From Orenia metallireducens (GTDB lineage Bacteria; Bacillota; Halanaerobiia; Halobacteroidales; Halobacteroidaceae): a stretch of DNA of 64,000 nt. Position numbers and translations under genes: made by a program. Positions 1 through 64,000 of the stretch are shown one piece after another. Position 1 is the stretch's first letter. The number at the start of each line of letters is the position of its first letter. The notes under the pieces were generated by a model, which ran no database searches, was not told the origin of the DNA, and saw nothing but the letters and a program-made list of their open reading frames with translations. The DNA is taken from the NCBI RefSeq assembly GCF_003001995.1, contig NZ_PVNB01000002.1, forward strand, positions 1 through 64,000, in the 5' to 3' direction.

Positions 1-96
1 ATAGCTTTAGCTATAGTCCTTTAGTGGGCTTTAGCCTAAACGCGACTTCCAGTCGCAAAAGCATTCTACCGACTTCTAGTCGGTAGTTGTTGAATA
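1..96. repeat. palindromic word-like repeats
   Basis: The left edge is made of short inverted words: a 15-base hairpin at about 41-55 (GCGACT and AGTCGC around a short spacer) and a second at 66-86 (CTACCGACT paired with AGTCGGTAG), preceded by repeats of CTTTAG. The second hairpin supplies the stop codon and the last residues of the minus-strand gene that ends at 66, so the repeat has replaced or extended that gene's 3' end. Confidence 0.6.
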
Positions 97-593
97 GCTT
101 TCATGATTTTATTAATAAATTCGATAGGGTTTCCAGGGTAGAAAGTAGCAGTACCATCTGCTGATAAAAGCCAATTTCTCTGTTCTACTGTTTCTTTATC
201 AAATCTATATTTCACTAGTAAATTATCACCTAAATATTCATTCCATGAAATGAAGAGCTGAGTTTGTCCATTTTGATATCTAATAAATAGTGTTTTTTTT
301 GATAAAATATTTGGATTTTCATCTACTAGCTTAAAGATTATTATCTGCTTATCGGTGAGGGGATCTGTTTTAGAATGTGAGATCCATTTACCCTTGCCTT
401 TGAGTGAATCATCTTGAAGGGCTAGGTTTTTTATAAATGTATCATAAGCTAACAGTCTATCTTTATCATCTGATATTTGGGATATTTTTTTCAACTGAAT
501 TAGTATCTTTTCTTTGGTTAAAGTTTCTGCAGTTACTGCAAAAGTAAATAGAAAAATGATAATTAAGGTTAAACTAATAATTTTCTTTTTCAT
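66..593 (-). CDS. secreted TagO/VasI-like protein
   Basis: 175 residues with a clean N-terminal signal peptide (Lys-rich start, hydrophobic core to about residue 20, Ala-Glu cleavage region). The mature part contains W-(I/S)-x-S-K-T-D-P-L-T-D, then TLFIRYQNGQTQLFISW and a terminal SADGTATFYPG block. This arrangement matches the VasI/TagO family (PF11319) associated with type VI secretion in Proteobacteria, recalled from memory. No other type VI gene is in the window, so a T6SS role is doubtful; it may be a free-standing envelope protein. The C-terminal residues LPTRSR are encoded inside a palindromic repeat and are probably not native. Last gene of a minus-strand run. Confidence 0.6.
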   Translation of the reverse strand: MKKKIISLTLIIIFLFTFAVTAETLTKEKILIQLKKISQISDDKDRLLAYDTFIKNLALQDDSLKGKGKWISHSKTDPLTDKQIIIFKLVDENPNILSKKTLFIRYQNGQTQLFISWNEYLGDNLLVKYRFDKETVEQRNWLLSADGTATFYPGNPIEFINKIMKAIQQLPTRSR

Positions 594-618
594 GATATCA
601 TTCCTTATAATTTTATTT

Positions 619-1089
619 TTAATTCATCATATGTAAATAACTATTCCAACTATTTGCAAAATGCCCTATTGCAAATATCAGAGTGGTAATTGTTAAATAA
701 ATTGAATTTATCCAAAAGGAAGCAAATAAAAAATAGCATACAGGAAAAATAGCCATTGGTATTGGAATAAATAATAAAGGCGTAAACAGTAATGAAAAAT
801 CTTGTCCTTTTAAAACATAACGTAACCATAAAACATAATATATTACTATACACAATATCATTAATAGTAAAAATAAATTAAAATTTAAATTAATAAAGCT
901 CACATTTGAAGTTAGGAGAATAACTATAAAAGCAATTATTCCCATTCTCTCAATTATAGTGAACAATAAATTAACATCTTGTAACCTATTAGGAATATTT
1001 TTGGGGGGAAATATTACAAATAACAAGTTTGGTAACAGCACTACTGCTACAATTATTAATCCTACATAAGAAAATCCCAAATAAAACAC
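619..1089 (-). CDS. multi-pass membrane protein of unknown function
   Basis: 156 residues, very hydrophobic, with about five predicted membrane helices and few charged residues outside a short central loop (PPKNIPNRLQD). No catalytic motif is visible and I do not recognise the family. A Shine-Dalgarno-like GAGGTG lies just upstream of the ATG. It lies 25 bases upstream of the TagO-like gene on the same strand and could share its transcript. A 210-bp repeat starts about 210 bases upstream. Confidence 0.65.
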   Translation of the reverse strand: MFYLGFSYVGLIIVAVVLLPNLLFVIFPPKNIPNRLQDVNLLFTIIERMGIIAFIVILLTSNVSFINLNFNLFLLLMILCIVIYYVLWLRYVLKGQDFSLLFTPLLFIPIPMAIFPVCYFLFASFWINSIYLTITTLIFAIGHFANSWNSYLHMMN

Positions 1090-1301
1090 CTCACTTCTTA
1101 GAAATAGACTCTAATTTGAATTTATATCAATACTTTATTTATCATTAGTTTATCAGTAATTAAAACAATCTAGGAATGTCTGATAACTATTATATTCCCG
1201 ATATATCATGTTGCAAATACCTTTGATTGATGAGTCTTTGCGAAGTATGTCGGAAATATTTACTTTAATAACCATCTAATCAATATCACAATTACTTTTC
1301 T

Positions 1302-1513
1302 CCTCAAACAGAGTAGGGGAGTGGACTAAATCTAACACAATCCCTCACCATACCATAATCTTCGTAACTAAGCTAAAATAAAGAAGTTTGACATTATTTA
1401 TTGTTGTCTTACTCACTTTTTCGATATAAAATATTAATTACCGACATAATACATTAATGTTAAAAATATCCCGAATAACTATTAATAAAAACTTAGCAAA
1501 TCGCTAAGTTTTT
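1302..1513. repeat. dispersed repeat, copy A (about 210 bp)
   Basis: Shares most of its sequence with 7060-7274, including CTAAGCTAAAATAAA, CATTAATGTTAAAAAT and the terminal hairpin CTTAGC-AAATC-GCTAAG. By eye roughly 80-85% identical with small indels. The hairpin end (1488-1513), followed by Ts on both strands, also serves as the terminator of the minus-strand yqaE-like gene at 1531. The other edge carries GAGTAGGGGAGT, a motif that recurs at 4404-4440 and 5179-5205. No ORF. The rest of the 1090-1530 gap shows nothing else. Confidence 0.75.
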
Positions 1514-1530
1514 ATTAATTTTAATTTTTC

Positions 1531-1707
1531 CTATCTGTTTAATCTTTTAAATCTTTTATCATCTTTTTTATCCTTAACTACCATAATAGCATGAATCATT
1601 CCTGGTATATAAAGTAAAAAACATAGCAAAAAGTTTAAAAATGCTTGAAAAGGCTTACCGCATAGCAAAACCGCTACAGGTGGAAACAATATAGCCAATA
1701 AGTACAT
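1531..1707 (-). CDS. YqaE/Pmp3 family small membrane proteolipid
   Basis: 58 residues starting MYLLAILFPPVAVLLCGK, followed by a second helix ending LLYIPGMIHAIMVV and a basic tail. This is the two-helix layout of the Pmp3/YqaE family (PF01679): PP in helix 1, a short loop and an IPGxIHA motif in helix 2. Members modulate membrane potential in yeast and are stress-linked in bacteria; the specific role here is unknown. A strong GGAGG lies 6-7 bases before the ATG and a hairpin terminator follows at 1488-1513, so it is probably a single-gene unit. Confidence 0.88.
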   Translation of the reverse strand: MYLLAILFPPVAVLLCGKPFQAFLNFLLCFLLYIPGMIHAIMVVKDKKDDKRFKRLNR

Positions 1708-1808
1708 ATATATTACCTCCCTCTAATTCGATATTACAGAACAATATCAATCCATATATTAACATATCTAGAAAGTAATTTAATATCACACATAGTTAAT
1801 ATTTAAAA

Positions 1809-1940
1809 CTATCTCCCCAAAGCCCTCAGAGCCTGTACAGCCATCAAATCAGCAGCTTTCTCCATCTTACTATGCTGCATGTCCAATTCAAGAACGTAAG
1901 GTTTATTAGGCAGATGCTCATTAAGGCGATATAGATTCCC
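1809..1940 (-). pseudogene. 3' remnant of an unrecognised gene
   Basis: An open frame without a start codon, beginning directly after an in-frame TGA at 1941-1943 and encoding about 43 residues (core PYVLELDMQHSKMEKAADLMA, ending ALRALGR). The codon composition and sensible amphipathic helix suggest a real C-terminus whose 5' part has been lost. It lies just downstream of the XRE repressor on the same strand, within the prophage remnant, so it is likely a trimmed phage gene. I do not recognise the family. Confidence 0.4.
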
Positions 1941-1946
1941 TCAGTA

Positions 1947-2387
1947 TCAATTATTTAGCTTATGTCCATCTTTCTCAATTCTCCTAATAATATTGATAAC
2001 ATCCTGGATAGCTTCTTTAGGAAGGTCACGAGTCTGTTCAAATAATAGCTGTAAATCTTCTCGTTGACTTAGTTCATCCCAGAATTCTAATAGTTCAGGA
2101 TCATCAGAGATTGCTGGTTCAATTTTATTATTAGGGTTTTGGCGATTGTCTTCAGTTATTCCTTCTAAGTAACCAGCTGCATCCATTAATTGTTTATATG
2201 TTATATTATTTCGAGCTACATTAGCTAAATTTTTTAATATTTCAGGACTAGGAGGTTTTTCTAGACTTTTATTTATAGATTGAGAAATATAAGTTCTACT
2301 TACATTAGATTCTCTAGCATATTCTGAGTTAGATCTATCTCCTCTGGCTTTTTCTATGAGTTTTCTAAATTTACTAGTGTTAAACAT
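1947..2387 (-). CDS. XRE-family phage-type repressor
   Basis: 146 residues. An N-terminal helix-turn-helix (about residues 5-70; EYARESNVSRTYISQSINK as scaffold and recognition helix) is followed by an acidic linker and a helical C-terminal segment (about 90-146) of the kind that mediates dimerisation. It is divergent from the Gam-like and other phage genes to the right, the usual arrangement of a lysogeny repressor. The 5' flank to 2540 contains paired GTTTAAA words and inverted TTGTT/AACAA, possible operators. RBS AGGAGG lies just before the ATG. Confidence 0.8.
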   Translation of the reverse strand: MFNTSKFRKLIEKARGDRSNSEYARESNVSRTYISQSINKSLEKPPSPEILKNLANVARNNITYKQLMDAAGYLEGITEDNRQNPNNKIEPAISDDPELLEFWDELSQREDLQLLFEQTRDLPKEAIQDVINIIRRIEKDGHKLNN

Positions 2388-2437
2388 TTTAACACCTCCT
2401 ATCTTAGATTATACTATATACGTTATAAATTTCAACA

Positions 2438-2490
2438 AAGCTATTGTTTAAATTTTTTTCATTTTCTGTTTAAAATATCAACAATAAGGT
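2438..2490. promoter_or_regulatory. possible repressor operator region
   Basis: Two GTTTAAA words (about 2446 and 2468) lie inside a TATTGTT ... AACAATA inverted pair between the repressor and the rightward phage genes. Divergent promoters with repressor operators are expected here, but the exact sites are inferred from repeat structure only. Confidence 0.35.
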
Positions 2491-2537
2491 GGAAGTGGTT
2501 TATAATATTAACAGAGTTTAGAAAAAGAGGGCTGTTC

Positions 2538-2669
2538 TTGGAAGCAAACATGGATGAGATAGATAGATTATTTGAAAATGAATTTGAAGGTAATATAAGT
2601 TTATTTACTAAAGAAATAGGAGTTAATAGGAGAATTATCCAAAAGGATAGGAATAGAAAAAAGATGTAG
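2538..2669 (+). CDS. small phage-type protein (TTG start)
   Basis: 43 residues if it starts at the TTG at 2538, which has AGAGGG seven bases upstream; 39 residues from the ATG at 2550, which has no good site. Acidic N-terminal half (DEIDRLFENEFEGN), then a short basic helix pair (FTKEIGVNRRIIQKDRN) that resembles a minimal DNA-binding helix-turn-helix. First gene rightward of the repressor, where Cro- or antirepressor-like genes usually sit. Function not recognised. Confidence 0.5.
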   Translation: MEANMDEIDRLFENEFEGNISLFTKEIGVNRRIIQKDRNRKKM

Positions 2670-2759
2670 ATTATTCACAAAAAGAAGATATTGAGATGGA
2701 GGGACCGGCAATACTATTAATAGTTACTGATTAAGATAATTTAAGAAAGGGTGAGTAAG

Positions 2760-3278
2760 ATGAGTGAAATTAAAGAAAGAGTTGAAGAAAGCCAAGAGAG
2801 GTTTATCATTACCGATGATGCTAAGGCAGATTGGGCTTTGGAGAAGTTAAGGGAATTGAAGGGTTTAAAGAGAGAAAAAGAAGAATTAGCAGAAAAGAGA
2901 AAAATAATGATTGATAGTTGGTTAGAGGAGGAGAGTTCTAAGATTGATAATGATATAGAGTTTTTTGAAGGGTTATTGACTGAATATGCTATGAAGTTAA
3001 AGGAAAAGAATAAAGATCTTAAAACTCATTCCCTGCCATTTGGTAAATTAAAATTTAGAAAACAGAATGCTAAATGGAATTATGATGAAGAGAAATTACT
3101 AAAATTCCTTAAGGTAGTGGGGATAGATGCTATTAAGGTTAAAGAGCAAATTGATAAGCAAGCATTGAAAAATATGGTTAAAGTAGTTGGTAATAAAGTT
3201 ATTCACCCTGAAACTGGAGAGATTATTGAGGGTGTTGAGATTGAAGAAAGAGATGAAAAGTTTACTATAGATGTATAA
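2760..3278 (+). CDS. phage host-nuclease-inhibitor (Gam-like) protein
   Basis: 172 residues from the ATG at 2760, chosen over a GTG at 2751 because GAAAGG lies nine bases before the ATG and touches the GTG. Pattern: FIITDDAKADWALEKL, a central coiled coil, FFEGLLTEYAM, then LKTHSLPFGKLKFRKQ, an acidic lysine-rich middle and a C-terminal HPETGEIIEGV. This is the layout of Mu Gam-like proteins (PF07352), which bind double-stranded DNA ends and block host exonucleases. It is the best-preserved gene of the prophage remnant; later modules are missing. Confidence 0.8.
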   Translation: MSEIKERVEESQERFIITDDAKADWALEKLRELKGLKREKEELAEKRKIMIDSWLEEESSKIDNDIEFFEGLLTEYAMKLKEKNKDLKTHSLPFGKLKFRKQNAKWNYDEEKLLKFLKVVGIDAIKVKEQIDKQALKNMVKVVGNKVIHPETGEIIEGVEIEERDEKFTIDV

Positions 3279-3354
3279 AGCTAATCTACTATCTGTATCC
3301 ACTAAGGAACAAGTGGCAGAGAAGGACAGGCTCATAACTCCTAACTTGGTGTAG
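3271..3354 (+). CDS. possible 27-residue ORF overlapping gam-like gene
   Basis: An ATG inside the last codons of the Gam-like gene opens a 27-codon frame (MYKANLLSVSTKEQVAEKD...). The 8-base overlap is typical of translational coupling in phage operons, but the peptide matches nothing I know and could be chance or the start of a truncated gene. Confidence 0.25.
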   Translation: MYKANLLSVSTKEQVAEKDRLITPNLV

Positions 3355-3430
3355 CCTAGAGCATGGAATAGCTCAAGGCAAAAACCAAAAACAAGAGAGG
3401 AGGAGCCACCTTAGTATTATTCATCTTAAG

Positions 3431-3457
3431 TAGCTGGTCTAAGCCTAAGACCAGCTA
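3431..3457. terminator. hairpin, possible terminator
   Basis: Inverted repeat TAGCTGGTCT / AGACCAGCTA with a 6-7-base loop. It lacks a T-run on the plus strand, so it may be a word-type palindrome rather than a working terminator. Confidence 0.4.
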
Positions 3458-3525
3458 CCAATAAAGATTTGGCTTTATTAAAAAGGATGTGGAAAGAAGG
3501 TAAGAACAAAAAGGGGAGAATGTAA

Positions 3526-3660
3526 ATGCCTAATTATAGTGAAGCTCTAGAAGTTGAAGAGATTGCTCAAGAAATTATAAAAGAACATAGAAATGATTTA
3601 GCTAACGCTCAGATATACTATATCTTTAGAGATAAAGCAGCTAAAAGTAAATGTCAATAA
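3526..3660 (+). pseudogene. truncated phage metallopeptidase
   Basis: Starts with a good RBS (AAGGGGAG, nine bases) and encodes 44 residues, EVEEIAQEIIKEHRNDLANAQIYYIFRDKAAKSK, then stops. This matches the N-terminus of the phage putative metallopeptidase family (PF18894), where the helix is followed by a longer domain carrying an HExxH-like motif; the usual length is about 150 residues. The catalytic part is absent, so the gene is a 5' fragment marking the right end of the prophage remnant. The next 190 bases hold nothing recognisable. Confidence 0.6.
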
Positions 3661-3853
3661 ATCCATTTCCAACCTGTTGTTAATATTAATATGCTTTTAA
3701 TATATCATTGATATACTCAAATATGTAATAAGCAGAATATCAGTATTGCTCTTGGGTTGGGTATTATATATCCTTTTTATATAACGATATTTAATAGTAA
3801 AATAAGGCAAATAAGAAGCAAATCATATTCTAAATATCTTATTATCTTTAATC

Positions 3854-4363
3854 TTATTTATATCTCTTTTCCCATTCATTTCTCATTATAATTTTTTGAT
3901 TATCAACTAAATAATCAGTGGCTAGCTTGCCATAGAGGTGGTCAATCTCATGTTGGAATAATTCTGATAAATCATCATTAAATTGTTTAGTTATTTCTTT
4001 TCCTTCTTTATTTTGATAGTTAACTTTGATACTTCTGTGCCTTGTAATATTTACAAAAAAAGCAATATTAAAGCTATAACAACTATCCCAGACATTAAAG
4101 GTTTCTTCACTCTTCCATATGATTTTAGGATTAACCATAATTATCTCTTTATTATCTGAATTATAGTAGATTACCTTTTTCATATGACCTATTTGTGGGG
4201 CTGCTAATGCTCTACCTAGATTCTTTTTCAGTTGAAGGTCTGTTAGTGTATCCTTCAGATCTTGAATGATTTCTAGTAATTTTTTGTTAAAATCAGTCAC
4301 AGTTGAAGATTTTTCTCGTAACTTTGGATTTCCGATCATTAATACTTCCTTTATAGCCATCAT
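3854..4363 (-). CDS. def: divergent peptide deformylase
   Basis: 169 residues. Peptide deformylases remove the N-formyl group from nascent proteins using a metal held by one Cys and two His. Motif I is RALAAPQIG (close to GxGxAAPQ), motif III is QHEIDHLYG (intact HExDH), but motif II reads WDSCYSF where EGCLS is expected: the Cys ligand is kept while flanking residues differ. The metal site is therefore complete and activity is possible. It looks like a secondary paralogue, not the housekeeping copy. RBS AAGGAG precedes the tandem ATGs. Solitary gene with repeat edge motif 4404-4440 upstream. Confidence 0.82.
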   Translation of the reverse strand: MMAIKEVLMIGNPKLREKSSTVTDFNKKLLEIIQDLKDTLTDLQLKKNLGRALAAPQIGHMKKVIYYNSDNKEIIMVNPKIIWKSEETFNVWDSCYSFNIAFFVNITRHRSIKVNYQNKEGKEITKQFNDDLSELFQHEIDHLYGKLATDYLVDNQKIIMRNEWEKRYK

Positions 4364-4403
4364 TATTTTCTCCTTTTGATTTAATAAACTTACTGTATTA
4401 TTT

Positions 4404-4440
4404 CACTCACTAAGTAGAGTAGGGGATTGGGTTTAATACA
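4404..4440 (-). repeat. repeat edge motif upstream of def
   Basis: CTAAGTAGAGTAGGGGATT matches the edge of the 210-bp repeats at 1302 and 7060. It sits about 40-75 bases upstream of the deformylase start, on the promoter side. Confidence 0.55.
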
Positions 4441-4485
4441 TTTCTGCTTAGCTCTTACTTATATTTGCTGTTAGGTATTTTTGAT

Positions 4486-5124
4486 TTATTTTAGTGATTC
4501 CATTAATTTGTAAAAATATTTTGAGTCTTTAGTTTTATATAATTGATACCATGCTTCTAATGCATCCTTTTTCATTACCTCTATCTTTTTAAATACCTCG
4601 TATGAGAATTCCAATGGAGCAAGTCCTGAGGCAGTTATTAAATTATCATCTACCACTGTTGGGGCATTTATATAATGAGAACTTCCAATATAATCAGGAC
4701 AGAACATTTTTAGAAAGTCCTGATCGTTACTTGTATGTTTTTTATTATCTAATAAGCCAGTTTGAGCTAAGGCTACTGTAGCACCACAAATTGCTGCAAC
4801 TATAATCTTCTTATTAATTAGATTTGATACAATTTCTAATATCTTTTTATTTTTCTCATCCATCCATGTATCTGCTCCAGGAAGGATGAGTAAATCTCCA
4901 GCTTGGAATTTAACATCATTAATATCCTTATCGGGAGTGATAGTTATTCCCCCCATGGTCTTAATTGGCTTCAAAGTATTTCCAATCATTACAAGCTCTA
5001 ATTTTGTATTTTTAGCAAAATATCTGCGACTATTTAACTCTGCAGTTATGAAAGCAATTTCCCAGTCAGCTAAAGTATCCAGAACATATAGATAGCATTT
5101 TTTAGAATTTGATTTGTTTGTCAT
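4486..5124 (-). CDS. DJ-1/PfpI family protein (YdeA/YoaZ-like)
   Basis: 212 residues from the ATG at 5124, preceded by AGGAGG; an upstream in-frame start exists but lacks an RBS. A flavodoxin-like core begins KKCYLYVLDTLADWEIAFITAEL; the nucleophile elbow is VAAICGATVALA with Cys in the AICG motif, and DLLILPGADTW precedes it. Members act as cysteine-dependent glyoxalases, chaperones or amidotransferase-like enzymes; specific substrates cannot be read from sequence. The acidic residue near the N-terminus (ADWE) fits the DJ-1 site. Single gene, possibly following the small integral membrane gene cluster. Confidence 0.82.
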   Translation of the reverse strand: MTNKSNSKKCYLYVLDTLADWEIAFITAELNSRRYFAKNTKLELVMIGNTLKPIKTMGGITITPDKDINDVKFQAGDLLILPGADTWMDEKNKKILEIVSNLINKKIIVAAICGATVALAQTGLLDNKKHTSNDQDFLKMFCPDYIGSSHYINAPTVVDDNLITASGLAPLEFSYEVFKKIEVMKKDALEAWYQLYKTKDSKYFYKLMESLK

Positions 5125-5178
5125 TATTATCCTCCTAGTTTTTATTTCTATAATCATCTCAAAATTGAATGGCATCTA

Positions 5179-5205
5179 ATTCTAAATAGAGTAGGGGCGG
5201 GATAT
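5179..5205 (-). repeat. repeat edge motif upstream of PfpI-like gene
   Basis: AATAGAGTAGGGGCGGG, fourth occurrence of the AGAGTAGGGG edge motif, about 60-80 bases upstream of the start at 5124. Confidence 0.5.
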
Positions 5206-5247
5206 AAGAACCTCTTATAATAAAAGTAATATTAAATAATTCAAATT

Positions 5248-5273
5248 AAGGCTAACTTAATTAAGTTAGCCTT
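5248..5273 (-). terminator. palindromic terminator of the 5310 gene
   Basis: Perfect inverted repeat AAGGCTAACTTAA / TTAAGTTAGCCTT just downstream of the minus-strand stop at 5310. T-run is weak. Confidence 0.6.
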
Positions 5274-5309
5274 AATTGTTATCAACTTTTATTTAGATCT
5301 TATTTATTA

Positions 5310-5630
5310 CTAGTTAATACCAGTCTCTATTTCTTGGATAGGATTAGCAAAGTGTATTCCTTTAGTACTTAAATTATTTTTAGAATATTCATCAGCCGGA
5401 AGATAGCCTTTTTCTAAAAGATCCTTGATATAGAGTTTATTGTAGATAAAAGGGAAAACAAGAGCTGAAACTCCCGCAGTAACACAAGCAGCTAGGAACA
5501 TGATTATTGCCCATTTGATATCTCCTCTGAATATAGCAGGGAAGAAACCAAAAAAGAATGTGGTCCATGAAAAGCCGATTGGTACTTCCTTGATTAGATT
5601 ATTATTTTGGTTCTGTAAAGTAACTTTCAT
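5310..5630 (-). CDS. DUF2628/HrgC-like small membrane protein
   Basis: 106 residues from the ATG at 5630 (AAGGGG eight bases upstream; the GTG at 5637 abuts the RBS and is less likely). Begins MKVTLQNQNNNLIKEVP, then GFSWTTFFFGFFPAIFRGD, a helix pair, and FIYNKLYIKDLLEKGY. The GFSWT-FFFG-RGD signature followed by a YNKxYI segment is typical of HrgC/DUF2628 proteins. Two to three membrane helices; the biochemical role is unknown. Monocistronic with its own terminator. Confidence 0.72.
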   Translation of the reverse strand: MKVTLQNQNNNLIKEVPIGFSWTTFFFGFFPAIFRGDIKWAIIMFLAACVTAGVSALVFPFIYNKLYIKDLLEKGYLPADEYSKNNLSTKGIHFANPIQEIETGIN

Positions 5631-5806
5631 TATTAACACCCCTTAAGTATTTGATTTATTATATATGTAAAAATAAGTAGGTATAGACTCCTAATTACTA
5701 ATATTAAAATATCTGAATTAAGTATAAATAAAAGTTAAAACTTGTCAATATGTATTAACTTACCACAATATAAATTTGGTGACTAAGATATATTATTTAT
5801 TCTCCT

Positions 5807-6058
5807 CTAATCTCCTTCTTTTTTTAGTGGAATAATCCAGATTACAATATTGATAATTATAACTCCTATTCCTAAATAATAAGATACTGCATCTAGATCA
5901 GGTCCATAGATATTTCCTATAGCAAAAAAGGATATAAATAAAAATAAAGTAAATGTAAAGACTATTGTAAGTAATGTTAAGATTATCTTTCCTAATTTAG
6001 TTCTAATCTTAAATAAGCCTATAATAAATGCAACTAAAAGCATACTGAGTAATTCCAT
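5807..6058 (-). CDS. small three-helix membrane protein
   Basis: 83 residues with three hydrophobic segments (about 1-15, 22-50 and 60-78) separated by KIRTKLGK and a short acidic loop (YGPDLDA), and a charged KKEGD tail. AAGGAG lies before the ATG. No family recognised. It lies downstream of a decayed frame and the LysE-like gene, in the same orientation. Confidence 0.55.
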   Translation of the reverse strand: MELLSMLLVAFIIGLFKIRTKLGKIILTLLTIVFTFTLFLFISFFAIGNIYGPDLDAVSYYLGIGVIIINIVIWIIPLKKEGD

Positions 6059-6116
6059 CTTTAACTCCTTTTGAAAATTTTTCTTAAGACATTAGATGGT
6101 GCTTCTACACTCTCAC

Positions 6117-6352
6117 TTAAATCTTTCCTATGTAATTAAACCCATTTGACTTATTTCCATTCATAGTTGTATATACTACCTTTTCATACTCTAATTTATC
6201 AAAATCTTTTATTAGTTCGTCAATTCTTTTTTCAGCAAAATGCCTTAATATTGCTCCTTCATCTAATTCGAATACTCCATAACAATTATACTTATCTTTA
6301 AATTTCTTATATCTTTTAATATTTCTATCATCATCATTGAGTAAAAAATCAT
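6117..6352 (-). pseudogene. open frame without start, likely gene remnant
   Basis: About 78 codons open in one frame, starting immediately after the stop of the LysE-like gene but with no ATG, GTG or TTG near its beginning. The translation is protein-like (KRYKKFKDKYNCYGVFELDE, then FAEKRIDELIKDFDKLEYEKVVYT). It probably is the 3' part of a gene whose start was removed when the LysE-like gene arrived; alternatively it uses ATT as start. Family not recognised. Confidence 0.4.
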
Positions 6353-6358
6353 TAATAT

Positions 6359-6994
6359 TTATTTAAAAGAATTAGTCAATATAATTTTTATAATTCTTAA
6401 TATCCCATAACCTATTAAAATCAAAGCAACTAACATATTAGCTAATTGGACGATTAATGGTGAAATCAATGTCTTTAATATTGTTATAAGAAAGATAGAG
6501 AGGCTAAGAAAAAGAGGTGTAGCAAGACCTGCTGACAATCCAAAGACCATTAACTCTTTTTTGTTTAAGGAATATTCAACTGATCTAGCTGCAAATAAGC
6601 TAGTCCAAAAAAGAACTGTTAATGGACTGGATATGGTCAATAAAAAAGCTGAAATAAAACTTTTAAATAGATTTGATGAAGGGTCACTTATAGTTAAATT
6701 AATATTAATAGTCTCTGGAATATTTATAGCCATATAAAATCCAAAAGCAATAAGAACAATGGAACTAATAACTCCTAAAGTTTTTTTGACTTTTTTCTTC
6801 TCTAATAATTTACCTATTCCAGCAATAGCCAGTGCTATATATAAGTAATCTACAATTGTTACAGCAGCAACTGCAAATAATCCATCGATTAAAGATTTTT
6901 GAAGTGCAAGGTTTGCTAGAAAGAAGAAGACAGGTCCGATGGCTATTTGAAGAATTAATCCTGTTGATAGACCTCTTAAGAATACTTTTTTCAT
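6359..6994 (-). CDS. LysE/RhtB family exporter
   Basis: 211 residues, about six membrane helices. The N-terminus LRGLSTGLILQIAIGPVFFF matches the conserved GxxxxxxPGP-like start of LysE/RhtB/CadD exporters, with IGP retained; TISSPLTVLFWTSLF corresponds to the family's second half-repeat NPK/SPL motif. These proteins export amino acids or small metabolites. RBS AAAGGAGG lies eight bases before the ATG. Upstream is the 210-bp repeat copy B. Confidence 0.8.
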   Translation of the reverse strand: MKKVFLRGLSTGLILQIAIGPVFFFLANLALQKSLIDGLFAVAAVTIVDYLYIALAIAGIGKLLEKKKVKKTLGVISSIVLIAFGFYMAINIPETININLTISDPSSNLFKSFISAFLLTISSPLTVLFWTSLFAARSVEYSLNKKELMVFGLSAGLATPLFLSLSIFLITILKTLISPLIVQLANMLVALILIGYGILRIIKIILTNSFK

Positions 6995-7059
6995 TTAATA
7001 AAGTCCTCCTTTAAGAATGGGAGCCATACTAATTAATAATTAATAGTATATTTATTGTT

Positions 7060-7274
7060 CTCACCAAGTAGGGTAAGGGAGGGAACTAAACCTCTAACAC
7101 AGTCTCTCACCATATCACAATCTTCACAACTAAGCTAAAATAAAAAAGTTTTACAATTATTTATTATTGGTTTACTCATTTTTTTGACATTAAATATTAA
7201 TTTCCGGCATAATACATTAATGTTAAAAATATCCCAAATAAGTATAAATAATAACTTAGCAAATCGCTAAGCTA
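7060..7274. repeat. dispersed repeat, copy B (about 210 bp)
   Basis: Second copy of the repeat at 1302-1513. Shared blocks include CTAAGCTAAAATAAA, TTTATTATTGG/TTTATTGTTG, TAATACATTAATG and the terminal CTTAGC-AAATC-GCTAAG hairpin. Its GTAGGGTAAGGGAG edge lies about 65-95 bases upstream of the LysE-like start. Confidence 0.75.
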
Positions 7275-7402
7275 TAGAATAGAATTACTTTTTGCACAAC
7301 CTTGCAACTGTATTATATCATACTGATTTAAATATTTGAAAATGTTTTTTATTACTAAGGGTTCTATTTTATAGCTAATAAAAGAATAATCCAAAAATAA
7401 AG

Positions 7403-7421
7403 AACCCCCAAATAGGGGGTT
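7403..7421 (-). terminator. terminator of small gene 7515-7658
   Basis: AACCCCC / GGGGGTT with a five-base loop, followed on the minus strand by TCTTTATTTTT. Classic rho-independent terminator about 95 bases after the stop at 7515. Confidence 0.75.
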
Positions 7422-7514
7422 AACTAATAGATGCTGCTTCAATGAGAAGTCCGCTCCATAATTCATCAAAGATAGGTTCTTCACAATAGAAACCACCTTT
7501 TCTTAATGTATCTC

Positions 7515-7658
7515 TTATATGGATTCTAGTTCAAGATTATTATTTACAAGTTCTTTCATATCTATATTCTTGATGTTGTTTAGTCTGTTTTTTGAAACAT
7601 TCTTTGCTAAGTAATAAGCTGCTTGTTTTGATTCTTTGTTGTCAGTTTTATTTAGCAT
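7515..7658 (-). CDS. small hydrophilic protein, unknown
   Basis: 47 residues starting MLNKTDNKESKQAAYYLAK and ending LVNNNLELESI. A strong AAGGAGG lies seven bases before the ATG and a GC-rich terminator follows, so it is very likely expressed. No family recognised; the size and Lys/Asn/Glu-rich composition resemble small regulatory or spore proteins, but that is only an impression. Confidence 0.6.
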   Translation of the reverse strand: MLNKTDNKESKQAAYYLAKNVSKNRLNNIKNIDMKELVNNNLELESI

Positions 7659-8169
7659 ACATATGCCTCCTTATAATCTTATAGAATTTTGGCTTATATA
7701 TAAAATGTTCTTTAAATTTAAAACCTTTTATATGTTTTAATATAAACTAAGACTATTAACCTAATATTAACTATATGTTAATTTTTAATTAAATATAATC
7801 AGTTTTAGTGATGATTATAGATAGCATAGGTTTGATTAGAAAGATAAGAAAATCTTATGGAAGGATACGAAGTGTGATAACTTACTTGTAAAAAGGATTT
7901 ACAGTAGAAAATTCTAATATATTAAATTTAAACAGAAAAATAGATATTTATATTTAGAATATTCTATCCTGTTTATTTTTTATAACTCAAGATTTCTGTA
8001 TGGTTATAGGTATTATTTAGTCTAAGTATATAATCTTATAGTATAATTATTTACTTAGACACCTGATTAAGGTGTCTTTTTATACCTTCTCTTATACAAT
8101 AACCTTTAACATATATGGCTATTAATTCATATGTTGAAGAGTGATTAAATGTAAAAGGAGGTATAATGG
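7659..8169. other. intergenic: two hairpins, possible small RNA
   Basis: No convincing ORF. A TATAAT-like box lies near 7791-7796. A long imperfect hairpin at 7931-7982 (AAACAG ... CTGTTT followed by ATTTTTTAT) could end a transcript of about 180 bases. At 8019-8060 the inverted words AGTCTAAGTA / TACTTAGAC belong to the AAGTCTAAGT palindrome family. A clear terminator is at 8057-8082. Confidence 0.35.
8057..8082 (+). terminator. rho-independent terminator
   Basis: AGACACCT-GATTA-AGGTGTCT followed by TTTTTAT. Confidence 0.75.
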
Positions 8170-8334
8170 ATGGAGAAAGTTGCTAGGAAAGTCGCTGAGA
8201 TAGATAAGCTAATAGAGAAGTATAAATCAAAAATAAATAGCCCAGATACTTCGAAAGTAGTAAAGATAGCATCTCAGCATATGATTAGAGATTTAGAAAT
8301 TTATAGAGCTAAGATCTCAAAACAGCTTAATTAA
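8170..8334 (+). CDS. small helical protein, unknown
   Basis: 54 residues, MEKVARKVAEIDKLIEKYK then SPDTSKVVKIASQHMIRDLEIYRAK. An excellent AAGGAGG precedes the ATG at 8170 by eight bases (another ATG at 8166 is in a frame that stops at once). Two amphipathic helices with a short Pro-containing turn. The SQxxxxDLEIY segment is faintly like Spo0E-type phosphatases but lacks the SQELD signature, so I do not assign it. A terminator-like hairpin follows at 8500. Confidence 0.6.
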   Translation: MEKVARKVAEIDKLIEKYKSKINSPDTSKVVKIASQHMIRDLEIYRAKISKQLN

Positions 8335-8499
8335 TATTATTAATATGAAGTATTGAGTTGCTTAGTAAAAACAATGCAGGTTAAAATATAACTATAATTT
8401 GGGATGAAATGACAGTTAAATCAATAATTCAAAATCTGTATTGTAATGGTTATAAGGAAGATTGGATTTATAATTGAATATATAATAAGAGTAGGAACT

Positions 8500-8529
8500 A
8501 ACACTCAGCAAGAGCTGGGTGTTTTTTTA
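8500..8529 (+). terminator. rho-independent terminator
   Basis: AACACTCAGC-AAGA-GCTGGGTGTT followed by TTTTTT, 165 bases after the small gene ending at 8334. The intervening 165 bases show no ORF. Confidence 0.75.
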
Positions 8530-8631
8530 TGAACAATAAAATAATGGTAGATCTATTCATCAATATTAAGAAAAGCTTTTTTAAGCTGATTTAATTAGTA
8601 TTTGAAGCAAAGAAATAATAAGGATTCTTGT

Positions 8632-8709
8632 ATGCCAACTTTGTTACAAAAGAGAATGGGCAAAAGACTGGCAGGGGCAGCAAGTAATAAGAGAGAATTT
8701 ATGAAATAG
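8632..8709 (+). CDS. possible 25-residue basic peptide
   Basis: ATG with AAGGA eight bases upstream encodes MPTLLQKRMGKRLAGAASNK and a short tail. The peptide is strongly basic and well formed but too short to judge. It ends five bases before a terminator that reads the other way. Confidence 0.3.
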   Translation: MPTLLQKRMGKRLAGAASNKREFMK

Positions 8710-8713
8710 AGAA

Positions 8714-8741
8714 AACCTCCTAGGATAATCCTTAGGAGGTT
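8714..8741 (-). terminator. terminator of PfpI-like gene
   Basis: AACCTCCTA / TAGGAGGTT with an inner GGAT-ATCC, followed on the minus strand by TTCTC; lies 10 bases after the stop at 8752. Confidence 0.7.
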
Positions 8742-8751
8742 AATAATCAAC

Positions 8752-9330
8752 TTATAATTCAATTTTTATTTCTAAGACATCTAAAAATTTAGCTAACCAT
8801 TCTGGATGTGCTGGCCAAGCAGGAGCAGTTACAAGATTACCATCTACATGAGCTTTATCAACTGCACAGTCGATCCAAGTTCCATTGGCATTTATCACAT
8901 CTGGTCTTATAGCTGGATAAGCAGTACATTCTTTTCCTTCTAATACATTAGCTGCAGTTAAGATTTGAATTCCATGACAAATTGCAGCTATTGGTCTTTC
9001 TTGTTTAGCAAAATATTGAACCAAAGATATAACCCTTTCATTTAGCCTGATATATTCTGGAGAACGGCCTCCTGGAAGAAGCAAAGCATCATAATTATCA
9101 GGATTTACATCTTTAAAACTTGCATTTAACGTAAAGTTATGTCCTTGTTTCTCACTATAAGTTTGTGCTCCTTCAAAATCATGAATAGCTGTTTTTACAA
9201 TATCATTTTTCTCTTTATCTGGACAAACTGCATCAATAGTACAACCTAGCATCTGTAGTGCTTGAAATGGAACCATTACCTCATAGTCTTCAACATAATC
9301 TCCTACTAACATTAGAATTTTCTTACTCAC
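8752..9330 (-). CDS. DJ-1/PfpI family protein
   Basis: 192 residues. KKILMLVGDYVEDYEVMVPF carries the conserved acidic residue; ALLLPGGRSPEYIR and IAAICHGIQIL form the oxyanion strand and nucleophile elbow with Cys in AICHG, so the catalytic Cys-His pair of PfpI/YhbO-type proteins is present. This subgroup acts in repair or protection against reactive carbonyls and general stress. It is paralogous in fold only to the 4486-5124 protein. GGAGGA lies just before the ATG; own terminator follows. Confidence 0.88.
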   Translation of the reverse strand: MSKKILMLVGDYVEDYEVMVPFQALQMLGCTIDAVCPDKEKNDIVKTAIHDFEGAQTYSEKQGHNFTLNASFKDVNPDNYDALLLPGGRSPEYIRLNERVISLVQYFAKQERPIAAICHGIQILTAANVLEGKECTAYPAIRPDVINANGTWIDCAVDKAHVDGNLVTAPAWPAHPEWLAKFLDVLEIKIEL

Positions 9331-9589
9331 TAATATTTTCCTCCTCCATCTTGGTTTATGGTATTTATTTCTTCATTTATATTAATATCCCTTTGTATAA
9401 TTTGGAAAAATCTCAAGATAAATATATACTATACTTTATCTATAAAGTACTTTGTTTATATTTTGAATTTATTACTGATTAATCTCATCTGCAGGAACTA
9501 TTAATTTACAAATTATTATGGAATAAATTAACATGTTAGGTTAGTTTGAATATAATAATGTATATTAAACTAAAGAAAGGGGTGATTTG

Positions 9590-9826
9590 ATGGGAATGTA
9601 TCGCCGTCCAAGACCGCCAAGACCAAGACCTCCACGACCTGGTAGATGTCCTAGAGGATCAAGAGAGTATGTAGTTAGAAGAGGAGATACTTTTTATACG
9701 ATAGCACGAGACTTTAATACAACAGTAGCGGAATTAAGAAGATTAAATCCAGGTATTAATCCAGATAGGCTTAGAGAGGGGCAGATTATCTGTGTTCCAG
9801 GTAGAGGTCCTTGTCCATATTATTAG
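9590..9826 (+). CDS. LysM protein with Arg/Pro-rich N-terminus
   Basis: 78 residues. The N-terminal 25 residues are an Arg-Pro repeat (RPRPPRPRPPRPG), followed by one LysM domain (about 28-72): EYVVRRGDTFYTIARDFNTTVAELRRLNPGI ... EGQIICVPG. LysM binds N-acetylglucosamine glycans such as peptidoglycan. The lack of signal peptide and short basic leader resemble spore coat or cortex-associated LysM proteins (SafA-like), suggesting targeting in the mother cell; this is inference. Start ATG 9590 chosen because GAAAGGGGTG lies six bases upstream. Terminator at 9879. Confidence 0.85.
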   Translation: MGMYRRPRPPRPRPPRPGRCPRGSREYVVRRGDTFYTIARDFNTTVAELRRLNPGINPDRLREGQIICVPGRGPCPYY

Positions 9827-9878
9827 ACTGAGATCAGAGGGAGAAATATAGTAGTGAATAGGAAGTTTAAATTAGAAT

Positions 9879-9917
9879 AAGCAATAAAACCCTTAGGATT
9901 TTATTGCTTATTATTTT
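9879..9917 (+). terminator. terminator of the LysM gene
   Basis: AAGCAATAAAA ... TTTTATTGCTT hairpin followed by ATTATTTTT. Confidence 0.75.
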
Positions 9918-9944
9918 TAATTTGTAAATAATTTATCTTAGACA

Positions 9945-10385
9945 CTAATAATTATAAAGAATTTCTGTGTTATATTCAGATTTCTCTTTTTTCTTTAATT
10001 CTATTAATAGTTCTTTAGTAAATCCTCCTAGTTTATAGTTATCAATTGCATCTAAGTCTACCCAAGCATACTTTTGTGCTTCTTCATTTAATATTACATT
10101 ATATGAATCGGTTTTACAGATGTAGTCGATAAATATGAAGTGTTTTTGCTTATGAAAAGTATCACTATAGATACTCTCTTTTAAACTGATTAGTTTGATA
10201 TCATATATTTCTAACCCTGTTTCTTCTAGAATTTCTCTTTTTAGAGCATCTTCTATACTTTCACCTAATTCAATGTGTCCACCAGGAATTACATATTTGT
10301 TATCCCACTTATCTGATTTACATAGAAGTATTTTATTATCGGGGTTAAAGATGATAGCTCCAACAGTAGGTTCAGGATATGCCAA
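9945..10385 (-). CDS. Nudix hydrolase
   Basis: 146 residues. The Nudix box is complete: GGHIELGESIEDALKREILE followed by ETGL, fitting GX5EX7REUXEEXGU, with all metal-binding glutamates in place. Such enzymes hydrolyse nucleoside diphosphates linked to another moiety; the MutT-like length fits a small housekeeping or sanitising enzyme, substrate unknown. RBS AAGGAG. Likely monocistronic, or cotranscribed with the LUD gene upstream (60 bases apart). Confidence 0.92.
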   Translation of the reverse strand: MAYPEPTVGAIIFNPDNKILLCKSDKWDNKYVIPGGHIELGESIEDALKREILEETGLEIYDIKLISLKESIYSDTFHKQKHFIFIDYICKTDSYNVILNEEAQKYAWVDLDAIDNYKLGGFTKELLIELKKKEKSEYNTEILYNY

Positions 10386-10447
10386 TTAGATCACTCCTTA
10401 TATCTTTGTTAGTCATAAAATTTATAACAGCTATGTATTAGCTAAAT

Positions 10448-11089
10448 TTAGTATCCTAAATTTTCATCAACTATAATAATTTTAATTCTGTCCTTTTTTA
10501 GCTGTTTTTTGATTATTGTGATGTTATTACATATTCTATCTTTTGAATTACAGTCTACACAATAGCCAACTTTAGTGCAGGGAGTATTTTTATTGAGTCT
10601 TTTGGCATCAATAGGGGCTGCTATATTCTTAACCCTATTTTTGGCTTCCTCTAAATCTTTAACTATTTTATTCTTTCCAGCTACAATTATAACTTGTTTT
10701 GGTCCAAAGATCATTGCAGCCACTCTATTGCCATACCCATCAATATTATATAATTCGCCTTCTTCTGTAATTGCATTTGTACTGCATAAAAAGGAATCAG
10801 CACTGAAAACATCTGAATAAAGCTGATCTTTCTCTGTTCTTGTTAAATTTTCTTGATATTTATCTAAGAAAATATAATCTTTTTGTCTTAACAGATCGAT
10901 AATACCAGTTTCAAATAAAGTCATCGAATCTCCAACTCCAACAACAGAACCCTTTGGAATAAGTTCGTTTACTTTAGTGAGCAACTCTTTGCGGGTTTTG
11001 ACATAAAAGCCCTGCATATTATTATCACTTATATTATCTAATAATCTTCTTATTTGTAAATCATGGTACCATTTAATGTTTTCATCCAT
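10448..11089 (-). CDS. LUD-domain (DUF162) protein
   Basis: 213 residues. NNMQGFYVKTRKELLTKVNELIP then GVGDSMTLFETGIIDLLR is the start of the LUD fold, and FGPKQVIIVAGKNKIVKDLEEA the conserved core. The C-terminal part holds CTKVGYCVDCNSKDRICN, a Cys cluster found in the short LUD proteins of Clostridia. LutC-like relatives take part in lactate oxidation complexes; the short anaerobe-type proteins have no proven role. AGGAGG precedes the ATG. Confidence 0.85.
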   Translation of the reverse strand: MDENIKWYHDLQIRRLLDNISDNNMQGFYVKTRKELLTKVNELIPKGSVVGVGDSMTLFETGIIDLLRQKDYIFLDKYQENLTRTEKDQLYSDVFSADSFLCSTNAITEEGELYNIDGYGNRVAAMIFGPKQVIIVAGKNKIVKDLEEAKNRVKNIAAPIDAKRLNKNTPCTKVGYCVDCNSKDRICNNITIIKKQLKKDRIKIIIVDENLGY

Positions 11090-11208
11090 TGTTTTATCTT
11101 CCTCCTGAGTATAAAGTTATTAAGATTATTATAACTTGTATAAGATATTTTAGCTAATCGCATATTAGGAGTGATATACTATGAATATCATATTAGGATA
11201 ACCAAGTA

Positions 11209-11961
11209 TTAATTTGATAAGTTTTCCGAATCATCTTTTTCTATAAATTCAAGCTGTTTTGATAATGTGTTCTTTACAGGACAATCTAAAGTTTCCGCAA
11301 AAGCTCTAATTGGCAAAGCAGCAACACCTTTAGCTTTCAAAGGGACTGCAAAAAATCTAAATATCTTATTATGTAATTTCTCTAATCCTGTTAAATTTTC
11401 TACTATCAAAATTTCATTCTTCAAAAATAAGGTGTGAGCAGGGCGGTTCATCTTTTTTGAACTATCGATATTTAATGTGTCAACCCCCACAAGCCGTACT
11501 TCTTTAGCGATTAAATATGCTATTAATTCTTCTGACATATAAGGATATGAATGGTATTTGTCTTTACCCCAATATTTATCCCATCCAAAATTAAATAAAA
11601 CTGCTTTACCTTTTAACTCTAAATTTTTGGGAATAACATCTAGACATACTGGTTTAAATTCATCTCTTCCCCGAACATCTATAACGATTCCTGGAAGAAT
11701 TACCTCATCAATTTTAATTTCACTAATATCTCTACCAGCTGGATATCTATGATAAGGTGAATCAAGGTAGGTACCGATTGAAGTTTGAAATGAAATTTCT
11801 GTTATCTCAAAAGAAGCTTTTCCCTGATATTTGGGTTTTGATTCTTTATGGGTTAAAAATGGTTTTATATTTGCAGTATATTTAGTATAAGTACCATCTT
11901 CATTTTTCATTTTAAAACCTGGCATATCATTTTCGAAATAATGGCTTAAATCAATAAACAT
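11209..11961 (-). CDS. cyclase-family protein lacking canonical metal His
   Basis: 250 residues. FIDLSHYFENDMPGF at the N-terminus and the SIGTYLDSPYHRYPAGRDIS block match the cyclase/kynurenine-formamidase family (PF04199). The family motif HxGTHxDxPxH reads SxGTYxDxPxH here: two metal-binding histidines are replaced by Ser and Tyr, while Asp and the last His remain. RLVGVDTLNIDSSKK and a later RPAHTLFLKNEILIVENLT correspond to the second half of the site, with one His kept. It may use a different metal arrangement or be non-hydrolytic. AAGAAGGGATG RBS. Confidence 0.75.
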   Translation of the reverse strand: MFIDLSHYFENDMPGFKMKNEDGTYTKYTANIKPFLTHKESKPKYQGKASFEITEISFQTSIGTYLDSPYHRYPAGRDISEIKIDEVILPGIVIDVRGRDEFKPVCLDVIPKNLELKGKAVLFNFGWDKYWGKDKYHSYPYMSEELIAYLIAKEVRLVGVDTLNIDSSKKMNRPAHTLFLKNEILIVENLTGLEKLHNKIFRFFAVPLKAKGVAALPIRAFAETLDCPVKNTLSKQLEFIEKDDSENLSN

Positions 11962-11988
11962 TTATATCATCCCTTCTTTAAGATTTTC

Positions 11989-12420
11989 TTACTTTTCAGC
12001 TCTCCATACCATTAAATATTCTTTCTCCTTTAAATCTTCAGATAATAACTCTTGTTCTATAATAAATTCATTATTAGAGTAGAAGTTATAAGCTTTTTTA
12101 TTCTTCTTAAAAACCTTCAATTCTATATAATCTCTATTCTTTTTGACATGGTCTAATAGCCTTTTTCCATAACCACTGCTTTGAAAGTTGCTAGCAACAA
12201 ATAGTGCTGCAAGATAATTATCTACCATTGAGATAAATCCTCGTAGTTGATTATCTTCCTCTATAATGTAAGTATCAGATAGTGGAATATATTTTTCTTT
12301 CATATCTTGCTGTGATGTTTTCCAATATTCTTTATCAATAAAATCATGGGCCTTCAAGGATACTTCATACCAGAGATGAACTATTTTATCAAGGTCATCT
12401 TTATTACTGTTTCTTATCAT
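11989..12420 (-). CDS. GNAT acetyltransferase (YjaB-like)
   Basis: 143 residues from the ATG at 12420 (AGGAAGAG six bases upstream); a TTG two codons earlier is possible. The acetyl-CoA site is VASNFQSSGYGKRLLDHVKK, which fits the Q/RxxGxG/A loop. Motif B ends YNFYSNNEF. The start IRNSNKDDLDKIVHLW and DFIDKEYW segment resemble YjaB/YesJ-type N-acetyltransferases. Substrate not predictable. It is 28 bases upstream of the cyclase-family gene and may share its transcript. Confidence 0.85.
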   Translation of the reverse strand: MIRNSNKDDLDKIVHLWYEVSLKAHDFIDKEYWKTSQQDMKEKYIPLSDTYIIEEDNQLRGFISMVDNYLAALFVASNFQSSGYGKRLLDHVKKNRDYIELKVFKKNKKAYNFYSNNEFIIEQELLSEDLKEKEYLMVWRAEK

Positions 12421-12473
12421 CAGCAACTCTTCCTTTCTTTAGTAAAGTCAAGATCTTAAGTTATTTATCTATT

Positions 12474-12511
12474 CATAAATCCCTATGTTGTAGAAATGAT
12501 AGGGATTTATG
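12474..12511 (-). terminator. terminator of the SH3-domain gene
   Basis: CATAAATCCCTAT ... ATAGGGATTTATG hairpin 60 bases after the stop at 12569 on the minus strand. Confidence 0.65.
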
Positions 12512-12568
12512 ATAATATAGCCTCTATTAGTAATAGGATTTTTAGAATTAAGTTAAAATAGCCATTTT

Positions 12569-13114
12569 TTAGATTCCGCTTTCAAATTTAATAACATAAT
12601 CTTTTACTTGTGATAAGTAGCCAGCTGTAGTCAACTTAAAAGATTTAGTCTGCTTATCAGCAAAGTTATTAAGCTGGATATAGTTAGTTCCAATAACAGA
12701 ACCTAAGTTATTATATAATTTAATAATAAAAGTAGTTGATTGATAGTCTTTACCTGTCTGATTGGTCAGCTTGCCAGTAATATTAATTCTACCATTACTT
12801 CCTCTTAGCTTAATATCCTTATAGACAAATCCAGGGTTTATAGTTTCCCCATCTGTATCTTCTGATAGATTATTAGATATAGATTCTTTGGATATCCAAC
12901 CTTCAACCTTGACCTTAATCCATCTGTCAGTTGAACCAATTACCTCAACTTGAGTATCTTTAGGAAGGGTGGTTATAGCTCTTCCATTTGGTTCAATTCT
13001 TAATTTCTCTTGATTTACTTTAATGAAGAATATCTGTTTAGCCCAAGCGGTTAGTGCTATCAGTAGAAAAGAAAAAATTATTAAGAAAATTATCTTCTTA
13101 TTAATATTAATCAC
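12569..13114 (-). CDS. secreted SH3 and FxLYD-like domain protein
   Basis: 181 residues. Signal peptide or N-terminal anchor (residues 7-25), then a bacterial SH3 domain (about 32-78: KLRIEPNGRAITTLPKDTQVEVIG ... WISKES), a linker, and a FxLYD-like domain (about 95-178: SNGRINITGKLTNQTGKDYQ, IIKLYNNLGSVIG). Domain order and wording match the protein at 23373-23993, so they are paralogues. The location is outside the membrane; SH3 domains often bind wall peptides. The start is uncertain: GTG abuts the AGGAG; an ATT eight bases after it is also possible. Confidence 0.72.
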   Translation of the reverse strand: MININKKIIFLIIFSFLLIALTAWAKQIFFIKVNQEKLRIEPNGRAITTLPKDTQVEVIGSTDRWIKVKVEGWISKESISNNLSEDTDGETINPGFVYKDIKLRGSNGRINITGKLTNQTGKDYQSTTFIIKLYNNLGSVIGTNYIQLNNFADKQTKSFKLTTAGYLSQVKDYVIKFESGI

Positions 13115-13388
13115 TCCTATCTTAGATGTTATTAAATTTAGTTTTAGCTTAAATCTTGTTGCTTAAATAAAAATCAATTATATTAATTTTTCTATAAAAA
13201 TAATTATAGTCCTGTTTATTGTCATTTATTTCTGTTAAGTGGTTTAGTTGATTCTCTAAACTGAATTTATCTAGTTTAGCTTCCTAAAAGTTGAGAAAGA
13301 AGATAAGAAGAAGTAAGTCCCTATATTTGAGATATGATAATGGGCTAGTGAGACTCTAGGTAAAGCAATAATATATTTTTGGTTGTTC

Positions 13389-13547
13389 TTATTTAATTAT
13401 TTGTTTAAGCCTTTTAAGCTCTCGTTTTATTTCCCGTTTCACTTGATATTGAGCTTTTTTTATTTCAGTCTCTATTTTACGTTCTATTCTTTTTTCTATT
13501 TCTATCCTTTTTTGATTAACTTCCTTTTCAGTTTCAGACTTACCCAA
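13389..13547 (-). CDS. highly charged helical mini-protein (TTG start)
   Basis: 52 residues, begins MGKSETEKEVNQKRIEIEKR; more than half Lys, Arg or Glu, with no hydrophobic core and Ile/Leu spaced as in a continuous helix or coiled coil. AGGAGG sits nine bases before the TTG at 13547, so translation is credible. A longer overlapping plus-strand frame is all Phe/Leu/Tyr and is its antisense shadow. Function unknown; charged helix proteins of this size may bind nucleic acid or act as spore proteins, which is speculation. Confidence 0.6.
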   Translation of the reverse strand: MGKSETEKEVNQKRIEIEKRIERKIETEIKKAQYQVKREIKRELKRLKQIIK

Positions 13548-13852
13548 TCTTATCTACCTCCTAAATTATTGAACTTTACCTAGAGAATAGACTTATAATT
13601 CTAGGATAAAATTGTTATTCCTTCAAATAGAATCAAGAAAAAATCAAAATATTCTAAAACTTAAAAAGGTTAATTTCTTTTAAAACCTAACTATAAGTAT
13701 CGAATTTTAGAGTTGAATAGTTATAGTAAAGGATTTAGCTATATAGCAAGGAGAATTACTCTTATTATAGAAGGTATAATATAAAGTATTTAAGTAAATT
13801 AGATTCTTAGATATCTACTTGATGGATATAATATAGTTGAGGAGGCGATAAG
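13548..13852. other. intergenic with promoter-like box
   Basis: Divergent region between the charged mini-protein and the disulfide-reductase gene. A TATAAT-like box in GGTATAATATAAAG near 13775 is the only clear signal for the rightward gene; no ORF or repeat seen. Confidence 0.35.
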
Positions 13853-15202
13853 ATGAAAATAGTAGTAATTGGTGGAGTTGCTGCAGGGACTAGTGCGGCA
13901 GCTAGAGCCAAACGGATTAATCCTGAAGCTGAGATTGTAATCTTTGAAAGAGATAGTGATATCTCTTATTCTGGTTGTGGACTCCCTTATTATATATCTA
14001 ATATAGTTGAAGCAAGAGATGGTGTTATTATTTATACGCCAGAGAGGTTTGAAGCTAAAAAAGGGGCAGAGGTCAAAGCTCAACATTCTGTTGAAGATAT
14101 ACTAGTAGATAGAAAAGAGATAGTAGTGAGGGATATTTTAAGGAATGAAGTTAAGAGGGTAAGCTATGATAAACTATTAATTGCTACTGGAGCAAGCCCT
14201 ATTGTTCCTGAGATTAAAGGGATAGACTTAGATAATATCTTTCCCTTAAGAAATGTCCATAATGCTGATAGAATCATTGATTATATCCAATTAAATCAGC
14301 CTAAAAAAGCAGTGGTTATTGGTGGTGGATATATTGGTTTAGAATTGACTGAAAGCTTATTAGAGTATGGTATAGAGGTCAGTGTAGTAGAGAAAGCCCA
14401 CCAACTTTTAACCAATCTCGATGCTGATATGGCAGAGATAGTCGCTGAGCATCTAGAAGCTAAAGGGGTAGAGCTAATTTTAGGCGATGGAGTTGTAGAG
14501 TTTCAAGGTGATAAGAGTGTAAAACGAGTTATTACAGAATCAGGCCAAGAGTTGGACTGTGATTTTGTGATCTTAGCCATTGGTGTCAGACCAAATACAG
14601 ATCTAGCAAAGAGGGCAGGGATTGAGTGTGGAAATACAGGAGCAATCAAGGTTAACTCCAAGATGGAGACCAATATTGCTGATATCTATGCAGCAGGAGA
14701 TTGTGTTGAGAGTATCAATTTGATTACTGGTCAGCCAATTTGGGTGCCGCTAGGTTCTACTGCTAACAAGCATGGTAGGGTAGCAGGTAGTAATTTATGT
14801 GGAGTAGAGGATCAATTTAAAGGTATTTTAGGTACAGCAATTACTAAAGTCTGTGACTTAGCTGTTGGATGTACAGGGTTAACTGTTAGAGAGGCAGAAG
14901 AGAAGGGGTATAAAGTGGTCAGTTCTGTAATTAAAGCAGGTAATCATGCTGGCTATTATCCTGGTTATACTAAGATTAATATCAAGCTGGTTGTAGAACA
15001 AGATAGTGGTAGAATCTTAGGTGGGCAGATAGTTGGTAAAGATGGGGTAGATAAGAGAGTAGATGTCTTAGCTACAGCTATTCACAATGAAATGAAGGCA
15101 GCTGAGTTGATTGATCTTGATTTATCCTATGCACCGCCTTTTTCTGTACCTAAAGATGGATTAATGATAGCAGGTTTAGTAACTGATAAGAAGAGAAATT
15201 AA
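13853..15202 (+). CDS. CoA-disulfide-reductase-like flavoprotein
   Basis: 449 residues of the pyridine-nucleotide-disulfide oxidoreductase fold. FAD motif IGGVAAGTSAAARAKR; a single redox Cys at residue 42 in SYSGCGLPYYI; NAD(P)H motif VVIGGGYIGLE at about 160; FAD motif IYAAGDC; dimerisation domain from about 320. One active-site Cys rather than CxxxxC is the hallmark of CoA-disulfide reductase and NADH peroxidase/oxidase relatives. It would reduce CoA disulfide, persulfides or peroxide. There is no C-terminal rhodanese domain. AGGAGGCG RBS. Convergent with the CODH gene, sharing a two-way terminator. Confidence 0.88.
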   Translation: MKIVVIGGVAAGTSAAARAKRINPEAEIVIFERDSDISYSGCGLPYYISNIVEARDGVIIYTPERFEAKKGAEVKAQHSVEDILVDRKEIVVRDILRNEVKRVSYDKLLIATGASPIVPEIKGIDLDNIFPLRNVHNADRIIDYIQLNQPKKAVVIGGGYIGLELTESLLEYGIEVSVVEKAHQLLTNLDADMAEIVAEHLEAKGVELILGDGVVEFQGDKSVKRVITESGQELDCDFVILAIGVRPNTDLAKRAGIECGNTGAIKVNSKMETNIADIYAAGDCVESINLITGQPIWVPLGSTANKHGRVAGSNLCGVEDQFKGILGTAITKVCDLAVGCTGLTVREAEEKGYKVVSSVIKAGNHAGYYPGYTKINIKLVVEQDSGRILGGQIVGKDGVDKRVDVLATAIHNEMKAAELIDLDLSYAPPFSVPKDGLMIAGLVTDKKRN

Positions 15203-15238
15203 GAAGAAGTGGAGATGATTCTCCACTTCTTTTCTTCT
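15203..15238. terminator. bidirectional terminator
   Basis: AGAAGTGGAG-ATGATT-CTCCACTTCT followed by TTTCTTC, between convergent stops at 15202 and 15239. Confidence 0.75.
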
Positions 15239-17377
15239 TTATAGTCCTAACTCTTTTCTTTTCTTCTCAATATGATCTACATAGATTTGGACTGTCTTTT
15301 CAGCATCCATCTCTACTACTACCTTACCTAATCCAAGAGTTTCTGTAGTCTCAGTAAGAGTCTTAACTACTACATCACTACCTGTAATAGAAGGTACTGG
15401 AGCAACATGTACCAACCAACCAAGTGCAATAGCAGTACAAGCATCAGCAACGGCCTTCTGTTCAAGATACTCTGGTGCACCAATAACTAATGGTAGTTTA
15501 TTAGTATCTACCTCTAAGGTATCAGCAATCTCCTTGGCAGTTTGAGTCATCTTACCGATATCGACACAAGCACCATAACTCAATACAGGTGGAATACCCA
15601 ACTGTTCACAGACAGCTTTTAATCCATCACCACATTCCTTAGCAGCTTTAGGATCAGTTAATCCTGTATATTCCATCACAGCAGAAGTACATCCACCAGA
15701 CAGAACTAGGATATTATTCTCAATCAATCCTTTAGTAATCTTAAAGATATTACTTCCACCTTGACCATAGCGAGCAGTAGTACATCCTACAATAGTAGCG
15801 ATACCTCTGATATTACCATTGGCAATCTGGTCAATTAGTGGTTTAAAGTCCCCACCAAGGGCTTCTTTGACCGATTCTGTACTGAATCCAACCATACAGT
15901 CAGAAGTATGTGGTGGGATATAAGTTTCTTTATTAGATTGTTTACGTTCTTTAAAGGATTCAATTGCTTTTTCTAAGGCTTTTTCTGCTTGTTCTTTCAT
16001 CTTTTCTGGAACAAAGTCTAAAGTTTCAGTTCCTTGTAACTTAATTACAGGGTGGGTACTTAATAATTTAGTACCGAATTTTTTAGCAAAGAGTGGCATA
16101 GTAGGCACAGTACAGTTATAGTCGAACATGAACATATCTACTACACCAGTTGCCAATAGATATTCTTGGCTCAACCATTCCCCTTCTTGTCCTCCGTATC
16201 CTGCTTGGTTATGGGTACCTTCATAGTTCATCAGTTGTTGTCCTTCACAGACATGACCAAGAATTTGAATACCTTCTGCACCAGCATCTTTGGCCTTTTG
16301 TTGCCACTGCTCACTAGAAGCAAGATCAATTGCAACATGAGAAAGTAAGGGCATATGACCATTTGTTACAATGTTAATCATATTCTCATCTAAAAGACCC
16401 ATATTCTGTTTCTTCTTAGTTATCTCTTGAGTACCCATCAGGATTTCTTGGAGAATATCCAATAGGAATAACCCTTGATATTCATTGGCAACTCCTAAAC
16501 GAACAGATCTCAATAAGAACTCAATTGGGTCAGAGTTGAAGTTGGTCATACACTGAGTCTGAGAATAAGCAACCTCACTATATCCACCACCTGGGAATAG
16601 TCCAAGCTCTCTCCATAGCTTTTTACGTTTAGCAGGAGCAAAGGCTTCTACAGCTTTAGATTCAATATGATAAGGGCTGTGGATATCATCTATAACCCAA
16701 TTAGCAAAGGAAACGGCTAGCTCTTCAATAGATTTATTTGAGTCCAGTCCTGCCATTTCAGCATACTTCTTCAATTTTTCTGGATCACGAATCTTTAATC
16801 CACTCTCAGGATGCTCACCAGCAGCTTTTAGAGTTCTAGCAGCTTGCTGGGCATGGAAGATGTTGGCTGAGGTACCGATAGTAACATGGCGATACATGAA
16901 GTTTCTAGCAACCATAGTATGAGCATCAACACCACAGGTTCCACGAGGGGCTTTAGGATGGATACGGCAAGGACCGTTAGCACATAATTGGCAAGAAAGT
17001 CCCTCTACACAAAATTTACATTGAATCGGTTGTTGTTCACTAAAACGGTCAAAGACATTTGTCATCTCTGCTTTATTGACCACTTGATACATCTCTCTCA
17101 TCGCAGGGTCAATAATAACATTCATTGGATACCCATCTTTACCTTGGTCATCCTTTGCAATATGTTCTCTCTGCCATTTATGTACCTCTTCCATCGAAGG
17201 TGACTTTTCAAAATCATTATAATCTACTTTTACATTATTGTGAATATCTCCATGGGTTTCAGGGTCATTATAGTCTTTATTTGATAATTGGGAACCGATA
17301 GTCTTATCGGCTTGGGATTTACCTTGCATTCTCTTAGCACTTCGTTCATAAGAATTCTTTACATCTTGATCTGACAT
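15239..17377 (-). CDS. cooS: divergent Ni-Fe-S carbon monoxide dehydrogenase
   Basis: 712 residues, longer than the usual 630-640 because of a polar N-terminal stretch of about 100. Cys120, 123, 129, 132, 137 and 148 make the B/D cluster motifs (FCVEGLSCQLCANGPCR). C-cluster candidates are His341 (TNGHMP), Cys377, Cys422 (DYNC), Cys532 (VGCTT), Cys563 (GGCTS) and Cys604 (GACVD), plus Lys641. The usual GxCCTGNE segment reads GHVCEGQQ and the usual HSDH histidine segment reads NIFH, so both electron- and proton-path residues differ. CO oxidation is therefore plausible but unproven. No cooF, cooC or acetyl-CoA synthase lies nearby. RBS GGGGAGG before the ATG. Confidence 0.85.
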   Translation of the reverse strand: MSDQDVKNSYERSAKRMQGKSQADKTIGSQLSNKDYNDPETHGDIHNNVKVDYNDFEKSPSMEEVHKWQREHIAKDDQGKDGYPMNVIIDPAMREMYQVVNKAEMTNVFDRFSEQQPIQCKFCVEGLSCQLCANGPCRIHPKAPRGTCGVDAHTMVARNFMYRHVTIGTSANIFHAQQAARTLKAAGEHPESGLKIRDPEKLKKYAEMAGLDSNKSIEELAVSFANWVIDDIHSPYHIESKAVEAFAPAKRKKLWRELGLFPGGGYSEVAYSQTQCMTNFNSDPIEFLLRSVRLGVANEYQGLFLLDILQEILMGTQEITKKKQNMGLLDENMINIVTNGHMPLLSHVAIDLASSEQWQQKAKDAGAEGIQILGHVCEGQQLMNYEGTHNQAGYGGQEGEWLSQEYLLATGVVDMFMFDYNCTVPTMPLFAKKFGTKLLSTHPVIKLQGTETLDFVPEKMKEQAEKALEKAIESFKERKQSNKETYIPPHTSDCMVGFSTESVKEALGGDFKPLIDQIANGNIRGIATIVGCTTARYGQGGSNIFKITKGLIENNILVLSGGCTSAVMEYTGLTDPKAAKECGDGLKAVCEQLGIPPVLSYGACVDIGKMTQTAKEIADTLEVDTNKLPLVIGAPEYLEQKAVADACTAIALGWLVHVAPVPSITGSDVVVKTLTETTETLGLGKVVVEMDAEKTVQIYVDHIEKKRKELGL

Positions 17378-17403
17378 TAAAAAACCTCCCCTTTTTTGAA
17401 AAT

Positions 17404-17417
17404 TTGATTGAAATCAC
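17404..17417. promoter_or_regulatory. FNR/CRP-family-like binding site
   Basis: TTGATTGAAATCAC fits TTGAT-N4-ATCAA with one mismatch. It lies 27 bases upstream of the CODH start and about 100 bases upstream of the divergent DUF438-hemerythrin gene. A second palindrome, TTGA-N4-TCAA (17471-17482), is nearer that gene but has different spacing. Regulation by an FNR/CRP-type protein is inference. Confidence 0.45.
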
Positions 17418-17518
17418 ATACTGATAGTATTAATTAAAGTTATAATGAATATACAAAGAAAGAATTATTTTTGAAAAATCAAATTTTAGATAGATGATTA
17501 TTTAAAGGAGGGATATTG

Positions 17519-18283
17519 ATGAGCAGAAATAAAGTGGAGTTAAAAGAGTTATTGCTAAGATTGAATTCAGGAGAGAATATTGCAGAAGTAAAAGAAGAAG
17601 CTAGGGCATTACTAGAAAGAATTAGCCCTAAAGAGTTATCTGAAGCAGAGCAGGAGCTAATTAATGAGGGCTTGCCAGAGACAGAATTACGCCACTTATG
17701 TGAAGCACATATTGAAGCAATGGCAGAAGAGCTAACAGCATTAAAAGCCGAAGTAGAAGTTGGTCATCCTTTACAGATTTTAATTGCTGAGCATGATGAG
17801 ATATTAAAGGTCTTAACTAGGTTAGAAGAAGTAAATCGAGCAATTCAGAAGCTAGATAGTTATGATACTAATAACTTTATTTTTGATGAATTAAAGGAGA
17901 TAGCCTACCTATTATTAGAGACAGAGAATCACCATAAGCGGGAGGAAGAAGCCTTATTTCCAGAGGTAGACCAGACAGGGGTTACAGGACCAACAAGAAT
18001 TATGAAGATGGAGCATGAAGACCTTTGGCCTAGAAAAGAGAGGATTGACTATTTAGCTCAACATGTGGAAGGGATAGATTTTGATGATTTTAGAGAAGAG
18101 TTAAATCAGCAGGCAGAGTATTTGATTTTAACACTAAGAGACCATATCTTTAAAGAGAATTACATTCTATATCCAACAGCTAAAGAGGTAATTCCAGAGG
18201 ATAGATGGGAAGAGATTAAAAGAAATAGTGATGAAATTGGTTATTGTTCCTTTACACCAATAAGAGTGGATAGGAAAAATTAG
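17519..18283 (+). CDS. DUF438-hemerythrin domain protein
   Basis: 254 residues from the ATG at 17519 (AAGGAGGG upstream). N-terminal DUF438 domain (about 1-85): LSEAEQELINEGLPETELRH then LCEAHIE. Then a hemerythrin HHE domain (about 90-240) with iron-ligand candidates H in LIAEHDEI, ENHHKREEEALFPEV, MKMEHEDLWP and LRDHIFKENYILYP. Such proteins bind O2 or NO at a di-iron centre and serve in nitrosative/oxidative defence (relatives of the Ric/YtfE idea). The full-length family can end in a PAS domain, absent here. Divergent from the CODH. Confidence 0.88.
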   Translation: MSRNKVELKELLLRLNSGENIAEVKEEARALLERISPKELSEAEQELINEGLPETELRHLCEAHIEAMAEELTALKAEVEVGHPLQILIAEHDEILKVLTRLEEVNRAIQKLDSYDTNNFIFDELKEIAYLLLETENHHKREEEALFPEVDQTGVTGPTRIMKMEHEDLWPRKERIDYLAQHVEGIDFDDFREELNQQAEYLILTLRDHIFKENYILYPTAKEVIPEDRWEEIKRNSDEIGYCSFTPIRVDRKN

Positions 18284-18520
18284 ATCGGGAATTTTTCCAT
18301 CACGAAGAGTTGGCAGAACTCGTAGGGAGAAATCTTTGAGCTAAAGTTAAGGATTGAAGAATGTAGCTATAAATAAGATGTATAGTCAAAGAATTAAGAT
18401 AGGAAAAATTAGATCGGGAATTTTTCCCCTGCGAGTTTCAAAAAACTCTCCGTGATCATAAAGTTTCTCAAAAATATGAAACTTTATATCTCCGCACGAA
18501 GAGTTCGCAGAACTGGCAGG
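18266..18520. repeat. direct repeats in the intergenic gap
   Basis: GGAAAAATTAGATCGGGAAT followed by TTTTCC occurs at about 18273-18299 and 18404-18429, the first copy overlapping the stop codon of the DUF438 gene. CACGAAGAGTT-GCAGAACT occurs at about 18301 and 18496. A hairpin ATAAAGTTTC / GAAACTTTAT is at 18459-18488. The block is a mosaic of repeated words with no ORF. Confidence 0.7.
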
Positions 18521-18544
18521 AAGAGTAAAGAGATTTGATAATGA

Positions 18545-18592
18545 TTATTATTTTACTTGTCACTCGTTACTGGTCACCTGTCACTGTATTTA
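18545..18592. repeat. quasi-tandem GTCAC words
   Basis: A run of 7-8-base near repeats (CTTGTCAC, TCGTTAC, TGGTCAC, CTGTCAC) just upstream of the flavodoxin RBS. Same style as stretches at 29550, 46235, 50100, 58715 and 61594. Confidence 0.6.
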
Positions 18593-18610
18593 AAAAGGGA
18601 GGAGATACAT

Positions 18611-19036
18611 ATGACAAAAGCGATTATTGTTTATGGTTCAACTACGGGAAATACTGAGGAGTTGTCAGAGATAGTAGAAGGTGTACTTACAGACAAATAT
18701 GAGGTTAAACGAATTAATGTAATTAAGGCAGAGGTGGAGATGCTTAAAGAATTTGATTTAATTTTGTTGGGTTCATCAACTTGGGGTTCAGGAGAGTTGC
18801 AAGAAGATTTTTATGAATTCTATGATAATTTAGATGAGGTTGACTTATCAGCTAAACAGGGAGCAGTCTTTGGAACTGGAGATGAATCTTTTCCAGAATT
18901 TTGTGGAGCTGTAGATATATTAGAGGATAAATTAAAAGATTTAGGAGTAAATGTTTTAGCAGAAGGTTTTAAATGGGATGGAGATATAAATACTGAAGCT
19001 GAGAAGCAGGTGGAAAATTGGGTAGAAAATTTGTAA
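18611..19036 (+). CDS. short-chain flavodoxin
   Basis: 141 residues from the ATG at 18611, which has GGGAGGAG upstream; longer in-frame starts read through repeat DNA and are rejected. KAIIVYGSTTGNTEELSEIV is the FMN phosphate loop (T/SxTGNT). LGSSTWGSGELQEDF and FGTGDESFPEFCGAVD are the isoalloxazine loops. It carries single electrons, probably to or from the flavodiiron protein or other local redox enzymes. Ends in a perfect 54-base palindrome. Confidence 0.93.
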   Translation: MTKAIIVYGSTTGNTEELSEIVEGVLTDKYEVKRINVIKAEVEMLKEFDLILLGSSTWGSGELQEDFYEFYDNLDEVDLSAKQGAVFGTGDESFPEFCGAVDILEDKLKDLGVNVLAEGFKWDGDINTEAEKQVENWVENL

Positions 19037-19040
19037 TAAT

Positions 19041-19094
19041 ATAACTAATAAAGAGATAGCTAGATTGCAATCTAGCTATCTCTTTATTAGTTAT
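19041..19094. terminator. perfect 54-bp palindrome, terminator
   Basis: 27-base arms with no unpaired loop base (ATAACTAATAAAGAGATAGC ... and its complement). It follows the flavodoxin stop by a few bases. As RNA the tip must open to a small loop; the exact symmetry is unusual. Confidence 0.75.
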
Positions 19095-19274
19095 ATACCA
19101 GTTTATTCAAAAAATCAGAGAAAAATACTATAGATAACCAAGAGGAGTTAATTTTTCTTTGTCGAAATATAATACATAATAGTACAAAAAGGTATGGAAT
19201 ATATTTTTGATAGGAATTAGAGTAGCTAACTCAATAATAAATATAAATTTCTCTAAAAGAAAGTAGGTGCTATT

Positions 19275-19749
19275 TTGAAGTTATTTAAAGATATGAAAAG
19301 TATTAAACTTAAATTACTTATTTCTATATTACTAATAGTCTTATTGAGTATAATTGGAATTTCTTTATCTAGTTATTCCTTTATGAAGGAGAAATTATAT
19401 GAAGAGAAGAGGTCTAAATTAAAGGAGCTTGTAGAATCTAATTTAGGAATACTAGAGTACTATCATAAGTTAGAGAAACAAGGGAGTTTAAGCCAGAAGG
19501 AAGCTCAAGCAAAATCTAAAGAGTTAATCAAATCAAAGCTTTGAAAGTATTAGAGAATATAGTATAGAAACTTCTACTAAAATTGAGCAAACAACATTAT
19601 CTGCGCAAAGCTTGGCAGAAAGCAGTGAGCAATTAATGAGTTCTTCTCAAGATATAGTAAATATGTCTAGTGAAGTAGCTAATTCTGCTCAGGAATTGAC
19701 TAAAATGGCTCAGGACTTACAAGAATTAATTCAGATCTTTAAGATTTAA
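19275..19749 (+). pseudogene. chemoreceptor with large internal deletion
   Basis: Starts TTG with a weak RBS. The first 89 codons give a cytoplasmic start, a membrane helix (about 14-34) and the beginning of an extracellular sensor (LKELVESNLGILEYYHKLEK). At 19542 the frame stops, and in the +1 frame 67 codons continue with the last part of a methyl-accepting protein (FESIREYSIETSTKIEQTTL ... LTKMAQDLQELIQIFKI). The rest of the sensor, second membrane helix, HAMP and most of the signalling hairpin are missing. This is a deletion relic, not a frameshift alone. Confidence 0.85.
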
Positions 19750-19934
19750 AATTACTAAGTCCAGTCAGTATCTAATTTTTATAAGAAGTTATTTTAGTAA
19801 TTGAGATAATTATTAAATAAAAAATGTGAGCTAAATAACAGAGATTTTGCAGGAATTTGGATATAATTAGGTCAATATTATAGATAACTCTTAATTGAAT
19901 TAAGATAAAACTTAAATTAAAAAGGTGGGATGGT

Positions 19935-21533
19935 ATGTATTTTAATAAGTTAAAGATCAAAGACAAAATCTTATTAAGTATAATTTTAGGATTAATTGTT
20001 ACATTATTGAGTATTGGAATAGTAGTGAACTTGCAGTTTAATAATTTTCTAGAAGAAAAAAATGTTGATTTAGCAGGGCTTAAGATGGAGGTCTTAACTG
20101 CTATAGTAATTACATTTATCGTTATATCTGTATTACTTACTGTTATTATGCTAAGACTTTCTAATTATATAAGCAAAGGCTTGGCTAAAGTTACCTTTGG
20201 GTTAAAGCAGTTAGCTACAGGGGATTTAACTATTAGATTAGATGTTGAGAAGCAGGATGAGTTTGGAGTGCTTTATCAGGCTTTCAATAAGAGTGTTAAA
20301 GAGCAGAGTGTTTTGGTGAATAAGATATTAGAGGATGCAGAGAGCTTATTATTATATAGTGAGATCTTATCAGCTAGTACTGAGGAAGGTAATGCAGCTA
20401 TAGAGACAACCAACCAACTAATTGAGAGTATGTCTGCTAGTATCCAGGAGGTATCTGCTAGTGGGGAAGAGGTAACCAGCTTTGCTGAAGAATCTACAGC
20501 TCAGACCCAATCTGGTAAAGAGAACATGGTAAAGACAGTTAGTATGATGGAAGAGATTAATCAAAAGGTTAAAGCAACTGTTGACCTAATCAAGGAGTTA
20601 AATAGCAATAGTGAAGAGATAGGTGGTATTATAGAGTTGATTACTAATGTTGCCGACCAAACAAATCTGTTGGCCTTAAATGCAGCAATAGAGGCTGCTA
20701 GAGCAGGGGAGCATGGTCAAGGCTTTACAGTGGTAGCAGAAGAGATTAGAGAGTTAGCTGAAGAGACTACTAAGGCTACTGTTAATGTTAAGAGGCTGAT
20801 TGATAATACCAGAATGAACTCCAAGCAGGTAATTGAGGCTATTAAAGAGGTAGAAGAGAAGACCCAAGAAGGTCAATCTATTACAGAGAATACTAACCAG
20901 ATATTTACTCAGATAGAAGAGGCCAGTGAAGAGACCACAATTCAGATTGAACAGATTGCTTATGGAGCTCAAGATCTCGCTAATGATAGTGAAGCTTTGG
21001 TTGTAGCAGCCAAGGATATAGACAATATGTCTCAAGAGATTAATAATTCATCTAATGAGCTTCAGAATAAGGCAAATGATTTGAAATCTTTAGTCTCTAG
21101 CTTTGTTTTAGAAGATAAGGTGGCTGTGACCAAGTGGAGTGATAAATATAAGGTTGGAGTAGAGAAGATTGATGAGCAGCATAAGGGTATCTTTGAAAGG
21201 GCAAATTATCTGTTAGATGCTTACAAGAATCAAAGCAGTGAAAAGGATATTGAAGAAGTAATGGATTTCTTGGCAGACTATATTGATAAGCACTTTAGAG
21301 AAGAGGAAGAGATACAACGAAAGTATGAGTATCCTGATTATGAGAATCATAAGGGTATACATCATAAATTTGAAAATAAGGTCAAAGAGGTTATCGCAGA
21401 TTATAAACATTCTAATGTAAAGGTAACTTCATTAATGAAGCTAAATAAGATGGTAACAGGCTGGTTGATTGAACATATTAAGAGAGAAGATCAGAAGTTG
21501 GCTAAACATATTAAGGATAGTCAGAAGTCATAA
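19935..21533 (+). CDS. chemoreceptor with C-terminal hemerythrin domain
   Basis: 532 residues. Membrane helices at about 12-32 and 50-72 enclose a loop of only about 18 residues, so there is essentially no external sensor. HAMP (about 72-125), signalling domain (about 150-385; hairpin tip VADQTNLLALNAAIEAARAG), then hemerythrin (about 400-528): W400, VEKIDEQH with His416, HFREEEE, HKGIHHKF and HIKREDQK. Hemerythrin domains bind O2 at two irons, so this should be an oxygen or redox receptor sensing in the cytoplasm. Terminator at 21556. Confidence 0.92.
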   Translation: MYFNKLKIKDKILLSIILGLIVTLLSIGIVVNLQFNNFLEEKNVDLAGLKMEVLTAIVITFIVISVLLTVIMLRLSNYISKGLAKVTFGLKQLATGDLTIRLDVEKQDEFGVLYQAFNKSVKEQSVLVNKILEDAESLLLYSEILSASTEEGNAAIETTNQLIESMSASIQEVSASGEEVTSFAEESTAQTQSGKENMVKTVSMMEEINQKVKATVDLIKELNSNSEEIGGIIELITNVADQTNLLALNAAIEAARAGEHGQGFTVVAEEIRELAEETTKATVNVKRLIDNTRMNSKQVIEAIKEVEEKTQEGQSITENTNQIFTQIEEASEETTIQIEQIAYGAQDLANDSEALVVAAKDIDNMSQEINNSSNELQNKANDLKSLVSSFVLEDKVAVTKWSDKYKVGVEKIDEQHKGIFERANYLLDAYKNQSSEKDIEEVMDFLADYIDKHFREEEEIQRKYEYPDYENHKGIHHKFENKVKEVIADYKHSNVKVTSLMKLNKMVTGWLIEHIKREDQKLAKHIKDSQKS

Positions 21534-21555
21534 TTAATAGATATTTATTTAATTG

Positions 21556-21586
21556 AAACCTACCTTAAATAAGGTAGGTTTTTTTA
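21556..21586 (+). terminator. terminator of receptor gene
   Basis: AAACCTACCTT / AAGGTAGGTTT with a short loop and seven Ts. Confidence 0.85.
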
Positions 21587-21612
21587 TCTTGATTTAATTT
21601 AAATATAAGACT

Positions 21613-21712
21613 ATATGGGTATATTGCTATACTTTTATAAGCATAAGTCTAAGTAAATCATTAAAATAGTATTTTTATAATTTAATTAATTTTGAGCTTA
21701 ATCTTAGACTTG
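21613..21712. repeat. dispersed edge motif plus AAGTCTAAGT palindrome
   Basis: TATGGGTATATTGCTATAC at 21614-21632 is one copy of the dispersed edge family. It is followed by GCATAAGTCTAAGTAAA ... AATCTTAGACTTGAAAT, an inverted pair also found at 31380-31445 and 60827-60887. Part of a 330-base gap without an ORF. Confidence 0.6.
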
Positions 21713-21863
21713 AAATGTTGCATTAACTTGTTAAAATTTAATTTCAATTTTACACATTGCTGTGAAAAGCTGTGGAAAAATCATTTTAAAGATTTATTTG
21801 TATATTACAGGAAATTTAGGTTAAACTATGCTTAAGAAAATAAGCAGAGCAGAGGTGTTTTTA

Positions 21864-23066
21864 ATGTCAACTTTTCAAATCAAAGAAGGTATTTATTGGG
21901 TTGGAGCAAGGGACTGGAATCTTAGGTGGTTTCATGGTCCAGCCTACAGTACCCATCAAGGTACTACCTATAATAGTTATATTATTAAGGATGAGAAGAA
22001 TCTATTAGTTGATGGAGTATATAAACCCTTTATCGATAGATTTTTTGAACACATTGAAGAGGTTATTGATTTTAAAGAGATTGATTATTATGTTGTTAAC
22101 CATGTTGAGCCAGATCACTCTTCATCCTTTCCTAGAACGATGGAGAGATTAAGAGATGATATCACTGTAATCTGCTCACCTAAAGGTAAAGAGGGGATTG
22201 TTGAGCATTATGGAGATGGATACAATTTCAAAATAGTCAATACAGGAGATACAGTTAATATTGGAAGAAGGAATTTAGCTTTTGTTAATGCACAAATGTT
22301 ACATTGGCCTGATAGCATGTTTACATATATTCCAGAGGAAAAGCTATTATTATCTAATGATGCCTTTGGAATGCATCTTTGTACCTCTCAATTATATGAT
22401 GACCAAGTAGATGATTGCTTGATTATGAATGAATCTAAGAAGTATTTTGCCAATATATTAACTCCTTTTAGTAGTATTTTACTTAAAAAGTTAAAAGAAG
22501 TACAGGAAATGAATCTTGAAATAGATATGATTGCACCTGCTCATGGGATTATTTGGCGCAAAGAACCAAATAAAATAATTGAAAAGTATCTAGAATGGGC
22601 TGAAGGAAAGACAAAGGAAAAAGCAATTATTGTCTATGAAACCATGTGGGATAGTACAGAGTTAATGGCGAAAAAGATTGCTGATGGCTTAATAGACCAA
22701 GGTATAGAAGTTCATTTTTATCGCAAATCTAAGTCTGATAAGAATGATATTATTAAGGAATTTCTTGATGCTAAGGCAATTATTATTGGTTCTTCCACTA
22801 TTAATAATGTGATAATTCCTGAATTAGTACCTTTATTGGAAGAATTAGAAGGGCTGAGATTTAAAAATAAGCTTGGGGCAGTCTTTGGATCATATGGTTG
22901 GCGCGGAGGTGCAACCAAAAGAATTGTTGAAAGATTAGAAAGAGCCAAGATTGAGTTGATAGGTGAGCCCTTAGAGGTTGTATATATTCCTGATAAAAAT
23001 CAATTAAGAAGTTGTTATGAATTTGGAGTAGAGATTGCTAAAAAAATAAAAGAGTCTGTTAGTTAA
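21864..23066 (+). CDS. A-type flavodiiron protein (O2/NO reductase)
   Basis: 400 residues from the ATG at 21864 (AGAGGTG six bases upstream; an ATG 12 codons earlier has no site). N-terminal metallo-lactamase-like domain with di-iron ligands in HVEPDHSSS, a later LHWPDSMF, LSNDAFG and PAHGIIWR. C-terminal flavodoxin domain (from about 242) with FMN loop YETMWDSTELMA and YGWRGGATKRI. These enzymes reduce O2 to water or NO to N2O with electrons from rubredoxin (one at 32218) or flavodoxin. Single-gene unit with a terminator. Confidence 0.95.
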   Translation: MSTFQIKEGIYWVGARDWNLRWFHGPAYSTHQGTTYNSYIIKDEKNLLVDGVYKPFIDRFFEHIEEVIDFKEIDYYVVNHVEPDHSSSFPRTMERLRDDITVICSPKGKEGIVEHYGDGYNFKIVNTGDTVNIGRRNLAFVNAQMLHWPDSMFTYIPEEKLLLSNDAFGMHLCTSQLYDDQVDDCLIMNESKKYFANILTPFSSILLKKLKEVQEMNLEIDMIAPAHGIIWRKEPNKIIEKYLEWAEGKTKEKAIIVYETMWDSTELMAKKIADGLIDQGIEVHFYRKSKSDKNDIIKEFLDAKAIIIGSSTINNVIIPELVPLLEELEGLRFKNKLGAVFGSYGWRGGATKRIVERLERAKIELIGEPLEVVYIPDKNQLRSCYEFGVEIAKKIKESVS

Positions 23067-23087
23067 GAGAGAATATATTGATTTTAA

Positions 23088-23114
23088 AAAGGCAGGGATA
23101 TCCCTGCCTTTTTC
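23088..23114 (+). terminator. terminator of flavodiiron gene
   Basis: AAAGGCAGGGATATCCCTGCCTTTTTC. Confidence 0.85.
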
Positions 23115-23147
23115 TTACTTGAAAGAAGGTATTACATTGTAAAGAAA

Positions 23148-23285
23148 CTATTTTTTAGTTAGTCTGCCTATTACAAAAGCTCCAGTAGCTAAAGCCACTA
23201 TCTTAGAATAGAATAATTCAGGGTCTTTAGCTAATAGCATTTGGTCAAACCTTTTCTTCATTTTGAAGATAGATTTGAGATTCAT
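23148..23285 (-). CDS. small protein with one hydrophobic segment
   Basis: 45 residues, basic N-terminus (MNLKSIFKMKKRFDQ) then SKIVALATGAFVIGRLTKK. GGGGGA lies about seven bases before the ATG. The hydrophobic run is short for a spanning helix but could be a membrane anchor. No family recognised. Confidence 0.55.
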   Translation of the reverse strand: MNLKSIFKMKKRFDQMLLAKDPELFYSKIVALATGAFVIGRLTKK

Positions 23286-23372
23286 AATATCCCCCTTTCG
23301 AGTTATTATTATGGTTACCATTATCTAAAGAGAATATTCTAATAATAGATTATTACAGGCATAGTTGTTTAG

Positions 23373-23993
23373 CTATTTTTGAAACTCTATCCTATAATTT
23401 TTGACTTGAGTTGGGTCACAATCGATAGAAGTAGCAAAGGAACGAGTTTCATTTGCTGATAATTTCTTAATTCTACTATAGCCAGTTCCAATTAGCTCAT
23501 TATTTGAGTCATATAAAGTAATTTTAAATTTAGCTTCCTTTAAATAAATACCAGAATAATTGGTTATTTCTCCTTGAACTCTAGTATAGCCAAAGGATCT
23601 AGTTAGCTTGATCTTATCATAGATAAAGCTACTATTAGTTACTTCAGTTTTCTTTGCTTTAGTTTCTTCATTTTTAATTTTGTTAGCTGTGCTATTATCT
23701 TCTTTATTAGCAGGTTTATCTTTTTTTATTATAGGTTCTTCTTTTGAAGCGGTAAGATCTACAATTGAATCCGTTAAAACCCAACCTTCTATCTGTACTT
23801 TGCTCCATTTACCACTAGATTCGATTACTTTAACCTCAGTCCCTTCTGATAGTGTAGTGATGCTCTTACCCTGAGGTCGAGCCATAAGCTTGGTGTTATC
23901 TGATTTAATTACAAAAAATCCCTGGGCAAAAACAGTCAAACTAGCCACTAATAGGGCTAAAGATAAATAAATAATAACTCTTCTTTTCATCAT
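23373..23993 (-). CDS. secreted SH3 and FxLYD-like domain protein
   Basis: 206 residues. Signal peptide (residues 4-23), bacterial SH3 domain (about 28-80: LMARPQGKSITTLSEGTEVK ... GWVLTDS), a Lys/Glu/Asn-rich linker (about 84-118), and a FxLYD-like domain (about 120-205: FIYDKIKLTRSFGYTRVQGE, KFKITLYDSNNELIGTGY). Clear paralogue of 12569-13114, mainly differing by the longer linker. Probably an exported wall-associated protein. GGAGGA precedes the ATG. Confidence 0.78.
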   Translation of the reverse strand: MMKRRVIIYLSLALLVASLTVFAQGFFVIKSDNTKLMARPQGKSITTLSEGTEVKVIESSGKWSKVQIEGWVLTDSIVDLTASKEEPIIKKDKPANKEDNSTANKIKNEETKAKKTEVTNSSFIYDKIKLTRSFGYTRVQGEITNYSGIYLKEAKFKITLYDSNNELIGTGYSRIKKLSANETRSFATSIDCDPTQVKNYRIEFQK

Positions 23994-24332
23994 ATATCCT
24001 CCTTGAAAAATTAGTTAGAATCATTTACTTCCCATAATATCATTTCAGTTTTGTTTTTAAATCTCCTGTTTTATAATGCTAAATATTTTATTCGGATCTA
24101 TTGCTTTATTTAAGATTAAACTAGATATTATGGTATATTGTGATACTTGTAAAAAAGTAGATAAAATCTCAGATGCTATCCCTTGTGGCACCCCTAAACA
24201 AGACCTTTTGTAGCAAAATCCACTCACTACGCAGTTATCATCTGTTTAAAAATAGATTTTATAGTATCTAATCCTTCTTAAATTGAATAGTATAGATTAT
24301 AATCGGAATCACTTTAGGAAGGAGTGAATAGA

Positions 24333-24665
24333 ATGCCTACTGCTCCCTTAGGAACCTTTAGCTATATTGTTAAGGGTGGTGATACCCTCTTTGCAATTGC
24401 TCGTAGGTATAATACAACTGTTTCTAATATAGTGGCCTTTAATCCTATCTCTAAGCAAGATACTATCTATCCAGGAGAAGTTCTTATCATCCCGCAATCT
24501 CCTCCAGAGGCTATAATTTATACAATAAGACCTGGTGATAGCCTCCATTCAATAGCTAGAAAGTATGGGACACAAGTAGATACTATTGTAGAGTTTAATT
24601 ATTTAGAGAATCCTAATCTAATTTATACTGGACAACAATTAGTAGTTCCAACTTCTTTACGTTAA
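24333..24665 (+). CDS. double LysM protein
   Basis: 110 residues from the ATG at 24333 (GGAAGGAG eight bases upstream; the GTG at 24324 overlaps it). Two LysM domains: about 10-55 (SYIVKGGDTLFAIARRYNTT, PGEVLIIP) and 61-107 (IYTIRPGDSLHSIARKYGTQ, TGQQLVVP). No signal peptide, as in the other LysM protein here. It binds peptidoglycan-type glycans; the lack of an export signal suggests spore-coat or cortex use. Ends in a strong terminator shared with the convergent HD gene. Confidence 0.9.
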   Translation: MPTAPLGTFSYIVKGGDTLFAIARRYNTTVSNIVAFNPISKQDTIYPGEVLIIPQSPPEAIIYTIRPGDSLHSIARKYGTQVDTIVEFNYLENPNLIYTGQQLVVPTSLR

Positions 24666-24704
24666 ATAATAATCTTTTTTATCCAAAATACTTAGAGATA
24701 ACTT

Positions 24705-24743
24705 AAAAATCCATTTCAGTAAATTTACTGAAATGGATTTTTA
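24705..24743. terminator. bidirectional terminator
   Basis: AAAAATCCATTTCAGT / ACTGAAATGGATTTTT around an AAATTT centre, between convergent genes. Confidence 0.85.
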
Positions 24744-24751
24744 AATAGCAT

Positions 24752-25258
24752 TTAAGAAGATGATTTGATAAATAGTTTCTTAGCTAAGTCCTTACCGACA
24801 TCACTTAGATAAAGCTTATCTATAAGCTCTGTTAAAGGCTTATTGCTATTTTTTAAATCATACTCATCAGGTAAATTGACCAACCAATCAGCATCATAAA
24901 GTAGTTGGAAGTTATTGGTCTTAATAGCTCTAGGAGAGTGATGATGACCGATGATCTGACAGACTTCATCTATTATCTCTTGATCAATATTGAAGTCCAT
25001 AAGTATCTCTTTAGCAATAGGTGGACCTTCTAGTTCTTGATACTTACCAGCAACACTATTGTACTTCTTTTCAGCTTGGTGAATACCGATGTCATGTAAG
25101 ATAGCAGAGTAGATAATTACCTCTGAATTAATGTCAGCTCCTTGGTATAAGTCAATCAACCTTTCAGCATAATCAGTTACTTGCAAAGCATGGTCTATTC
25201 TGCGCTGATCATTGCCAAAATAATCTTTCATCCTGTTAATTAATTCTTTTTTGAACAT
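24752..25258 (-). CDS. HD-domain phosphohydrolase
   Basis: 168 residues. Metal ligands are readable in order: RRIDHALQV (His), YSAILHDIGIH (His-Asp), IIGHHHSP and LLYDADWLV (Asp). The small single-domain type hydrolyses phosphates or nucleotides; substrate unknown. AGGAGGC RBS near the ATG. Convergent with the LysM gene. Confidence 0.85.
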   Translation of the reverse strand: MFKKELINRMKDYFGNDQRRIDHALQVTDYAERLIDLYQGADINSEVIIYSAILHDIGIHQAEKKYNSVAGKYQELEGPPIAKEILMDFNIDQEIIDEVCQIIGHHHSPRAIKTNNFQLLYDADWLVNLPDEYDLKNSNKPLTELIDKLYLSDVGKDLAKKLFIKSSS

Positions 25259-25508
25259 TAATCTAGCCTCCTTGATTTAAGACTTACTTTAAACAGGTTA
25301 TTTATATTAATTATAACTGAGATTATTGGTAATATCTATGATATACTTCACATATAAATAAATATTATAGTCATCCAACTTTAGAATAAAATTCAAATAT
25401 GTAGTTATAGATAGAAGAAGTGAGAGTTTATTCTAAATATCAAGATAAAGCTCTCTTAATATCTAATATTGAATAAATTTCAAAATAACTATAGAGGAGT
25501 GGACAGAA

Positions 25509-25685
25509 GTGATAATCTATCATGAAGCTAGAATAGGAGATAGCCTATTTACTTATAAGAAAGAAGAATTAAAGAAAATAGTTCCTTTAAAGTTGAAGAA
25601 AAGCTATGATTTTTTAGATGATCTCCAGTTAGCAAAGACCACTATTCCTACTATCAAATATGAGATTAGAGTTTTGTCTCTCTAA
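25509..25685 (+). CDS. small unknown protein (GTG start)
   Basis: 58 residues from GTG with GAGGAGTGG upstream. IIYHEARIGDSLFTYKKEEL then a Lys-rich stretch and AKTTIPTIKYEIRVLSL. Mixed strand and helix character, no membrane segment, no family recognised. The 250 bases upstream contain no ORF or repeat I could support. Confidence 0.5.
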   Translation: MIIYHEARIGDSLFTYKKEELKKIVPLKLKKSYDFLDDLQLAKTTIPTIKYEIRVLSL

Positions 25686-25863
25686 AGTATTTATTGTTTA
25701 AGACAAGGTATAAAAATTAATCAATTTTATATTTATCTACTAAATTATCTAAAATAATGACAAGCATCTTGACAGCACGTCTTTTTTTTTATAGAATAAA
25801 ACCAAGTAAACAACTCAGAATTATATAAATTTATAAGTCTATAAGATAAAGGAGATGGCTAAG

Positions 25864-26637
25864 ATGCTAGGAAGGGGTAAGTTAAAAGCAGAAATCAAAA
25901 GATTAGAATCAGAAAAAATAATTTTAAGGTCTGAGTTAGATGCTAAAGATAAGGAGCTTGAGCTTCTAAAAGATAAGTTAGTTCAACAGGAGAACATTCA
26001 AAATAAGGTTGATGATTATAAGGATAATCTGAAAAATCAAGTAGAAAAGATGGAAGAAGAGGATAGATGGATAATTGGCAAGGTCAATCAGATCAATAAT
26101 AAAGCAGCTCTAGTTTTAGAGGAGAATAGGGTTGAAGAAGAGATTATAAAGAGTATGAAAGATGATTTAAAGGGTTCGATGCTGAGGTTAGATGATTTCC
26201 ATAAGGTGTTTAATCAACTACATGGTGAGATTAACAATATTTCTAAATTCGTAGAGCAGATTAAAAAGATTGCTGACCAGACCAATATGTTAGCCTTAAA
26301 TGCTACTATCGAAGCTGCGCGAGCAGAGCAATCAGGAGCAGGTTTTTCAGTTGTAGCTAAAGAGGTTAAGAACTTATCCTTAAGAACAGGTGATTTGTTG
26401 AAAGAGATTATTGATAGCACTAGAGAGATATATAAACAATTAGCTGAAGCTAAAGGTGGAATCAAGGAACTTGATTTACATATGAATAAGAACCATAGGG
26501 TAGCTTGGCAGCTAGAAAGTCATTTTACTAATGTAGTTGAATTGATAGATGGTATTTTTATGATGGTGGGTAGGATTAATGAGGCTGGAGAAGAGCATTT
26601 GGATTTAGGAAATAATATTATAGGACTGTTAAATTGA
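25864..26637 (+). CDS. soluble minimal chemoreceptor-like protein
   Basis: 257 residues from the ATG at 25864 (AAAGGAG nine bases upstream; the ATG at 25855 overlaps the site). N-terminal charged coiled coil (about 5-70) and then a short signalling domain with the hairpin tip [20 protein letters not shown] then [19 protein letters not shown]. No membrane helix and no sensor domain; methylation helices are much shortened. It may signal to CheA from the cytoplasm or act as an adaptor. GCG and other repeats absent; likely monocistronic. Confidence 0.85.
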
Positions 26638-26698
26638 TCCTAATCACAGTAAATACTTTCTTTATCTGTTATTATTAAATTAAAGTTGAGGGATAGTA

Positions 26699-26741
26699 AG
26701 TAGGTAGGTAGTTGCTTAGGTCAAAGCCAACTACCTATCAA
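26699..26741. repeat. hairpin of GTAGGTAG words
   Basis: GTAGGTAGGTAGTTG ... CAACTACCTATC with a 13-base loop, 60 bases downstream of the receptor-like gene. No T-run, so a word-type palindrome more than a terminator. Confidence 0.5.
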
Positions 26742-26888
26742 AGATCAAAAAAAGTCTGATAAGATTTCTATATTATTAAATTAATTTTGCTATTAATTTA
26801 GTACATAATTGATAAAAAAGTAGTCTAATACTTAAAATAGTTATTAACAGCTAAAAGCTAGAAAATTAAATTATAGAGGGGTGTTAAG

Positions 26889-27611
26889 ATGAAATTTTAT
26901 GAAGAGTTCAGTCGATACTATGATTATATCTTCCCTTTAAAGGAGGGGAAGCTGAAATTTATAATGGATCATCTCCCAGATAACGGAAAAATTTTAGACT
27001 TGGCTACTGGAACAGGAAATTATGCTATAGCCTTGGCTAAGGAAGGATATCAGCTTTCAGCTCTTGATTTGAGTGGAGAGATGGTCAATTTAGCTAAGGA
27101 GAAGGCTTATGAGCAAAAGGTCAAGATAGATTTTAGAGTAGATGATATGCTCAATATAGATAGCTTATATTCCCAGGAAAGTTTTGATCTGATCAGTTGT
27201 ATAGGCAATTCCTTAGTACATCTAGATAATCAAGAGGAGATAAGAGAGCTGATAAATAAAAGTTATGGTTTATTGAAGCAAGATGGTAAATTGATCTTAC
27301 AGATTGTTAATTATGATAGAGTCCTAGCTAAAGAGATTAAGAGTCTTCCGACTATAACAGCCACTGATTCTATTGTAGAATTGATTAGAAATTATGAGTT
27401 TAAGGAGGGGAAGGTGGACTTTCAAACTCGCCTGACTACTCCTAGAGGGGAGTTTGAAAATTCAGTTTTACTTTATCCTTTAAAGTCAGATTTATTAAAG
27501 GAGCTATTGTTAGAGGCAGGGTTTAGTAGAGTTAAATTTTATGGTGATTTTAATTATAGTCAATATCAGAGCCTAGACTCCTTTCCTTTGGTGATAGTAG
27601 CAGATAAATAA
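26889..27611 (+). CDS. class I SAM-dependent methyltransferase
   Basis: 240 residues. Motif I ILDLATGTGNYAIALA, motif II LSALDLSGEMVNLAKEKA, motif III region FDLISCIGNSLVHL and post III LLKQDGKLILQIVNYDR. The N-terminal EEFSRYYDYIFP is typical of this small-molecule methyltransferase group. Substrate unknown. GAGGGGTG RBS. Perfect palindromic terminator at 27611. Confidence 0.9.
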   Translation: MKFYEEFSRYYDYIFPLKEGKLKFIMDHLPDNGKILDLATGTGNYAIALAKEGYQLSALDLSGEMVNLAKEKAYEQKVKIDFRVDDMLNIDSLYSQESFDLISCIGNSLVHLDNQEEIRELINKSYGLLKQDGKLILQIVNYDRVLAKEIKSLPTITATDSIVELIRNYEFKEGKVDFQTRLTTPRGEFENSVLLYPLKSDLLKELLLEAGFSRVKFYGDFNYSQYQSLDSFPLVIVADK

Positions 27612-27642
27612 AAGCTAAAGGAGAAATTTCTCCTTTAGCTTT
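27611..27642. terminator. perfect 32-bp palindromic terminator
   Basis: AAAGCTAAAGGAGAAA and its exact complement, directly at the stop codon. Confidence 0.8.
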
Positions 27643-27658
27643 GAATAAATCTTCAATT

Positions 27659-27722
27659 ATAATTGAGTCCAAAATTAAAGTTAAGTTCTATTAGTACTTG
27701 AGTTTAAACTTAGACTCAATTT
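27659..27722. repeat. inverted words of the AAGTCTAAG family
   Basis: ATTGAGTCC ... CTTAGACTCAATTT with GAGTTTAA inside, touching the stop of the minus-strand gene at 27722. The same words form the hairpin at 60827-60887. Confidence 0.5.
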
Positions 27723-29095
27723 TAGATAGGATAATGAAGAGTACTATAAGCCAAATCGATTCTTAAACTCTCATTACCAGTAATATTATGTTCTAGTTTG
27801 AATCTGTTTAGCATCTCTTTCCATTCTTCATCTGAGACGTTCTGATATTCCCCTTTCAGTCTTTTTAACCTCAGTTCCTTCAAGTTTGGATATTTTCTTT
27901 CTAAATTCTTACTCATCAGATAACCTCCTTCATCTAATTTGAACTTTAGATTGTCATTAATCTCTATTAATGAAGCAGCTTGTGATATAATCCATAGTTT
28001 AGTTAAATCAAGCTCTGGATTGATAATTACCTCTTCCTCTATAATATGAATCTCTTTAGAATTTTGTGTCAATCTATTACTAAATACTCTCCAACAAAAA
28101 GGGGTCAAACTTAGATTATTATCTCTTATATTAAATATATTCAATAAATTCAATAAATTTCCTTTTTCCTCGATGTCAAAATTCAATTCTTCTACGATAA
28201 AGTTTATAGGAATCTCTTTATTTAAGGGATAATGAATTAAGACTGCGACTATTTCTCTTATCCTTCTGACATTATGAGGGAAGAAGAGTTCTAGAAAATC
28301 TAGAATCTTTTCTGAATAATCTGTATTTAACCATCTATTAAAGTTATTTCTTAACTTAAGGTTATTTAGAGAGATTAACCTGCGTTTATGGCTATAATCT
28401 AATATATAATCTAAGAGTTCTTCGGTGTTAAAATCAGTTAAGTTGATTTCATTGAGATAAGAAAATAGTTTATTCTGTATATCCTTATTGCTAATATTAC
28501 TATTCTCAGATAACTTGTGAGCATAACCTAAGAGCAAGACTGTATAGATAAAGAAATTGATATCAGGCTTTTTGTCCACTGAGATACTTTGATTTAATAA
28601 TTCAGGCACCTTCATTTTGATATCCCTTTTAACTAGTTTATTATCATCTTTACTTATAAGGTCTTTATTAGTATCTTCTCGATTAAGAAGTTTGGAGCTA
28701 GTATCAGCTTCTCTAATCTGTTCTTTGACATTTACAGAAGATTTCTTTACTTTAAGGTTCTCCTCTATAATTTCCTTTAGATCCTGTGGCAAGTAATAAA
28801 AACCCTTTCCTTCATAAATTAATCCCAATTGATTCAATTGCTGATATACATTAAATTTAACCCCTTTTTTATTAAGGGAGTCTGTAGAGCTTAGAGTCTT
28901 TAAGACCTTAGTTGCTTGTGGTGATAGTTCTGTACTTATTAGTTTTTGAAAGTAGCTATGATCAGATAATTTATTCTTTAACTGATTGCTTAACCAGTTT
29001 TTTGAGAATGTTGGTGCGTAATAGATATTATGATTATTGGCAATTTCATCTAGTAATTTGGGAGAACTCTTCTTTAGATACTCTATTAATTTCAT
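27722..29095 (-). CDS. large helical protein of unknown function
   Basis: 457 residues from the ATG at 29095, which has AAAGGAGG seven bases upstream; eight further upstream codons lack an RBS. No membrane segment. The N-terminal 120 residues (LSPQATKVLKTLSS ... LGLIYEGKGFYYLPQDLKEI) have the winged-helix look of XPB/Ssl2-type helicase-associated domains, but no helicase motifs follow. A Lys/Asp-rich linker (about 125-170) separates this from an all-helical C-terminal part. I do not assign a function. Confidence 0.65.
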   Translation of the reverse strand: MKLIEYLKKSSPKLLDEIANNHNIYYAPTFSKNWLSNQLKNKLSDHSYFQKLISTELSPQATKVLKTLSSTDSLNKKGVKFNVYQQLNQLGLIYEGKGFYYLPQDLKEIIEENLKVKKSSVNVKEQIREADTSSKLLNREDTNKDLISKDDNKLVKRDIKMKVPELLNQSISVDKKPDINFFIYTVLLLGYAHKLSENSNISNKDIQNKLFSYLNEINLTDFNTEELLDYILDYSHKRRLISLNNLKLRNNFNRWLNTDYSEKILDFLELFFPHNVRRIREIVAVLIHYPLNKEIPINFIVEELNFDIEEKGNLLNLLNIFNIRDNNLSLTPFCWRVFSNRLTQNSKEIHIIEEEVIINPELDLTKLWIISQAASLIEINDNLKFKLDEGGYLMSKNLERKYPNLKELRLKRLKGEYQNVSDEEWKEMLNRFKLEHNITGNESLRIDLAYSTLHYPI

Positions 29096-29223
29096 ATAAT
29101 TGCCTCCTTTACTATTCACAAGTAGGTGAAGTTATGATATATATTTATGCATAGCTATTTTGATATATTCTATTTTAATTATAGTAAGCAACAGCTAGAA
29201 TCTCTATTAACATTTAAAATATG

Positions 29224-29266
29224 CTTAACAAAGACCCCACTAATTTTTAGTGGGGTCTTTGTTAAG
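29224..29266. terminator. strong hairpin terminator
   Basis: CTTAACAAAGACCCCACT / AGTGGGGTCTTTGTTAAG with a seven-base loop. Confidence 0.8.
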
Positions 29267-29287
29267 CTGAAGAATTTATAATCTTTA

Positions 29288-29380
29288 TTAGAGCATCTCC
29301 TTTTTAGAAAGATAATATAAAATAGCAAAGCCAATTACAATAAATAGTATAGTCAATATAGCTTGAATAGTTAAAGACAT
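29288..29380 (-). CDS. 30-residue single-helix membrane peptide
   Basis: MSLTIQAILTILFIVIGFAI then LYYLSKKEML. One membrane helix with a positively charged C-terminal tail. AAGGAGG lies eight bases before the ATG and the strong terminator at 29224 is 20 bases after the stop. Well supported as expressed; function unknown. Confidence 0.65.
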   Translation of the reverse strand: MSLTIQAILTILFIVIGFAILYYLSKKEML

Positions 29381-29461
29381 CAATTGTTCCTCCTTAAAGA
29401 TAGGTTCAAAAGTTTTATGGGATAGATTTATTATAGGTTCGTGATTTTAGAAATATAAGGC

Positions 29462-29636
29462 TATATGGGGATATTGAGACAGCTTAGCTACTAGTTTCTG
29501 GCCTCTCCTACGGGTTTGAAAATCATAAACCCTCCGTGATAAATCTGCTATTAGCTAAGAACTTATAAAGCTAGAGGCTAGTAGCCAGTAGCTAGTGGCT
29601 ATTAAAAAGTGTCGCACTTTCTATATAAAGTTTCAT
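29462..29636. repeat. 175-bp element with inverted edge motifs
   Basis: Left edge TATGGGGATATTGAGACA; right edge, in inverse, ATATAGAAAGTGCGACACTT with ATGAAACTTTAT beyond it. The inside holds CTCTCCTACGGGTTTG ... CAAACC-like pairing and the quasi-repeat CTAGAGGCTAGTAGCCAG then TAGCTAGTGGCTA. Looks like a small non-coding element. No ORF in the whole 29381-29747 gap. Confidence 0.65.
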
Positions 29637-29747
29637 TTGCTAAAAGGTATGGCAATAGGGTCTACAGTTATTGATTTTTAATTAATAAATCTTCTTATTT
29701 TAGTTTATCCTAGTGGTAGATAATAAATACTTAGGAGAAACTCAAAA

Positions 29748-30476
29748 ATGGGAACAGTAATAGAGGTTATTTTACAAACTGTACTAGCTTTTTATGGAAC
29801 CTTCTTTTTTGCACGGATAATTGGAAAGAAACAGATTGGAGAATTGACCTTTTATGACTATATTAATGGGATTACCTTTGGTTCTATAGCTGGTAATATG
29901 GCAAGTGATTTGAATCAAAGAACTTGGCAACATTTTATTGGATTGTTCTTGTTTGCACTGTTGACCTTCTTAATGCAGTATATCGCTTTAAAGAATAGAG
30001 GAGCAAGGAAGATTATAGAGGGTGAAGCAACAATCCTAGTACATCAAGGTAAGGTATTAGAGGGTAATATGAGAAAGACGAGATTTAATATAGAAGATCT
30101 GCTTTCAGAATTAAGAAAGAATAATATCTTTGATATTAGAGATGCCCATTTTGCTATTTTAGAGACCGATGGGAAGTTAAGTGTTTTAGCCAATGCTGAT
30201 AAGAAGTCTATTACACCTAGAGATTTAAAGCTACCGGGGCAAGAAGAAGGAATTTGTAGTGAATTAGTTATAGATGGAGAAGTAATAATCCCTAATTTAA
30301 AGCAGCATGGACTGAGTAAAGAATGGCTAAAGGTTAAGTTAAAGGAGAATAATATTAATACTATAAAAGAGATAGTTTTAGCAAGCTATAACCCTATTGA
30401 TAAGAGTATTTACTTTGATTTAAGGGAGGATAATTTAGGAAGAGATACTGTAGATATCAGTGAAGTTGAAGAATAG
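29748..30476 (+). CDS. DUF421 (YetF-type) membrane protein
   Basis: 242 residues. Three N-terminal membrane helices (about 4-24, 38-58, 60-82) with RIIGKKQIGELTFYDYINGI, then the soluble C-terminal DUF421/YetF fold: GEATILVHQGKVLEGNMRKT, LRKNNIFDIRDAHFAILET and an acidic tail. Members sit in the Bacillus spore or cell membrane; molecular role unknown. RBS weak (AGGAGAAAC). The stop codon is inside a palindromic terminator. Confidence 0.9.
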   Translation: MGTVIEVILQTVLAFYGTFFFARIIGKKQIGELTFYDYINGITFGSIAGNMASDLNQRTWQHFIGLFLFALLTFLMQYIALKNRGARKIIEGEATILVHQGKVLEGNMRKTRFNIEDLLSELRKNNIFDIRDAHFAILETDGKLSVLANADKKSITPRDLKLPGQEEGICSELVIDGEVIIPNLKQHGLSKEWLKVKLKENNINTIKEIVLASYNPIDKSIYFDLREDNLGRDTVDISEVEE

Positions 30477-30496
30477 ACCAATTAATTGGTCTATTC
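30471..30496. terminator. palindrome at stop codon
   Basis: GAATAGACCAATT / AATTGGTCTATTC, spanning the stop of the DUF421 gene and serving the convergent gene as well. Confidence 0.65.
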
Positions 30497-30505
30497 TAAA
30501 TAGAG

Positions 30506-30772
30506 TTATTTTTTCTTGGTTTTTGGTTCAATGCTCTTGCCCATCTCTACTAAATCATCAGCAATCTGTCTTTGATACTCTTGGCTTATCCAGCCAAATA
30601 ATGCAGGCATACTATGGGTACCTACATATCCCTTTGGAATATCTTCGGGTTCTTGAGTAGAACCAAGTTCTTGTTCTAAGATGTTTTTAGCATGAACAAA
30701 ATCATTTCCAGCACCCTCAGGATTATCACTAGCTTCATGGTTATAATGCTTTTCTTTAGGTCCTTGAGCCAT
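30506..30772 (-). CDS. hydrophilic protein, unknown
   Basis: 88 residues, His/Asn/Glu-rich start (PKEKHYNHEASDNPEGAGND), then LEQELGSTQEPEDIPKGYVG, a short hydrophobic stretch MPALFGWISQEYQRQIADDL and a Lys-rich tail. AAAGGAGG precedes the ATG by eight bases. No family recognised. Confidence 0.6.
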   Translation of the reverse strand: MAQGPKEKHYNHEASDNPEGAGNDFVHAKNILEQELGSTQEPEDIPKGYVGTHSMPALFGWISQEYQRQIADDLVEMGKSIEPKTKKK

Positions 30773-30848
30773 CTATTCATCCTCCTTTATCTTTTCTTAT
30801 AGTTTGGTCTTTAGCTAAGCCCTTTATAATAAGTAAAAAATAACAGCA

Positions 30849-30879
30849 AAAAAGTCCTTTCAAAAATGAAAGGACTTTG
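30849..30879 (-). terminator. terminator of gene 30881-31147
   Basis: CAAAGTCCTTTC / GAAAGGACTTTG around AAAAAT, directly at the minus-strand stop. Confidence 0.8.
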
Positions 30880-30880
30880 T

Positions 30881-31147
30881 TTAAAACTCAATAGGTTGGT
30901 TTACTCTTCCAGAGAAGAAGATAGAAGTAAGTTCATTATAAATGGTATTAAATTTTTCTGCTTCTTCTTTCTTAAGATTTGCTTTTAAAAAGAAATGTTT
31001 ATTACCTTGTTTATCCTCCTCTTCTGATAAAAAGACCTTATTATCACCAAATTTATTCTTTAGAATATTGGTAGTCTTCTCTAAAGCCTCCTGATAAGTT
31101 CTTACCTTCGCAAAACGATATTTTGATACTCTCTTTTTAATCCACAT
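30881..31147 (-). CDS. small alpha/beta protein, unknown
   Basis: 88 residues: KKRVSKYRFAKVRTYQEALE then TTNILKNKFGDNKVFLSEEE, a beta segment KHFFLKANLKKEEAEKFNTI and LTSIFFSGRVNQPIEF. No signal or membrane segment. TAAGGAGG RBS. Family not recognised. Confidence 0.6.
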   Translation of the reverse strand: MWIKKRVSKYRFAKVRTYQEALEKTTNILKNKFGDNKVFLSEEEDKQGNKHFFLKANLKKEEAEKFNTIYNELTSIFFSGRVNQPIEF

Positions 31148-31623
31148 AACTAGTTCCTCCTTATGTACTTATTAAACAGAACATTCTACATTTTATATAA
31201 ACTTATCATAAAAATCAACTAAATGAATTATTTTTCTCGAATATATCTGATTTCAACCTGTTTTTAACCTGATATAGGTTAATTATGTTAATATCAACCA
31301 AATAAAATTTTGTTTATAGATATTAAATTACAACGTGAAATTCAGTTGTATATTAGGACATTTTAAGCTTAAAATTAAGGATAAACCTAAGTAAAGCATT
31401 AAAACCATATCTTTTAGCCAAGCTTAATCTTAGATTTAGTCTCAAATTCTCGTAATATCATTATATGGCGTATTATATAAACACCTAAATTTAAAGTTTA
31501 TTCTAAAGTGAAATGGATATATTTGCAGGAATTATTAAATTATTAGCTAACTTATAGAGTAGAGGTTTGTTATAAACTGGTCATTTATGAACATAATAAT
31601 TATTATAAAAAAGGGGTGAAAAA
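31148..31623. other. intergenic, 476 bases
   Basis: No ORF. At 31380-31445 lies ACCTAAGTAAAGCATTAAAA ... AGCTTAATCTTAGAT, matching the element at 21640-21712. TATAGGTTAATTATG and ATATTGGTTGA-like words suggest promoters for the divergent genes, but no confident site. Confidence 0.5.
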
Positions 31624-32007
31624 ATGGATTATAAAGGAAAGTTAAATCGTCAATTCCCAGCTAAAATTAGTACAACTGCCTTTACATCAATATATATATT
31701 ACATTTGGTCGATAAATATGGCAAGATGTACGGTCAAAAAATATTGGATACAATTAATGAACAGATGGGAACAAGGTGGAAACCTTCACGAGGAATGGTC
31801 TATCCTTTATTAAGGGAGATGGAAGAAGAGGGTTATTTAAAGGCATGGTGGGATGAGCCTGACAAGAGGTCAATCCGCTATTATCGGATTACAGAGAAGG
31901 GTGCCAAACATTTAGATAAGATGAAGATTAAGTATAAGAGCTCCTTTCAAGATGCTTTAAAGATTGTCAATACCGCCATCGATGAGATTTATGATGGACA
32001 AATCTAG
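31624..32007 (+). CDS. PadR-family transcriptional regulator
   Basis: 127 residues. Winged helix: YILHLVDKYGKMYGQKILDT then GMVYPLLREMEEEGYLKAWW and RYYRITEKGAKHLDK, the PadR signature with a Y-x-x-x-E wing and ITEKG. A short C-terminal helix mediates dimerisation. AAAGGGGTG RBS. It precedes rubredoxin on the same strand by 210 bases and may control it, though a separate leader lies between. Confidence 0.9.
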   Translation: MDYKGKLNRQFPAKISTTAFTSIYILHLVDKYGKMYGQKILDTINEQMGTRWKPSRGMVYPLLREMEEEGYLKAWWDEPDKRSIRYYRITEKGAKHLDKMKIKYKSSFQDALKIVNTAIDEIYDGQI

Positions 32008-32217
32008 TATATCTTGACAAGGATAGCTAAATAGATTATAATGACTATTAGTAATCATTTCTATTAAATCCTATTTTAATTTATTAATATTTAGATAATT
32101 ACAGTATTATTTGTAGATATACATAAAAATATTGGGTGGTAATTATTTTTATATTAATAAAAATAGGAAAGAATGATTACAATAAAGATTAAGAGATTAT
32201 ATAAGGAGGAGATAACT

Positions 32218-32382
32218 ATGGCTAAATATGAATGTACAGTGTGTGGTTATGTTTATAATCCTGAAGAAGGAGATCCAGATAGCGGTATTGCTCCAGGAAC
32301 TGCTTTTGAGGATATTCCAGATGATTGGGAATGTCCATTGTGTGGTGTAAGTAAGGATATGTTTGAAAAAATTGAAGACTAA
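32218..32382 (+). CDS. rubredoxin
   Basis: 54 residues from the ATG at 32218 (AAGGAGGAG upstream); a longer frame from 32173 lacks a site and family-like sequence. CTVCG and CPLCG supply the four Cys that hold one iron, with YNPEEGDP and [11 protein letters not shown] typical of the family. Electron donor for flavodiiron proteins, rubrerythrin-like enzymes or superoxide reductase. Terminator at 32390. Confidence 0.97.
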
Positions 32383-32389
32383 TAATGAA

Positions 32390-32415
32390 AAAAGCTGGTC
32401 AATTGACCAGCTTTT
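32390..32415. terminator. bidirectional terminator
   Basis: AAAAGCTGGTCAA / TTGACCAGCTTTTT between rubredoxin and the convergent tiny-peptide array. Confidence 0.8.
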
Positions 32416-32419
32416 TGCT

Positions 32420-32545
32420 TTAATATTTAATGCCTGGTTTAACTCCTGGCTTTAAACCAGGCTTGAGTTCTGTACTACCACCGAAGAATAATGGTAGAAG
32501 TAGTAGTATAATAAGCCAAAGTAGGTTACCACCATATAATCCCAT
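32420..32545 (-). CDS. tiny membrane peptide 4 (41 residues, PG-rich tail)
   Basis: Last of four tandem genes. MGLYGGNLLWLIILLLLPLF then FGGSTELKPG and a LKPG-VKPG-IKY repeat tail. One helix with a glycine turn, as in the other three, but the C-terminus is a proline-glycine-lysine repeat. GGAGG seven bases before ATG. Function unknown; see findings. Confidence 0.75.
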   Translation of the reverse strand: MGLYGGNLLWLIILLLLPLFFGGSTELKPGLKPGVKPGIKY

Positions 32546-32573
32546 AAGAGTTCCTCCTTTATTAAATTTTAAA

Positions 32574-32660
32574 TTAGTATTTTAGTCCCATATCTCCACC
32601 AAGCAGTAATAAGATAAGAATTAGGAAAATAATCATCATATTATCATCATATAATCCCAT
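32574..32660 (-). CDS. tiny membrane peptide 3 (28 residues)
   Basis: Begins MGLYDDNMMIIFLI, a Leu-rich helix, then GGDMGLKY. Near-identical to the first gene of the array. GGAGG upstream. Too short for most gene finders. Confidence 0.8.
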   Translation of the reverse strand: MGLYDDNMMIIFLILILLLLGGDMGLKY

Positions 32661-32697
32661 TATGTACACCTCCTTTAGAAGTTAGATTAATAATAGT

Positions 32698-32787
32698 CTA
32701 ATACTTCATTCCCATATCTCCGCTAAAAAGTAGTAAAATAAGAATTAAAAAGATAAATAACATATTATTTTCACCATATTCACCCAC
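32698..32787 (-). CDS. tiny membrane peptide 2 (29 residues, GTG start)
   Basis: Begins MGEYGENNMLFIFLI, then SGDMGMKY. GTG start with GGAGGG seven bases upstream. Same N-terminal MGxY, hydrophobic core and GDMGxKY tail as its neighbours despite different codons, showing selection at protein level. Confidence 0.78.
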   Translation of the reverse strand: MGEYGENNMLFIFLILILLLFSGDMGMKY

Positions 32788-32838
32788 TGGATATCCCTCC
32801 TTTAAATGTTATAATAGAGATTAATTATTAATAATTAC

Positions 32839-32925
32839 TTAATACTTGATTCCCATATCTCCGCCAAGAAGTAATAAGATGAGAATTAAGAAGATGATCA
32901 TCATATTATCATCGTAAAGACCCAT
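32839..32925 (-). CDS. tiny membrane peptide 1 (28 residues)
   Basis: First of the array. Begins MGLYDDNMMIIFLI, ends GGDMGIKY. GGAGGG eight bases before ATG. Gaps to the next genes are 51, 37 and 28 bases, so the four are likely one transcript with a promoter in 32926-33178. Confidence 0.8.
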   Translation of the reverse strand: MGLYDDNMMIIFLILILLLLGGDMGIKY

Positions 32926-33178
32926 TATGTATCCCTCCTTTTAGTAAGTGAATTTTACTTAAAGCTTATTTAGACAATGCTTTTCTTGCGTTTTCAATAC
33001 ATAATATACATTAGGAGCTAAATTGTTAATGGAAATATTTTGAATGATAGATTTATTCTTATAATCTGCCAGTTATCCCTAATAAAGATGGTTGCGTAAT
33101 GATATCTGTTTTTATTTGAATTATTTAAAATATAAATCCTTAGTATTACAAATAATAGCTTTGAGGGGGGAATTATAA

Positions 33179-33484
33179 ATGAGATTGAGCCAAGAGAATA
33201 GAGCTAATGGACTAGTTGATGCGGATTATTGCCTTAAGGTAGCCCATTGTATGTTAAATGTCTTTGATGAAAAAGAGAAGGAAAATCATGGTTTTAATAG
33301 CCTAGAGATGCTTATGATAAAAGCAGTCTTTGATGATATCTTTGAAAATACTATCAAAGAACGCTATAAGGCAGGGCGTGATGAGGTAATGAACTTTTTA
33401 TCAACTGCTAATAATGATTTAGCAATCAATCAATCTCAGGACAATATAATTAATTTCTTGAATTTTTTAGATAGAGATCATTAA
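33179..33484 (+). CDS. small helical cytosolic protein, unknown
   Basis: 101 residues, all helical by composition: LVDADYCLKVAHCMLNVFDE, then LEMLMIKAVFDDIFENTIKE then YKAGRDEVMNFLSTANNDLA. No signal peptide. GAGGGGGG RBS just before the ATG. No family recognised. The 345-base gap after it holds only a terminator at 33631. Confidence 0.65.
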   Translation: MRLSQENRANGLVDADYCLKVAHCMLNVFDEKEKENHGFNSLEMLMIKAVFDDIFENTIKERYKAGRDEVMNFLSTANNDLAINQSQDNIINFLNFLDRDH

Positions 33485-33630
33485 AGGGGAGCTATATGAC
33501 TCCTGCTCCTCCCTCAAAAATTAAATTTATAGTTAAGAGATATTAGGCTGAATAGTTAATTATTAAGAGGCTAAAAGTTTGTATAATTAATAAATCGTCA
33601 TCTTCTTTAAAATAATATGATATAATTGTT

Positions 33631-33670
33631 AATAAAGGGGTACAGAATCTTACTGTGCTCCTTTATTTTT
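33631..33670 (+). terminator. hairpin terminator
   Basis: AATAAAGG-G-ACAG ... CTGTGCTCCTTTATT followed by TTTATTTG. Confidence 0.65.
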
Positions 33671-33829
33671 ATTTGTCATTCTGTTATCATTAAGATATAC
33701 TATAAATAGTAATGAGTAGATTATCATCAAAAAATATATTTACTTGTCAAATCTATGCAATAAAATAAGATTGGTCAAGTAAATTATACTTAATATTATT
33801 AAATAGATTAAAAAAAAGGGGGAGAATTA

Positions 33830-35677
33830 ATGAAGAAAAGATTTCTAGTACTATTATTATTAGTAGCATTAAGTATTACAGGGTGTAAGAGTAAGCTCTC
33901 TACATTAAATGTAAAACTTAATACTGAGGCTGAGGTAACGATTAGTAGGGAAGGTAGAAGCGAAACCCAAATTGGAGAGAATGTCCAATTTAAGGATAAG
34001 CCTGTTGGAGAGTATACCTTAGTAGCCAGTGCTGAGGGTTATGAGGATTATCAAGGACAAGTAGTTTTACAAGAGAGCAATGAAATTAAGGAGATTAATT
34101 TAGTAGAGATTAAAAAGGATGATTCTACTAATATTCCAGAAAACAATAAGGATGAAGAAGTAGCAGAAGTTAAAGAAGAGCCTAAAGAAGAAGTAGTAGA
34201 AACTAAGGAAGATATTATAGAGAAGGTTGATCTAACTTTAAGCTTATTTGATGTAAACAATAATGAATTAGATGCAGAGGTAGTTTTAAAGAAAGATAAC
34301 CAAATAGTAGCTAAAGAAGAAGGAGAAGAGCTTTATTTTGAAGATTTAACAGCAGGAGAGTATACTCTAGAAGTAGTTAAAGAGGGCTATGATAAGCTTG
34401 TTAAAAATTTAAACCTTAAAGAAGAGCAAGAAGAGCTTGCAGTATATCTTTTAGGAGGAGAAGTAAAACAGCTTATTATTGAGAATGAAGAAGATTTTTC
34501 TAGAAACATAGAAAAAATATCAGAAGAATTGAAGAATCTAAAAGATAATGAAGAGTTAATCTTAGGAGTTTCTTATTTAAATTCAAATTATTCACAGCCA
34601 GAATTTGATTTAAGTAATGAGATTGATAGACTATCTAAGATTGAATATGATGTAAGAAAGAAAGGAAATGATCTTGTAAAAAGATATGGAGATAACTTTG
34701 CATTTACTACAGCAGATTATAATTTAGGTGATCAAAAGGAGTTTAAAATATCTAATGATGTTAAGGCAGATAAGGTAAATGCTACTTTAATGGGAGTAGG
34801 AGAACATATTTATCTTTTTGTTGATAATAATAAAGATATTGATTTAGAGAAGTTAGATGAAATAACTGATGAGTTTGATAATGTAATTTATCCTACATTG
34901 ACTAGAGATAAAACAATAGACAAGGTTGTAGTATTATTAACTGATTTCAATGATTTACCTGTAACAGGATACTTTGATCCAGCAGATTTATATGCTCATG
35001 GTAACCAAGAGTTAATCTTCTATCTAAATGCTGATAGGAGTATCAATACTTTATTAACCTCTATGGCTCATCAATATCAACACCTAGTATTCTTCTTGGA
35101 TAAAGCAAAGGCTAATCGTATAGCTAATGATGCTTGGATCGACCAAGGGTTAGCTCAATTGGCACAAAGAGTTACTGGTTATATCGATTATGAAGCTAAA
35201 GGATGGTCTAAGCAAAGAGGTAATGGATGGGTATATGATGAAGACTTTGGATATTTAAACAATACTACTGAAGTAAGTGTGTTAAACCATGATGGTAGTA
35301 TCCCGTTTTCTGGAGCTGCTTCATTATTTGCTGACTATCTATTAGAACAATATGGAGCAGGGTTAATGGAAGAAATTATGTTAAGCTCTCAAGATCCAGT
35401 TAAAGTAATTGAAGGTTATACAGGGTTAGCTTTCAATAAGATATACTTAAATTGGATGACAGCTAATATTGCTGATAATTTAGCTACTGTCAATAACGAT
35501 ATTTATAAATACAACTCCTTTAATTTAAATCAAATGCCTAAGTTTGTAGAAGGACAAATTTTAGGAGAAGGAGTCTATTATATTAAGCTTAATGCTCAGG
35601 AAGGACTTAATTTAAAGCTACCTGAGGATAGCTTGAATAATCAAATAGGTATAGTTTTAATTAAGAAAAATAAATAG
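33830..35677 (+). CDS. lipoprotein with PEGA-like domains and pseudo-metallopeptidase
   Basis: 615 residues. Lipobox LSITGC with Cys19. Two PEGA-like beta modules (about 24-90: FKDKPVGEYTLVASAEGYED; about 135-205: LTAGEYTLEVVKEGYDKLVK) separated by a Glu/Lys-rich linker. From about 215 a catalytic-like domain similar to M30/hyicolysin gluzincins: TSMAHQYQHLVFF and DAWIDQGLAQLAQ. The expected HExxH reads H414-Q415-Y-Q-H418, and the downstream Glu ligand (WxxEG) reads Gln439. Both zinc/catalytic glutamates are thus glutamine, so hydrolysis is unlikely; it may be a binding or scaffold protein on the membrane surface. Own RBS and terminator. Confidence 0.75.
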   Translation: MKKRFLVLLLLVALSITGCKSKLSTLNVKLNTEAEVTISREGRSETQIGENVQFKDKPVGEYTLVASAEGYEDYQGQVVLQESNEIKEINLVEIKKDDSTNIPENNKDEEVAEVKEEPKEEVVETKEDIIEKVDLTLSLFDVNNNELDAEVVLKKDNQIVAKEEGEELYFEDLTAGEYTLEVVKEGYDKLVKNLNLKEEQEELAVYLLGGEVKQLIIENEEDFSRNIEKISEELKNLKDNEELILGVSYLNSNYSQPEFDLSNEIDRLSKIEYDVRKKGNDLVKRYGDNFAFTTADYNLGDQKEFKISNDVKADKVNATLMGVGEHIYLFVDNNKDIDLEKLDEITDEFDNVIYPTLTRDKTIDKVVVLLTDFNDLPVTGYFDPADLYAHGNQELIFYLNADRSINTLLTSMAHQYQHLVFFLDKAKANRIANDAWIDQGLAQLAQRVTGYIDYEAKGWSKQRGNGWVYDEDFGYLNNTTEVSVLNHDGSIPFSGAASLFADYLLEQYGAGLMEEIMLSSQDPVKVIEGYTGLAFNKIYLNWMTANIADNLATVNNDIYKYNSFNLNQMPKFVEGQILGEGVYYIKLNAQEGLNLKLPEDSLNNQIGIVLIKKNK

Positions 35678-35686
35678 TATTTATTT

Positions 35687-35716
35687 AAAAGTCTACTCAA
35701 TTGAGTAGACTTTTTT
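35687..35716 (+). terminator. terminator of the lipoprotein gene
   Basis: AAAAGTCTACTCAA / TTGAGTAGACTTTTTT. Confidence 0.85.
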
Positions 35717-35910
35717 CATTAACAGATATCTATCAACTACTTCATTAAAAGCCATTATTTATAGAAAATTAGCTTGAAGTTATTGGAATGAAATTTTTAT
35801 TTTGATACATAACTAATAACTATTTTAGGGAATAATATCATTAGCTAGTTTTTATGAGCCACAGTACACTTTAAATTTAATACATATAACTAAAAAGAAG
35901 GAGATGGATA

Positions 35911-36162
35911 ATGATGGATTTTAAGGGGGAGCTTATCAATCAAATTAAGTCATCACCTGATGTTTTTAATGAGATTAGAGTTGAGGCACTGGTAGATAGG
36001 TTGAATGCTGTTGTAGAAGGGGATGGGTTGAGTTATATTGATGACCCTAATCAAGATAACACATTAGAAGATTTAAGTGATGAAGAGCTAATAAATTCTA
36101 TTATTAGAAATTTACAGTACTATATTACATATGAACGGGAATTAGGAGAAAGTGATTTGTAA
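35911..36162 (+). CDS. small acidic protein, unknown
   Basis: 83 residues, acidic: MMDFKGELINQIKSSPDVFN, LVDRLNAVVEGDGLSYIDD, then DLSDEELINSIIRNLQYYIT. AAGGAGATG lies seven bases before the tandem ATGs. No membrane segment or known motif. Confidence 0.6.
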   Translation: MMDFKGELINQIKSSPDVFNEIRVEALVDRLNAVVEGDGLSYIDDPNQDNTLEDLSDEELINSIIRNLQYYITYERELGESDL

Positions 36163-36286
36163 TTATAGCTTAGTAAAATCAACCAATATTATCCTGGTCT
36201 TATAAGCTAATTTTTTAAAATTTCATTAGATTTTACCTAGAATTAAAACTTAATTGCTGGGGAGAATATTTTTAGGAGGGGATAAT

Positions 36287-36520
36287 ATGGCTAATGAAGT
36301 AGAACATTTTTTAAAGTATGGTGGAGTAAAGTTTAGGTATAATGCTCCAGAGAGAGAAATATGGAAGTTTGTAAACAGTTTACCTCCTGAAAAACGTGAA
36401 AGTATAGCGGAGGTTAGTCAAATTTTAGCCCAAAAAGGTTATATAGATTTAAAACCTGATTTTAGTACTATTGATAGAGAATTATTAGATGCACAATTAG
36501 AAGAGAATAGAAGAATTTAG
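36287..36520 (+). CDS. small soluble protein, unknown
   Basis: 77 residues from the ATG at 36287 (AGGAGGGG seven bases upstream; 11 extra upstream codons are untranslated leader). EVEHFLKYGGVKFRYNAPER, then VNSLPPEKRESIAEVSQILA and DFSTIDRELLDAQLEENRR. No family recognised. Terminator at 36525. Confidence 0.6.
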   Translation: MANEVEHFLKYGGVKFRYNAPEREIWKFVNSLPPEKRESIAEVSQILAQKGYIDLKPDFSTIDRELLDAQLEENRRI

Positions 36521-36524
36521 TAAT

Positions 36525-36555
36525 AAAATAAGCCTCTTTGAAGAGGCTTATTTTA
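36525..36555 (+). terminator. terminator
   Basis: AAAATAAGCCTCTT / AAGAGGCTTATTTT, also serving the convergent small gene. Confidence 0.85.
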
Positions 36556-36593
36556 TTTAACTATTAGATTTTAAATAATTAAAATCGATCTTT

Positions 36594-36707
36594 TCAATTA
36601 CTATCAAGCTCTAGCTGATCAAATAATGCACTTAGGTACTCGTTAACTGTTATTTTTTGTTCGATTAATTCCTCCATAAGATTATTGTTTTTAATAGTAT
36701 TTTCCAT
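36594..36707 (-). CDS. 37-residue acidic peptide
   Basis: MENTIKNNNLMEELIEQKIT then VNEYLSALFDQLELDSN. Acidic amphipathic helices. AAGGAG is 12 bases before the ATG, somewhat far, with another ATG between in a short frame. Plausible small gene. Function unknown. Confidence 0.4.
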   Translation of the reverse strand: MENTIKNNNLMEELIEQKITVNEYLSALFDQLELDSN

Positions 36708-37277
36708 TATTCATATCAGCTCCTTAAGTAAAGTGATTATTATTTATTATAAATTATTTTATTTAATAAAATACTAGTAATGCTTACCTATATTAAAAAT
36801 AAATTTGAATAATTTAGTTAATATTGAATAAGATTAATTACTAAGGAGATTATATTAATAAAGAAGTAAAGTGATGAATTTGGAACATCACAAAGCTAAA
36901 TTACATTAATCTATTTAAAATCACTAGAAAGTTAAAAGATAAAATAAGTATTAAAAAAAGGAGGTATTTATTTGTTCAATTGAAAATTATGTCATAAATA
37001 TTAAATGTCAAAAAGCCATTAAGTATATTCAGTATTTAGTTATTCTTAACCTGAACTATGAAATTTGTTGTTGAATCCAAATTTTAGAACAGTGTATCGT
37101 TAGATATGTTATTTGAATAAAGTTGGAAATAAAACAAAATTTAATTTAATTTTAGCAAAAAAGCAAATTACACTTTAATTAACTTTATTCAAATTTAATA
37201 AATATATCTACTTTAGCATAAAATTGAAATAAAAGTAATATACTATTTACGAGAAACCACTAGGAGGTGTAACAATA
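36708..37277. other. intergenic, 570 bases, A+T-rich
   Basis: Very A+T-rich with no ORF of note. A strong AAAAAGGAGG at about 36957 is followed by TTG and a stop three codons later, so it is a stranded RBS, perhaps from a lost small gene. Promoter for spoVT presumably lies in the last 80 bases (TACTATTTACGAG region), not clear. Confidence 0.4.
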
Positions 37278-37817
37278 ATGAGAGCAACAGGAATAGTCCG
37301 CAAAATTGACAATTTAGGTAGAGTTGTAATACCCAAAGAGATCAGAACTGAGATGAAAATTGATAATGGTAATACACTAGAAATTTATGTTGACCAAAAT
37401 GATACTGTAATTTTGAAAAAATACAGTCCAGTAAGGGAGTTAAGTAACTTAGAAGGTTATATAGATACTTTACTAGAAACAACGGGATGTAATGTAATGA
37501 TCTCGGATACAGATAAGATTATAGATACCTCATCAGATTTACAAGAGTATAATGAACGTTTAGTAGGTAATAAGGTAAAAGAAGCAATGAAATCACGTAA
37601 AACTATAAATTTAGACAATGCCCAAGATGAGGATCTTTGTGCTAATTTTAGAAGTAAAGAGGATAAATTAGGATCAGTACTTATTTCACCAATTATTAAG
37701 CAGGGTGATATTTTAGGTGCTGTTATCTTATCATCTCAAGATAAAAACTTAGGCGATTTTGAAGCTAAAGCTAGTGAAGTGACAGCTAAAGTAATTAGTA
37801 AAAAACTAGGATTATAA
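37278..37817 (+). CDS. spoVT: stage V sporulation protein T
   Basis: 179 residues. AbrB-type swapped-hairpin DNA-binding domain at 1-50: MRATGIVRKIDNLGRVVIPK, IDNGNTLEIYVDQNDTVILK; then a GAF-like domain (about 55-178: LETTGCNVMISDTDKIIDTS ... LGSVLISPIIKQGDILGAVI). This length and second domain define SpoVT, the forespore regulator of late sporulation genes, against the shorter AbrB. It supports a spore-forming host. AGGAGGTG RBS; terminator at 37813. Confidence 0.93.
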   Translation: MRATGIVRKIDNLGRVVIPKEIRTEMKIDNGNTLEIYVDQNDTVILKKYSPVRELSNLEGYIDTLLETTGCNVMISDTDKIIDTSSDLQEYNERLVGNKVKEAMKSRKTINLDNAQDEDLCANFRSKEDKLGSVLISPIIKQGDILGAVILSSQDKNLGDFEAKASEVTAKVISKKLGL

Positions 37818-37852
37818 TTATAAGTAAGCGCATTAGCGCTTACTTATAATTA
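37813..37852 (+). terminator. terminator of spoVT
   Basis: ATAATTATAAGTAAGCGC-ATTA-GCGCTTACTTATAATTAT. Confidence 0.85.
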
Positions 37853-37954
37853 TTTAATAAGACTAATTTTCTATGATAAAATTCCTAATTTAATAGGCAC
37901 GTTGACTTACTTTGATTTTTACTCTAAGTGGAACATTAAGAGTATGTTTTATCA

Positions 37955-38060
37955 TTTACTCAAGCTTAAATTTAAGCTCAGACTTTGATTAAATCACTGT
38001 CCCATAAGGACACATTTAAATCAAATTGCAGATTCATATAGTTACATTTGAATCAAGAAT
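37955..38060. repeat. inverted words between spoVT and PTS
   Basis: CAAGCTTAAATTTAAGCT at about 37960 and a hairpin GATTAAATCACTGTCC / GGACACATTTAAATC at 37988-38022. Repeat-type words with no ORF. Confidence 0.4.
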
Positions 38061-38095
38061 TAAAAAATTAATTTATAAATAATTTGAATATTCTG

Positions 38096-38124
38096 TTGAC
38101 AAGTTGTAATGAAAAATGTATAAT
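38096..38124 (+). promoter_or_regulatory. consensus sigma-A promoter of PTS operon
   Basis: TTGACA at 38096 and TATAAT at 38119 with exactly 17 bases between, both perfect. Start of transcription expected near 38131, giving a leader of about 460 bases. Confidence 0.85.
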
Positions 38125-38149
38125 TTAATTAAAGTGAATACAAATACTA

Positions 38150-38178
38150 GCGTGTAACTGATATAAGCAGGCATTAGC
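38150..38178 (+). promoter_or_regulatory. RAT antiterminator site (GlcT/LicT type)
   Basis: GCGTGTAACTGATATAAGCA followed by GGCATTAGC fits the ribonucleic antiterminator pattern G-TGTTACTG ... GCAGGCA bound by the CAT domain of BglG/GlcT proteins. Its 3' end overlaps the 5' arm of the terminator at 38176-38241, so the two structures exclude each other. The antiterminator gene is at 40379. Confidence 0.8.
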
Positions 38179-38241
38179 TAGGAAGTAATATGAACTTCTG
38201 TTAATTTAATAAGGAGTTTATATTTCTTTCTAGCTTTTTTC
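38176..38241 (+). terminator. leader terminator overlapping RAT
   Basis: AGCTAGGAAG pairs with CTTTCTAGCT at 38226-38235, followed by six Ts. Long loop of about 40 bases. The attenuator controlled by the RAT. Confidence 0.7.
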
Positions 38242-38589
38242 TTTATTATATATAAAATTATTATAGAATATATAATTTTAGCTTTGGGAATTTTTTAATA
38301 ATAACAAATTACTAATCAAAAAGTCATAAATTAGGCATTATATTAGTGAGCATGTTGTTATCTTAATTTCCCTGAAAAAAGCATGGAAGAGAAAAGTTTT
38401 GATGTGTTAGCTAACACAAAGCAGTAAATTTTTAGTAAGCAAGTTTTAACACTTTCACAATTTAATATTGATTAGTTTTAATTTATGAAGGTATAAGAAG
38501 ATAAGTATTAATAAGGAATCCTTTGTTAGGACTAATACTTTAATCTATGAAAGATGTTATTTCAAACAACAAAAGGGGGATTCTTACTA

Positions 38590-40050
38590 ATGAAAGCATT
38601 CAAACAATTACAAAAAATAGGTAAAGCTTTAATGACACCAGTTGCTATTTTACCAGCAGCAGGATTATTATTGGCGTTTGGTACAAGTTTAGGCATTCCA
38701 TTAATGTCTGATGCAGGTGGAGTTATATTTTCAAATTTAGCATTATTATTTGCAGTAGGTTCTGCTATCGGTCTTGCTGGTGGTGATGGTGTTGCAGCAT
38801 TAGCGGCTGTTGTTTCTTTCTTAATACTTAATAAAACAATGGGAATTGTTGCAGGAGTAACTCCAGAGATGGTAGCAAATAATCCAGCATTTGGTAATGT
38901 GATGGGTATTCCTACGATGCAAACAGGTGTATTTGGAGGTCTTATTTCTGGTGTGATTGCAGCAGTTATGTATAATAAGTTTTATAAGATTGAATTACCA
39001 GACTTCTTAGGATTCTTTGCAGGTAAAAGGTTCGTTCCAATTGTAACAGCTGCAGTTTCTTTTGTGGTAGGATTAATTTTACCAACTATTTGGAGTCCAA
39101 TTCAAGCTGGCTTATTCCAATTATCTTACTTAGCAAATGAAACTAATACTAATCTTTCTACATTTATTTTTGGTATCATCGAAAGAGCACTAATCCCATT
39201 TGGATTACATCATATCTTCTATTCACCATTCTGGTTTGAATTTGGTGAATATGTGAATAAAGCTGGAGAGGTTGTTAGAGGAGACCAAGCTATTTGGTTT
39301 GCTATGTTAAAGGATGGCGTTGCTAACTTTAGTTCTGCAACTTATCAAGGAGCAGGTAAATTTATGACTGGTAAATTCCCATTCATGATGTTTGGATTAC
39401 CAGCAGCTGCATTAGCTATGTATCATGAAGCTAAACCTGCTAAAAAGAAGGTTGTTGGAGGTATCTTATTCTCTGCAGCGTTAACATCATTCTTAACAGG
39501 TATCACAGAACCAATTGAGTTCTCATTCTTATTTGTTGCACCAGTATTATATGGAATTCATGTATTGTTTGCTGGATTATCCTTTATGTTAATGAATATG
39601 TTAGGAGTTAGAATTGGTATGACCTTCTCTGGTGGACTTATTGACTTTATCTCCTTTGGTGTCTTACCAGGTATGACTCCATGGTATTTAGTAATTGTAG
39701 TTGGGGCAGTACTTGCTGTTATCTACTACTTTGGATTCCGTTTTGCTATCAGAAAATGGAACTTAGCTACTCCAGGTAGAGAAGATGATATTGAGGTTTC
39801 TGAAGATGTATCAGGAAGCAATAGAGCTGAGTCTATCTTAGCTGCCTTAGGTGGAGCGGAAAACGTTGAAGAAATTGATGCATGTATTACTCGTTTAAGA
39901 GTATCAACTGTTGACCCTTCTAAAGTAAATGACGATACATTAAAGCAACTAGGAGCTTCTGGTGTAATGAAACCAGGTGGAGGAGCTGTTCAAGCAATCT
40001 TTGGTCCAAAGTCTGAAACTATCAAAGATGAAATTAAGAAATTATTATAG
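38590..40050 (+). CDS. ptsG: glucose-type PTS EIICB
   Basis: 486 residues from the ATG at 38590 (AAAGGGGG ten bases upstream). EIIC: eight to ten membrane helices, [20 protein letters not shown] at the start, [20 protein letters not shown] and [15 protein letters not shown], the sugar-site signature. EIIB from about 410, with phosphorylated Cys432 in DACITRLRV. Imports and phosphorylates a hexose; the glucose subfamily is favoured by the GlcT partner and separate EIIA, though N-acetylglucosamine cannot be excluded. Controlled by the leader attenuator. Confidence 0.9.
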
Positions 40051-40096
40051 GATTTCAACTTAAACCTTATTGTTAATAAATAGCAATACCTGATTA

Positions 40097-40128
40097 AAGA
40101 AGTTATTGGTTAAAACCAATAACTTCTT
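40097..40128 (+). terminator. terminator after EIICB
   Basis: AAGAAGTTATTGGTT / AACCAATAACTTCTT. The rest of the 40051-40378 gap shows only A+T-rich leader and presumably the glcT promoter. Confidence 0.75.
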
Positions 40129-40378
40129 ACTATTTTAGATTGTGATAACTACAAAAATAGTTGAATTATTGATAATTTTTGAGTAGAATCTAGTGTTATT
40201 AAGTTAAGGATTTAAAAAATTTTGATTATATAATTGACTGATTTATTTATAAAATGTATAATGTGGTAGATGATAAAGGTATAATACAGTTATATATAGA
40301 AATAAATGTTTACATAGTAGATTAAAGTAGCGTGATTATCCTAAAAAGTTCTTCTTTGTAAATAGGAGGAAAATAGAA

Positions 40379-41263
40379 ATGTCAAATTTAATGAAATCAA
40401 ATTCTAGTCAAGATTATCAAATTAAGAAGGTTTTTAATAATAATGTAGTTTTAGTTACTCAAGGAGATCAACTAGATAATAGTTCAAAAGAGGTCATTTT
40501 AGTTGGAAAAGGTTTGGGATTTGCTAAAAAAGCAGGAGATATAATTGAAAATGATTCTCTTAATATAGATAAAGAGTTTATTCCAGCAAATGATGAGAAG
40601 AAAGAGCAATACAATCAATTGGTAAAGACTGTTAATGAAGAGATTATAGGTCTGACTACAGAGATAATAGCAATGGTCAGTGAAGAGTTGAATGAAGAGC
40701 TAGATAAACATATCCATATAGCTTTAACAGACCATATTGCTTTTGCTTTAAAGAGAATCAAAGAAGGGATGGAGATTAGCAATCCATTCTTGCCAGAAAC
40801 TAAGACTTTATATAATGAAGAGTATAGATTGGCTAAAAAGGCTGTTGAGATGATTGAAGAGCGTTCTGGTATTCCTATTCCAGAGGGAGAAGTTGGTTTT
40901 ATTACTCTTCATATTCATGGTGCTAGAACTAAACAAGGAGTTTCTAGGGCTGTAAAATATACCTCTTTAATTAAAGAGATGATAGATTTTATAGAAGGTA
41001 GACTAGAAATTGCTATCTCTCATGATAGTTTAAATTATGCAAGACTAGTTAGTCATTTAAGATTTGCATTAGAAAGAATAGAGACCAATAAGATCAATCA
41101 AAATCCTTTGCTAGAAAAGATTAAAGATGATTTGAAGCAATCTTATCAGATTGCTGAAGAGCTATCTGATTTGATTTATAAAAGATTGGAGATAGTAGTC
41201 CCAGATGATGAAAAGGGTTACTTAGCTATGCATTTAGAGAGATTAAAGAAGAACCTAGATTGA
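40379..41263 (+). CDS. glcT: GlcT/LicT-type transcription antiterminator
   Basis: 294 residues. CAT RNA-binding domain (about 12-70: YQIKKVFNNNVVLVTQGDQL, GKGLGFAKKAGD) and two PRDs with phosphorylation-site His: PRD1 HIHIALTDHIAFALKR, GEVGFITLHIHGAR; PRD2 ISHDSLNYARLVSHLRFALE, DDEKGYLAMHLERLKKN. It binds the RAT at 38150 to prevent termination when sugar is present. GGAGGAAA RBS. Gene order differs from B. subtilis, where glcT precedes ptsG. Confidence 0.92.
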   Translation: MSNLMKSNSSQDYQIKKVFNNNVVLVTQGDQLDNSSKEVILVGKGLGFAKKAGDIIENDSLNIDKEFIPANDEKKEQYNQLVKTVNEEIIGLTTEIIAMVSEELNEELDKHIHIALTDHIAFALKRIKEGMEISNPFLPETKTLYNEEYRLAKKAVEMIEERSGIPIPEGEVGFITLHIHGARTKQGVSRAVKYTSLIKEMIDFIEGRLEIAISHDSLNYARLVSHLRFALERIETNKINQNPLLEKIKDDLKQSYQIAEELSDLIYKRLEIVVPDDEKGYLAMHLERLKKNLD

Positions 41264-41373
41264 AGTATTAAAAATACTATTATTGATTTTTGAATTAATG
41301 CTACTGATTTGATTCTAAGAGTATTAAAAAACTAAAATAACTTTATAATTATATTAGAAAAGGAGTGTTATTT

Positions 41374-41859
41374 ATGTTAGGATTGTTTAAGAAGAAAAAA
41401 GCTGTTGAATTACTTGCACCACTGACTGGAAAGGTATTAGATATATCTGAGGTACCAGATGAAGTATTTTCTCAAAAAATGGTTGGTGATGGCTTAGCAA
41501 TTGAACCTACTGAAGGTGTATTAGTATCTCCAGTAGAAGGAACTATTAAACAGATCTTTCCTACAATGCATGCTGTAGGTATTGAAGCTAAATCTGGTGC
41601 TGAAATCTTAATGCACATTGGAATTAACACTGTTGAATTAAAGGGAGAAGGTTTTAAGAAGTTTGTTGAAACAGGAGCTAAGGTAAAGCCTGGTGATAAA
41701 TTGATTGAATTTGATTTAGATTATATTAAAGAAAATGCAACTTCTATTATCACACCAGTTTTAATTACAAATATGGATGCAGTAAAGGAATTATCAGTAG
41801 TAGCTGATAGCCAAGTAACAGCCGGTTCTGATGCAGTCTTAAAGGTAGAGATGAAGTAG
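41374..41859 (+). CDS. PTS glucose-type EIIA
   Basis: 161 residues from the ATG at 41374 (AAAAGGAG eight bases upstream; the GTG at 41365 overlaps it). PLTGKVLDISEVPDEVFSQK, GDGLAIEPTEG, FPTMHAVGIEAKSGAEILMH with the two active-site His, then GINTVELKGEGFK and GAKVKPGDKLIEFD. Soluble EIIA that takes phosphate from HPr and gives it to EIIB. Cotranscribed with ptsH, 66 bases away. Confidence 0.95.
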   Translation: MLGLFKKKKAVELLAPLTGKVLDISEVPDEVFSQKMVGDGLAIEPTEGVLVSPVEGTIKQIFPTMHAVGIEAKSGAEILMHIGINTVELKGEGFKKFVETGAKVKPGDKLIEFDLDYIKENATSIITPVLITNMDAVKELSVVADSQVTAGSDAVLKVEMK

Positions 41860-41925
41860 TAATTTATTAAAAGAAATGATATAATTTTAATTGATTATTA
41901 TTAATCATATACAGGAGGGATAATC

Positions 41926-42189
41926 ATGGTAGAAAAGAAAACAATAATTAAAAATGATACTGGTATTCATGCTAGACCTGCTTCATTGATTGTACAAAAG
42001 GCAAATGGATTTGAATCTGATATTACTTTGGGTAAAGATGGTCAAGAAGTAAATGCTAAAAGTATTATGGGGATTATGAGTTTAGGTGTTAGCAAGAGTA
42101 CAGAAATTACTATTAAGGCTGAAGGAGCCGATGAAGCAGCTGCTGTTGATGCAATTGTAGAATTAATCGAAAACGGTTTTGGAGAGTAA
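41926..42189 (+). CDS. ptsH: HPr phosphocarrier
   Basis: 87 residues. His15 in GIHARPAS is the phosphoryl acceptor from EI, and Ser46 in KSIMGIMSLG is the regulatory site used by HPr kinase in Firmicutes. AGGAGGG RBS. No EI (ptsI) gene follows; a strong terminator ends the unit, so EI must be encoded elsewhere. Confidence 0.97.
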   Translation: MVEKKTIIKNDTGIHARPASLIVQKANGFESDITLGKDGQEVNAKSIMGIMSLGVSKSTEITIKAEGADEAAAVDAIVELIENGFGE

Positions 42190-42201
42190 GGTAAGTAAAA
42201 T

Positions 42202-42245
42202 AAAAAGAGCTCTACTTCTGTAACAGAAGTAGAGCTCTTTTTATT
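42202..42245 (+). terminator. terminator of EIIA-HPr unit
   Basis: AAAAAGAGCTCTACTTCTG / CAGAAGTAGAGCTCTTTTT with a TAA loop and T tail. Confidence 0.9.
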
Positions 42246-42443
42246 TTATAGTATTAGTAGAAGGATTATGTTAGCTGTATTCTTATAGATTAAATATGCC
42301 AAAAATAAAGGGTTATAGGTCTGGTTGTAGTAATATATAGTTAATAGTTATTTTTAGATATCAATATAATAAATGATTTAAATGTTTAAATTATACATAA
42401 TAGCTTTGGGTAGAAGTTTAAATTAAGTGAAAGGAGTTGTACT

Positions 42444-44447
42444 ATGGATAATCAACTAGATGTAATTGGAGATGATTTTATAGATAAGTTAAATAATAGT
42501 CCAAAGTGGATGAGTAGAATCCTGCAGGTTGCTATTGATGCTTTTTGGATTATGGATGTTGAAGGGAATATTTTGGAAGTTAATAATGCAACCCTTAAGG
42601 TTTTAGGTTACTCTAAGGAAGAGTTATTAAAGATGAATATTAAGGATTTAGAGGCTGATAATCAGCAAAGGGACTATATAGAGAAAGTTATAAATGAAGA
42701 CAGGCATAGCTTTGAAGCAAGGTATATTTGTAAGTCTGGGAGTAATGTAGATTTAGAGATAAGTGTAAATTTTATTAATGATTTAGATGCTCCTTTTTTA
42801 GTAGTTTTTGCTCGGGACATTACAGAGAGAAAGAGAAAGAATCAGCAGTTAGAGAGGGCATATCAGGAGAATCAGAGATTTTTAGATAAGCTACGTAAAC
42901 AGAAGAATCGAATAAATACGATTTTACAGACATCAATGGATGCCTTTTGGGTAATGGATAGCCAAGGTGAAATATTGGAGGTTAATGAGGCTTTTATAGA
43001 TTTATTTGGATACTCTTTAGTTGAGATAATGACTATGAATATTAGTAGTTTAGACATTAGAAAAGAAGCAGAAGAGCTTAAAGAAGATTTATCTGAAATC
43101 AGAGCTAAGAAGAAGGATAGATTTGAGAGTAAATATAGATGTAAAGATGGTAGTATTATAGAGCTAGAGATAAGTGCTACTTTTGTAGATAGTTTGGATG
43201 AGCCAATTTTTGTAGTTTTTGCTCGTGATATTACTGACCGTAAGATAAAGCATAGAGAGTTGGAGAAGGCTTATCAGGACAATCAAATCTTTTTAGATAA
43301 GTTACGTAAAGAAGGTAATAGAACCAATACGATCTTACAGACATCAATGGATGCCTTTTGGGTAATGGATAATCAAGGTGAGATATTGGAGGTTAATGAA
43401 GCCTTTATTGATCTATTTAAGTACTCTTTGATTGAAATTATGAATATGAATATTAGTGATTTAGATTTTAATAGGAGTAAAGATGATATTCAAGAGCATC
43501 TTATTGAGATTAAAAATAAAGAGAAGGATAGGTTTGAAAGCAGATACAAACGTAAAGATGGAAGCTGTGTAGAGTTAGAGATAAGTGCTACCTTTATAAG
43601 TAGTTTGGATGAACCAATCTTTGTAGTTTTTGCTCGAGATATTACTGAAAGAAAGAGAAGACAAAGGGAGTTAGATGATGCTCAAAAGCAACTTATGCAA
43701 GCAGAAAAGATGGCTGCTTTAGGTAGATTGGTAGCAGGAGTAGCCCATGAGATAAATACTCCACTGGGAATAGGGGTAACGGTAGCTTCTTATCTTGAAG
43801 AGATAACTAGGGAGATTCTAAGGTTGTATAACAATAATCAGATGACTAGAAGTGATTTAGAGGGATATTTAGAGTCAACCTCTGAATCTACAGAGATGGT
43901 TTTAAAGAACTTAGAGAATGCTTCTGAGCTAATAAGTAAGTTTAAGCAGGTTGCTGTAGATCAAACAAATAATGAGAAGAGGGAGATTGATTTAAAAGGG
44001 TATCTAACTGATATTTTGATCAGCTTAAAGCCTAGATTAAAAAAGAGCAATCATACTATTAAGCTAAAATGTAGTGATGACATTAAGCTATATACTTATC
44101 CTGGAGCCATTTCACAGATTGTTACCAATTTGATTATCAACTCTTTAATGCATGCTTTTGCAGAGAAGGAATTTGGTGAAATAAATATAGAGCTAAGAGA
44201 GGAGAATCAATTGGTTGAGCTGAAATATAAAGATAATGGAAAAGGTATTCCACAGGAGAATATCAAGAAGATCTTTGAACCTTTTTTTACAACTAAACGT
44301 GGTCAAGGGGGAACTGGTTTAGGATTGAATCTAGTATATAATTTAGTAACTAGTGCTTTAGGAGGCAAGGTTAGGTGTAAAAGCTCTAGCCAAAATGGAA
44401 CTATCTTTATAATTGAGATACCTAAGGGGGTTATGGGTGATGGGTAA
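42444..44447 (+). CDS. triple-PAS histidine kinase
   Basis: 667 residues, soluble. Three PAS-PAC modules (about 20-128, 153-270, 290-408), each with DAFWxMDxxGxILEVN and ending VVFARDITERKR; the second and third are very alike at DNA level, showing a recent duplication. HisKA with His435 in AGVAHEINTPLG, then HATPase (NSLMHAF, DNGKGIPQENI, GGTGLGLNLVYNLV). No membrane segment, so the input is cytoplasmic. Overlaps the regulator gene by eight bases; they form a two-gene unit. Confidence 0.93.
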   Translation: MDNQLDVIGDDFIDKLNNSPKWMSRILQVAIDAFWIMDVEGNILEVNNATLKVLGYSKEELLKMNIKDLEADNQQRDYIEKVINEDRHSFEARYICKSGSNVDLEISVNFINDLDAPFLVVFARDITERKRKNQQLERAYQENQRFLDKLRKQKNRINTILQTSMDAFWVMDSQGEILEVNEAFIDLFGYSLVEIMTMNISSLDIRKEAEELKEDLSEIRAKKKDRFESKYRCKDGSIIELEISATFVDSLDEPIFVVFARDITDRKIKHRELEKAYQDNQIFLDKLRKEGNRTNTILQTSMDAFWVMDNQGEILEVNEAFIDLFKYSLIEIMNMNISDLDFNRSKDDIQEHLIEIKNKEKDRFESRYKRKDGSCVELEISATFISSLDEPIFVVFARDITERKRRQRELDDAQKQLMQAEKMAALGRLVAGVAHEINTPLGIGVTVASYLEEITREILRLYNNNQMTRSDLEGYLESTSESTEMVLKNLENASELISKFKQVAVDQTNNEKREIDLKGYLTDILISLKPRLKKSNHTIKLKCSDDIKLYTYPGAISQIVTNLIINSLMHAFAEKEFGEINIELREENQLVELKYKDNGKGIPQENIKKIFEPFFTTKRGQGGTGLGLNLVYNLVTSALGGKVRCKSSSQNGTIFIIEIPKGVMGDG

Positions 44448-46125
44448 AGAAGAATACATAGTATTTAACTCTAAAGAAGAGTTTAAGAAACCCAAAGATC
44501 AAACTATATCTGTTCAAAGAGCCAGTCAAGAGATAGCAAAGAATGATGGTATCTTTTTTGCACCCGAGGTTGAAGATAAGGTAGAAAGAGAGTTATTCTC
44601 CTCTAAGGTTAAAACTAAGCAAGATGATTTTAGAGATGGATGGAAGTTATTAATTGTTGATGATGAAGAAGCGGTACATAAGATGACTAAGATGGTCTTA
44701 AAGAGTGTCAGTTTTGAAGGTAAAGGTATAGAGTTTATCAGTGCTTATTCAGGTAGTGAAGCCAAAAAGATAATGGAAGAGAATTTAGATATAGCGGTAA
44801 TACTGTTGGATGTTGTAATGGAGGATGATGATTCTGGCTTGAAAGTAGCAAAGTATGTTAGAGAGGATTTAGGGAATAATTTAGTCAGAATTATACTCCG
44901 TACTGGACAACCAGGGCAAGCACCTGAGAGAGAAGTCATTAAAAACTATGATATTAATGATTATAAAGAGAAGACAGAGCTTACTTCTCAAAAGCTATAT
45001 ACTGCTATTATCACTGCTTTTCGTTCTTATAATGATTTGAATGCTATTCGTAGAAGTAAGCTAGGGTTACAGAAGATAATTGAATCCTCAGCTACTTTAT
45101 TTAGACCAGAGTTTTTAAAAAAGTCATTACAAGAATTTATTGCTTCAGCTTTATTTCAGCTATCAGCTTTATTGAAGATGGAGAAGAGTTTCTTATATAC
45201 TTCAGGCTTTGCAGCTGAGAGTGATGGTGAGCAATTCTGCCTTTTAGGAGGAATTGAGCAATATTATGGTTATGTCAATAAGCCAGTCAAAGAGGTAGTT
45301 TCTAAAAAGACCTATCAGAGGTTAAATCAAGTTAGGCAGAGAAAAGATAGCTGTTTTTTTGGCAATGAATATATTGCTTATTTTGAATCAAATAAGGGGA
45401 CAGAGAATATTCTGTACTTAAAAGGAGAGCATGATTTTAACGATTTTGACAAGAACTTATTGGAGATATTCTCAACAAATATTATAGCAGCTTTTGACCA
45501 TATCTTGATGAATCAGGAGATTGTAGAGACTCAAAAGGAGATAATATTGATTTTAAGTGAGATGACTGAAACTAGATCTAAAGAGACAGCTCAGCATGTT
45601 AGAAGGGTTGCAGAGTATGCATGCTTTTTAGGGGAGAAATTGGGTTTAGATACTGATATGTTAGATACCCTCAAACTGGCTAGTTATATGCATGATATAG
45701 GAAAAATCGGTATCTCTGACGCCATTTTAAAAAAGCCTGAGGCATTAACTGAAAAGGAATATAGGATTATGAAGCGGCATACTGAGTTTGGTTATGATAT
45801 TTTAAAGAGTTCTAAACGAAAGATTTTGCAGGCTGCTGCAATTATTGCTTATCAGCATCATGAACGCTGGGATGGTACAGGTTATCCTGTTGGTTTAAAG
45901 GGGGAAGAGATTCATATCTTTGCCAGGATTGTAGGTCTTATTGATGTTTTTGATGCCTTAAGCCATAAGAGAGTATATAAGGAGCCTTGGGAGATTAAGA
46001 GGGTTTTAGAATTGATAAAAAGAGAGAGGGGAAAGCACTTTGATCCTAAGCTTGTTGATATCTTTTTTGAAAATTTAGATGAGATTTTAGCGATTAATAA
46101 AAAATATCCAGATAAGCTGAAGTAA
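44440..46125 (+). CDS. REC-DUF3369-HD-GYP response regulator
   Basis: 561 residues from the ATG at 44440, AAGGGGG nine bases upstream; the overlap with the kinase stop suggests translational coupling. Acidic leader, receiver domain (about 65-190; WKLLIVDDEEAVHKM, VILLDVVMEDDDSG with the Asp, and a Thr-Gly-Gln stretch), DUF3369 (about 195-370), and HD-GYP (about 375-555; YMHDIGKIGI, HHERWDGTGYP). HD-GYP domains hydrolyse c-di-GMP; HHExxDGxGYP is intact. So PAS signals are converted into c-di-GMP breakdown. Terminator at 46124. Confidence 0.93.
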   Translation: MGKEEYIVFNSKEEFKKPKDQTISVQRASQEIAKNDGIFFAPEVEDKVERELFSSKVKTKQDDFRDGWKLLIVDDEEAVHKMTKMVLKSVSFEGKGIEFISAYSGSEAKKIMEENLDIAVILLDVVMEDDDSGLKVAKYVREDLGNNLVRIILRTGQPGQAPEREVIKNYDINDYKEKTELTSQKLYTAIITAFRSYNDLNAIRRSKLGLQKIIESSATLFRPEFLKKSLQEFIASALFQLSALLKMEKSFLYTSGFAAESDGEQFCLLGGIEQYYGYVNKPVKEVVSKKTYQRLNQVRQRKDSCFFGNEYIAYFESNKGTENILYLKGEHDFNDFDKNLLEIFSTNIIAAFDHILMNQEIVETQKEIILILSEMTETRSKETAQHVRRVAEYACFLGEKLGLDTDMLDTLKLASYMHDIGKIGISDAILKKPEALTEKEYRIMKRHTEFGYDILKSSKRKILQAAAIIAYQHHERWDGTGYPVGLKGEEIHIFARIVGLIDVFDALSHKRVYKEPWEIKRVLELIKRERGKHFDPKLVDIFFENLDEILAINKKYPDKLK

Positions 46126-46157
46126 AGAAGTTATGGGATTTACCATAACTTCTTTTA
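46124..46157 (+). terminator. terminator of the two-component unit
   Basis: AAAGAAGTTATGG / CCATAACTTCTTTT. Confidence 0.85.
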
Positions 46158-46215
46158 TTTATATACTTATATAGTTAATTATGGTATATAGATATTTTAA
46201 TTTAATCTGAAGCTT

Positions 46216-46312
46216 AATGGGTATATCGCGATACTTTAGTAATCGGTGACGGGTAAGGAGTAAGAAGCTTTTCTCATCACTTGTTACTGTCTTAATATCT
46301 CTATATGATAAC
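46216..46312. repeat. dispersed element with inverted edges
   Basis: Left edge AATGGGTATATCGCGATACT; right edge in inverse reads TATAGAGATATTAAGACA. Inside are GGTGACGGGTAAGGAGTAAG and, inverted, CTCATCACTTGTTACTGTC. About 95 bp. The rest of the 46126-46582 gap has only a hairpin AGAATCAAT / ATTGATTCT near 46388-46418 and no ORF. Confidence 0.6.
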
Positions 46313-46582
46313 ACATTTAGGCTACTTTAGACGTATAATTATATATACTTTATATTTAAATATCGATGATTAAATTTGTAATCATAGCAGAATCAATTTT
46401 ACTAAGAAATATTGATTCTTTAAGAATTATGTAAATTATTGCCAGGTGATTTAATGACCTCAAAGATGATATATTGTCCAATTTATTATCTGTCTTCTGA
46501 TTTATTTTATCATAATTTTTGATTATAAGGTAATAATTAATCAAAAAAGGGGTAAGATTGATATATAAGAGGGGGGAGAGTA

Positions 46583-46771
46583 ATGGATCAAGAAATGAAA
46601 AAGGATGCGGTAGAGATGTTACTTTCTACAGCAGCTAAGGATTTGGGAATTAGCCCTGTAGAGTTTGTACAATTGGCTCAGCAATTTGCTATAGAATATA
46701 AGAATAATGGTGAAGATATAGATATTTATAGAGAAATCAGTCCAGGGGTTTATAGGAGAATAGAGCTTTAA
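46583..46771 (+). CDS. small acidic protein, unknown
   Basis: 62 residues: MDQEMKKDAVEMLLSTAAKD then LGISPVEFVQLAQQFAIEYK and a tail ISPGVYRRIEL. GGGGGGAGAG RBS. Helical; no recognised family. Followed at once by a perfect palindromic terminator. Confidence 0.6.
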   Translation: MDQEMKKDAVEMLLSTAAKDLGISPVEFVQLAQQFAIEYKNNGEDIDIYREISPGVYRRIEL

Positions 46772-46813
46772 TCTGTCAATCAAATTATTTAAATAATTTG
46801 ATTGACAGATTAA
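46768..46813. terminator. perfect 46-bp palindrome
   Basis: TTAATCTGTCAATCAAATTA and its complement meet without a loop, overlapping the stop codon of the small gene. Confidence 0.75.
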
Positions 46814-46931
46814 GTATTCGGGAATAGAATGTTATTATAAGTTAAAATTTAAACATAGAATGAATAGTTTTCTGTAGATTAAAATGATTGTACCTTAAAA
46901 TTTTTTGAAGTTATATATTAAGGAGGAAAGA

Positions 46932-47963
46932 ATGTTGGGGTTAAGAGCTTTGGGATGGAAGGATAGTTTTACACAAGAACTTGAACAAATTAGCCTTAAG
47001 CAAGAGAATAAGATTGGTAGAATAGTCAGTAAATATCAGAATATTTATAAGATTTATACAGAAGATGGTGAGGTTTTAGGGCAGTTGGCAGAGAGGAGAA
47101 GCTATAATTATCAGATGCCTGTTGTAGGGGACTGGGTTTTAGTATCTTTAGTTGATGATAATCAAGCAATGATTGAACGGATCTTAACTCGTCAGAGTAG
47201 CCTCTCTAATAATATATTAGGTAATACCTTAGAGGAGCAGATTTTAGTTGTTAATATAGATACACTCTTTATCATAGTATCCTTGGCTCAAGAGTTGAAT
47301 CTTAGAAATATACAAAGACAGATTACTCTTGCTTGGGAGAGTGGATGTACTCCAGTTATAATTTTGAGTCAAGCTGACTTATGTAATAATGCTGCACTAA
47401 AGAAGAGTGAGGTTGAATTGATAAGCCTTGGAACTCCTGTTCATCTAATAAGTATAGAGAGAAAAGAAGGTGTTGAAGAGTTAAAGCAGTATCTTAAGTT
47501 TGGTCAGACCTATGCTTTAATAGGGGCTGTAGGTGTGGGTAAATCTACTTTAAGTAATTATCTAGTCACACAAAAGGGAGAACTCAATCAGCAAAGAGAG
47601 ACTATCAACTCTGAAATGATAATCTTAAAAGATGGTGGAGTAGTTATAGAATTAAATTGTATGGAAGAGGCAGAACTTTTGGCTGGTGAAGGAGCTAGCA
47701 GAGATAACTTTGAAGATATAGAAGAGTTGGCTAAAGGCTGTTATTTTAGTGATTGTCGCCATGAGGTAGAGCCAAATTGTGCTATAAAAGAGGCTATTGA
47801 AGAGGGAATGTTGGATGAACAAAGGTTAAAGAATTATCGCAAGTTACAAAAGGAGCGTGAATACCTAGAATTGAGTAAGAAGCATAGCCCTAAGGAGTTA
47901 GAAAAGAGTAAGTGGAAACAGATAATTAAAGGTAAGGAAAGAACAAAAGAGAAAGTTAAATAG
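46932..47963 (+). CDS. RsgA-like GTPase paralogue with lost G motifs
   Basis: 343 residues from the ATG at 46932 (AAGGAGG five bases upstream). RsgA layout: OB domain (about 25-95: GRIVSKYQNIYKIYTEDGEV, VVGDWVLVSL), circularly permuted G domain (P-loop GAVGVGKSTL at about 197-206), and zinc domain CYFSDCRHEVEPNCAI. The G4 motif, normally NKxD, reads SQAD, and the G3 region, normally DTPG, reads ELNC. GTP binding or hydrolysis may be altered. Canonical RsgA matures the 30S subunit; this looks like a divergent paralogue. Confidence 0.85.
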   Translation: MLGLRALGWKDSFTQELEQISLKQENKIGRIVSKYQNIYKIYTEDGEVLGQLAERRSYNYQMPVVGDWVLVSLVDDNQAMIERILTRQSSLSNNILGNTLEEQILVVNIDTLFIIVSLAQELNLRNIQRQITLAWESGCTPVIILSQADLCNNAALKKSEVELISLGTPVHLISIERKEGVEELKQYLKFGQTYALIGAVGVGKSTLSNYLVTQKGELNQQRETINSEMIILKDGGVVIELNCMEEAELLAGEGASRDNFEDIEELAKGCYFSDCRHEVEPNCAIKEAIEEGMLDEQRLKNYRKLQKEREYLELSKKHSPKELEKSKWKQIIKGKERTKEKVK

Positions 47964-47975
47964 ATTATCTAGTCC

Positions 47976-48012
47976 CAGAAAACTCTAGGAGTGTTTTGGG
48001 GCTTTTTTTATT
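47976..48012 (+). terminator. terminator of RsgA-like gene
   Basis: CCCAGAAAAC ... GTTTTGGGG followed by CTTTTTTTATTT. Confidence 0.75.
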
Positions 48013-48103
48013 TGTTTGGAGGCTAATGATTAAAAAGAGGGATTTTATATAAAAATAAAGAAGTCAGGTATAATAGTTAATTTATTTAGTTTGGAGGTAA
48101 GTA

Positions 48104-49033
48104 ATGGAGAGAAAAACATTTACTTTTAGAGTAGAAGATGGTATAGATATTTTTCTTTATAAGTGGGCACCTGAAAGTAAACAAAAGCTTAAAGGGGTAG
48201 TACAGCTTGCTCATGGTATGGCTGAGCATAGTGGTAGATATGAAGAGTTTGCAGAGTTCTTAACTAATTCTGGTTATGTAGTTTATGCCAATGACCATCG
48301 AGGTCATGGTAGAACTGCAGCTGATCTTGACAAGTTGGGTTATTTTGCTGATAAAGAAGGTTGGTCTTTGGTGGTAAAAGATATATATCAGTTGACTAAG
48401 ATGATAAAATCTAAATACCCAGAGTCTCCTCTATTTCTTTTGGGTCATAGTATGGGCTCATTATTAGCTAGAACCTATATCATGGAATATGGTCAACAGA
48501 TTGATGGTGTTATTCTATCAGCAACTTCAGGAAGGCAAGGATTACTTGGAGAGATAGGGATTATAATAGCAAGATTGGAAGCTAAGCTAAGAGGAAAAAG
48601 AGCGAAAAGTTACTTATTAGATAAGTTATCTTTTGCTAGTTATAATAAAGCCTTTAAGCCCAATAGAACTGATTTTGATTGGCTTAGTAGAGATCAGAGA
48701 GAGGTTGATAAGTATATCCAAGATGAATTCTGTGGAGTGGTCTCTACAGCATCTTTTTATATCGATCTATTAACAGGGCTTAAGTTAGTTAACAGCTTAG
48801 AAAATATACAGAAGGTACCTAAGCTTTTACCTATATACATTATTTCAGGTACTAAAGATCCAGTAGGAGCTGATGGTAAAGGGGTATTAGAAGTCTATCA
48901 TGATTATAAGAAAGCTGGTCTTGAAGATTTAAGCTATAAATTATATGAAGGCAGTAGGCATGAACTATTAAAAGAGATAAATCGAGAAGAGGTATTTAAA
49001 GATATTTTAACTTGGTTAAAAAGATACTCTTGA
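48104..49033 (+). CDS. alpha/beta hydrolase (monoacylglycerol-lipase-like)
   Basis: 309 residues. VVQLAHGMAEHSGRYEEFAE and NDHRGHGRT are typical of the serine-aminopeptidase S33/lysophospholipase group. Nucleophile Ser in FLLGHSMGSLLAR; Asp in SGTKDPVG; His in GSRHELLKE. Likely esterase on glycerolipids or lysolipids, cytosolic. GGAGG RBS. The next gene follows after 22 bases, so they probably form an operon. Confidence 0.9.
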   Translation: MERKTFTFRVEDGIDIFLYKWAPESKQKLKGVVQLAHGMAEHSGRYEEFAEFLTNSGYVVYANDHRGHGRTAADLDKLGYFADKEGWSLVVKDIYQLTKMIKSKYPESPLFLLGHSMGSLLARTYIMEYGQQIDGVILSATSGRQGLLGEIGIIIARLEAKLRGKRAKSYLLDKLSFASYNKAFKPNRTDFDWLSRDQREVDKYIQDEFCGVVSTASFYIDLLTGLKLVNSLENIQKVPKLLPIYIISGTKDPVGADGKGVLEVYHDYKKAGLEDLSYKLYEGSRHELLKEINREEVFKDILTWLKRYS

Positions 49034-49055
49034 TACTAATGAGGGGAGTAAAAAG

Positions 49056-49331
49056 ATGAATAAGAAAGAGAAAGAACGTTGGGAGCAGATTAGAGCTAAA
49101 GGGAAGTTAAGGTATATATTAGTTCATGGAATAATTGGTTGGGGGGTTAGTACAGCCATAATCTATACCTTGGTAGGATTAATCATGGATAAAGGTATAG
49201 GCATGGAAAATATATCTTTGCAGAAGTCCTTAATTGACCTTGCTATAGCCTTGGTAGTATTTCCCACTGTAGGAGTTTTACAGAGTATCTTTACTTGGAA
49301 TAAAAAAGAGCAAGAATATTTAAAGGAGTAG
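49056..49331 (+). CDS. two-helix membrane protein, unknown
   Basis: 91 residues: charged start (KKEKERWEQIRAKGKLRY), helices at about 20-42 (HGIIGWGVSTAIIYTLVGLI) and 60-80 (LIDLAIALVVFPTVGVL), and an acidic/basic tail. A conserved-looking hypothetical in clostridial genomes. Shares a transcript with the lipase-like gene; GAGGGGAG RBS. Confidence 0.65.
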   Translation: MNKKEKERWEQIRAKGKLRYILVHGIIGWGVSTAIIYTLVGLIMDKGIGMENISLQKSLIDLAIALVVFPTVGVLQSIFTWNKKEQEYLKE

Positions 49332-49360
49332 TAATTGTTTTTAAAATTCTTATTAACTTG

Positions 49361-49396
49361 GATAAAAGAGTCTGCATTAATGCAGACTCTTTTATC
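49361..49396. terminator. bidirectional terminator
   Basis: GATAAAAGAGTCTGCATT / AATGCAGACTCTTTTATC between convergent genes. Confidence 0.88.
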
Positions 49397-49398
49397 AG

Positions 49399-49869
49399 TT
49401 AAATTCCACAACTGCTCTGTCCTCGTTTCTCTAAGTATTTTTGATGATATTTCTCAGCGGGGTAGAAGGTGGTGGCAGCTGTCATTTCAGTAACTATTGG
49501 CTTTTGATACCTATCACTATTATCCAGGGCTTCTTTTGCTTTTTTTGCAGTTTTTGCTTGTTCTTTGTTATGATAAAAGATAGCTGAACGGTATTGGGTA
49601 CCTACATCAACCCCCTGTTGATTTAAAGTTGTAGGGTTATGATTAGTCCAAAACACCTCTAATAGTTCTTCATAGCTAACCTTATTAGGGTCAAAGATGA
49701 TTTCAATTGCTTCAGCATGACCAGTCTGGTCTGTACAGACCTCTTCATATGTAGGGTTATCGGTCTGTCCTCCGATATAACCTACAGTAGTAGAGCTTAC
49801 ACCATCTATCTTATCAAACAGGGCTTGTACTCCCCAAAAACAACCTGCAGCAAAAGTAGCTTTTTCCAT
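49399..49869 (-). CDS. msrA: methionine sulfoxide reductase A
   Basis: 156 residues. Catalytic Cys10 in AAGCFWGVQALF, GHAEAIEIIFDP and HNPTTLNQQGVDVGTQYRSA are all standard. Recycling Cys is in SSCGI at the C-terminus. Repairs methionine-S-sulfoxide in proteins after oxidative stress. MsrB is not adjacent. AAGGAGATG RBS. A promoter and palindrome lie upstream at 49928. Confidence 0.95.
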   Translation of the reverse strand: MEKATFAAGCFWGVQALFDKIDGVSSTTVGYIGGQTDNPTYEEVCTDQTGHAEAIEIIFDPNKVSYEELLEVFWTNHNPTTLNQQGVDVGTQYRSAIFYHNKEQAKTAKKAKEALDNSDRYQKPIVTEMTAATTFYPAEKYHQKYLEKRGQSSCGI

Positions 49870-49910
49870 CTTATCATCTCCTTAGTTGATATTAGTAATT
49901 ATTTTTAACT

Positions 49911-49957
49911 ATTATATAATTTTTTTAAGATTAAATCAATGATTATTGATTTAATCT
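49911..49957 (-). promoter_or_regulatory. msrA: msrA promoter with 30-bp palindrome
   Basis: On the minus strand, TTGATT and TATAAT are 17 bases apart. The -35 box lies in a perfect palindrome with 13-base arms (AGATTAAATCAAT, centre GATT) at 49928-49957. No T-run follows, so it reads as an operator. The binding protein is unknown. Confidence 0.55.
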
Positions 49958-50079
49958 AGTTACGGTTTTAGAGGTATTATTGCTATTAGCAAAGATATTA
50001 TTCATAGTATAGAAATTTATCAGGAATTATCCTTGATTATATTAATTAGTTGTATTTTAATTATGGGTCATATCTGTTG

Positions 50080-50178
50080 ATGGGTATATTGCGACATTTT
50101 TAACTTTGGTGGTTAGGAGTTGGATGGTTAGCTAGTTGGATTTTTCTAATCCCAACCCACCTAACTTCTAAATATCGC
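50080..50178. repeat. dispersed element with long inverted repeat
   Basis: Begins ATGGGTATATTGCGACAT. Left arm GCGACATTTTTAACTTTGG then TGGTTAGG pairs imperfectly with the right arm ending TAACTTCTAAATATCGC. Inner words GGTTAG and TTGGATGG repeat. About 100 bp, no ORF. Confidence 0.6.
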
Positions 50179-50299
50179 TTTTTCTCTAAATTAAATCAAA
50201 TTTTCTGCTAATAAAAGAGATTAGATTAATATCTTGAATATTAACTGATAATGGTTGTATAATGGGATTAAGTATTTATAGTTAGAGAGGAGTTTTATA

Positions 50300-51082
50300 A
50301 TGTCAGAAGATAAGAAAGAGTGGTGGGCTGAAGCTTATGAACAGATGCAAAAGTTGGGATATGACTATCATTATATAGATTTTGCTTCAGCTAAGAAGGA
50401 GCTAGAGTTTATTGAGAGAGCATTGGATTTAAAGAAAGGAGATCGAGTGCTAGATTTAGGATGTGGTAATGGACGCCATAGTATTCTATTAGCTGAGTTG
50501 GGCTATCAAGTAATAGGAGTTGATTACTCTAAGAGTTTATTGGAGATGGCCAAGAGAGAAGCAGGGAAGAGGGATTTAGATTTAGAACTTCGTTGCCAAG
50601 ATATGTTGACCCTTGATGAGAGCTCACTTTATGATGGGGTAATTATCTTAGATGGTTCCTTTGGAATATTTACTGATAGTGAGAATGAAGATATAATTAG
50701 AAGGGTAGCTAAAGCATTAAAGCTAGGAGGTAAGCTGTTAGTGCAGAGCTATAATCCCTATTATATGGCCTTAAACCAAGGTAGAGAGGCTGAAGTAGAA
50801 GGTGATAGTACCTTTATCAGAGAGACCAGCTTTGACATTGAACAGGGAGCGGTAGTCGATAATATCATCGCTCTTGATAATATTACAGGAAAGCATCAAC
50901 GGATAAACACACGTTATTATCGTGCCTACACCATTCCTGAATTAAAGAAGATAAGTAATAGATATAGTTTAGGAAATTTAAAGGTTTATGGACATGATGA
51001 TGATTTTTATCCTAAGTTAGAGTTACCCTTTGATGTGCAAGAGGATATGGTAATGTATCTGCTTTTAGAGAAGGTGAATTAG
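50300..51082 (+). CDS. class I SAM-dependent methyltransferase
   Basis: 260 residues. Motif I RVLDLGCGNGRHSILLAELG, motif II VIGVDYSKSLLEMAKREA, DGVIILDGSFGIF, and LKLGGKLLVQSYNPYY. This family acts on small molecules; substrate unknown. Not closely similar to the methyltransferase at 26889. GAGGAG RBS. Confidence 0.92.
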   Translation: MSEDKKEWWAEAYEQMQKLGYDYHYIDFASAKKELEFIERALDLKKGDRVLDLGCGNGRHSILLAELGYQVIGVDYSKSLLEMAKREAGKRDLDLELRCQDMLTLDESSLYDGVIILDGSFGIFTDSENEDIIRRVAKALKLGGKLLVQSYNPYYMALNQGREAEVEGDSTFIRETSFDIEQGAVVDNIIALDNITGKHQRINTRYYRAYTIPELKKISNRYSLGNLKVYGHDDDFYPKLELPFDVQEDMVMYLLLEKVN

Positions 51083-51148
51083 TTAGATATTTGGTTTTAT
51101 CTATAAAGTATGAGTAAAAATTTTAGAGTAAACAAAAAGGAGAATAGC

Positions 51149-51790
51149 ATGGATAATATAGAGAATTTTAGTAAAGGTGAAGAGATTACAAATGCTATCT
51201 TGCATGGGATTGGATTGGGTTTAGCGATTGCAGCTTTAGTTATATTGGTTATTTTCGCTAATGTTTCAGGAAATGTCTGGCATATAGTTAGCTTTAGTAT
51301 CTATGGTTCCACCTTGATTTTGCTTTATTTATCATCAACTCTATACCATAGCTTTCCTGAGGGTAAAGCTAAGGATATCTTTGAAATCTTTGATCATTCT
51401 GCTATATATCTATTGATAGCTGGAACTTATACACCATTGACTTTGATTGCTCTAAAGGGAGCATTAGGTTGGACTATCTTTGGAGTGGTTTGGGCAATTG
51501 CGATTATTGGAATTATATTTAAGGTATTCTGGGTTAAGAAATTTGTGGTATTTTCAACAGTTTTATATATAGTGATGGGCTGGATAATTGTTTTTGCAAT
51601 TAAGCCGTTACTGTTGACGATGACAGCAAGGAGTTTAATATTTTTAGTTGTTGGAGGGGGATTATATACAATTGGGTCTATATTTTATGTTTGGCGTAAG
51701 CTCAAATATCATCATGCTATCTGGCATCTATTTGTGTTAGCAGGTAGTATCTGCCACTTCTTTACTATATTATTCTTACTACCTGAATAA
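51149..51790 (+). CDS. hemolysin III family membrane protein
   Basis: 213 residues from the ATG at 51149 (AAAAGGAG upstream; earlier codons lack an RBS). Seven helices. Motifs SSTLYHSFPEGK and IFDHSAIYLLIAGTYTP and the C-terminal HHAIWHLFVLAGSICHF carry the conserved His and Ser/Asp of the PAQR/hemolysin III family. Bacterial roles are unclear. Upstream is the methyltransferase, 66 bases away. Confidence 0.93.
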   Translation: MDNIENFSKGEEITNAILHGIGLGLAIAALVILVIFANVSGNVWHIVSFSIYGSTLILLYLSSTLYHSFPEGKAKDIFEIFDHSAIYLLIAGTYTPLTLIALKGALGWTIFGVVWAIAIIGIIFKVFWVKKFVVFSTVLYIVMGWIIVFAIKPLLLTMTARSLIFLVVGGGLYTIGSIFYVWRKLKYHHAIWHLFVLAGSICHFFTILFLLPE

Positions 51791-51851
51791 AGAAAGGTTA
51801 ACTCGTTTGTTATGAACAGATATTTATTTTAGATAAAAAGGGAGTGATAAA

Positions 51852-52481
51852 ATGCCAACAGATACTTTCTTTAATCTACCTCAAGAGAAGCAGGATAGAA
51901 TTATTGCTGTAGCCATAGATGAGTTTGCTAATTATGCTTATCATAATTCTACTATAAATCGGATAGTAGAGAAGGCTGAGATAGCAAAAGGGAGTTTTTA
52001 TCAGTACTTTAATGGGAAAAAGGATTTATTTAAATATATAATGCTAGATATTATAGGGAAAAGGAAATTAGAATATCTTGATTATATGGTAGAAAATATG
52101 GATAAGTTAAATTTTTTTCACCATTTACGTGAGCTTTATTTAGGTGGAGTTAAGTTTGCTAAAGATAATCCTAAGTTACAAGCTATAGCAACTAAATTTA
52201 TTAAAGATAGTAGTAATGATTTGAAAAAGGAGATTTTAGGTGAGACTGCTGTTGCTGGTAATGATTTTATGAAAGAATTGTTAGTTAAAGGGGTAAAAGA
52301 AGCAGAGATTAAACCTGACTTAAATATAGATGTAATAGTATTTATTCTGATCCAATTTAATTTTTCAGCCTTTGAATTTCTATTTAATAAGATTGAAGTT
52401 TGGGATGAAGAGCAAATAGTAGCTTTGATTGATGATCTATTGTATATAGTGGAGAATGGGATTAAGAATAAGAACTATTGA
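51852..52481 (+). CDS. TetR-family regulator
   Basis: 209 residues. N-terminal HTH (about 10-55): KQDRIIAVAIDEFANYAYHN, INRIVEKAEIAKGSFYQYFN. C-terminal ligand domain helical. Its first nine residues MPTDTFFNL match the TetR at 60207 exactly; the two are paralogues. A TAAC-tcgttt-GTTA palindrome just upstream may be its operator. No obvious target gene follows; repeat and IS remnants do. Confidence 0.9.
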   Translation: MPTDTFFNLPQEKQDRIIAVAIDEFANYAYHNSTINRIVEKAEIAKGSFYQYFNGKKDLFKYIMLDIIGKRKLEYLDYMVENMDKLNFFHHLRELYLGGVKFAKDNPKLQAIATKFIKDSSNDLKKEILGETAVAGNDFMKELLVKGVKEAEIKPDLNIDVIVFILIQFNFSAFEFLFNKIEVWDEEQIVALIDDLLYIVENGIKNKNY

Positions 52482-52560
52482 TTTTGGTTCTTCTATGTCT
52501 TTTGTAAAAAACCCTATATTGTAGTAAATTTAATGTAGGTTTACTCCAATGAAGAAATTC

Positions 52561-52686
52561 TTAAGCAGCAATAGTATTAAGATGATTTCTGTACTCTACA
52601 GGAGTCATCTCTTTTCAAAATCTATGCTATCACCACAGGTTAAACCACTCCAAGAGTACTTCCTCAAAATGATTGATGCTTACCAT
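52561..52686 (-). pseudogene. IS3-family transposase 3' remnant
   Basis: On the minus strand the frame ends KEMTPVEYRNHLNTIAA, the common C-terminal TPVEYR ending of IS3-family OrfB transposases (upstream WFN matches the WYN region), but three in-frame stops interrupt it. The DDE core is absent. Flanking TGTCTTTTGTAAAAAACC could be a terminal repeat. Confidence 0.65.
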
Positions 52687-52783
52687 TAGAAATCTCCTAA
52701 TAATATTCAAATATCAATTCACCTTGTGAATTATAAGGTTGAGTAGTATCACTATCATTATTTCAGATATAAGCTTTGCTCTA

Positions 52784-52879
52784 TTTTCTGTCGGGAATCA
52801 GGAATCTGGAAGCAGTATAGTTCACAGGACACCTACCTACCAAAGTAAAAAGTGTCCCAATATCCCTATAAAGTTTCAT
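52784..52879. repeat. dispersed element, inverted edge copy
   Basis: In inverse, ATGAAACTTTATAGGGATA then TTGGGACACTTTTT at 52847-52879 is a close match to the edge at 29604-29636. Upstream GGGAATCAGGAATCTGGAAG is quasi-repeated. Confidence 0.55.
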
Positions 52880-52969
52880 TTTAAATGCACATACCTATAG
52901 AATAGCTAGATTGAAAAATACTATAAAAGATAAATTTTATAAATATTTATAATTATATACATATTATCT

Positions 52970-53012
52970 TAATATCCTGCAAAACATTTTATTATTTTGC
53001 AGGATATTTTAG
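52970..53012. terminator. strong terminator-like hairpin
   Basis: AATATCCTGCAAAA / TTTTGCAGGATATT with a ten-base loop, then TAGTATTTTG. Confidence 0.7.
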
Positions 53013-53231
53013 TATTTTGTTTAATATATAATATTAAGAAAATCAAATGCTAAATAATGCAGTTTTTATGTGATGAATTTAAAAAATGATATAAGTAACA
53101 CTTTTCTTAAATGATATTCGTAAATTTTTATAGTTATCTCCCAAATAGCAAAGTATTTTATAAAGGTTATATTAAGTTTAATATAATTATAGATGTATAA
53201 TATTTTCAACCAAATAAAAAGGAGGGGTAAA

Positions 53232-55361
53232 ATGAGAATTAACGCTAAATTATTGTTACTTTTAAGTTTAATTGTTAGTGCTACTTTAGTTGTTGGTTGC
53301 TCATCTGAATCATTAGATGAGTTAAGAGAAGATAAAGTAAATTTAACGATTGAAATTGAAGGTGAAGGGAATGTAAAGGATTTTTCACAAGGTGTTCATC
53401 AATTGGACAAAGATGCAAAGATAGCTTTGGAGGCTATAGCAGATGAAGGACAAGGATATGAATTCTCTGAATGGAAAGGTGAAGTTACTAATAAGAGTTC
53501 TGCTACGACCACAATCTTAATGGATAAAGATAAAATAGTTACAGCTGTATTTGTTAAACACAATGAGGCTATAGTGGAGACAGCAGAAGAATTAAATCAA
53601 GCAATAACTAATGAAAGTGTTACAGATATTATCTTAGCTAAAGATATTACTGCTAATGTGTCTGCTACAAGGCTAGTAAATATCAATTTTGCTGGCTATA
53701 CTATTACAGGTAATATTAGCTTTAATACCAGTGATTCTGGTATCTTAAAGCTTAGTGGAGAGGGTACTATTACAGGTGATTTAATCATTGCGACTCCTAA
53801 TGCAACAGTCAATAATGATGCTACTATTAATGGAACTACTAACATTGAAGACTCTAGTGTTATTGCTAGCATACAAGGGTTAGTCTCTATTCAAGGAACA
53901 TCAACTCAATCCTTTAATAATACTGGAGAGTTAGGTGATGTAAATATCAAACTTGCTGGCTATTTTTTTAAGAATCGAGCTGGAAGTAAGGTTGAAAACC
54001 TAAATGTTGAAAGTAATAATGTAGTAGTAGAGAATGATGGGAGTGAAGTTACTAACATTAATGTTAAAGGTCAAGGAGCAAGTGTAAGTAATAAAAATGG
54101 TAGTAAAGTAGTAGGAAAGATTGAGGTAAGTGGTGATGATGCAGCAGTAGAGAATGATAGCAGTGAGATAGTAGAGATAAGTGTTAATGCTGCTGGGGCA
54201 AAGGTAAGTAATAAGAAGACAATCACTAAAAAAATTACTGTAGGTGTAAATGCAGATGGTGCTGAAGTTGATAATGAAGATAGTACAATTGGTGATGCAG
54301 ATGATGCAGACAGTGGAATTGAGATAAAGGCACCTAATGTAAAATTGAGAAATAAAGCAGGTTCTAAGATAACAGGAAAGATTAATGTAAGTAATAGTGC
54401 AATTGGAGCAGAGGTAGAGAATGAAGATAGTCAAGTTAGTGAGGTTAGTGTAGACGCTCTAGGGGCTAAAGTAAGAAATAAAGCAGGAACTACAGTTACA
54501 GGAAGGATTAATGTAACTGCTGATAATGCAGAAATAGAGAATGAGGGAACTGTTGAAAACCCAGTTGAAGTTGCTGAGGTTAATGTCAATGCTGCTGGGG
54601 TAAAAGTAAGAAATAAAGTAGGTTCTAAAGTTACAGGAAAGATTAGTTTAGGTGATAATGCTTCAAATGCAGAGATTGAAAATAGTGGTGAGGTACAAAA
54701 CTTAGAATTGTCTGATAATTCTAAAGATTCTGCTACAGTGGTGAATGAAGGTGAAGGTCAAGTAAAGAAAGCTAATGTTGAAATTTATATAGTAGCTATT
54801 ACAGAATTAGAAGTTATAGTTGAGAAGGGTACAGAAATCAATTTACCTGGAAGTATAACTCCTAAAAAACTTGATACTAATGGTTTAAGTAATGGAAATC
54901 CAGTACAAGTTGCTTGGGAAAATGCAGCGGGAACTTCTCTAGGCAATGGAGCAATAAAAGTAATTGCTGATGAAATAGAGGATAGAATTTATATAGGAAA
55001 AATTACCCTACCAAATAATAGAGTTGTTAGCATTAAATTTAAAGTAAATATTAAATCTGAAATTCCAGTTGATATTGAACTACAGGATGGACCAGCTCAA
55101 GTAACTGGTGTAACTGCTAGTTTAGATACAAATGGGGATGTTAAATTAAATTGGAATTCAGTAGAAGATGCAGCTTATTATTTTGTTTATAGAAGTGAAT
55201 CAGCTGATATTGATACAGCTCGAAGGATTGCTGATATAGATGATACTATGTATATAGATACTGAAGTAACAAGTGGAAGCTATTACTATTGGATAGAAGC
55301 CTACAATGTTCATAGTTTAGCAAGTCAAATGTCAACCAATACTTTTATCGAGGTTAAATAA
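53232..55361 (+). CDS. beta-helix surface lipoprotein with FnIII domain
   Basis: 709 residues from the ATG at 53232 (AGGAGGGG upstream). Lipobox LVVGC (Cys about 24). Then a bacterial-repeat/InlB-B-like module (about 38-115: GEGNVKDFSQGVHQL, FSEWKGEV, VTAVFV), a parallel beta-helix of alternating 18-20-residue units (about 160-500; VSNKxGSKVxGKI alternating with VENDSSEVxEISV), and a C-terminal fibronectin-type domain (about 615-708: VTGVTASLDTNGDVKLNW, YYWIEAYNVHSLAS). Likely surface-exposed and adhesive or structural; no catalytic residues seen. Upstream of a lipoprotein with the same FnIII domain, 26 bases away: an operon. Confidence 0.85.
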   Translation: MRINAKLLLLLSLIVSATLVVGCSSESLDELREDKVNLTIEIEGEGNVKDFSQGVHQLDKDAKIALEAIADEGQGYEFSEWKGEVTNKSSATTTILMDKDKIVTAVFVKHNEAIVETAEELNQAITNESVTDIILAKDITANVSATRLVNINFAGYTITGNISFNTSDSGILKLSGEGTITGDLIIATPNATVNNDATINGTTNIEDSSVIASIQGLVSIQGTSTQSFNNTGELGDVNIKLAGYFFKNRAGSKVENLNVESNNVVVENDGSEVTNINVKGQGASVSNKNGSKVVGKIEVSGDDAAVENDSSEIVEISVNAAGAKVSNKKTITKKITVGVNADGAEVDNEDSTIGDADDADSGIEIKAPNVKLRNKAGSKITGKINVSNSAIGAEVENEDSQVSEVSVDALGAKVRNKAGTTVTGRINVTADNAEIENEGTVENPVEVAEVNVNAAGVKVRNKVGSKVTGKISLGDNASNAEIENSGEVQNLELSDNSKDSATVVNEGEGQVKKANVEIYIVAITELEVIVEKGTEINLPGSITPKKLDTNGLSNGNPVQVAWENAAGTSLGNGAIKVIADEIEDRIYIGKITLPNNRVVSIKFKVNIKSEIPVDIELQDGPAQVTGVTASLDTNGDVKLNWNSVEDAAYYFVYRSESADIDTARRIADIDDTMYIDTEVTSGSYYYWIEAYNVHSLASQMSTNTFIEVK

Positions 55362-55387
55362 ATTAAAACTAAAAAAGGGGTGAAATA

Positions 55388-58300
55388 ATGATTAAAGCAT
55401 TAAAAAAATCAGGAGTTCAGTTATTACTTTTGTTAGTAGTAATTACCTCAGTTTTGATGACAGGATGTAGTAGTGAAGGTGATACTCCAGAAGTAGCCAA
55501 AGAAGGGTTAGTTAAGATTAACCTTAGTTCTGGAGTTGGTATTCAGAATATTGGTGAAGAGATTAATTTATCTAGTTATAGAATCACCATAATTAAAGAT
55601 GGCAATGAATTAGCTTCACAAGAATTAGCTTCAATTAATGAAACAGCTAATTTTAAATTAAGAGCAGGAGATTATCAAGTTGTTGCTGAAGCTATTGAAA
55701 CCATTGATGGTAATGATTATGTAGCATATAAAGGAAGTGAAACATTAAAGGTTTCTAGTGAAGGTGTAACTAGTAAAACTATTACTCTTAAGTTACAAGA
55801 TGGAGATGTCAAGGTAAATATAAGCATTACTGGAGAATGGGTGCCTTCAAATCAAAGTAAAGTTATTATCAGTTATCCTCGTCGTGATGTTTATGAACAA
55901 TTTATTGATTTAAGCGAAGGTACAGCGATCGCTAACTTTAAAGGTATTCCAGCAAGAAAATGGGATATAGTTGTACAAGTTGGTGAGGACAGTGTTAAAA
56001 AAGAAGGAATCTATATCTTGCCAGACCGTGTTAATATCTTTGGATTTAATGTAAGCCAAACAGAATCTGGAATTTCTATTGATGTAGAGAATGGACCAGC
56101 TCAAGTAACTGGATTAACAGCTAGTTTAGATAGTAATGGTGATGTTAAGTTAGTTTGGGATTTAGTCGAAGATGCGGCTTATTACTTCATTTATAGAAGC
56201 ACTGAGTCAGAAGTAACAACTGCTAAAAGAATTGCTGATACAGAAACTACTGAATATGTTGATACAATATTGGGTGATGGGACTTATTATTACTGGGTAG
56301 AAGCTTATAATGCTAATGGATTAGCAAGTAAGATGTCTAGTGCTGTTGAAATATCAGTGACTAAGCCAGAAGCAACATTAGATGATGCTAAAGCCTTTGT
56401 AACTAATCTTAGACAGCATGGAGTTAATCTACAACAAGCAGGACAAGCTCAAGCTGAGAAGATAGAAACTAATCTAAAAGCAGATGTAATCCCTTATTTA
56501 GTTGCTATGGGGTATAGATTAGAGAGAGTTAAGGATGTACTTAAAGCTCATGGTATTTTAGTGGATCAAAGAAGAGGATATGGTCCTGGGACATATACTG
56601 TTGATTTAACTCAATTAGAAGCTTTTGAGGATATATACTGGGGGGAACTAGAAAATTATTTTAACGATTTCAATGATTATTGGGATGAATTCTATGCTAA
56701 TACATTTTATGATCAGAATAATTGGGTAGAAGGAGAATATGAAGCTTATAAAGATTATTATATTTCTAATTATACTCAATATAATAGCTTTGTTGAATAT
56801 GTTGAAACTCAAACAGGCTTTATAGCTAACAAAGCACCAGTAACTAATCCACAAGAATTAGCAGAATGGAATTGGGTGATTAATTTTGTTAATAGTGATG
56901 AGCAGGTTACAATTACAATGAATAATCTAGAGGATGTTGAAAGTAGAGAGGTAGTAGAGTTAGAGAAATATGACCATTACGAGATTGAAAAATTTGATTT
57001 TACAAAAGCAGACTTTACCTACAAGCATACATCAGCCATTGATGAAAATTTTGATTGGTCCTTTGACTTTACTGTTGATGCTGAAGAGACTGAAACTATA
57101 GTTGGTATTGATGAGTGGGTAAATGATTACTATTGGGCAAGTGTTTATTATGAGGACCCTGAAACAGGTTATGGAAGTTCATATCAAATCAAAGAGCTTT
57201 GGAAAGAGATAGCTCAATCTGGTCCAGGAGATTATGTGATTGATTTAGCTAAGTATGCTAAATATCAAGAAATTAAATATTATCAAGATATAAGTGAAGA
57301 TGCTTATCCAGGGGATTATATAGAAGATTATTGGCAGTATGAACAAGATTTCTATAATGATACTGTTAAGTATGACCAGTATGCTGGAGATTATGAAGCA
57401 TATTATTTTGCAGAGCATAGCCAATATGCAAATTTTGCAGACTATGTTATGGACTTAAAAGCACAAATTGAAGAAATAAAAGCTAATATTGTAGTAGCGA
57501 GTACTCCAATTATTAATCCTGAAGAATTAGATAAGTGGGAATGGAATATCAGCTTTGTTAATAATAATGAATCATATACTGTGGTTAGAGATAATACAGG
57601 TTATGTTCCAGAGTATGGAGAATATGATGAACCTGAGATTATAATTATTGAATCTAAAGAGGGATATGAATATTACACAACGATACCAACTAAGGGAAGC
57701 ATCAAGGTCTTAGGTACTATGACTGATAGTCAGACTTTAAGTGATGAGAATAATATATTTGCTGAGCTTTATGAAGAGGAAGTTCCAACTGAAATTCCAC
57801 CTATTGGAACAATTAATTTAGATGCTAGTCTTACTTTAGATTTAAAGCAAGATGATCAAACTCCTAATCAGTTTGTAAGCTATCAAGGTCAATTTGCTTC
57901 TGAAGCCTTTAGCTATAATGGAAATGCCAATATTAACTTTATTAATGTACCATCTTATCAGGAGGTGCATGATAGAAAAGGGGTAGGGGTTTTAGTAGAT
58001 AATATGAACTTTGAAGGTGTGTTAAGCACAGCAGTATTTAAATTAACTGGTTCAACTAAAGCTGATTTTGTTAAGAAAGAGGTTAGATTTGAAGATGGAG
58101 AATATCAAATCATATCATTACCTGATATAGTGAATTTTGCTGGAAGTTATGAGGATATCTCAGTTGAAGAAGGATTTAGATTTGATGGTTCTTTAACCTT
58201 AGATCTAGATTATAATGATTTCAATATCGATTTAACTGCTTGGGACTTTGAGAATAAATTTAATTACTTGCCAGGAACTGTTACTTTAACTGGTGATTTA

Positions 58301-58642
58301 GTAAATACAGGATATGAAGATGTTCATTTAATTGTTAAAATTATGCGTGATGGTTATCAACATTTGACTTCTGACTTCAAGTATAGCTTTGGAAGTAAAT
58401 ATATTGCTGGAGTAGCTAAGTATGGAGCAGAAGAGCCTTTCCATTTAGAAGCATATAGCGAGCAAGGATTGAATCTTAACTTTAAGGATTATGCTGATGA
58501 GCTTAAGCTAGGAGAAATAAGAAGCAATAAAGGTACACTGTATGGAGAGATAATTTCATCTGATGGATTACCGCAGGTTAACTTTAGTGATGGAGAAATT
58601 ATTTCATTAGTACCAGAGCAATCAGATTTACAAACACAGTAA
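55388..58642 (+). CDS. acidic Tyr-rich giant lipoprotein
   Basis: 1084 residues. Lipobox LMTGC with Cys26-27 region. N-terminal beta modules (about 40-230), FnIII domain (about 235-325) nearly identical to the end of the preceding protein, then two related segments (about 395-530 and 610-735), each with Tyr/Asp/Glu-rich stretches and a NP-EL-xxW-W-ISFVN motif. The C-terminal 250 residues are beta-rich (FDGSLTLDLDYNDFNIDLTA). No enzymatic motif. A probable exported surface component. GGGGTG RBS. Confidence 0.8.
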   Translation: MIKALKKSGVQLLLLLVVITSVLMTGCSSEGDTPEVAKEGLVKINLSSGVGIQNIGEEINLSSYRITIIKDGNELASQELASINETANFKLRAGDYQVVAEAIETIDGNDYVAYKGSETLKVSSEGVTSKTITLKLQDGDVKVNISITGEWVPSNQSKVIISYPRRDVYEQFIDLSEGTAIANFKGIPARKWDIVVQVGEDSVKKEGIYILPDRVNIFGFNVSQTESGISIDVENGPAQVTGLTASLDSNGDVKLVWDLVEDAAYYFIYRSTESEVTTAKRIADTETTEYVDTILGDGTYYYWVEAYNANGLASKMSSAVEISVTKPEATLDDAKAFVTNLRQHGVNLQQAGQAQAEKIETNLKADVIPYLVAMGYRLERVKDVLKAHGILVDQRRGYGPGTYTVDLTQLEAFEDIYWGELENYFNDFNDYWDEFYANTFYDQNNWVEGEYEAYKDYYISNYTQYNSFVEYVETQTGFIANKAPVTNPQELAEWNWVINFVNSDEQVTITMNNLEDVESREVVELEKYDHYEIEKFDFTKADFTYKHTSAIDENFDWSFDFTVDAEETETIVGIDEWVNDYYWASVYYEDPETGYGSSYQIKELWKEIAQSGPGDYVIDLAKYAKYQEIKYYQDISEDAYPGDYIEDYWQYEQDFYNDTVKYDQYAGDYEAYYFAEHSQYANFADYVMDLKAQIEEIKANIVVASTPIINPEELDKWEWNISFVNNNESYTVVRDNTGYVPEYGEYDEPEIIIIESKEGYEYYTTIPTKGSIKVLGTMTDSQTLSDENNIFAELYEEEVPTEIPPIGTINLDASLTLDLKQDDQTPNQFVSYQGQFASEAFSYNGNANINFINVPSYQEVHDRKGVGVLVDNMNFEGVLSTAVFKLTGSTKADFVKKEVRFEDGEYQIISLPDIVNFAGSYEDISVEEGFRFDGSLTLDLDYNDFNIDLTAWDFENKFNYLPGTVTLTGDLVNTGYEDVHLIVKIMRDGYQHLTSDFKYSFGSKYIAGVAKYGAEEPFHLEAYSEQGLNLNFKDYADELKLGEIRSNKGTLYGEIISSDGLPQVNFSDGEIISLVPEQSDLQTQ

Positions 58643-58714
58643 ACATTTAAAATAAGAGGGTAGTCGAATATTCGGCTACCTTTCTATATATAAACTGAAA
58701 AAAATTTCTGTTTA

Positions 58715-58783
58715 TATAGTGTCAGTGTGAGTGGCTTTGTATTAAGGTCTTCTCACACTCACACTAGTCACTCACACTATATA
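58715..58783. repeat. inverted quasi-repeats of GTGTGAGTG words
   Basis: ATATAGTGTCAGTGTGAGTG on the left and ACTCACACTAGTCACTCACA then CTATAT on the right, with CACACTCACAC inside. About 70 bp, just before the gene at 58798. Confidence 0.65.
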
Positions 58784-58797
58784 ATAAAGGTGATTAA

Positions 58798-59898
58798 ATG
58801 AAAAAAATGATTGGATTAATATGTATATTTGTTTTAAGTGGGACTATAAATTTAGAAGCCAAAAATATAAGTATTAATTATAAAAATGAGATATTTTTTA
58901 ATAATAATCAGTTTTCTTTAATGTCTTTGCTAGAGGAAGAATATTCAGAGTTATCAACAGATATAAGTAAAGATTTTCATGTAGAGTATGATAAGGAAGA
59001 GGAGTTTCTTGTAGAATTATTTGGAGGTAAGTTTTTTATAGGTTATATTAAAGAAAATGAACAAAATCTTACATCTAATGATGAAACTCTTAGCTTCTTT
59101 ATTGAAGACCAGCAAGAAAATGATGGTTATAGTCAGGAACAATATAATATAGAGTTAAAGAGTATAAGTCAGCTTTTAGGAGGAGTCATTATTGGTGGAA
59201 AAATTTTATCTAGTGATAAAACTAGTTTGACAATCAATAGTAAAATATTAGAAGGATTAGAATTAATTTGGAGAGATTATACGGGAGAGATTAATGCTAA
59301 GCAGGATCAAAAGGATTACTATGCGTCTGGAACTAAGAGGTTTATAAATACTAATCTGAATCAAGAAATGAGTTTAGCTGATAAGTTTGATAGTTCTGGA
59401 TATAGTTTAGGTGGTAGTTTTAAGTGGGAGATAAAAGATAATTTAGAGTTGAATTTAGTAGCAGAGAATATCTATAGTAAAATAAAGTGGAATAATGTGT
59501 ATACTGAAAGTCAGTCTTTAAATGAAATTATTATTAAAGAGAATAATGTGAGGGTAAGTAATATTAATTTTCCTTATGATAAAGATGAACGAAGATGGGG
59601 GTGTGAAGATTATATTACTGAATTAACTCCTGAATATGATTTGTTCTTAACTAGTCATCGTAGTCAATTAGGGATTTTTTATCGTGAAGAAGTTTATCCT
59701 TATTTTAATTATAAATTATTAGTTAAGCCTATTATGATTAAAACTGGATTTTATGGTGAATTTTTATCCTTGGCTTTAGCATATAAAGGATTAAATTTAA
59801 ACTTAAAGACTAAGAATATAGATTTGTTTTCATCCTCGGGAGTTTTGGTTGACTTAAGTTTTAAAATAGAATTTTGGAATAAAGAAAAGAAATTATAG
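58798..59898 (+). CDS. secreted strand-rich protein, possible beta-barrel
   Basis: 366 residues with a signal peptide (MKKMIGLICIFVLSGTINLE). The rest alternates polar and hydrophobic residues in about a dozen or more strand-like runs (GYSLGGSFKWEIKDNLELNL, YNYKLLVKPIMIKTGFYGEF, LNLNLKTKNI), as in outer-membrane barrels or DUF-type porin-like proteins. No terminal Phe. If the host is a diderm this fits an outer-membrane protein; otherwise a secreted beta protein. Follows the lipoprotein pair and may be part of the same surface module. Confidence 0.6.
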   Translation: MKKMIGLICIFVLSGTINLEAKNISINYKNEIFFNNNQFSLMSLLEEEYSELSTDISKDFHVEYDKEEEFLVELFGGKFFIGYIKENEQNLTSNDETLSFFIEDQQENDGYSQEQYNIELKSISQLLGGVIIGGKILSSDKTSLTINSKILEGLELIWRDYTGEINAKQDQKDYYASGTKRFINTNLNQEMSLADKFDSSGYSLGGSFKWEIKDNLELNLVAENIYSKIKWNNVYTESQSLNEIIIKENNVRVSNINFPYDKDERRWGCEDYITELTPEYDLFLTSHRSQLGIFYREEVYPYFNYKLLVKPIMIKTGFYGEFLSLALAYKGLNLNLKTKNIDLFSSSGVLVDLSFKIEFWNKEKKL

Positions 59899-59979
59899 TA
59901 AATGTAACCTATAGATTAGATTTTTTATTTGTCTATATAGAACATGAAAAAGAAGTTTAATAATTTAACTATTTCTGAT

Positions 59980-60004
59980 AAGCCACAGGTTTAAACCTGT
60001 GGCT
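59980..60004. terminator. palindrome, possible terminator
   Basis: AGCCACAGGTTT / AAACCTGTGGCT, 80 bases after the stop at 59898. No T-run. Confidence 0.5.
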
Positions 60005-60081
60005 CAATATTATAATAGAACAAATAAAAAATCTTTAATGTCTTATATACTCTATAGGATACATTTTGCTATTGCAAAAGT

Positions 60082-60171
60082 TTGACAAAAGAGCTTTTTT
60101 GGAATATAATGTGACTATGGAGTCATATTATCTGTTTAAAAAATTTTATCTACTATGTGACTATTAAGTCA
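60082..60171 (+). promoter_or_regulatory. consensus promoter with paired TetR operators
   Basis: TTGACA (60082) and TATAAT (60105) with a 17-base spacer are a perfect sigma-A promoter. Just downstream lie two palindromes, TGACT-N4-AGTCA at 60112-60125 and 60158-60171, both flanked by TATG/CATA-like bases and 46 bases apart. They fit operators of the TetR gene that follows. Confidence 0.8.
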
Positions 60172-60206
60172 TATAGTAGTCTATTTGGGATAAAGGAGGA
60201 GTAAAG

Positions 60207-60827
60207 ATGCCCACAGATACATTTTTTAATCTAGGAGAAGATAAAAGAGAGAGGGTGATTAAAGCTGCTATTGATGAATTTGCCAAATATCCTTATCATA
60301 AGTCAAGTATTAATCGTATAGTAAAGAAGGCAGATATAGCCAAAGGTAGTTTTTATCAATATTTTGCTGACAAATCAGATATATTCAAATATATAATAGA
60401 TTTATTAATGGAAAAGGAGTTTGCTTATTCAGAAGAGATTATGAATAATTTTAAAGCATTGAATTTTTTTGATACATTGAAGATAATCTGTATAAAGTTG
60501 ATTGATTATTATAAAGAAAATTTAAAATTAGTCGATGTCTGGGTTAATTTTTTGAAGATGGATGACAATGATTTTAAGGGGAAGATATTACAGGGTATAA
60601 TTGAACAGAGTGATAGCTTCTTTAAGGAACTATTGTTTGAAGGTGTGCAAAGAGGTGAGATAGACAATAAAATTGATTTAGATTTAACTGCGCATCTGCT
60701 AACTGGTCTGATTATGGGAATGCTTGATAAAGTATCAAATAATTACAAAGAAGAAGGAGATATTGAAAAATTTTTTGATAAGATTGATGAAATATTAGAA
60801 ATAATTGAGAATGGAATTAAGAACTAA
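60207..60827 (+). CDS. TetR-family regulator of ABC exporter
   Basis: 206 residues. HTH at about 10-55 (KRERVIKAAIDEFAKYPYHK, SINRIVKKADIAKGSFYQYF); helical ligand domain after. Paralogue of 51852-52481. AAAGGAGGAG RBS. Preceded by two matching palindromes that overlap the promoter region, so it probably represses itself and the downstream exporter genes. Confidence 0.92.
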   Translation: MPTDTFFNLGEDKRERVIKAAIDEFAKYPYHKSSINRIVKKADIAKGSFYQYFADKSDIFKYIIDLLMEKEFAYSEEIMNNFKALNFFDTLKIICIKLIDYYKENLKLVDVWVNFLKMDDNDFKGKILQGIIEQSDSFFKELLFEGVQRGEIDNKIDLDLTAHLLTGLIMGMLDKVSNNYKEEGDIEKFFDKIDEILEIIENGIKN

Positions 60828-60887
60828 GATTGAGTTTAAGTCTAAGTAAAGAAGATTTAAATTTTGACTTAGCCTTAAACTCAATCT
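60827..60887. repeat. long hairpin of AAGTCTAAGT family
   Basis: 21-base arms AGATTGAGTTTAAGTCTAAG... and ...TTAGCCTTAAACTCAATCT around a 19-base loop. Immediately after the TetR stop and before the exporter RBS. May act as an RNA hairpin in the operon message. Confidence 0.7.
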
Positions 60888-60909
60888 CAATAAGAAGGAG
60901 GAGTAAATT

Positions 60910-61599
60910 ATGTCCTTATTAAAGCTACAAGGTGTAAAAAAGATTTATCAGCAGGGGAGGGTTGAAGTAGAGGCTTTACGAGGAATAGATTTAGAGATTG
61001 AAGCAGGAGAGTTTACCTCTATTGGAGGACCCTCAGGTTCAGGAAAGACAACCCTATTAAATATGATAGGTTGTTTGCATAGACCAACTATAGGGCAGAT
61101 TATCTTTGATGGAGATGAGATTGAAAAATTACCTAAAGAAGAATTAGCGATGTTAAGAAGGCATAATCTTGGTTTTATCTTTCAAGACTATAACTTGATT
61201 CCTGTATTAACAGTTTATGAAAATGTTGAATTGGCTCTAAGATTATTAGGTGATGTGGAGAAGAAAGAGATTAAAGAAAGAGTGGTAAATATTCTAAAAT
61301 CAGTTGGTTTAGGAGACTATATTAATCGTAAGCCCAATGAATTATCAGGAGGGCAGAAGCAAAGGGTTTCTATTGCTAGGGCTTTAGTAAAAGAGCCTAA
61401 GTTAGTATTAGCTGATGAGCCAACAGCTAATCTGGATTCTAAAACCAGTGAGGATGTATTAGAAGTAATGCTAGAGATGAATCAAAAACTAACTACTACC
61501 TTTATCTTCTCTACCCATGACCCACAGGTGATGGAATATGCTAAAAGATTATTGACTTTAAAGGATGGGAAAATTATTGAAGATAGAAAGAACAGTTGA
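60910..61599 (+). CDS. ABC exporter ATPase (LolD/MacB type)
   Basis: 229 residues. Walker A GPSGSGKTTLLN, Q-loop FIFQDYNLIPVLTVYENVEL, signature LSGGQKQRVSIARAL, Walker B LVLADEPTANLDS, switch His in FSTHDP. Family of the MacB/LolD/FtsE group: exports lipoproteins, peptides or drugs with FtsX-like permeases. AGGAGGAG RBS. Forms an exporter with the two permeases downstream. Confidence 0.95.
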   Translation: MSLLKLQGVKKIYQQGRVEVEALRGIDLEIEAGEFTSIGGPSGSGKTTLLNMIGCLHRPTIGQIIFDGDEIEKLPKEELAMLRRHNLGFIFQDYNLIPVLTVYENVELALRLLGDVEKKEIKERVVNILKSVGLGDYINRKPNELSGGQKQRVSIARALVKEPKLVLADEPTANLDSKTSEDVLEVMLEMNQKLTTTFIFSTHDPQVMEYAKRLLTLKDGKIIEDRKNS

Positions 61600-61720
61600 T
61601 AGTTGTTAGCTAAAAGGCAAAAGAATAAAGAGCGATAAATAATGAATTCTAAGTTAGGAGTTAATAGCTAATTATTTTTGAACTTAACTATCAACTGTAC
61701 ACTGTAAACTGAATTTACGG
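61594..61720. repeat. inverted quasi-repeats between ATPase and permease
   Basis: CAGTTGATAGTT on the left overlaps the ATPase stop. The right end reads AACTATCAACTGTACACTGT then AAACTG. Inside, GTTAGGAGTTAATAGCT repeats in related words. About 125 bp in the middle of an operon. Confidence 0.65.
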
Positions 61721-61730
61721 AGGTGGAAGA

Positions 61731-62978
61731 ATGTTTTTAGCTAAGTTGGCTTTGAAAAATTTAACTAGGCATAAGCGGAGGGTATTGATTACTGCTTCTA
61801 TCATTGCTTTGGGGATGGCTATGTTTTTAATTTATGATTCAATTCAAACTGGATTAAATGAATTATCCTTTGCTAACATTATAAATTTAGAAACTGGCCA
61901 TATTCAAGTAGTTGATAAAGAATATTGGGAGCAACGTGAAAAGCTACCCTTAAAAAATTTAATAGCTCAGTCAGAAAATCTAAGCTCTGTAATTAAAGAG
62001 ATTCCCTATTTTAAAGCAGCTACACCCCAATTAAAATTTTCTGCCAATTTAAATAATGGGATTGATCAATTACCAGTGCTTGCTTGTGGGATAGATAGTA
62101 TGACTTACAGTCAGGTATTTACCACTAAAGATTATATAATCGAGGGTTCTATGTTTAATCAAGGGAAGCAAGAAACGATTTTAGGAAAGAAGTTAGCTAA
62201 TTTAATGGACCTTAAGGTAGGCGACTATCTAACCTTAATCTTTAAGACCAAGACCAATACCTTTAATACTATTGACCTTAAGATAACAGGATTATTACAG
62301 ACCAATAATCCTAAAATCAATGAGAATTTAGTCTATCTACCTTTAAGCCTTGCTCAACAATCCTTAAATTTAGAAGGTAAGATAACTGGAATGACAATTA
62401 GATTAAAGGAGGATGGAGTAGCCCAGCAGGTAAGTGAAGATTTGAATCAGAGCTTAGCGTCTCTAGATAATAAGTTAGCTGCTCATTCTTGGCGTGCTTC
62501 TGCTGGAGAAGTAATTGCAATGAGCAAAGCAGAAACAGCAGAAAAATTAACTATTATGTCCTTAATCTTATTAATGGCTGCTGTAGGAATTGTGAACACT
62601 ATCATTTTATCCTCTTTGGAAAGAACTAAAGAGATAGGAATGATGAAGGCTTTAGGTTTAAAGGAAAACGAGATTATCTTTATCTTTATGGTCGAAGCTA
62701 TGGGAATAGGTTTAATTGGTGCAATCCTTGGTTCCTTACTAGGAAGTCTAGTTATTTTATACTTTAATCTTTATGGAATTAATTTGACAGCTTTGCTAGG
62801 TGGTGTAGGAGATTGGGGACTACCAGTTATGGGGCGTTTATATGGTTATTGGAATTTAAGTGCCTTTATCTTTGTAATTGCATTTGGGGTAATTATTTCA
62901 TTATTATCCAGTATTCTGCCAGCTCGTTGGGTAGCGCGTAAAGACCCAATAGAAGCAATGTATGGTATTCATAATTAA
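61731..62978 (+). CDS. ABC exporter permease (FtsX/MacB fold)
   Basis: 415 residues. Helix 1 (about 18-40), an extracytoplasmic MacB-PCD domain (about 42-270: SQVFTTKDYIIEGSMF, ILGKKLANLMDLKVGDYLTL), then three helices ending LSSILPARWVARKDPIEAM. The SLERTKEIGMMKALGLKENE segment before helix 3 is characteristic of FtsX permeases. Partner of the ATPase at 60910. GGAGGTGG RBS. Confidence 0.93.
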   Translation: MFLAKLALKNLTRHKRRVLITASIIALGMAMFLIYDSIQTGLNELSFANIINLETGHIQVVDKEYWEQREKLPLKNLIAQSENLSSVIKEIPYFKAATPQLKFSANLNNGIDQLPVLACGIDSMTYSQVFTTKDYIIEGSMFNQGKQETILGKKLANLMDLKVGDYLTLIFKTKTNTFNTIDLKITGLLQTNNPKINENLVYLPLSLAQQSLNLEGKITGMTIRLKEDGVAQQVSEDLNQSLASLDNKLAAHSWRASAGEVIAMSKAETAEKLTIMSLILLMAAVGIVNTIILSSLERTKEIGMMKALGLKENEIIFIFMVEAMGIGLIGAILGSLLGSLVILYFNLYGINLTALLGGVGDWGLPVMGRLYGYWNLSAFIFVIAFGVIISLLSSILPARWVARKDPIEAMYGIHN

Positions 62979-62991
62979 GGGGGTGAAATAA

Positions 62992-64000
62992 ATGAGTTAT
63001 TTGATTGATTTAGCAACTAAAAATTTATTTCGTAATAAATTAAGAAGTTTCATCTCAATTTTGGCAATTGCTCTGTCAGTAGCCTTGGTTGTCTTTGTTA
63101 AGGGGTTGGTAGGGGCTTTTATAGATAATATGTATTCCTTGCATATCCAATATCAAGCAGGAGATATCAAGATTATCGACCAAGAATATCAGAAAAAGGA
63201 ACGCTTACTCTCTTTAAATTATCCAGTGGATGGATTCAATGGTGGTGGAATTAAAGCGATGGAGGGTGAGTTAAAGAGGATTAAGGGAATAAAGAGGGTA
63301 ATCCCTCGTATCAAATTTGGAGCAGCAATCAGTACAGAGGATGAGATGATAAGAATGATGGGCTGGGGTGTTGAAGCAAGTAAGGAGCTAGAATTCACTA
63401 ATATCAAAGATAAATTAGTAGAAGGTAGGATGGTAAGAAGAGGGCAACGCGAAGTTGTTATGGGAGCAGATTTATTAAAGAAAATCGGCTTAAAGGTAGG
63501 AGATAAGACCACTATCTTGTATCAAACCTCCTTTGCTTCTTTTAAAGGGTCAACCTTTAAGATAGTAGGTAAGATAAAAAGTGGGTTAAAATTATTAGAT
63601 GAAGAGTTATTTTATCTTCCTTTAGATCAGGCACAGAAAATATTGGAGATGCCTGATATGGCAACAGATTTATTATTAGAAACAGATAATTATAGAGATT
63701 TGGAAGGTGTTTTAGCAAAGGTAGAGCAACTATTTAAAGATAAATCTGCTGATCAAAGATATTCTATTATACCCTGGGATAAAGGATATAGTATGATTGG
63801 TATGTTAAAGGTTGGAGAAAAAATTTATAATGGAATCTATATTTTTTTAGTTATACTAGGGGCCTTTGTAGTAATTAATACTATGATAATGATTGTTAAG
63901 GAACGTACTAAAGAGGTAGGAATGATGACTGCTTTAGGTGTGAAAAGTAAGGAGATACTTTCTATGTTCATCATAGAAGGGATTATAATGGGTATGGTAG
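62992..64000 (+). CDS. second ABC exporter permease, cut by window end
   Basis: 336 codons are open to the end of the window. MSYLIDLATKNLFRNKLRSF, helix 1, periplasmic-type domain (GGIKAMEGELKRIKGIKRVI; KIGLKVGDKTTILYQT), then VVINTMIMIVKERTKEVGMM with the family motif TALGVKSKEI. Starts 14 bases after the previous stop (GGGGGTG RBS). Paralogue of the preceding permease; the two probably form a heterodimer. Confidence 0.92.
   Translation, partial: MSYLIDLATKNLFRNKLRSFISILAIALSVALVVFVKGLVGAFIDNMYSLHIQYQAGDIKIIDQEYQKKERLLSLNYPVDGFNGGGIKAMEGELKRIKGIKRVIPRIKFGAAISTEDEMIRMMGWGVEASKELEFTNIKDKLVEGRMVRRGQREVVMGADLLKKIGLKVGDKTTILYQTSFASFKGSTFKIVGKIKSGLKLLDEELFYLPLDQAQKILEMPDMATDLLLETDNYRDLEGVLAKVEQLFKDKSADQRYSIIPWDKGYSMIGMLKVGEKIYNGIYIFLVILGAFVVINTMIMIVKERTKEVGMMTALGVKSKEILSMFIIEGIIMGMV

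Follow-up and report, generated by a model that had tools for sequence, protein, structure and literature searches.

A CODH-like protein of Orenia metallireducens, assigned to clade D structural group D-2, and its possible activity

What reaction might be expected of a protein that carries the complete set of metal ligands of a CO dehydrogenase (CODH) and lacks the histidine that serves CODH as its acid-base residue? The question is raised by a gene in the 64,000-nucleotide stretch of Orenia metallireducens DNA analyzed here (the window), which starts at 17377 and ends at 15239 on the minus strand, and which encodes a CODH-like protein of 712 residues preceded by a clear ribosome-binding site. 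The initial annotation had the same open reading frame, 15239-17377; the strand is added here. Nei-Gojobori counts against three relatives gave dN/dS values of 0.03-0.05, so that the gene is under strong purifying selection, and this together with the intact frame ruled out a pseudogene or an artefact. The protein scores 679 bits with the CooS-type CODH model TIGR01702 (curated cut-off 478), a score that is no indicator of CO activity, and 500 bits with the Prismane/CODH superfamily model PF03063 (gathering cut-off 27), and it reaches only 30.2 and 36.4 bits with the hybrid cluster protein (HCP) models TIGR01703 and NF003658, whose cut-offs are 360.8 and 367. On these profile scores it is taken as a member of the Prismane/CODH family.

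The metal sites were assessed by aligning the protein with 82 near relatives, with more distant family members and with four PDB chains, the sites being numbered by CooS-V. A 16-site signature is identical in all 83 near-full-length members (the window protein and its 82 relatives), and the motif pattern is therefore not due to chance. The six Cys of the B and D clusters reported by the initial annotation are all in place (16934..17020, on the minus strand, as are all features of this protein), with C120 and C123 belonging to a type III (CX2CX5C) D-cluster and C129, C132, C137 and C148 to the B-cluster. The protein had been credited with most of the C-cluster ligands, and the alignment gives all six: H341 (16355..16357; His259 of CooS-V), C377 (Cys295 of CODH-II, Glu295 of CooS-V), C422 (16112..16114; Cys333 of CODH-II, Cys338 of CooS-V), C532 (15782..15784; Cys446 and Cys449, respectively), C563 (15689..15691; Cys476 and Cys480) and C604 (15566..15568; Cys526 and Cys521). 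C377 lies in the motif GHVCEGQQ (residues 374-381, 16235..16258), which had been read correctly and described as the lack of GxCCTGNE. The motif is indeed altered, its counterparts being GICCTGNE in clade F and GSIESGQE in CooS-V, but the description misleads, as the one loss is that of the leading Cys in G-x-C-C, which is not a ligand; the ligand equivalent to Cys295 is retained. Likewise, the usual histidine path does read NIFH (residues 172-175, 16853..16864), and the change can be stated more precisely: the fourth-position His is kept and the acid-base His (His93 of CODH-II) is replaced by Asn172, at a site that is Tyr in clades C, D-1 and D-3/4 and Asn in D-2. An EQK motif (15455..15463) provides Glu639, which corresponds to Glu556 of CooS-V and Glu494 of HCP (for their roles, see PMC9311411), and Lys641, the equivalent of Lys563 of CODH-II. 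Of the acid-base His and Lys pair expected of a functional Ni,Fe-CODH, the protein has only the Lys.

This pattern is one that has already been catalogued. Structural group D-2 of clade D is given in Table 2 of Inoue et al. 2019 (PMC6344411) as having a type III D-cluster, a C-cluster with His and five Cys, Asn and Lys, and the window protein and its 82 relatives agree with the tabulated entries at all positions, no difference being found from the pattern of the representative listed there (WP_015926279). On its signature and its position in the tree, rather than by direct comparison with that representative, the window gene is assigned to D-2, a group that is catalogued and uncharacterised; no characterised D-2 enzyme and no D-2 enzyme assay were found in the literature searched. 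The initial annotation, which had suspected an uncommon clade, was roughly right, except that the clade already appears in that table. The Cys295 to Glu change that marks D-1 is not seen, with C377 present in 83 of 83 members. In a maximum-likelihood tree, in which the other clades are represented only by Bacillota rows and PDB chains, D-2 forms one clade (support 100) that is the sister of D-1, the group of CooS-V (SH-aLRT 97, all columns), and with the signature columns masked the branch uniting D-1 and D-2 has a support of 99/98. Placing D-2 with D-3/4 was rejected (p-AU 0.003), as was placing it with clade C (0.012); D-1 with D-3/4 was not rejected at 5% (p-AU 0.063). Set against the known CODH clades, as had been proposed as a check, D-2 falls beside D-1 and not within a proven CODH clade that has the same substitutions. 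Provided that the favoured topology is correct, the type III D-cluster would appear to predate Cys295Glu, two features earlier noted as correlated (PMC9311411), and D-2 offers a natural test of the succession of changes that led to CooS-V. The D-2 stem is long (~1.1 changes per site) and its crown is shallow. The window protein is 68-85% identical to D-2 members in distant genera, and members from the class of the window organism are scattered across different parts of the crown, which suggests horizontal transfer.

Among enzymes of known structure, the closest is CooS-V of Carboxydothermus hydrogenoformans (D-1, PDB 7B7Q), which catalyzes neither CO oxidation nor CO2 reduction, contains an Fe-S-O hybrid cluster, shows slow NH2OH reduction and is regarded as a probable reductase (PMC9311411). 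An AlphaFold model of the window protein (mean pLDDT 92, pTM 0.91), a prediction also proposed with the initial annotation, confidently has the CODH fold. The best Foldseek match of the model is CooS-V (TM 0.96 by target, 1.6 A, within an overall 1.5-1.6 A), which is also the best PDB sequence match (445 bits, 36% identity), and VIA-align places many CODHs and CooS-V close together (Z 54-58). CooS-V shares with D-2 the type III D-cluster and an Asn and a Glu next to the cluster, and differs in having Glu295 and Tyr where D-2 has Cys377 and Asn172, and in having no long extension. CODH-II and CODH-IV of the same organism (clade F, ~32-34% identity to the window protein) have the fold, the B cluster, the six C-cluster ligands and Lys563 in common with D-2, but have a type II D-cluster, His93 and catalytic CO oxidation, and carry Gln and Ser/His where D-2 has Asn421 and Glu639. 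HCP belongs to the same superfamily (PF03063), its Glu494 is matched by Glu639, and a shared capacity for reducing small N/O substrates is possible; unlike D-2, which lies far below the HCP model cut-offs, HCP has Glu268 where D-2 keeps Cys.

Two features are peculiar to D-2. One is an N-terminal extension specific to the group (residues 1-85, 17123..17377), previously put at about 100 residues; it is real and amounts to ~80, as the PDB CODH structures align only from model residue 80-85 onward. Residues 1 to ~80 have no PDB CODH counterpart and are modelled partly as helices (pLDDT 66-88), and W68, Q69, R70, H72, G82 and P84 are invariant among 23 aligned members. The other is a set of 65 positions at which D-2 has a near-invariant residue that the remaining sampled clades hardly ever show. 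Several of these positions flank ligands. They include H375, E378 and Q381 around C377, residue 378 being T in nearly all other sampled clades; Y385, which is Arg in all other sampled rows; E400, which is Asn in nearly all of them; G540 and N543 after C532; and K609, five residues after C604 and Arg in all other sampled rows. To judge from the sequence and the known fold, these residues would lie near the cluster, so that the active-site lining, or second sphere, of D-2 appears to have been rebuilt. With its metal ligands kept, acid-base His lost and pocket rebuilt, D-2 lends itself as a natural test case for the residues that determine whether a Ni,Fe or an Fe-S-O hybrid cluster is formed.

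In whole-genome searches, which covered Bacillota, D-2 was carried by 17 of 398 sampled species, and a pattern scan of 84,980 species gave 67 D-2 loci, where the records with group-naming titles were all from Bacillota. Several dozen named genomes have it, including Halonatronum, Ruminiclostridium, Anaerocolumna, Pelosinus, Sporomusa and Alkaliphilus, and the genome of Geosporobacter ferrireducens contains two D-2 genes. A putative CODH of 'Ca. Galacturonibacter soehngenii' (PMC7000372) was considered as a further member and rejected; it reads as an ordinary HCP, since Roseburia and Butyrivibrio are the genera that have homologues of it. D-2 is the sole CODH above the cut-off in 7 of 21 D-2 genomes, ACS (PF03598) is absent from 17 of the 21, and CooC is found in nine and is absent from all seven D-2-only genomes. 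CooC is present in every one of the nine D-2 genomes with a further His-type CODH and in none of the other 12 (Fisher p 3e-6, kinship ignored), the further CODH having been residue-typed as His/Lys in seven of the nine (that of genome G203 and one CODH set of G033 are untyped). CooC adjoins the His/Lys-type CODH in most of the seven typed genomes, and in the 12 CooC-less genomes D-2 is either alone or accompanied by Tyr-type CODHs. D-2 is independent of CooC and ACS. Since it is the only "CODH" of those seven genomes, which have neither ACS nor CooC, automatic CODH annotation by TIGR01702 over-predicts CO metabolism. The 65 group-specific residues, the N-terminal extension, the D-2-only genomes and the failure of CooC to track D-2 are new here; no description of the extension, the second-sphere signature or the CooC pattern was found in the accessible text of PMC6344411.

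In the window, the surroundings of the gene have no cooC, cooF or acs, as the initial annotation stated, and neither ACS (PF03598) nor CooC occurs in the whole genome. A second CODH in this genome (contig C5, 41023-42843) has a clade C signature (Tyr, Gln); it has an N-terminal Cys motif and adjoins a gene for an FNOR-like flavoprotein. HCP shows a weakly enriched co-occurrence with D-2 (16/17 vs 259/381, p 0.014, not corrected for kinship). The window genome has two HCPs alongside its two CODH-like enzymes (contig C1, 32306-33934, and contig C7, 149690-150970), apparently of two classes, with frames of 552 and 459 residues.

Overall, the best explanation, to which we assign a probability of about one half, is that D-2 is a solitary, low-potential Fe-S(-O) reductase that acts on small nitrogen or oxygen species and not on CO. 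The protein would be a solitary, presumably homodimeric enzyme with the CODH fold, and in the cell it would not serve as a CO dehydrogenase, since it has another residue in place of the proton-relay His and keeps the Asn421/Glu639 pair, the equivalents of which are used by CooS-V with its hybrid cluster (PMC9311411). Low-potential electrons would most likely reach the active-site Fe-S (or Fe-S-O) cluster, assembled without the nickel-insertion ATPase CooC, by way of the D ([2Fe-2S]) and B ([4Fe-4S]) clusters, and would there reduce small N- or O-containing molecules, for example, hydroxylamine, NO or peroxide, in what may be a protective or housekeeping role in anaerobic Bacillota. An activity altered from that of CODH is plausible given the lost acid-base His, the remodelled second sphere and a sister D-1 enzyme without CO activity. 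Loss of His93 would be expected to affect CO oxidation; no paper with rates for a His93 mutant was found in the literature searched. In Clostridioides difficile, the cooS gene CD0174, probably a gene of the neighbouring clade C to judge from its likely operon with oxidoreductases, rose by log2 8.3 under sigma-B overexpression and is listed with aerobic/nitrosative stress (PMC7494833), and according to the accessible text of PMC6344411 clade C genes rise on oxygen exposure. Against a reductase of this type, D-2 keeps the full ligand set of the Ni,Fe cluster, including the equivalent of Cys295, a residue that the hybrid-cluster group has by definition lost; Glu639 and Asn421 are shared with clades C and D-3/4 and hence are not diagnostic of a hybrid cluster; and the D-2 loci have in common no neighbour or promoter motif pointing to N/O chemistry.

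The strongest alternative, although we regard it as unlikely, is that D-2 is a genuine Ni,Fe-CODH of low or specialised CO/CO2 activity, with nickel inserted without CooC and the function of His93 taken over by Asn172 or another residue. It would account for the six retained C-cluster ligands and Lys641 and for the TIGR01702 score above the cut-off, and the absence of CooC does not exclude nickel, as CODH-II matures and is active without CooC (PMC13056359); in addition, low CO oxidation has been reported for the clade C enzyme of T. kivui, from a CO-adapted strain (PMC13056359). What counts against it is that the acid-base His is missing from every D-2 member, that residues conserved in nearly all other sampled clades are exchanged (R to Y at 385, R to K at 609, T to E at 378 and N to E at 400), and that the group so often lives without CooC (7/7 D-2-only genomes) and ACS. 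We consider it somewhat less probable that the CODH scaffold of D-2 holds an active-site cluster of a third kind, distinct from both the Ni-containing cluster C and the CooS-V hybrid cluster. This would be an Fe-S cluster with five Cys and one His as ligands, set in a remodelled pocket and catalysing a reaction yet to be identified, and D-2 would mark the stage after the D-cluster had changed and before Cys295 was lost.

It is also conceivable, if improbable, that D-2 is a non-catalytic redox sensor or electron buffer, the cluster of which follows the cellular redox state and the extension of which signals to a partner. The ordered, group-specific extension with its invariant residues fits such a function, clades C and D have been proposed to act in regulation (PMC13056359), and three Crp-family regulators were found among 132 near neighbours of D-2. 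The residues that flank the ligands are among the most conserved, however, which suggests chemistry, and when the reading frames around 84 D-2 loci were clustered, no partner gene was conserved beyond close relatives. A Crp/FNR-family gene lies ~0.1-1.8 kb from D-2 in seven loci from several genera and is a possible regulator. HcpR, FNR, Rex, PerR/Fur and NsrR-like sites were not enriched in the promoters and no family-wide motif was found; the sigma-G sites (3 vs 0.5 expected) and sigma-F sites (2 vs 0.0) are both marginal. A link to sporulation was set aside as too weak (SpoIVA in 17/17 vs 319/381, p 0.05, kinship ignored).

The gene does lie beside oxidative-stress genes in the window, as was first pointed out. 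It is flanked by a convergent gene for a CoA-disulfide-reductase-like flavoprotein (13853..15202, plus strand; Pyr_redox_2, with a TIGR03385 score of 497 bits that is below the cut-off) and a divergent gene for a protein with DUF438 and hemerythrin domains (17516..18283, plus strand; from profile matches, kept only within the genus), and its flanks also encode a flavodoxin, a hemerythrin-containing MCP and an FprA-type flavodiiron protein. Only within the genus are the flavoprotein, hemerythrin and flavodoxin genes found together again, and this context is no evidence on the D-2 family because the arrangement is not conserved. Some D-2 genes are near FNOR according to the accessible text of Inoue et al. 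(PMC6344411), and in Pfam counts pyridine-nucleotide flavoproteins were only mildly more frequent among near than among distant genes. The proposal that D-2 forms an oxygen/NO-detoxification cluster with these flavoprotein, hemerythrin, flavodoxin and FprA genes is the least probable of those considered, since, even with a pyridine-nucleotide flavoprotein adjoining D-2 in 5 of 44 other loci and missing from the frequent families of distant genes, the window flavoprotein is convergent, the hemerythrin gene is divergent and, across the 84 loci, neither of the two arrangements is retained outside the genus. Elsewhere in the window, genes for two similar exported SH3-like proteins flank the CODH/stress stretch (12569-13114 and 23373-23993, minus strand), and two closely similar TetR-type regulators are encoded ~8 kb apart (51852-52481 and 60207-60827, plus strand), the second of them directly upstream of ABC-transporter genes.

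Follow-up and report, generated by a model that had tools for sequence, protein, structure and literature searches.

Four tandem genes for very small peptides lie on the minus strand of the window, by which we mean the whole 64,000-nucleotide stretch of Orenia metallireducens DNA analyzed here. Reading leftwards, these encode peptide A (32839-32925, 28 aa, ATG start, MGLYDDNMMIIFLILILLLLGGDMGIKY; ORF with AAAAGGAGG and the family core), peptide B (32698-32787, 29 aa, GTG start, MGEYGENNMLFIFLILILLLFSGDMGMKY; ORF with AAAGGAGG), peptide C (32574-32660, 28 aa, ATG start, MGLYDDNMMIIFLILILLLLGGDMGLKY; ORF with AAAGGAGGTG) and peptide D (32420-32545, 41 aa, ATG start, MGLYGGNLLWLIILLLLPLFFGGSTELKPGLKPGVKPGIKY; ORF with AAAGGAGG). 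Between successive genes lie 51, 37 and 28 nt. The ribosome site AAAGGAGG is found at each start, with its GGAGG 7-8 nt before every start codon. These positions, lengths and gaps, and the strong GGAGG at each gene, are as given in an earlier note made from the letters of this DNA. Peptides A, B and C end in the tails GGDMGIKY, SGDMGMKY and GGDMGLKY, and peptide D has a divergent core and a KPG-repeat tail. An AlphaFold model of D places a single helix at residues 6-22 with low confidence (mean pLDDT 64.8) and says little about assembly.

The array stands alone, with a terminator downstream and a divergent gene upstream. The hairpin terminator (AAAAAGCTGGTC-AATT-GACCAGCTTTTTT, 32388-32416), read directly from the sequence, is usable from both sides, and a convergent plus-strand rubredoxin gene, identified with Pfam, lies opposite. 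A predicted sigma-K-type promoter of the array (TTAAC, a 16-nt spacer and TATATTAT) occupies 33000-33029 on the minus strand. The divergent gene upstream (33179-33484, plus strand) encodes 101 aa, matches no Pfam family and adjoins the array in genomes G001 and G002 too.

As a chance control, we generated 100 versions of the window with a third-order Markov model and counted GGAGG-preceded ORFs of 18-60 aa containing FL[IV]LILL. Three such ORFs occur in the real window and none in the 100 Markov versions, so the array is not a product of chance. The array and its neighbors are syntenic in G001, of the same genus, with three peptide genes, and in G002, with four; the orthologue of D is the last array gene in both. 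Comparison of B, C and D with their G001 orthologues yields 26.5 synonymous and 7.5 nonsynonymous changes (pS 0.41, pN 0.032), and the peptides are therefore under purifying selection, as the earlier note had proposed. The B orthologue in G001 starts with ATG and has 9 synonymous codon changes that leave the peptide unaltered, C is an identical peptide there with 5 synonymous codon changes, and 11 of the 12 codon differences between A and C are synonymous. By these comparisons, the four ORFs are real, selected peptides.

A similarity search with one 28-aa peptide against 151 genomes, at a loose E-value of 10, gave matches in 31 genomes, many of them clustered. We found members by reading loci for small hydrophobic ORFs preceded by a Shine-Dalgarno (SD) sequence. 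In the peptides, about 25-50 aa long, a variable N-flank with much Gly, Asp, Tyr, Phe and Asn leads into a near-invariant core (Fxx-FLILILLxLG), and a short C-flank follows; the flanks are slightly acidic on average. Genes with the core FLILILLLLG number in the hundreds. In 86% of 273 distinct members (median length 31 aa), the strictly hydrophobic run measures 12-14 residues. The MGxY and GDMGxKY pattern reported in the earlier note is present in the array, but these flanks belong to the array's subfamily only (a Natroniella member ends in GGDIGLKY and a G005 member in QGDMGVKY); what relatives share is the core. The member collection was gathered using this core. Only 13 hydrophobic small ORFs without it lie beside family genes, D peptides and near variants included, and conservation of the core is therefore not merely a selection bias.

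Neighboring members share a strand in 108/115 pairs, and most of the short gaps between them measure 25-60 nt. The window genome alone holds five family clusters, on contigs C2 (the window's own), C6, C7, C14 and C36, with up to 15 matches to the core profile. There is no recurrent neighbor gene, the commonest neighbor cluster occurring in 9/155 loci. Searched in a named genome collection, a DNA pattern combining SD, start and core is found in 108 stretches, including Halanaerobiales MAGs, Natroniella, Moorella and Desulfotomaculum relatives, and also in Carboxydothermus, Fervidicola, Thermincola and Fermentithermobacillaceae. Two matches to this pattern in Helicobacter were set aside as a different protein (MEFLMSIFFILILLFLG...). 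Homologues in tandem arrays exist in many related genomes. The earlier note had named a lack of homologues with the MGxY/GGDMG pattern in related genomes as refuting it, and such a lack is not what we see. Taken across these searches, the peptides form a large unnamed family, often tandem, in many Bacillota.

Neither Pfam nor NCBIfam returned a credible family for the window peptides or for 49 members scanned, in agreement with the earlier note, which had recognized no known system. Matches to betacoronavirus NS7B and DUF3309 (E 0.003-0.007) were judged to be low-complexity hydrophobic matches, and our literature search retrieved no relevant description of such peptides or of the core string. 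The core also occurs in longer proteins, as [NP]xxLFLILILL followed by 20-60 further residues, 40-50 in some genomes, and several have a helical-looking domain there (L079:217-435, L088:507-716, L128, L170, L214, L201). Some of these longer proteins are also preceded by a sigma-K site. The core looks like a portable module.

To relate the family to endospore formation, we compared matches to the core profile with matches to the SpoIVA model (PF09547) in 399 genomes of the phylum, with the 59 SpoIVA-negative genomes as a negative control. The core profile matches 102/399 genomes and SpoIVA 340/399, and all 102 lie within those 340; the family is found in 0/59 SpoIVA-negative genomes (Fisher P 7e-9, with genomes counted as independent and relatedness ignored). 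The association also holds within one taxonomic family, f3, in which G023 has SpoIVA and the peptides and four other genomes (G013, G019, G027 and G029) have neither. In a second family, f2, of the same order as the array's host, SpoIVA is present and most genomes also encode sigma-K, but the peptide family has zero members. The peptides are therefore not essential for sporulation.

Upstream of the family genes, AC-N16-18-CATAnnnT occurs in 150/308 cases against a shuffle mean of 6. This sigma-K pattern is the only two-part sigma pattern tested with clear enrichment, and the sigma-A pattern upstream of family genes is not enriched. A sigma-K-type promoter (GTAAC-N17-CATAnnnTA type) precedes 139/207 (67%) of the first-in-operon genes, compared with 8/77 (10%) of downstream family genes and 26/736 (3.5%) of larger control genes at the same loci. 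When upstream regions are anchored on CATAnnnT alone, a −35 GTAAC emerges at a distance of 17 nt, with AC in 130/149 regions and only AT in 3/149. The sigma-E and sigma-K promoters of B. subtilis share their −10 element, and a C replacing T in the −35 marks sigma-K (PMC517825). The situation in C. difficile is very similar, where the promoter of sigK itself has a −35 AC and a −10 CATATAAT (PMC3789822). Because AC prevails in the −35, we assign the family promoters to the sigma-K rather than the sigma-E class and reject control by sigma-E. Sigma-K-class regulation of the family is well supported by these motifs. Promoters and SpoIVA co-occurrence give strong support to a tie between the family and sporulation, a hunch that the earlier note had voiced in likening the array to spore peptides.

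In the window promoter, the AC of the −35 lies at 33026-33025 and the −10 (TATATTAT) at 33008-33001. With a promoter matrix trained on family members outside the array's own taxonomic family (f1), this site scores 12.6 and takes rank 8 when every position of the 64-kb window is scored on either strand, and the orthologous G001 and G002 arrays retain it. Its −10 deviates from CATAnnnT at the first base, a single mismatch that counts against the sporulation reading. The same-genome arrays on C6 and C36 have the full sigma-K motif. In three upstream regions from the array's own family (L044, L091 and L053), AATATTAT or TATATTAT replaces CATAnnnT. Sigma-K in the array's lineage may thus not need the first C of the −10.

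Sigma-K-type sites are also seen elsewhere in the window. In the interval 8109-8334 (plus strand), the best one (score 19.5) stands directly before a 54-aa ORF (8170-8334, plus strand; MEKVARKVAEIDKLIEKYKSK...) of no Pfam family, possibly another sporulation gene. In the interval 9531-9826 (plus strand), a weaker one (score 10.9) precedes a 79-aa Pro/Arg-rich LysM protein (9587-9826, plus strand), plausibly a spore coat or cortex-binding protein.

In the window genome, sigK is interrupted after about codon 72 (G000:C31:30747-32481; L237:4748-6482). At the break, a gene for a 485-aa large serine recombinase (Resolvase and Recombinase domains) starts on the opposite strand, and phage-like genes (HTH and ImmA-like by eye) lie beyond it. 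The C-terminal part of sigK was not found in this assembly, which counts against the sporulation reading. In G002 and G007, both pieces of sigK are present, on separate contigs. The likely cause of the break is a putative skin-like element that mother cells excise, combined with fragmentation of the assembly.

Our reading is that the array is probably a late mother-cell sporulation operon of four genes making spore-envelope peptides, and that the peptides are probably uncharacterized building blocks of the endospore envelope. The sequence itself shows that the genes are real and conserved, that their family is unnamed, that it co-occurs with sporulation genes and that its promoters are of the sigma-K type; from this we infer the envelope role, the location and self-assembly of the peptides and transcription of the array in this strain. 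After sigma-K activation in the mother cell, sigma-K RNA polymerase would transcribe the array leftwards from about 32995, and four tiny peptides would be made, each a short Leu/Ile-rich helix between Gly/Tyr/Asp-rich flanks. Most likely these would become inserted in, or assembled onto, layers of the developing spore that derive from the mother cell, whether outer forespore membrane, coat or crust. Packing of the peptides against one another would be the task of the near-invariant core, while contacts or cross-links with other coat material would be made by the variable flanks; dosage and variety would come from the many tandem paralogues. The hydrophobic run of the core is shorter than an ordinary membrane-spanning helix. 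A more specific version, which we put forward only tentatively and consider rather doubtful, is that the core (mostly 12-14 residues, Ile/Leu-exact) self-assembles, in many Bacillota outside the lineages that have YjcZ, into an undescribed hydrophobic spore layer to which the longer proteins with helical domains are anchored in some genomes, and which replaces YjcZ functionally.

Two other roles within sporulation are conceivable. Peptides made last could accumulate in the mother-cell membrane and, holin-like, lyse or permeabilize it to aid release of the spore; sigma-K timing and the many copies of short, very hydrophobic helices fit such a role. We nevertheless consider it unlikely, as no lytic enzyme gene or other recurrent neighbor accompanies the family, the slightly acidic average of the flanks is unlike typical cationic pore-forming peptides, and the exact conservation of the core together with Gly/Tyr-rich flanks would favor specific packing over disruption. 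The very small size, strictly conserved core and sporulation-specific promoter would also suit small adaptors or regulators of the SpoVM type in the outer forespore membrane, each paralogue modulating a partner protein. This is quite improbable given the many copies, in varying number (the profile matches up to 15 times in the window genome), flanks that vary freely and the lack of a linked partner gene. The Gly/Tyr-rich flanks, the high copy number and the lack of a partner gene lead us to favor a bulk structural part over either a regulator or a lysis peptide.

Explanations outside sporulation fare worse. Were these ordinary vegetative membrane peptides of spore formers, with a promoter signal that is coincidental, the imperfect −10 of the window array would be accommodated, but the promoter frequency (139/207 against 26/736 control genes), the lack of sigma-A enrichment and the lack of the family from all 59 SpoIVA-negative genomes make this very improbable. 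Size and a single hydrophobic helix would likewise be expected of type I toxin-like peptides or of small membrane proteins derived from phage, a reading to which we give almost no weight: the promoters are of the sigma-K type, and the flanks are net acidic. Phage origin in particular was rejected, D having no match in phage records and the family pattern a single match in 2.9 million viral contigs.

The family is widespread and multi-copy, lies outside Pfam and NCBIfam, and has genes short enough for routine annotation to miss. Because it occurs only with SpoIVA in the genomes searched and has sigma-K promoters, it is a candidate missing component of the endospore envelope in spore formers that have received little study, such as Moorella, Desulfotomaculum relatives, Carboxydothermus and Natroniella.

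Among known sporulation products, the micro-peptides SpoVM and CmpA resemble the family in being under 40 aa, expressed in the mother cell and active at the forespore surface. SpoVM and CmpA are single-copy, amphipathic or soluble, and made from early promoters, whereas the family peptides are multi-copy, strongly hydrophobic, arranged in arrays and preceded by late sigma-K promoters. Small coat and crust proteins of Bacillus share with the family late mother-cell expression and a Gly/Tyr-rich composition with poorly conserved flanks; unlike the family, they have no fixed hydrophobic core.

The YjcZ peptides of Bacilli (PF09680, YjcZ_2) have the same architecture as the family: the Gly/Tyr-rich N-flank varies, the hydrophobic core is invariant and ends in Gly, and the C-flank is short. 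They are 25-70 aa long and, as in the family, occur in many copies per genome, sometimes in tandem. Their promoters are of the same type (AC-N15-18-CATAnnnT before 6/7 examples drawn from genomes with PF09680 matches), and yjcZ is listed in the B. subtilis sigma-K regulon (PMC517825). The YjcZ core (FALIVVLFILLIIVGAA) differs, being two residues longer from F to G than the FxxFLILILLxLG of the family. The YjcZ_2 model has no match in the window peptides or 49 members and none above cut-off in 61 relatives, family-rich genomes among them, and YjcZ_2 and the peptide family occur together in 0/399 genomes. Alignment of the family core profile with 7 YjcZ peptides by hhalign gave a probability of 6.6% over 4 columns, from 24-column profiles of low power. 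The YjcZ-like impression recorded in the earlier note therefore stands for architecture and promoter type and falls for family membership, although remote common descent is possible with profiles this short. The non-overlap with YjcZ raises the question of whether two unrelated families of tiny peptides serve one function; on present evidence, the array would work like the YjcZ peptides from outside their family.
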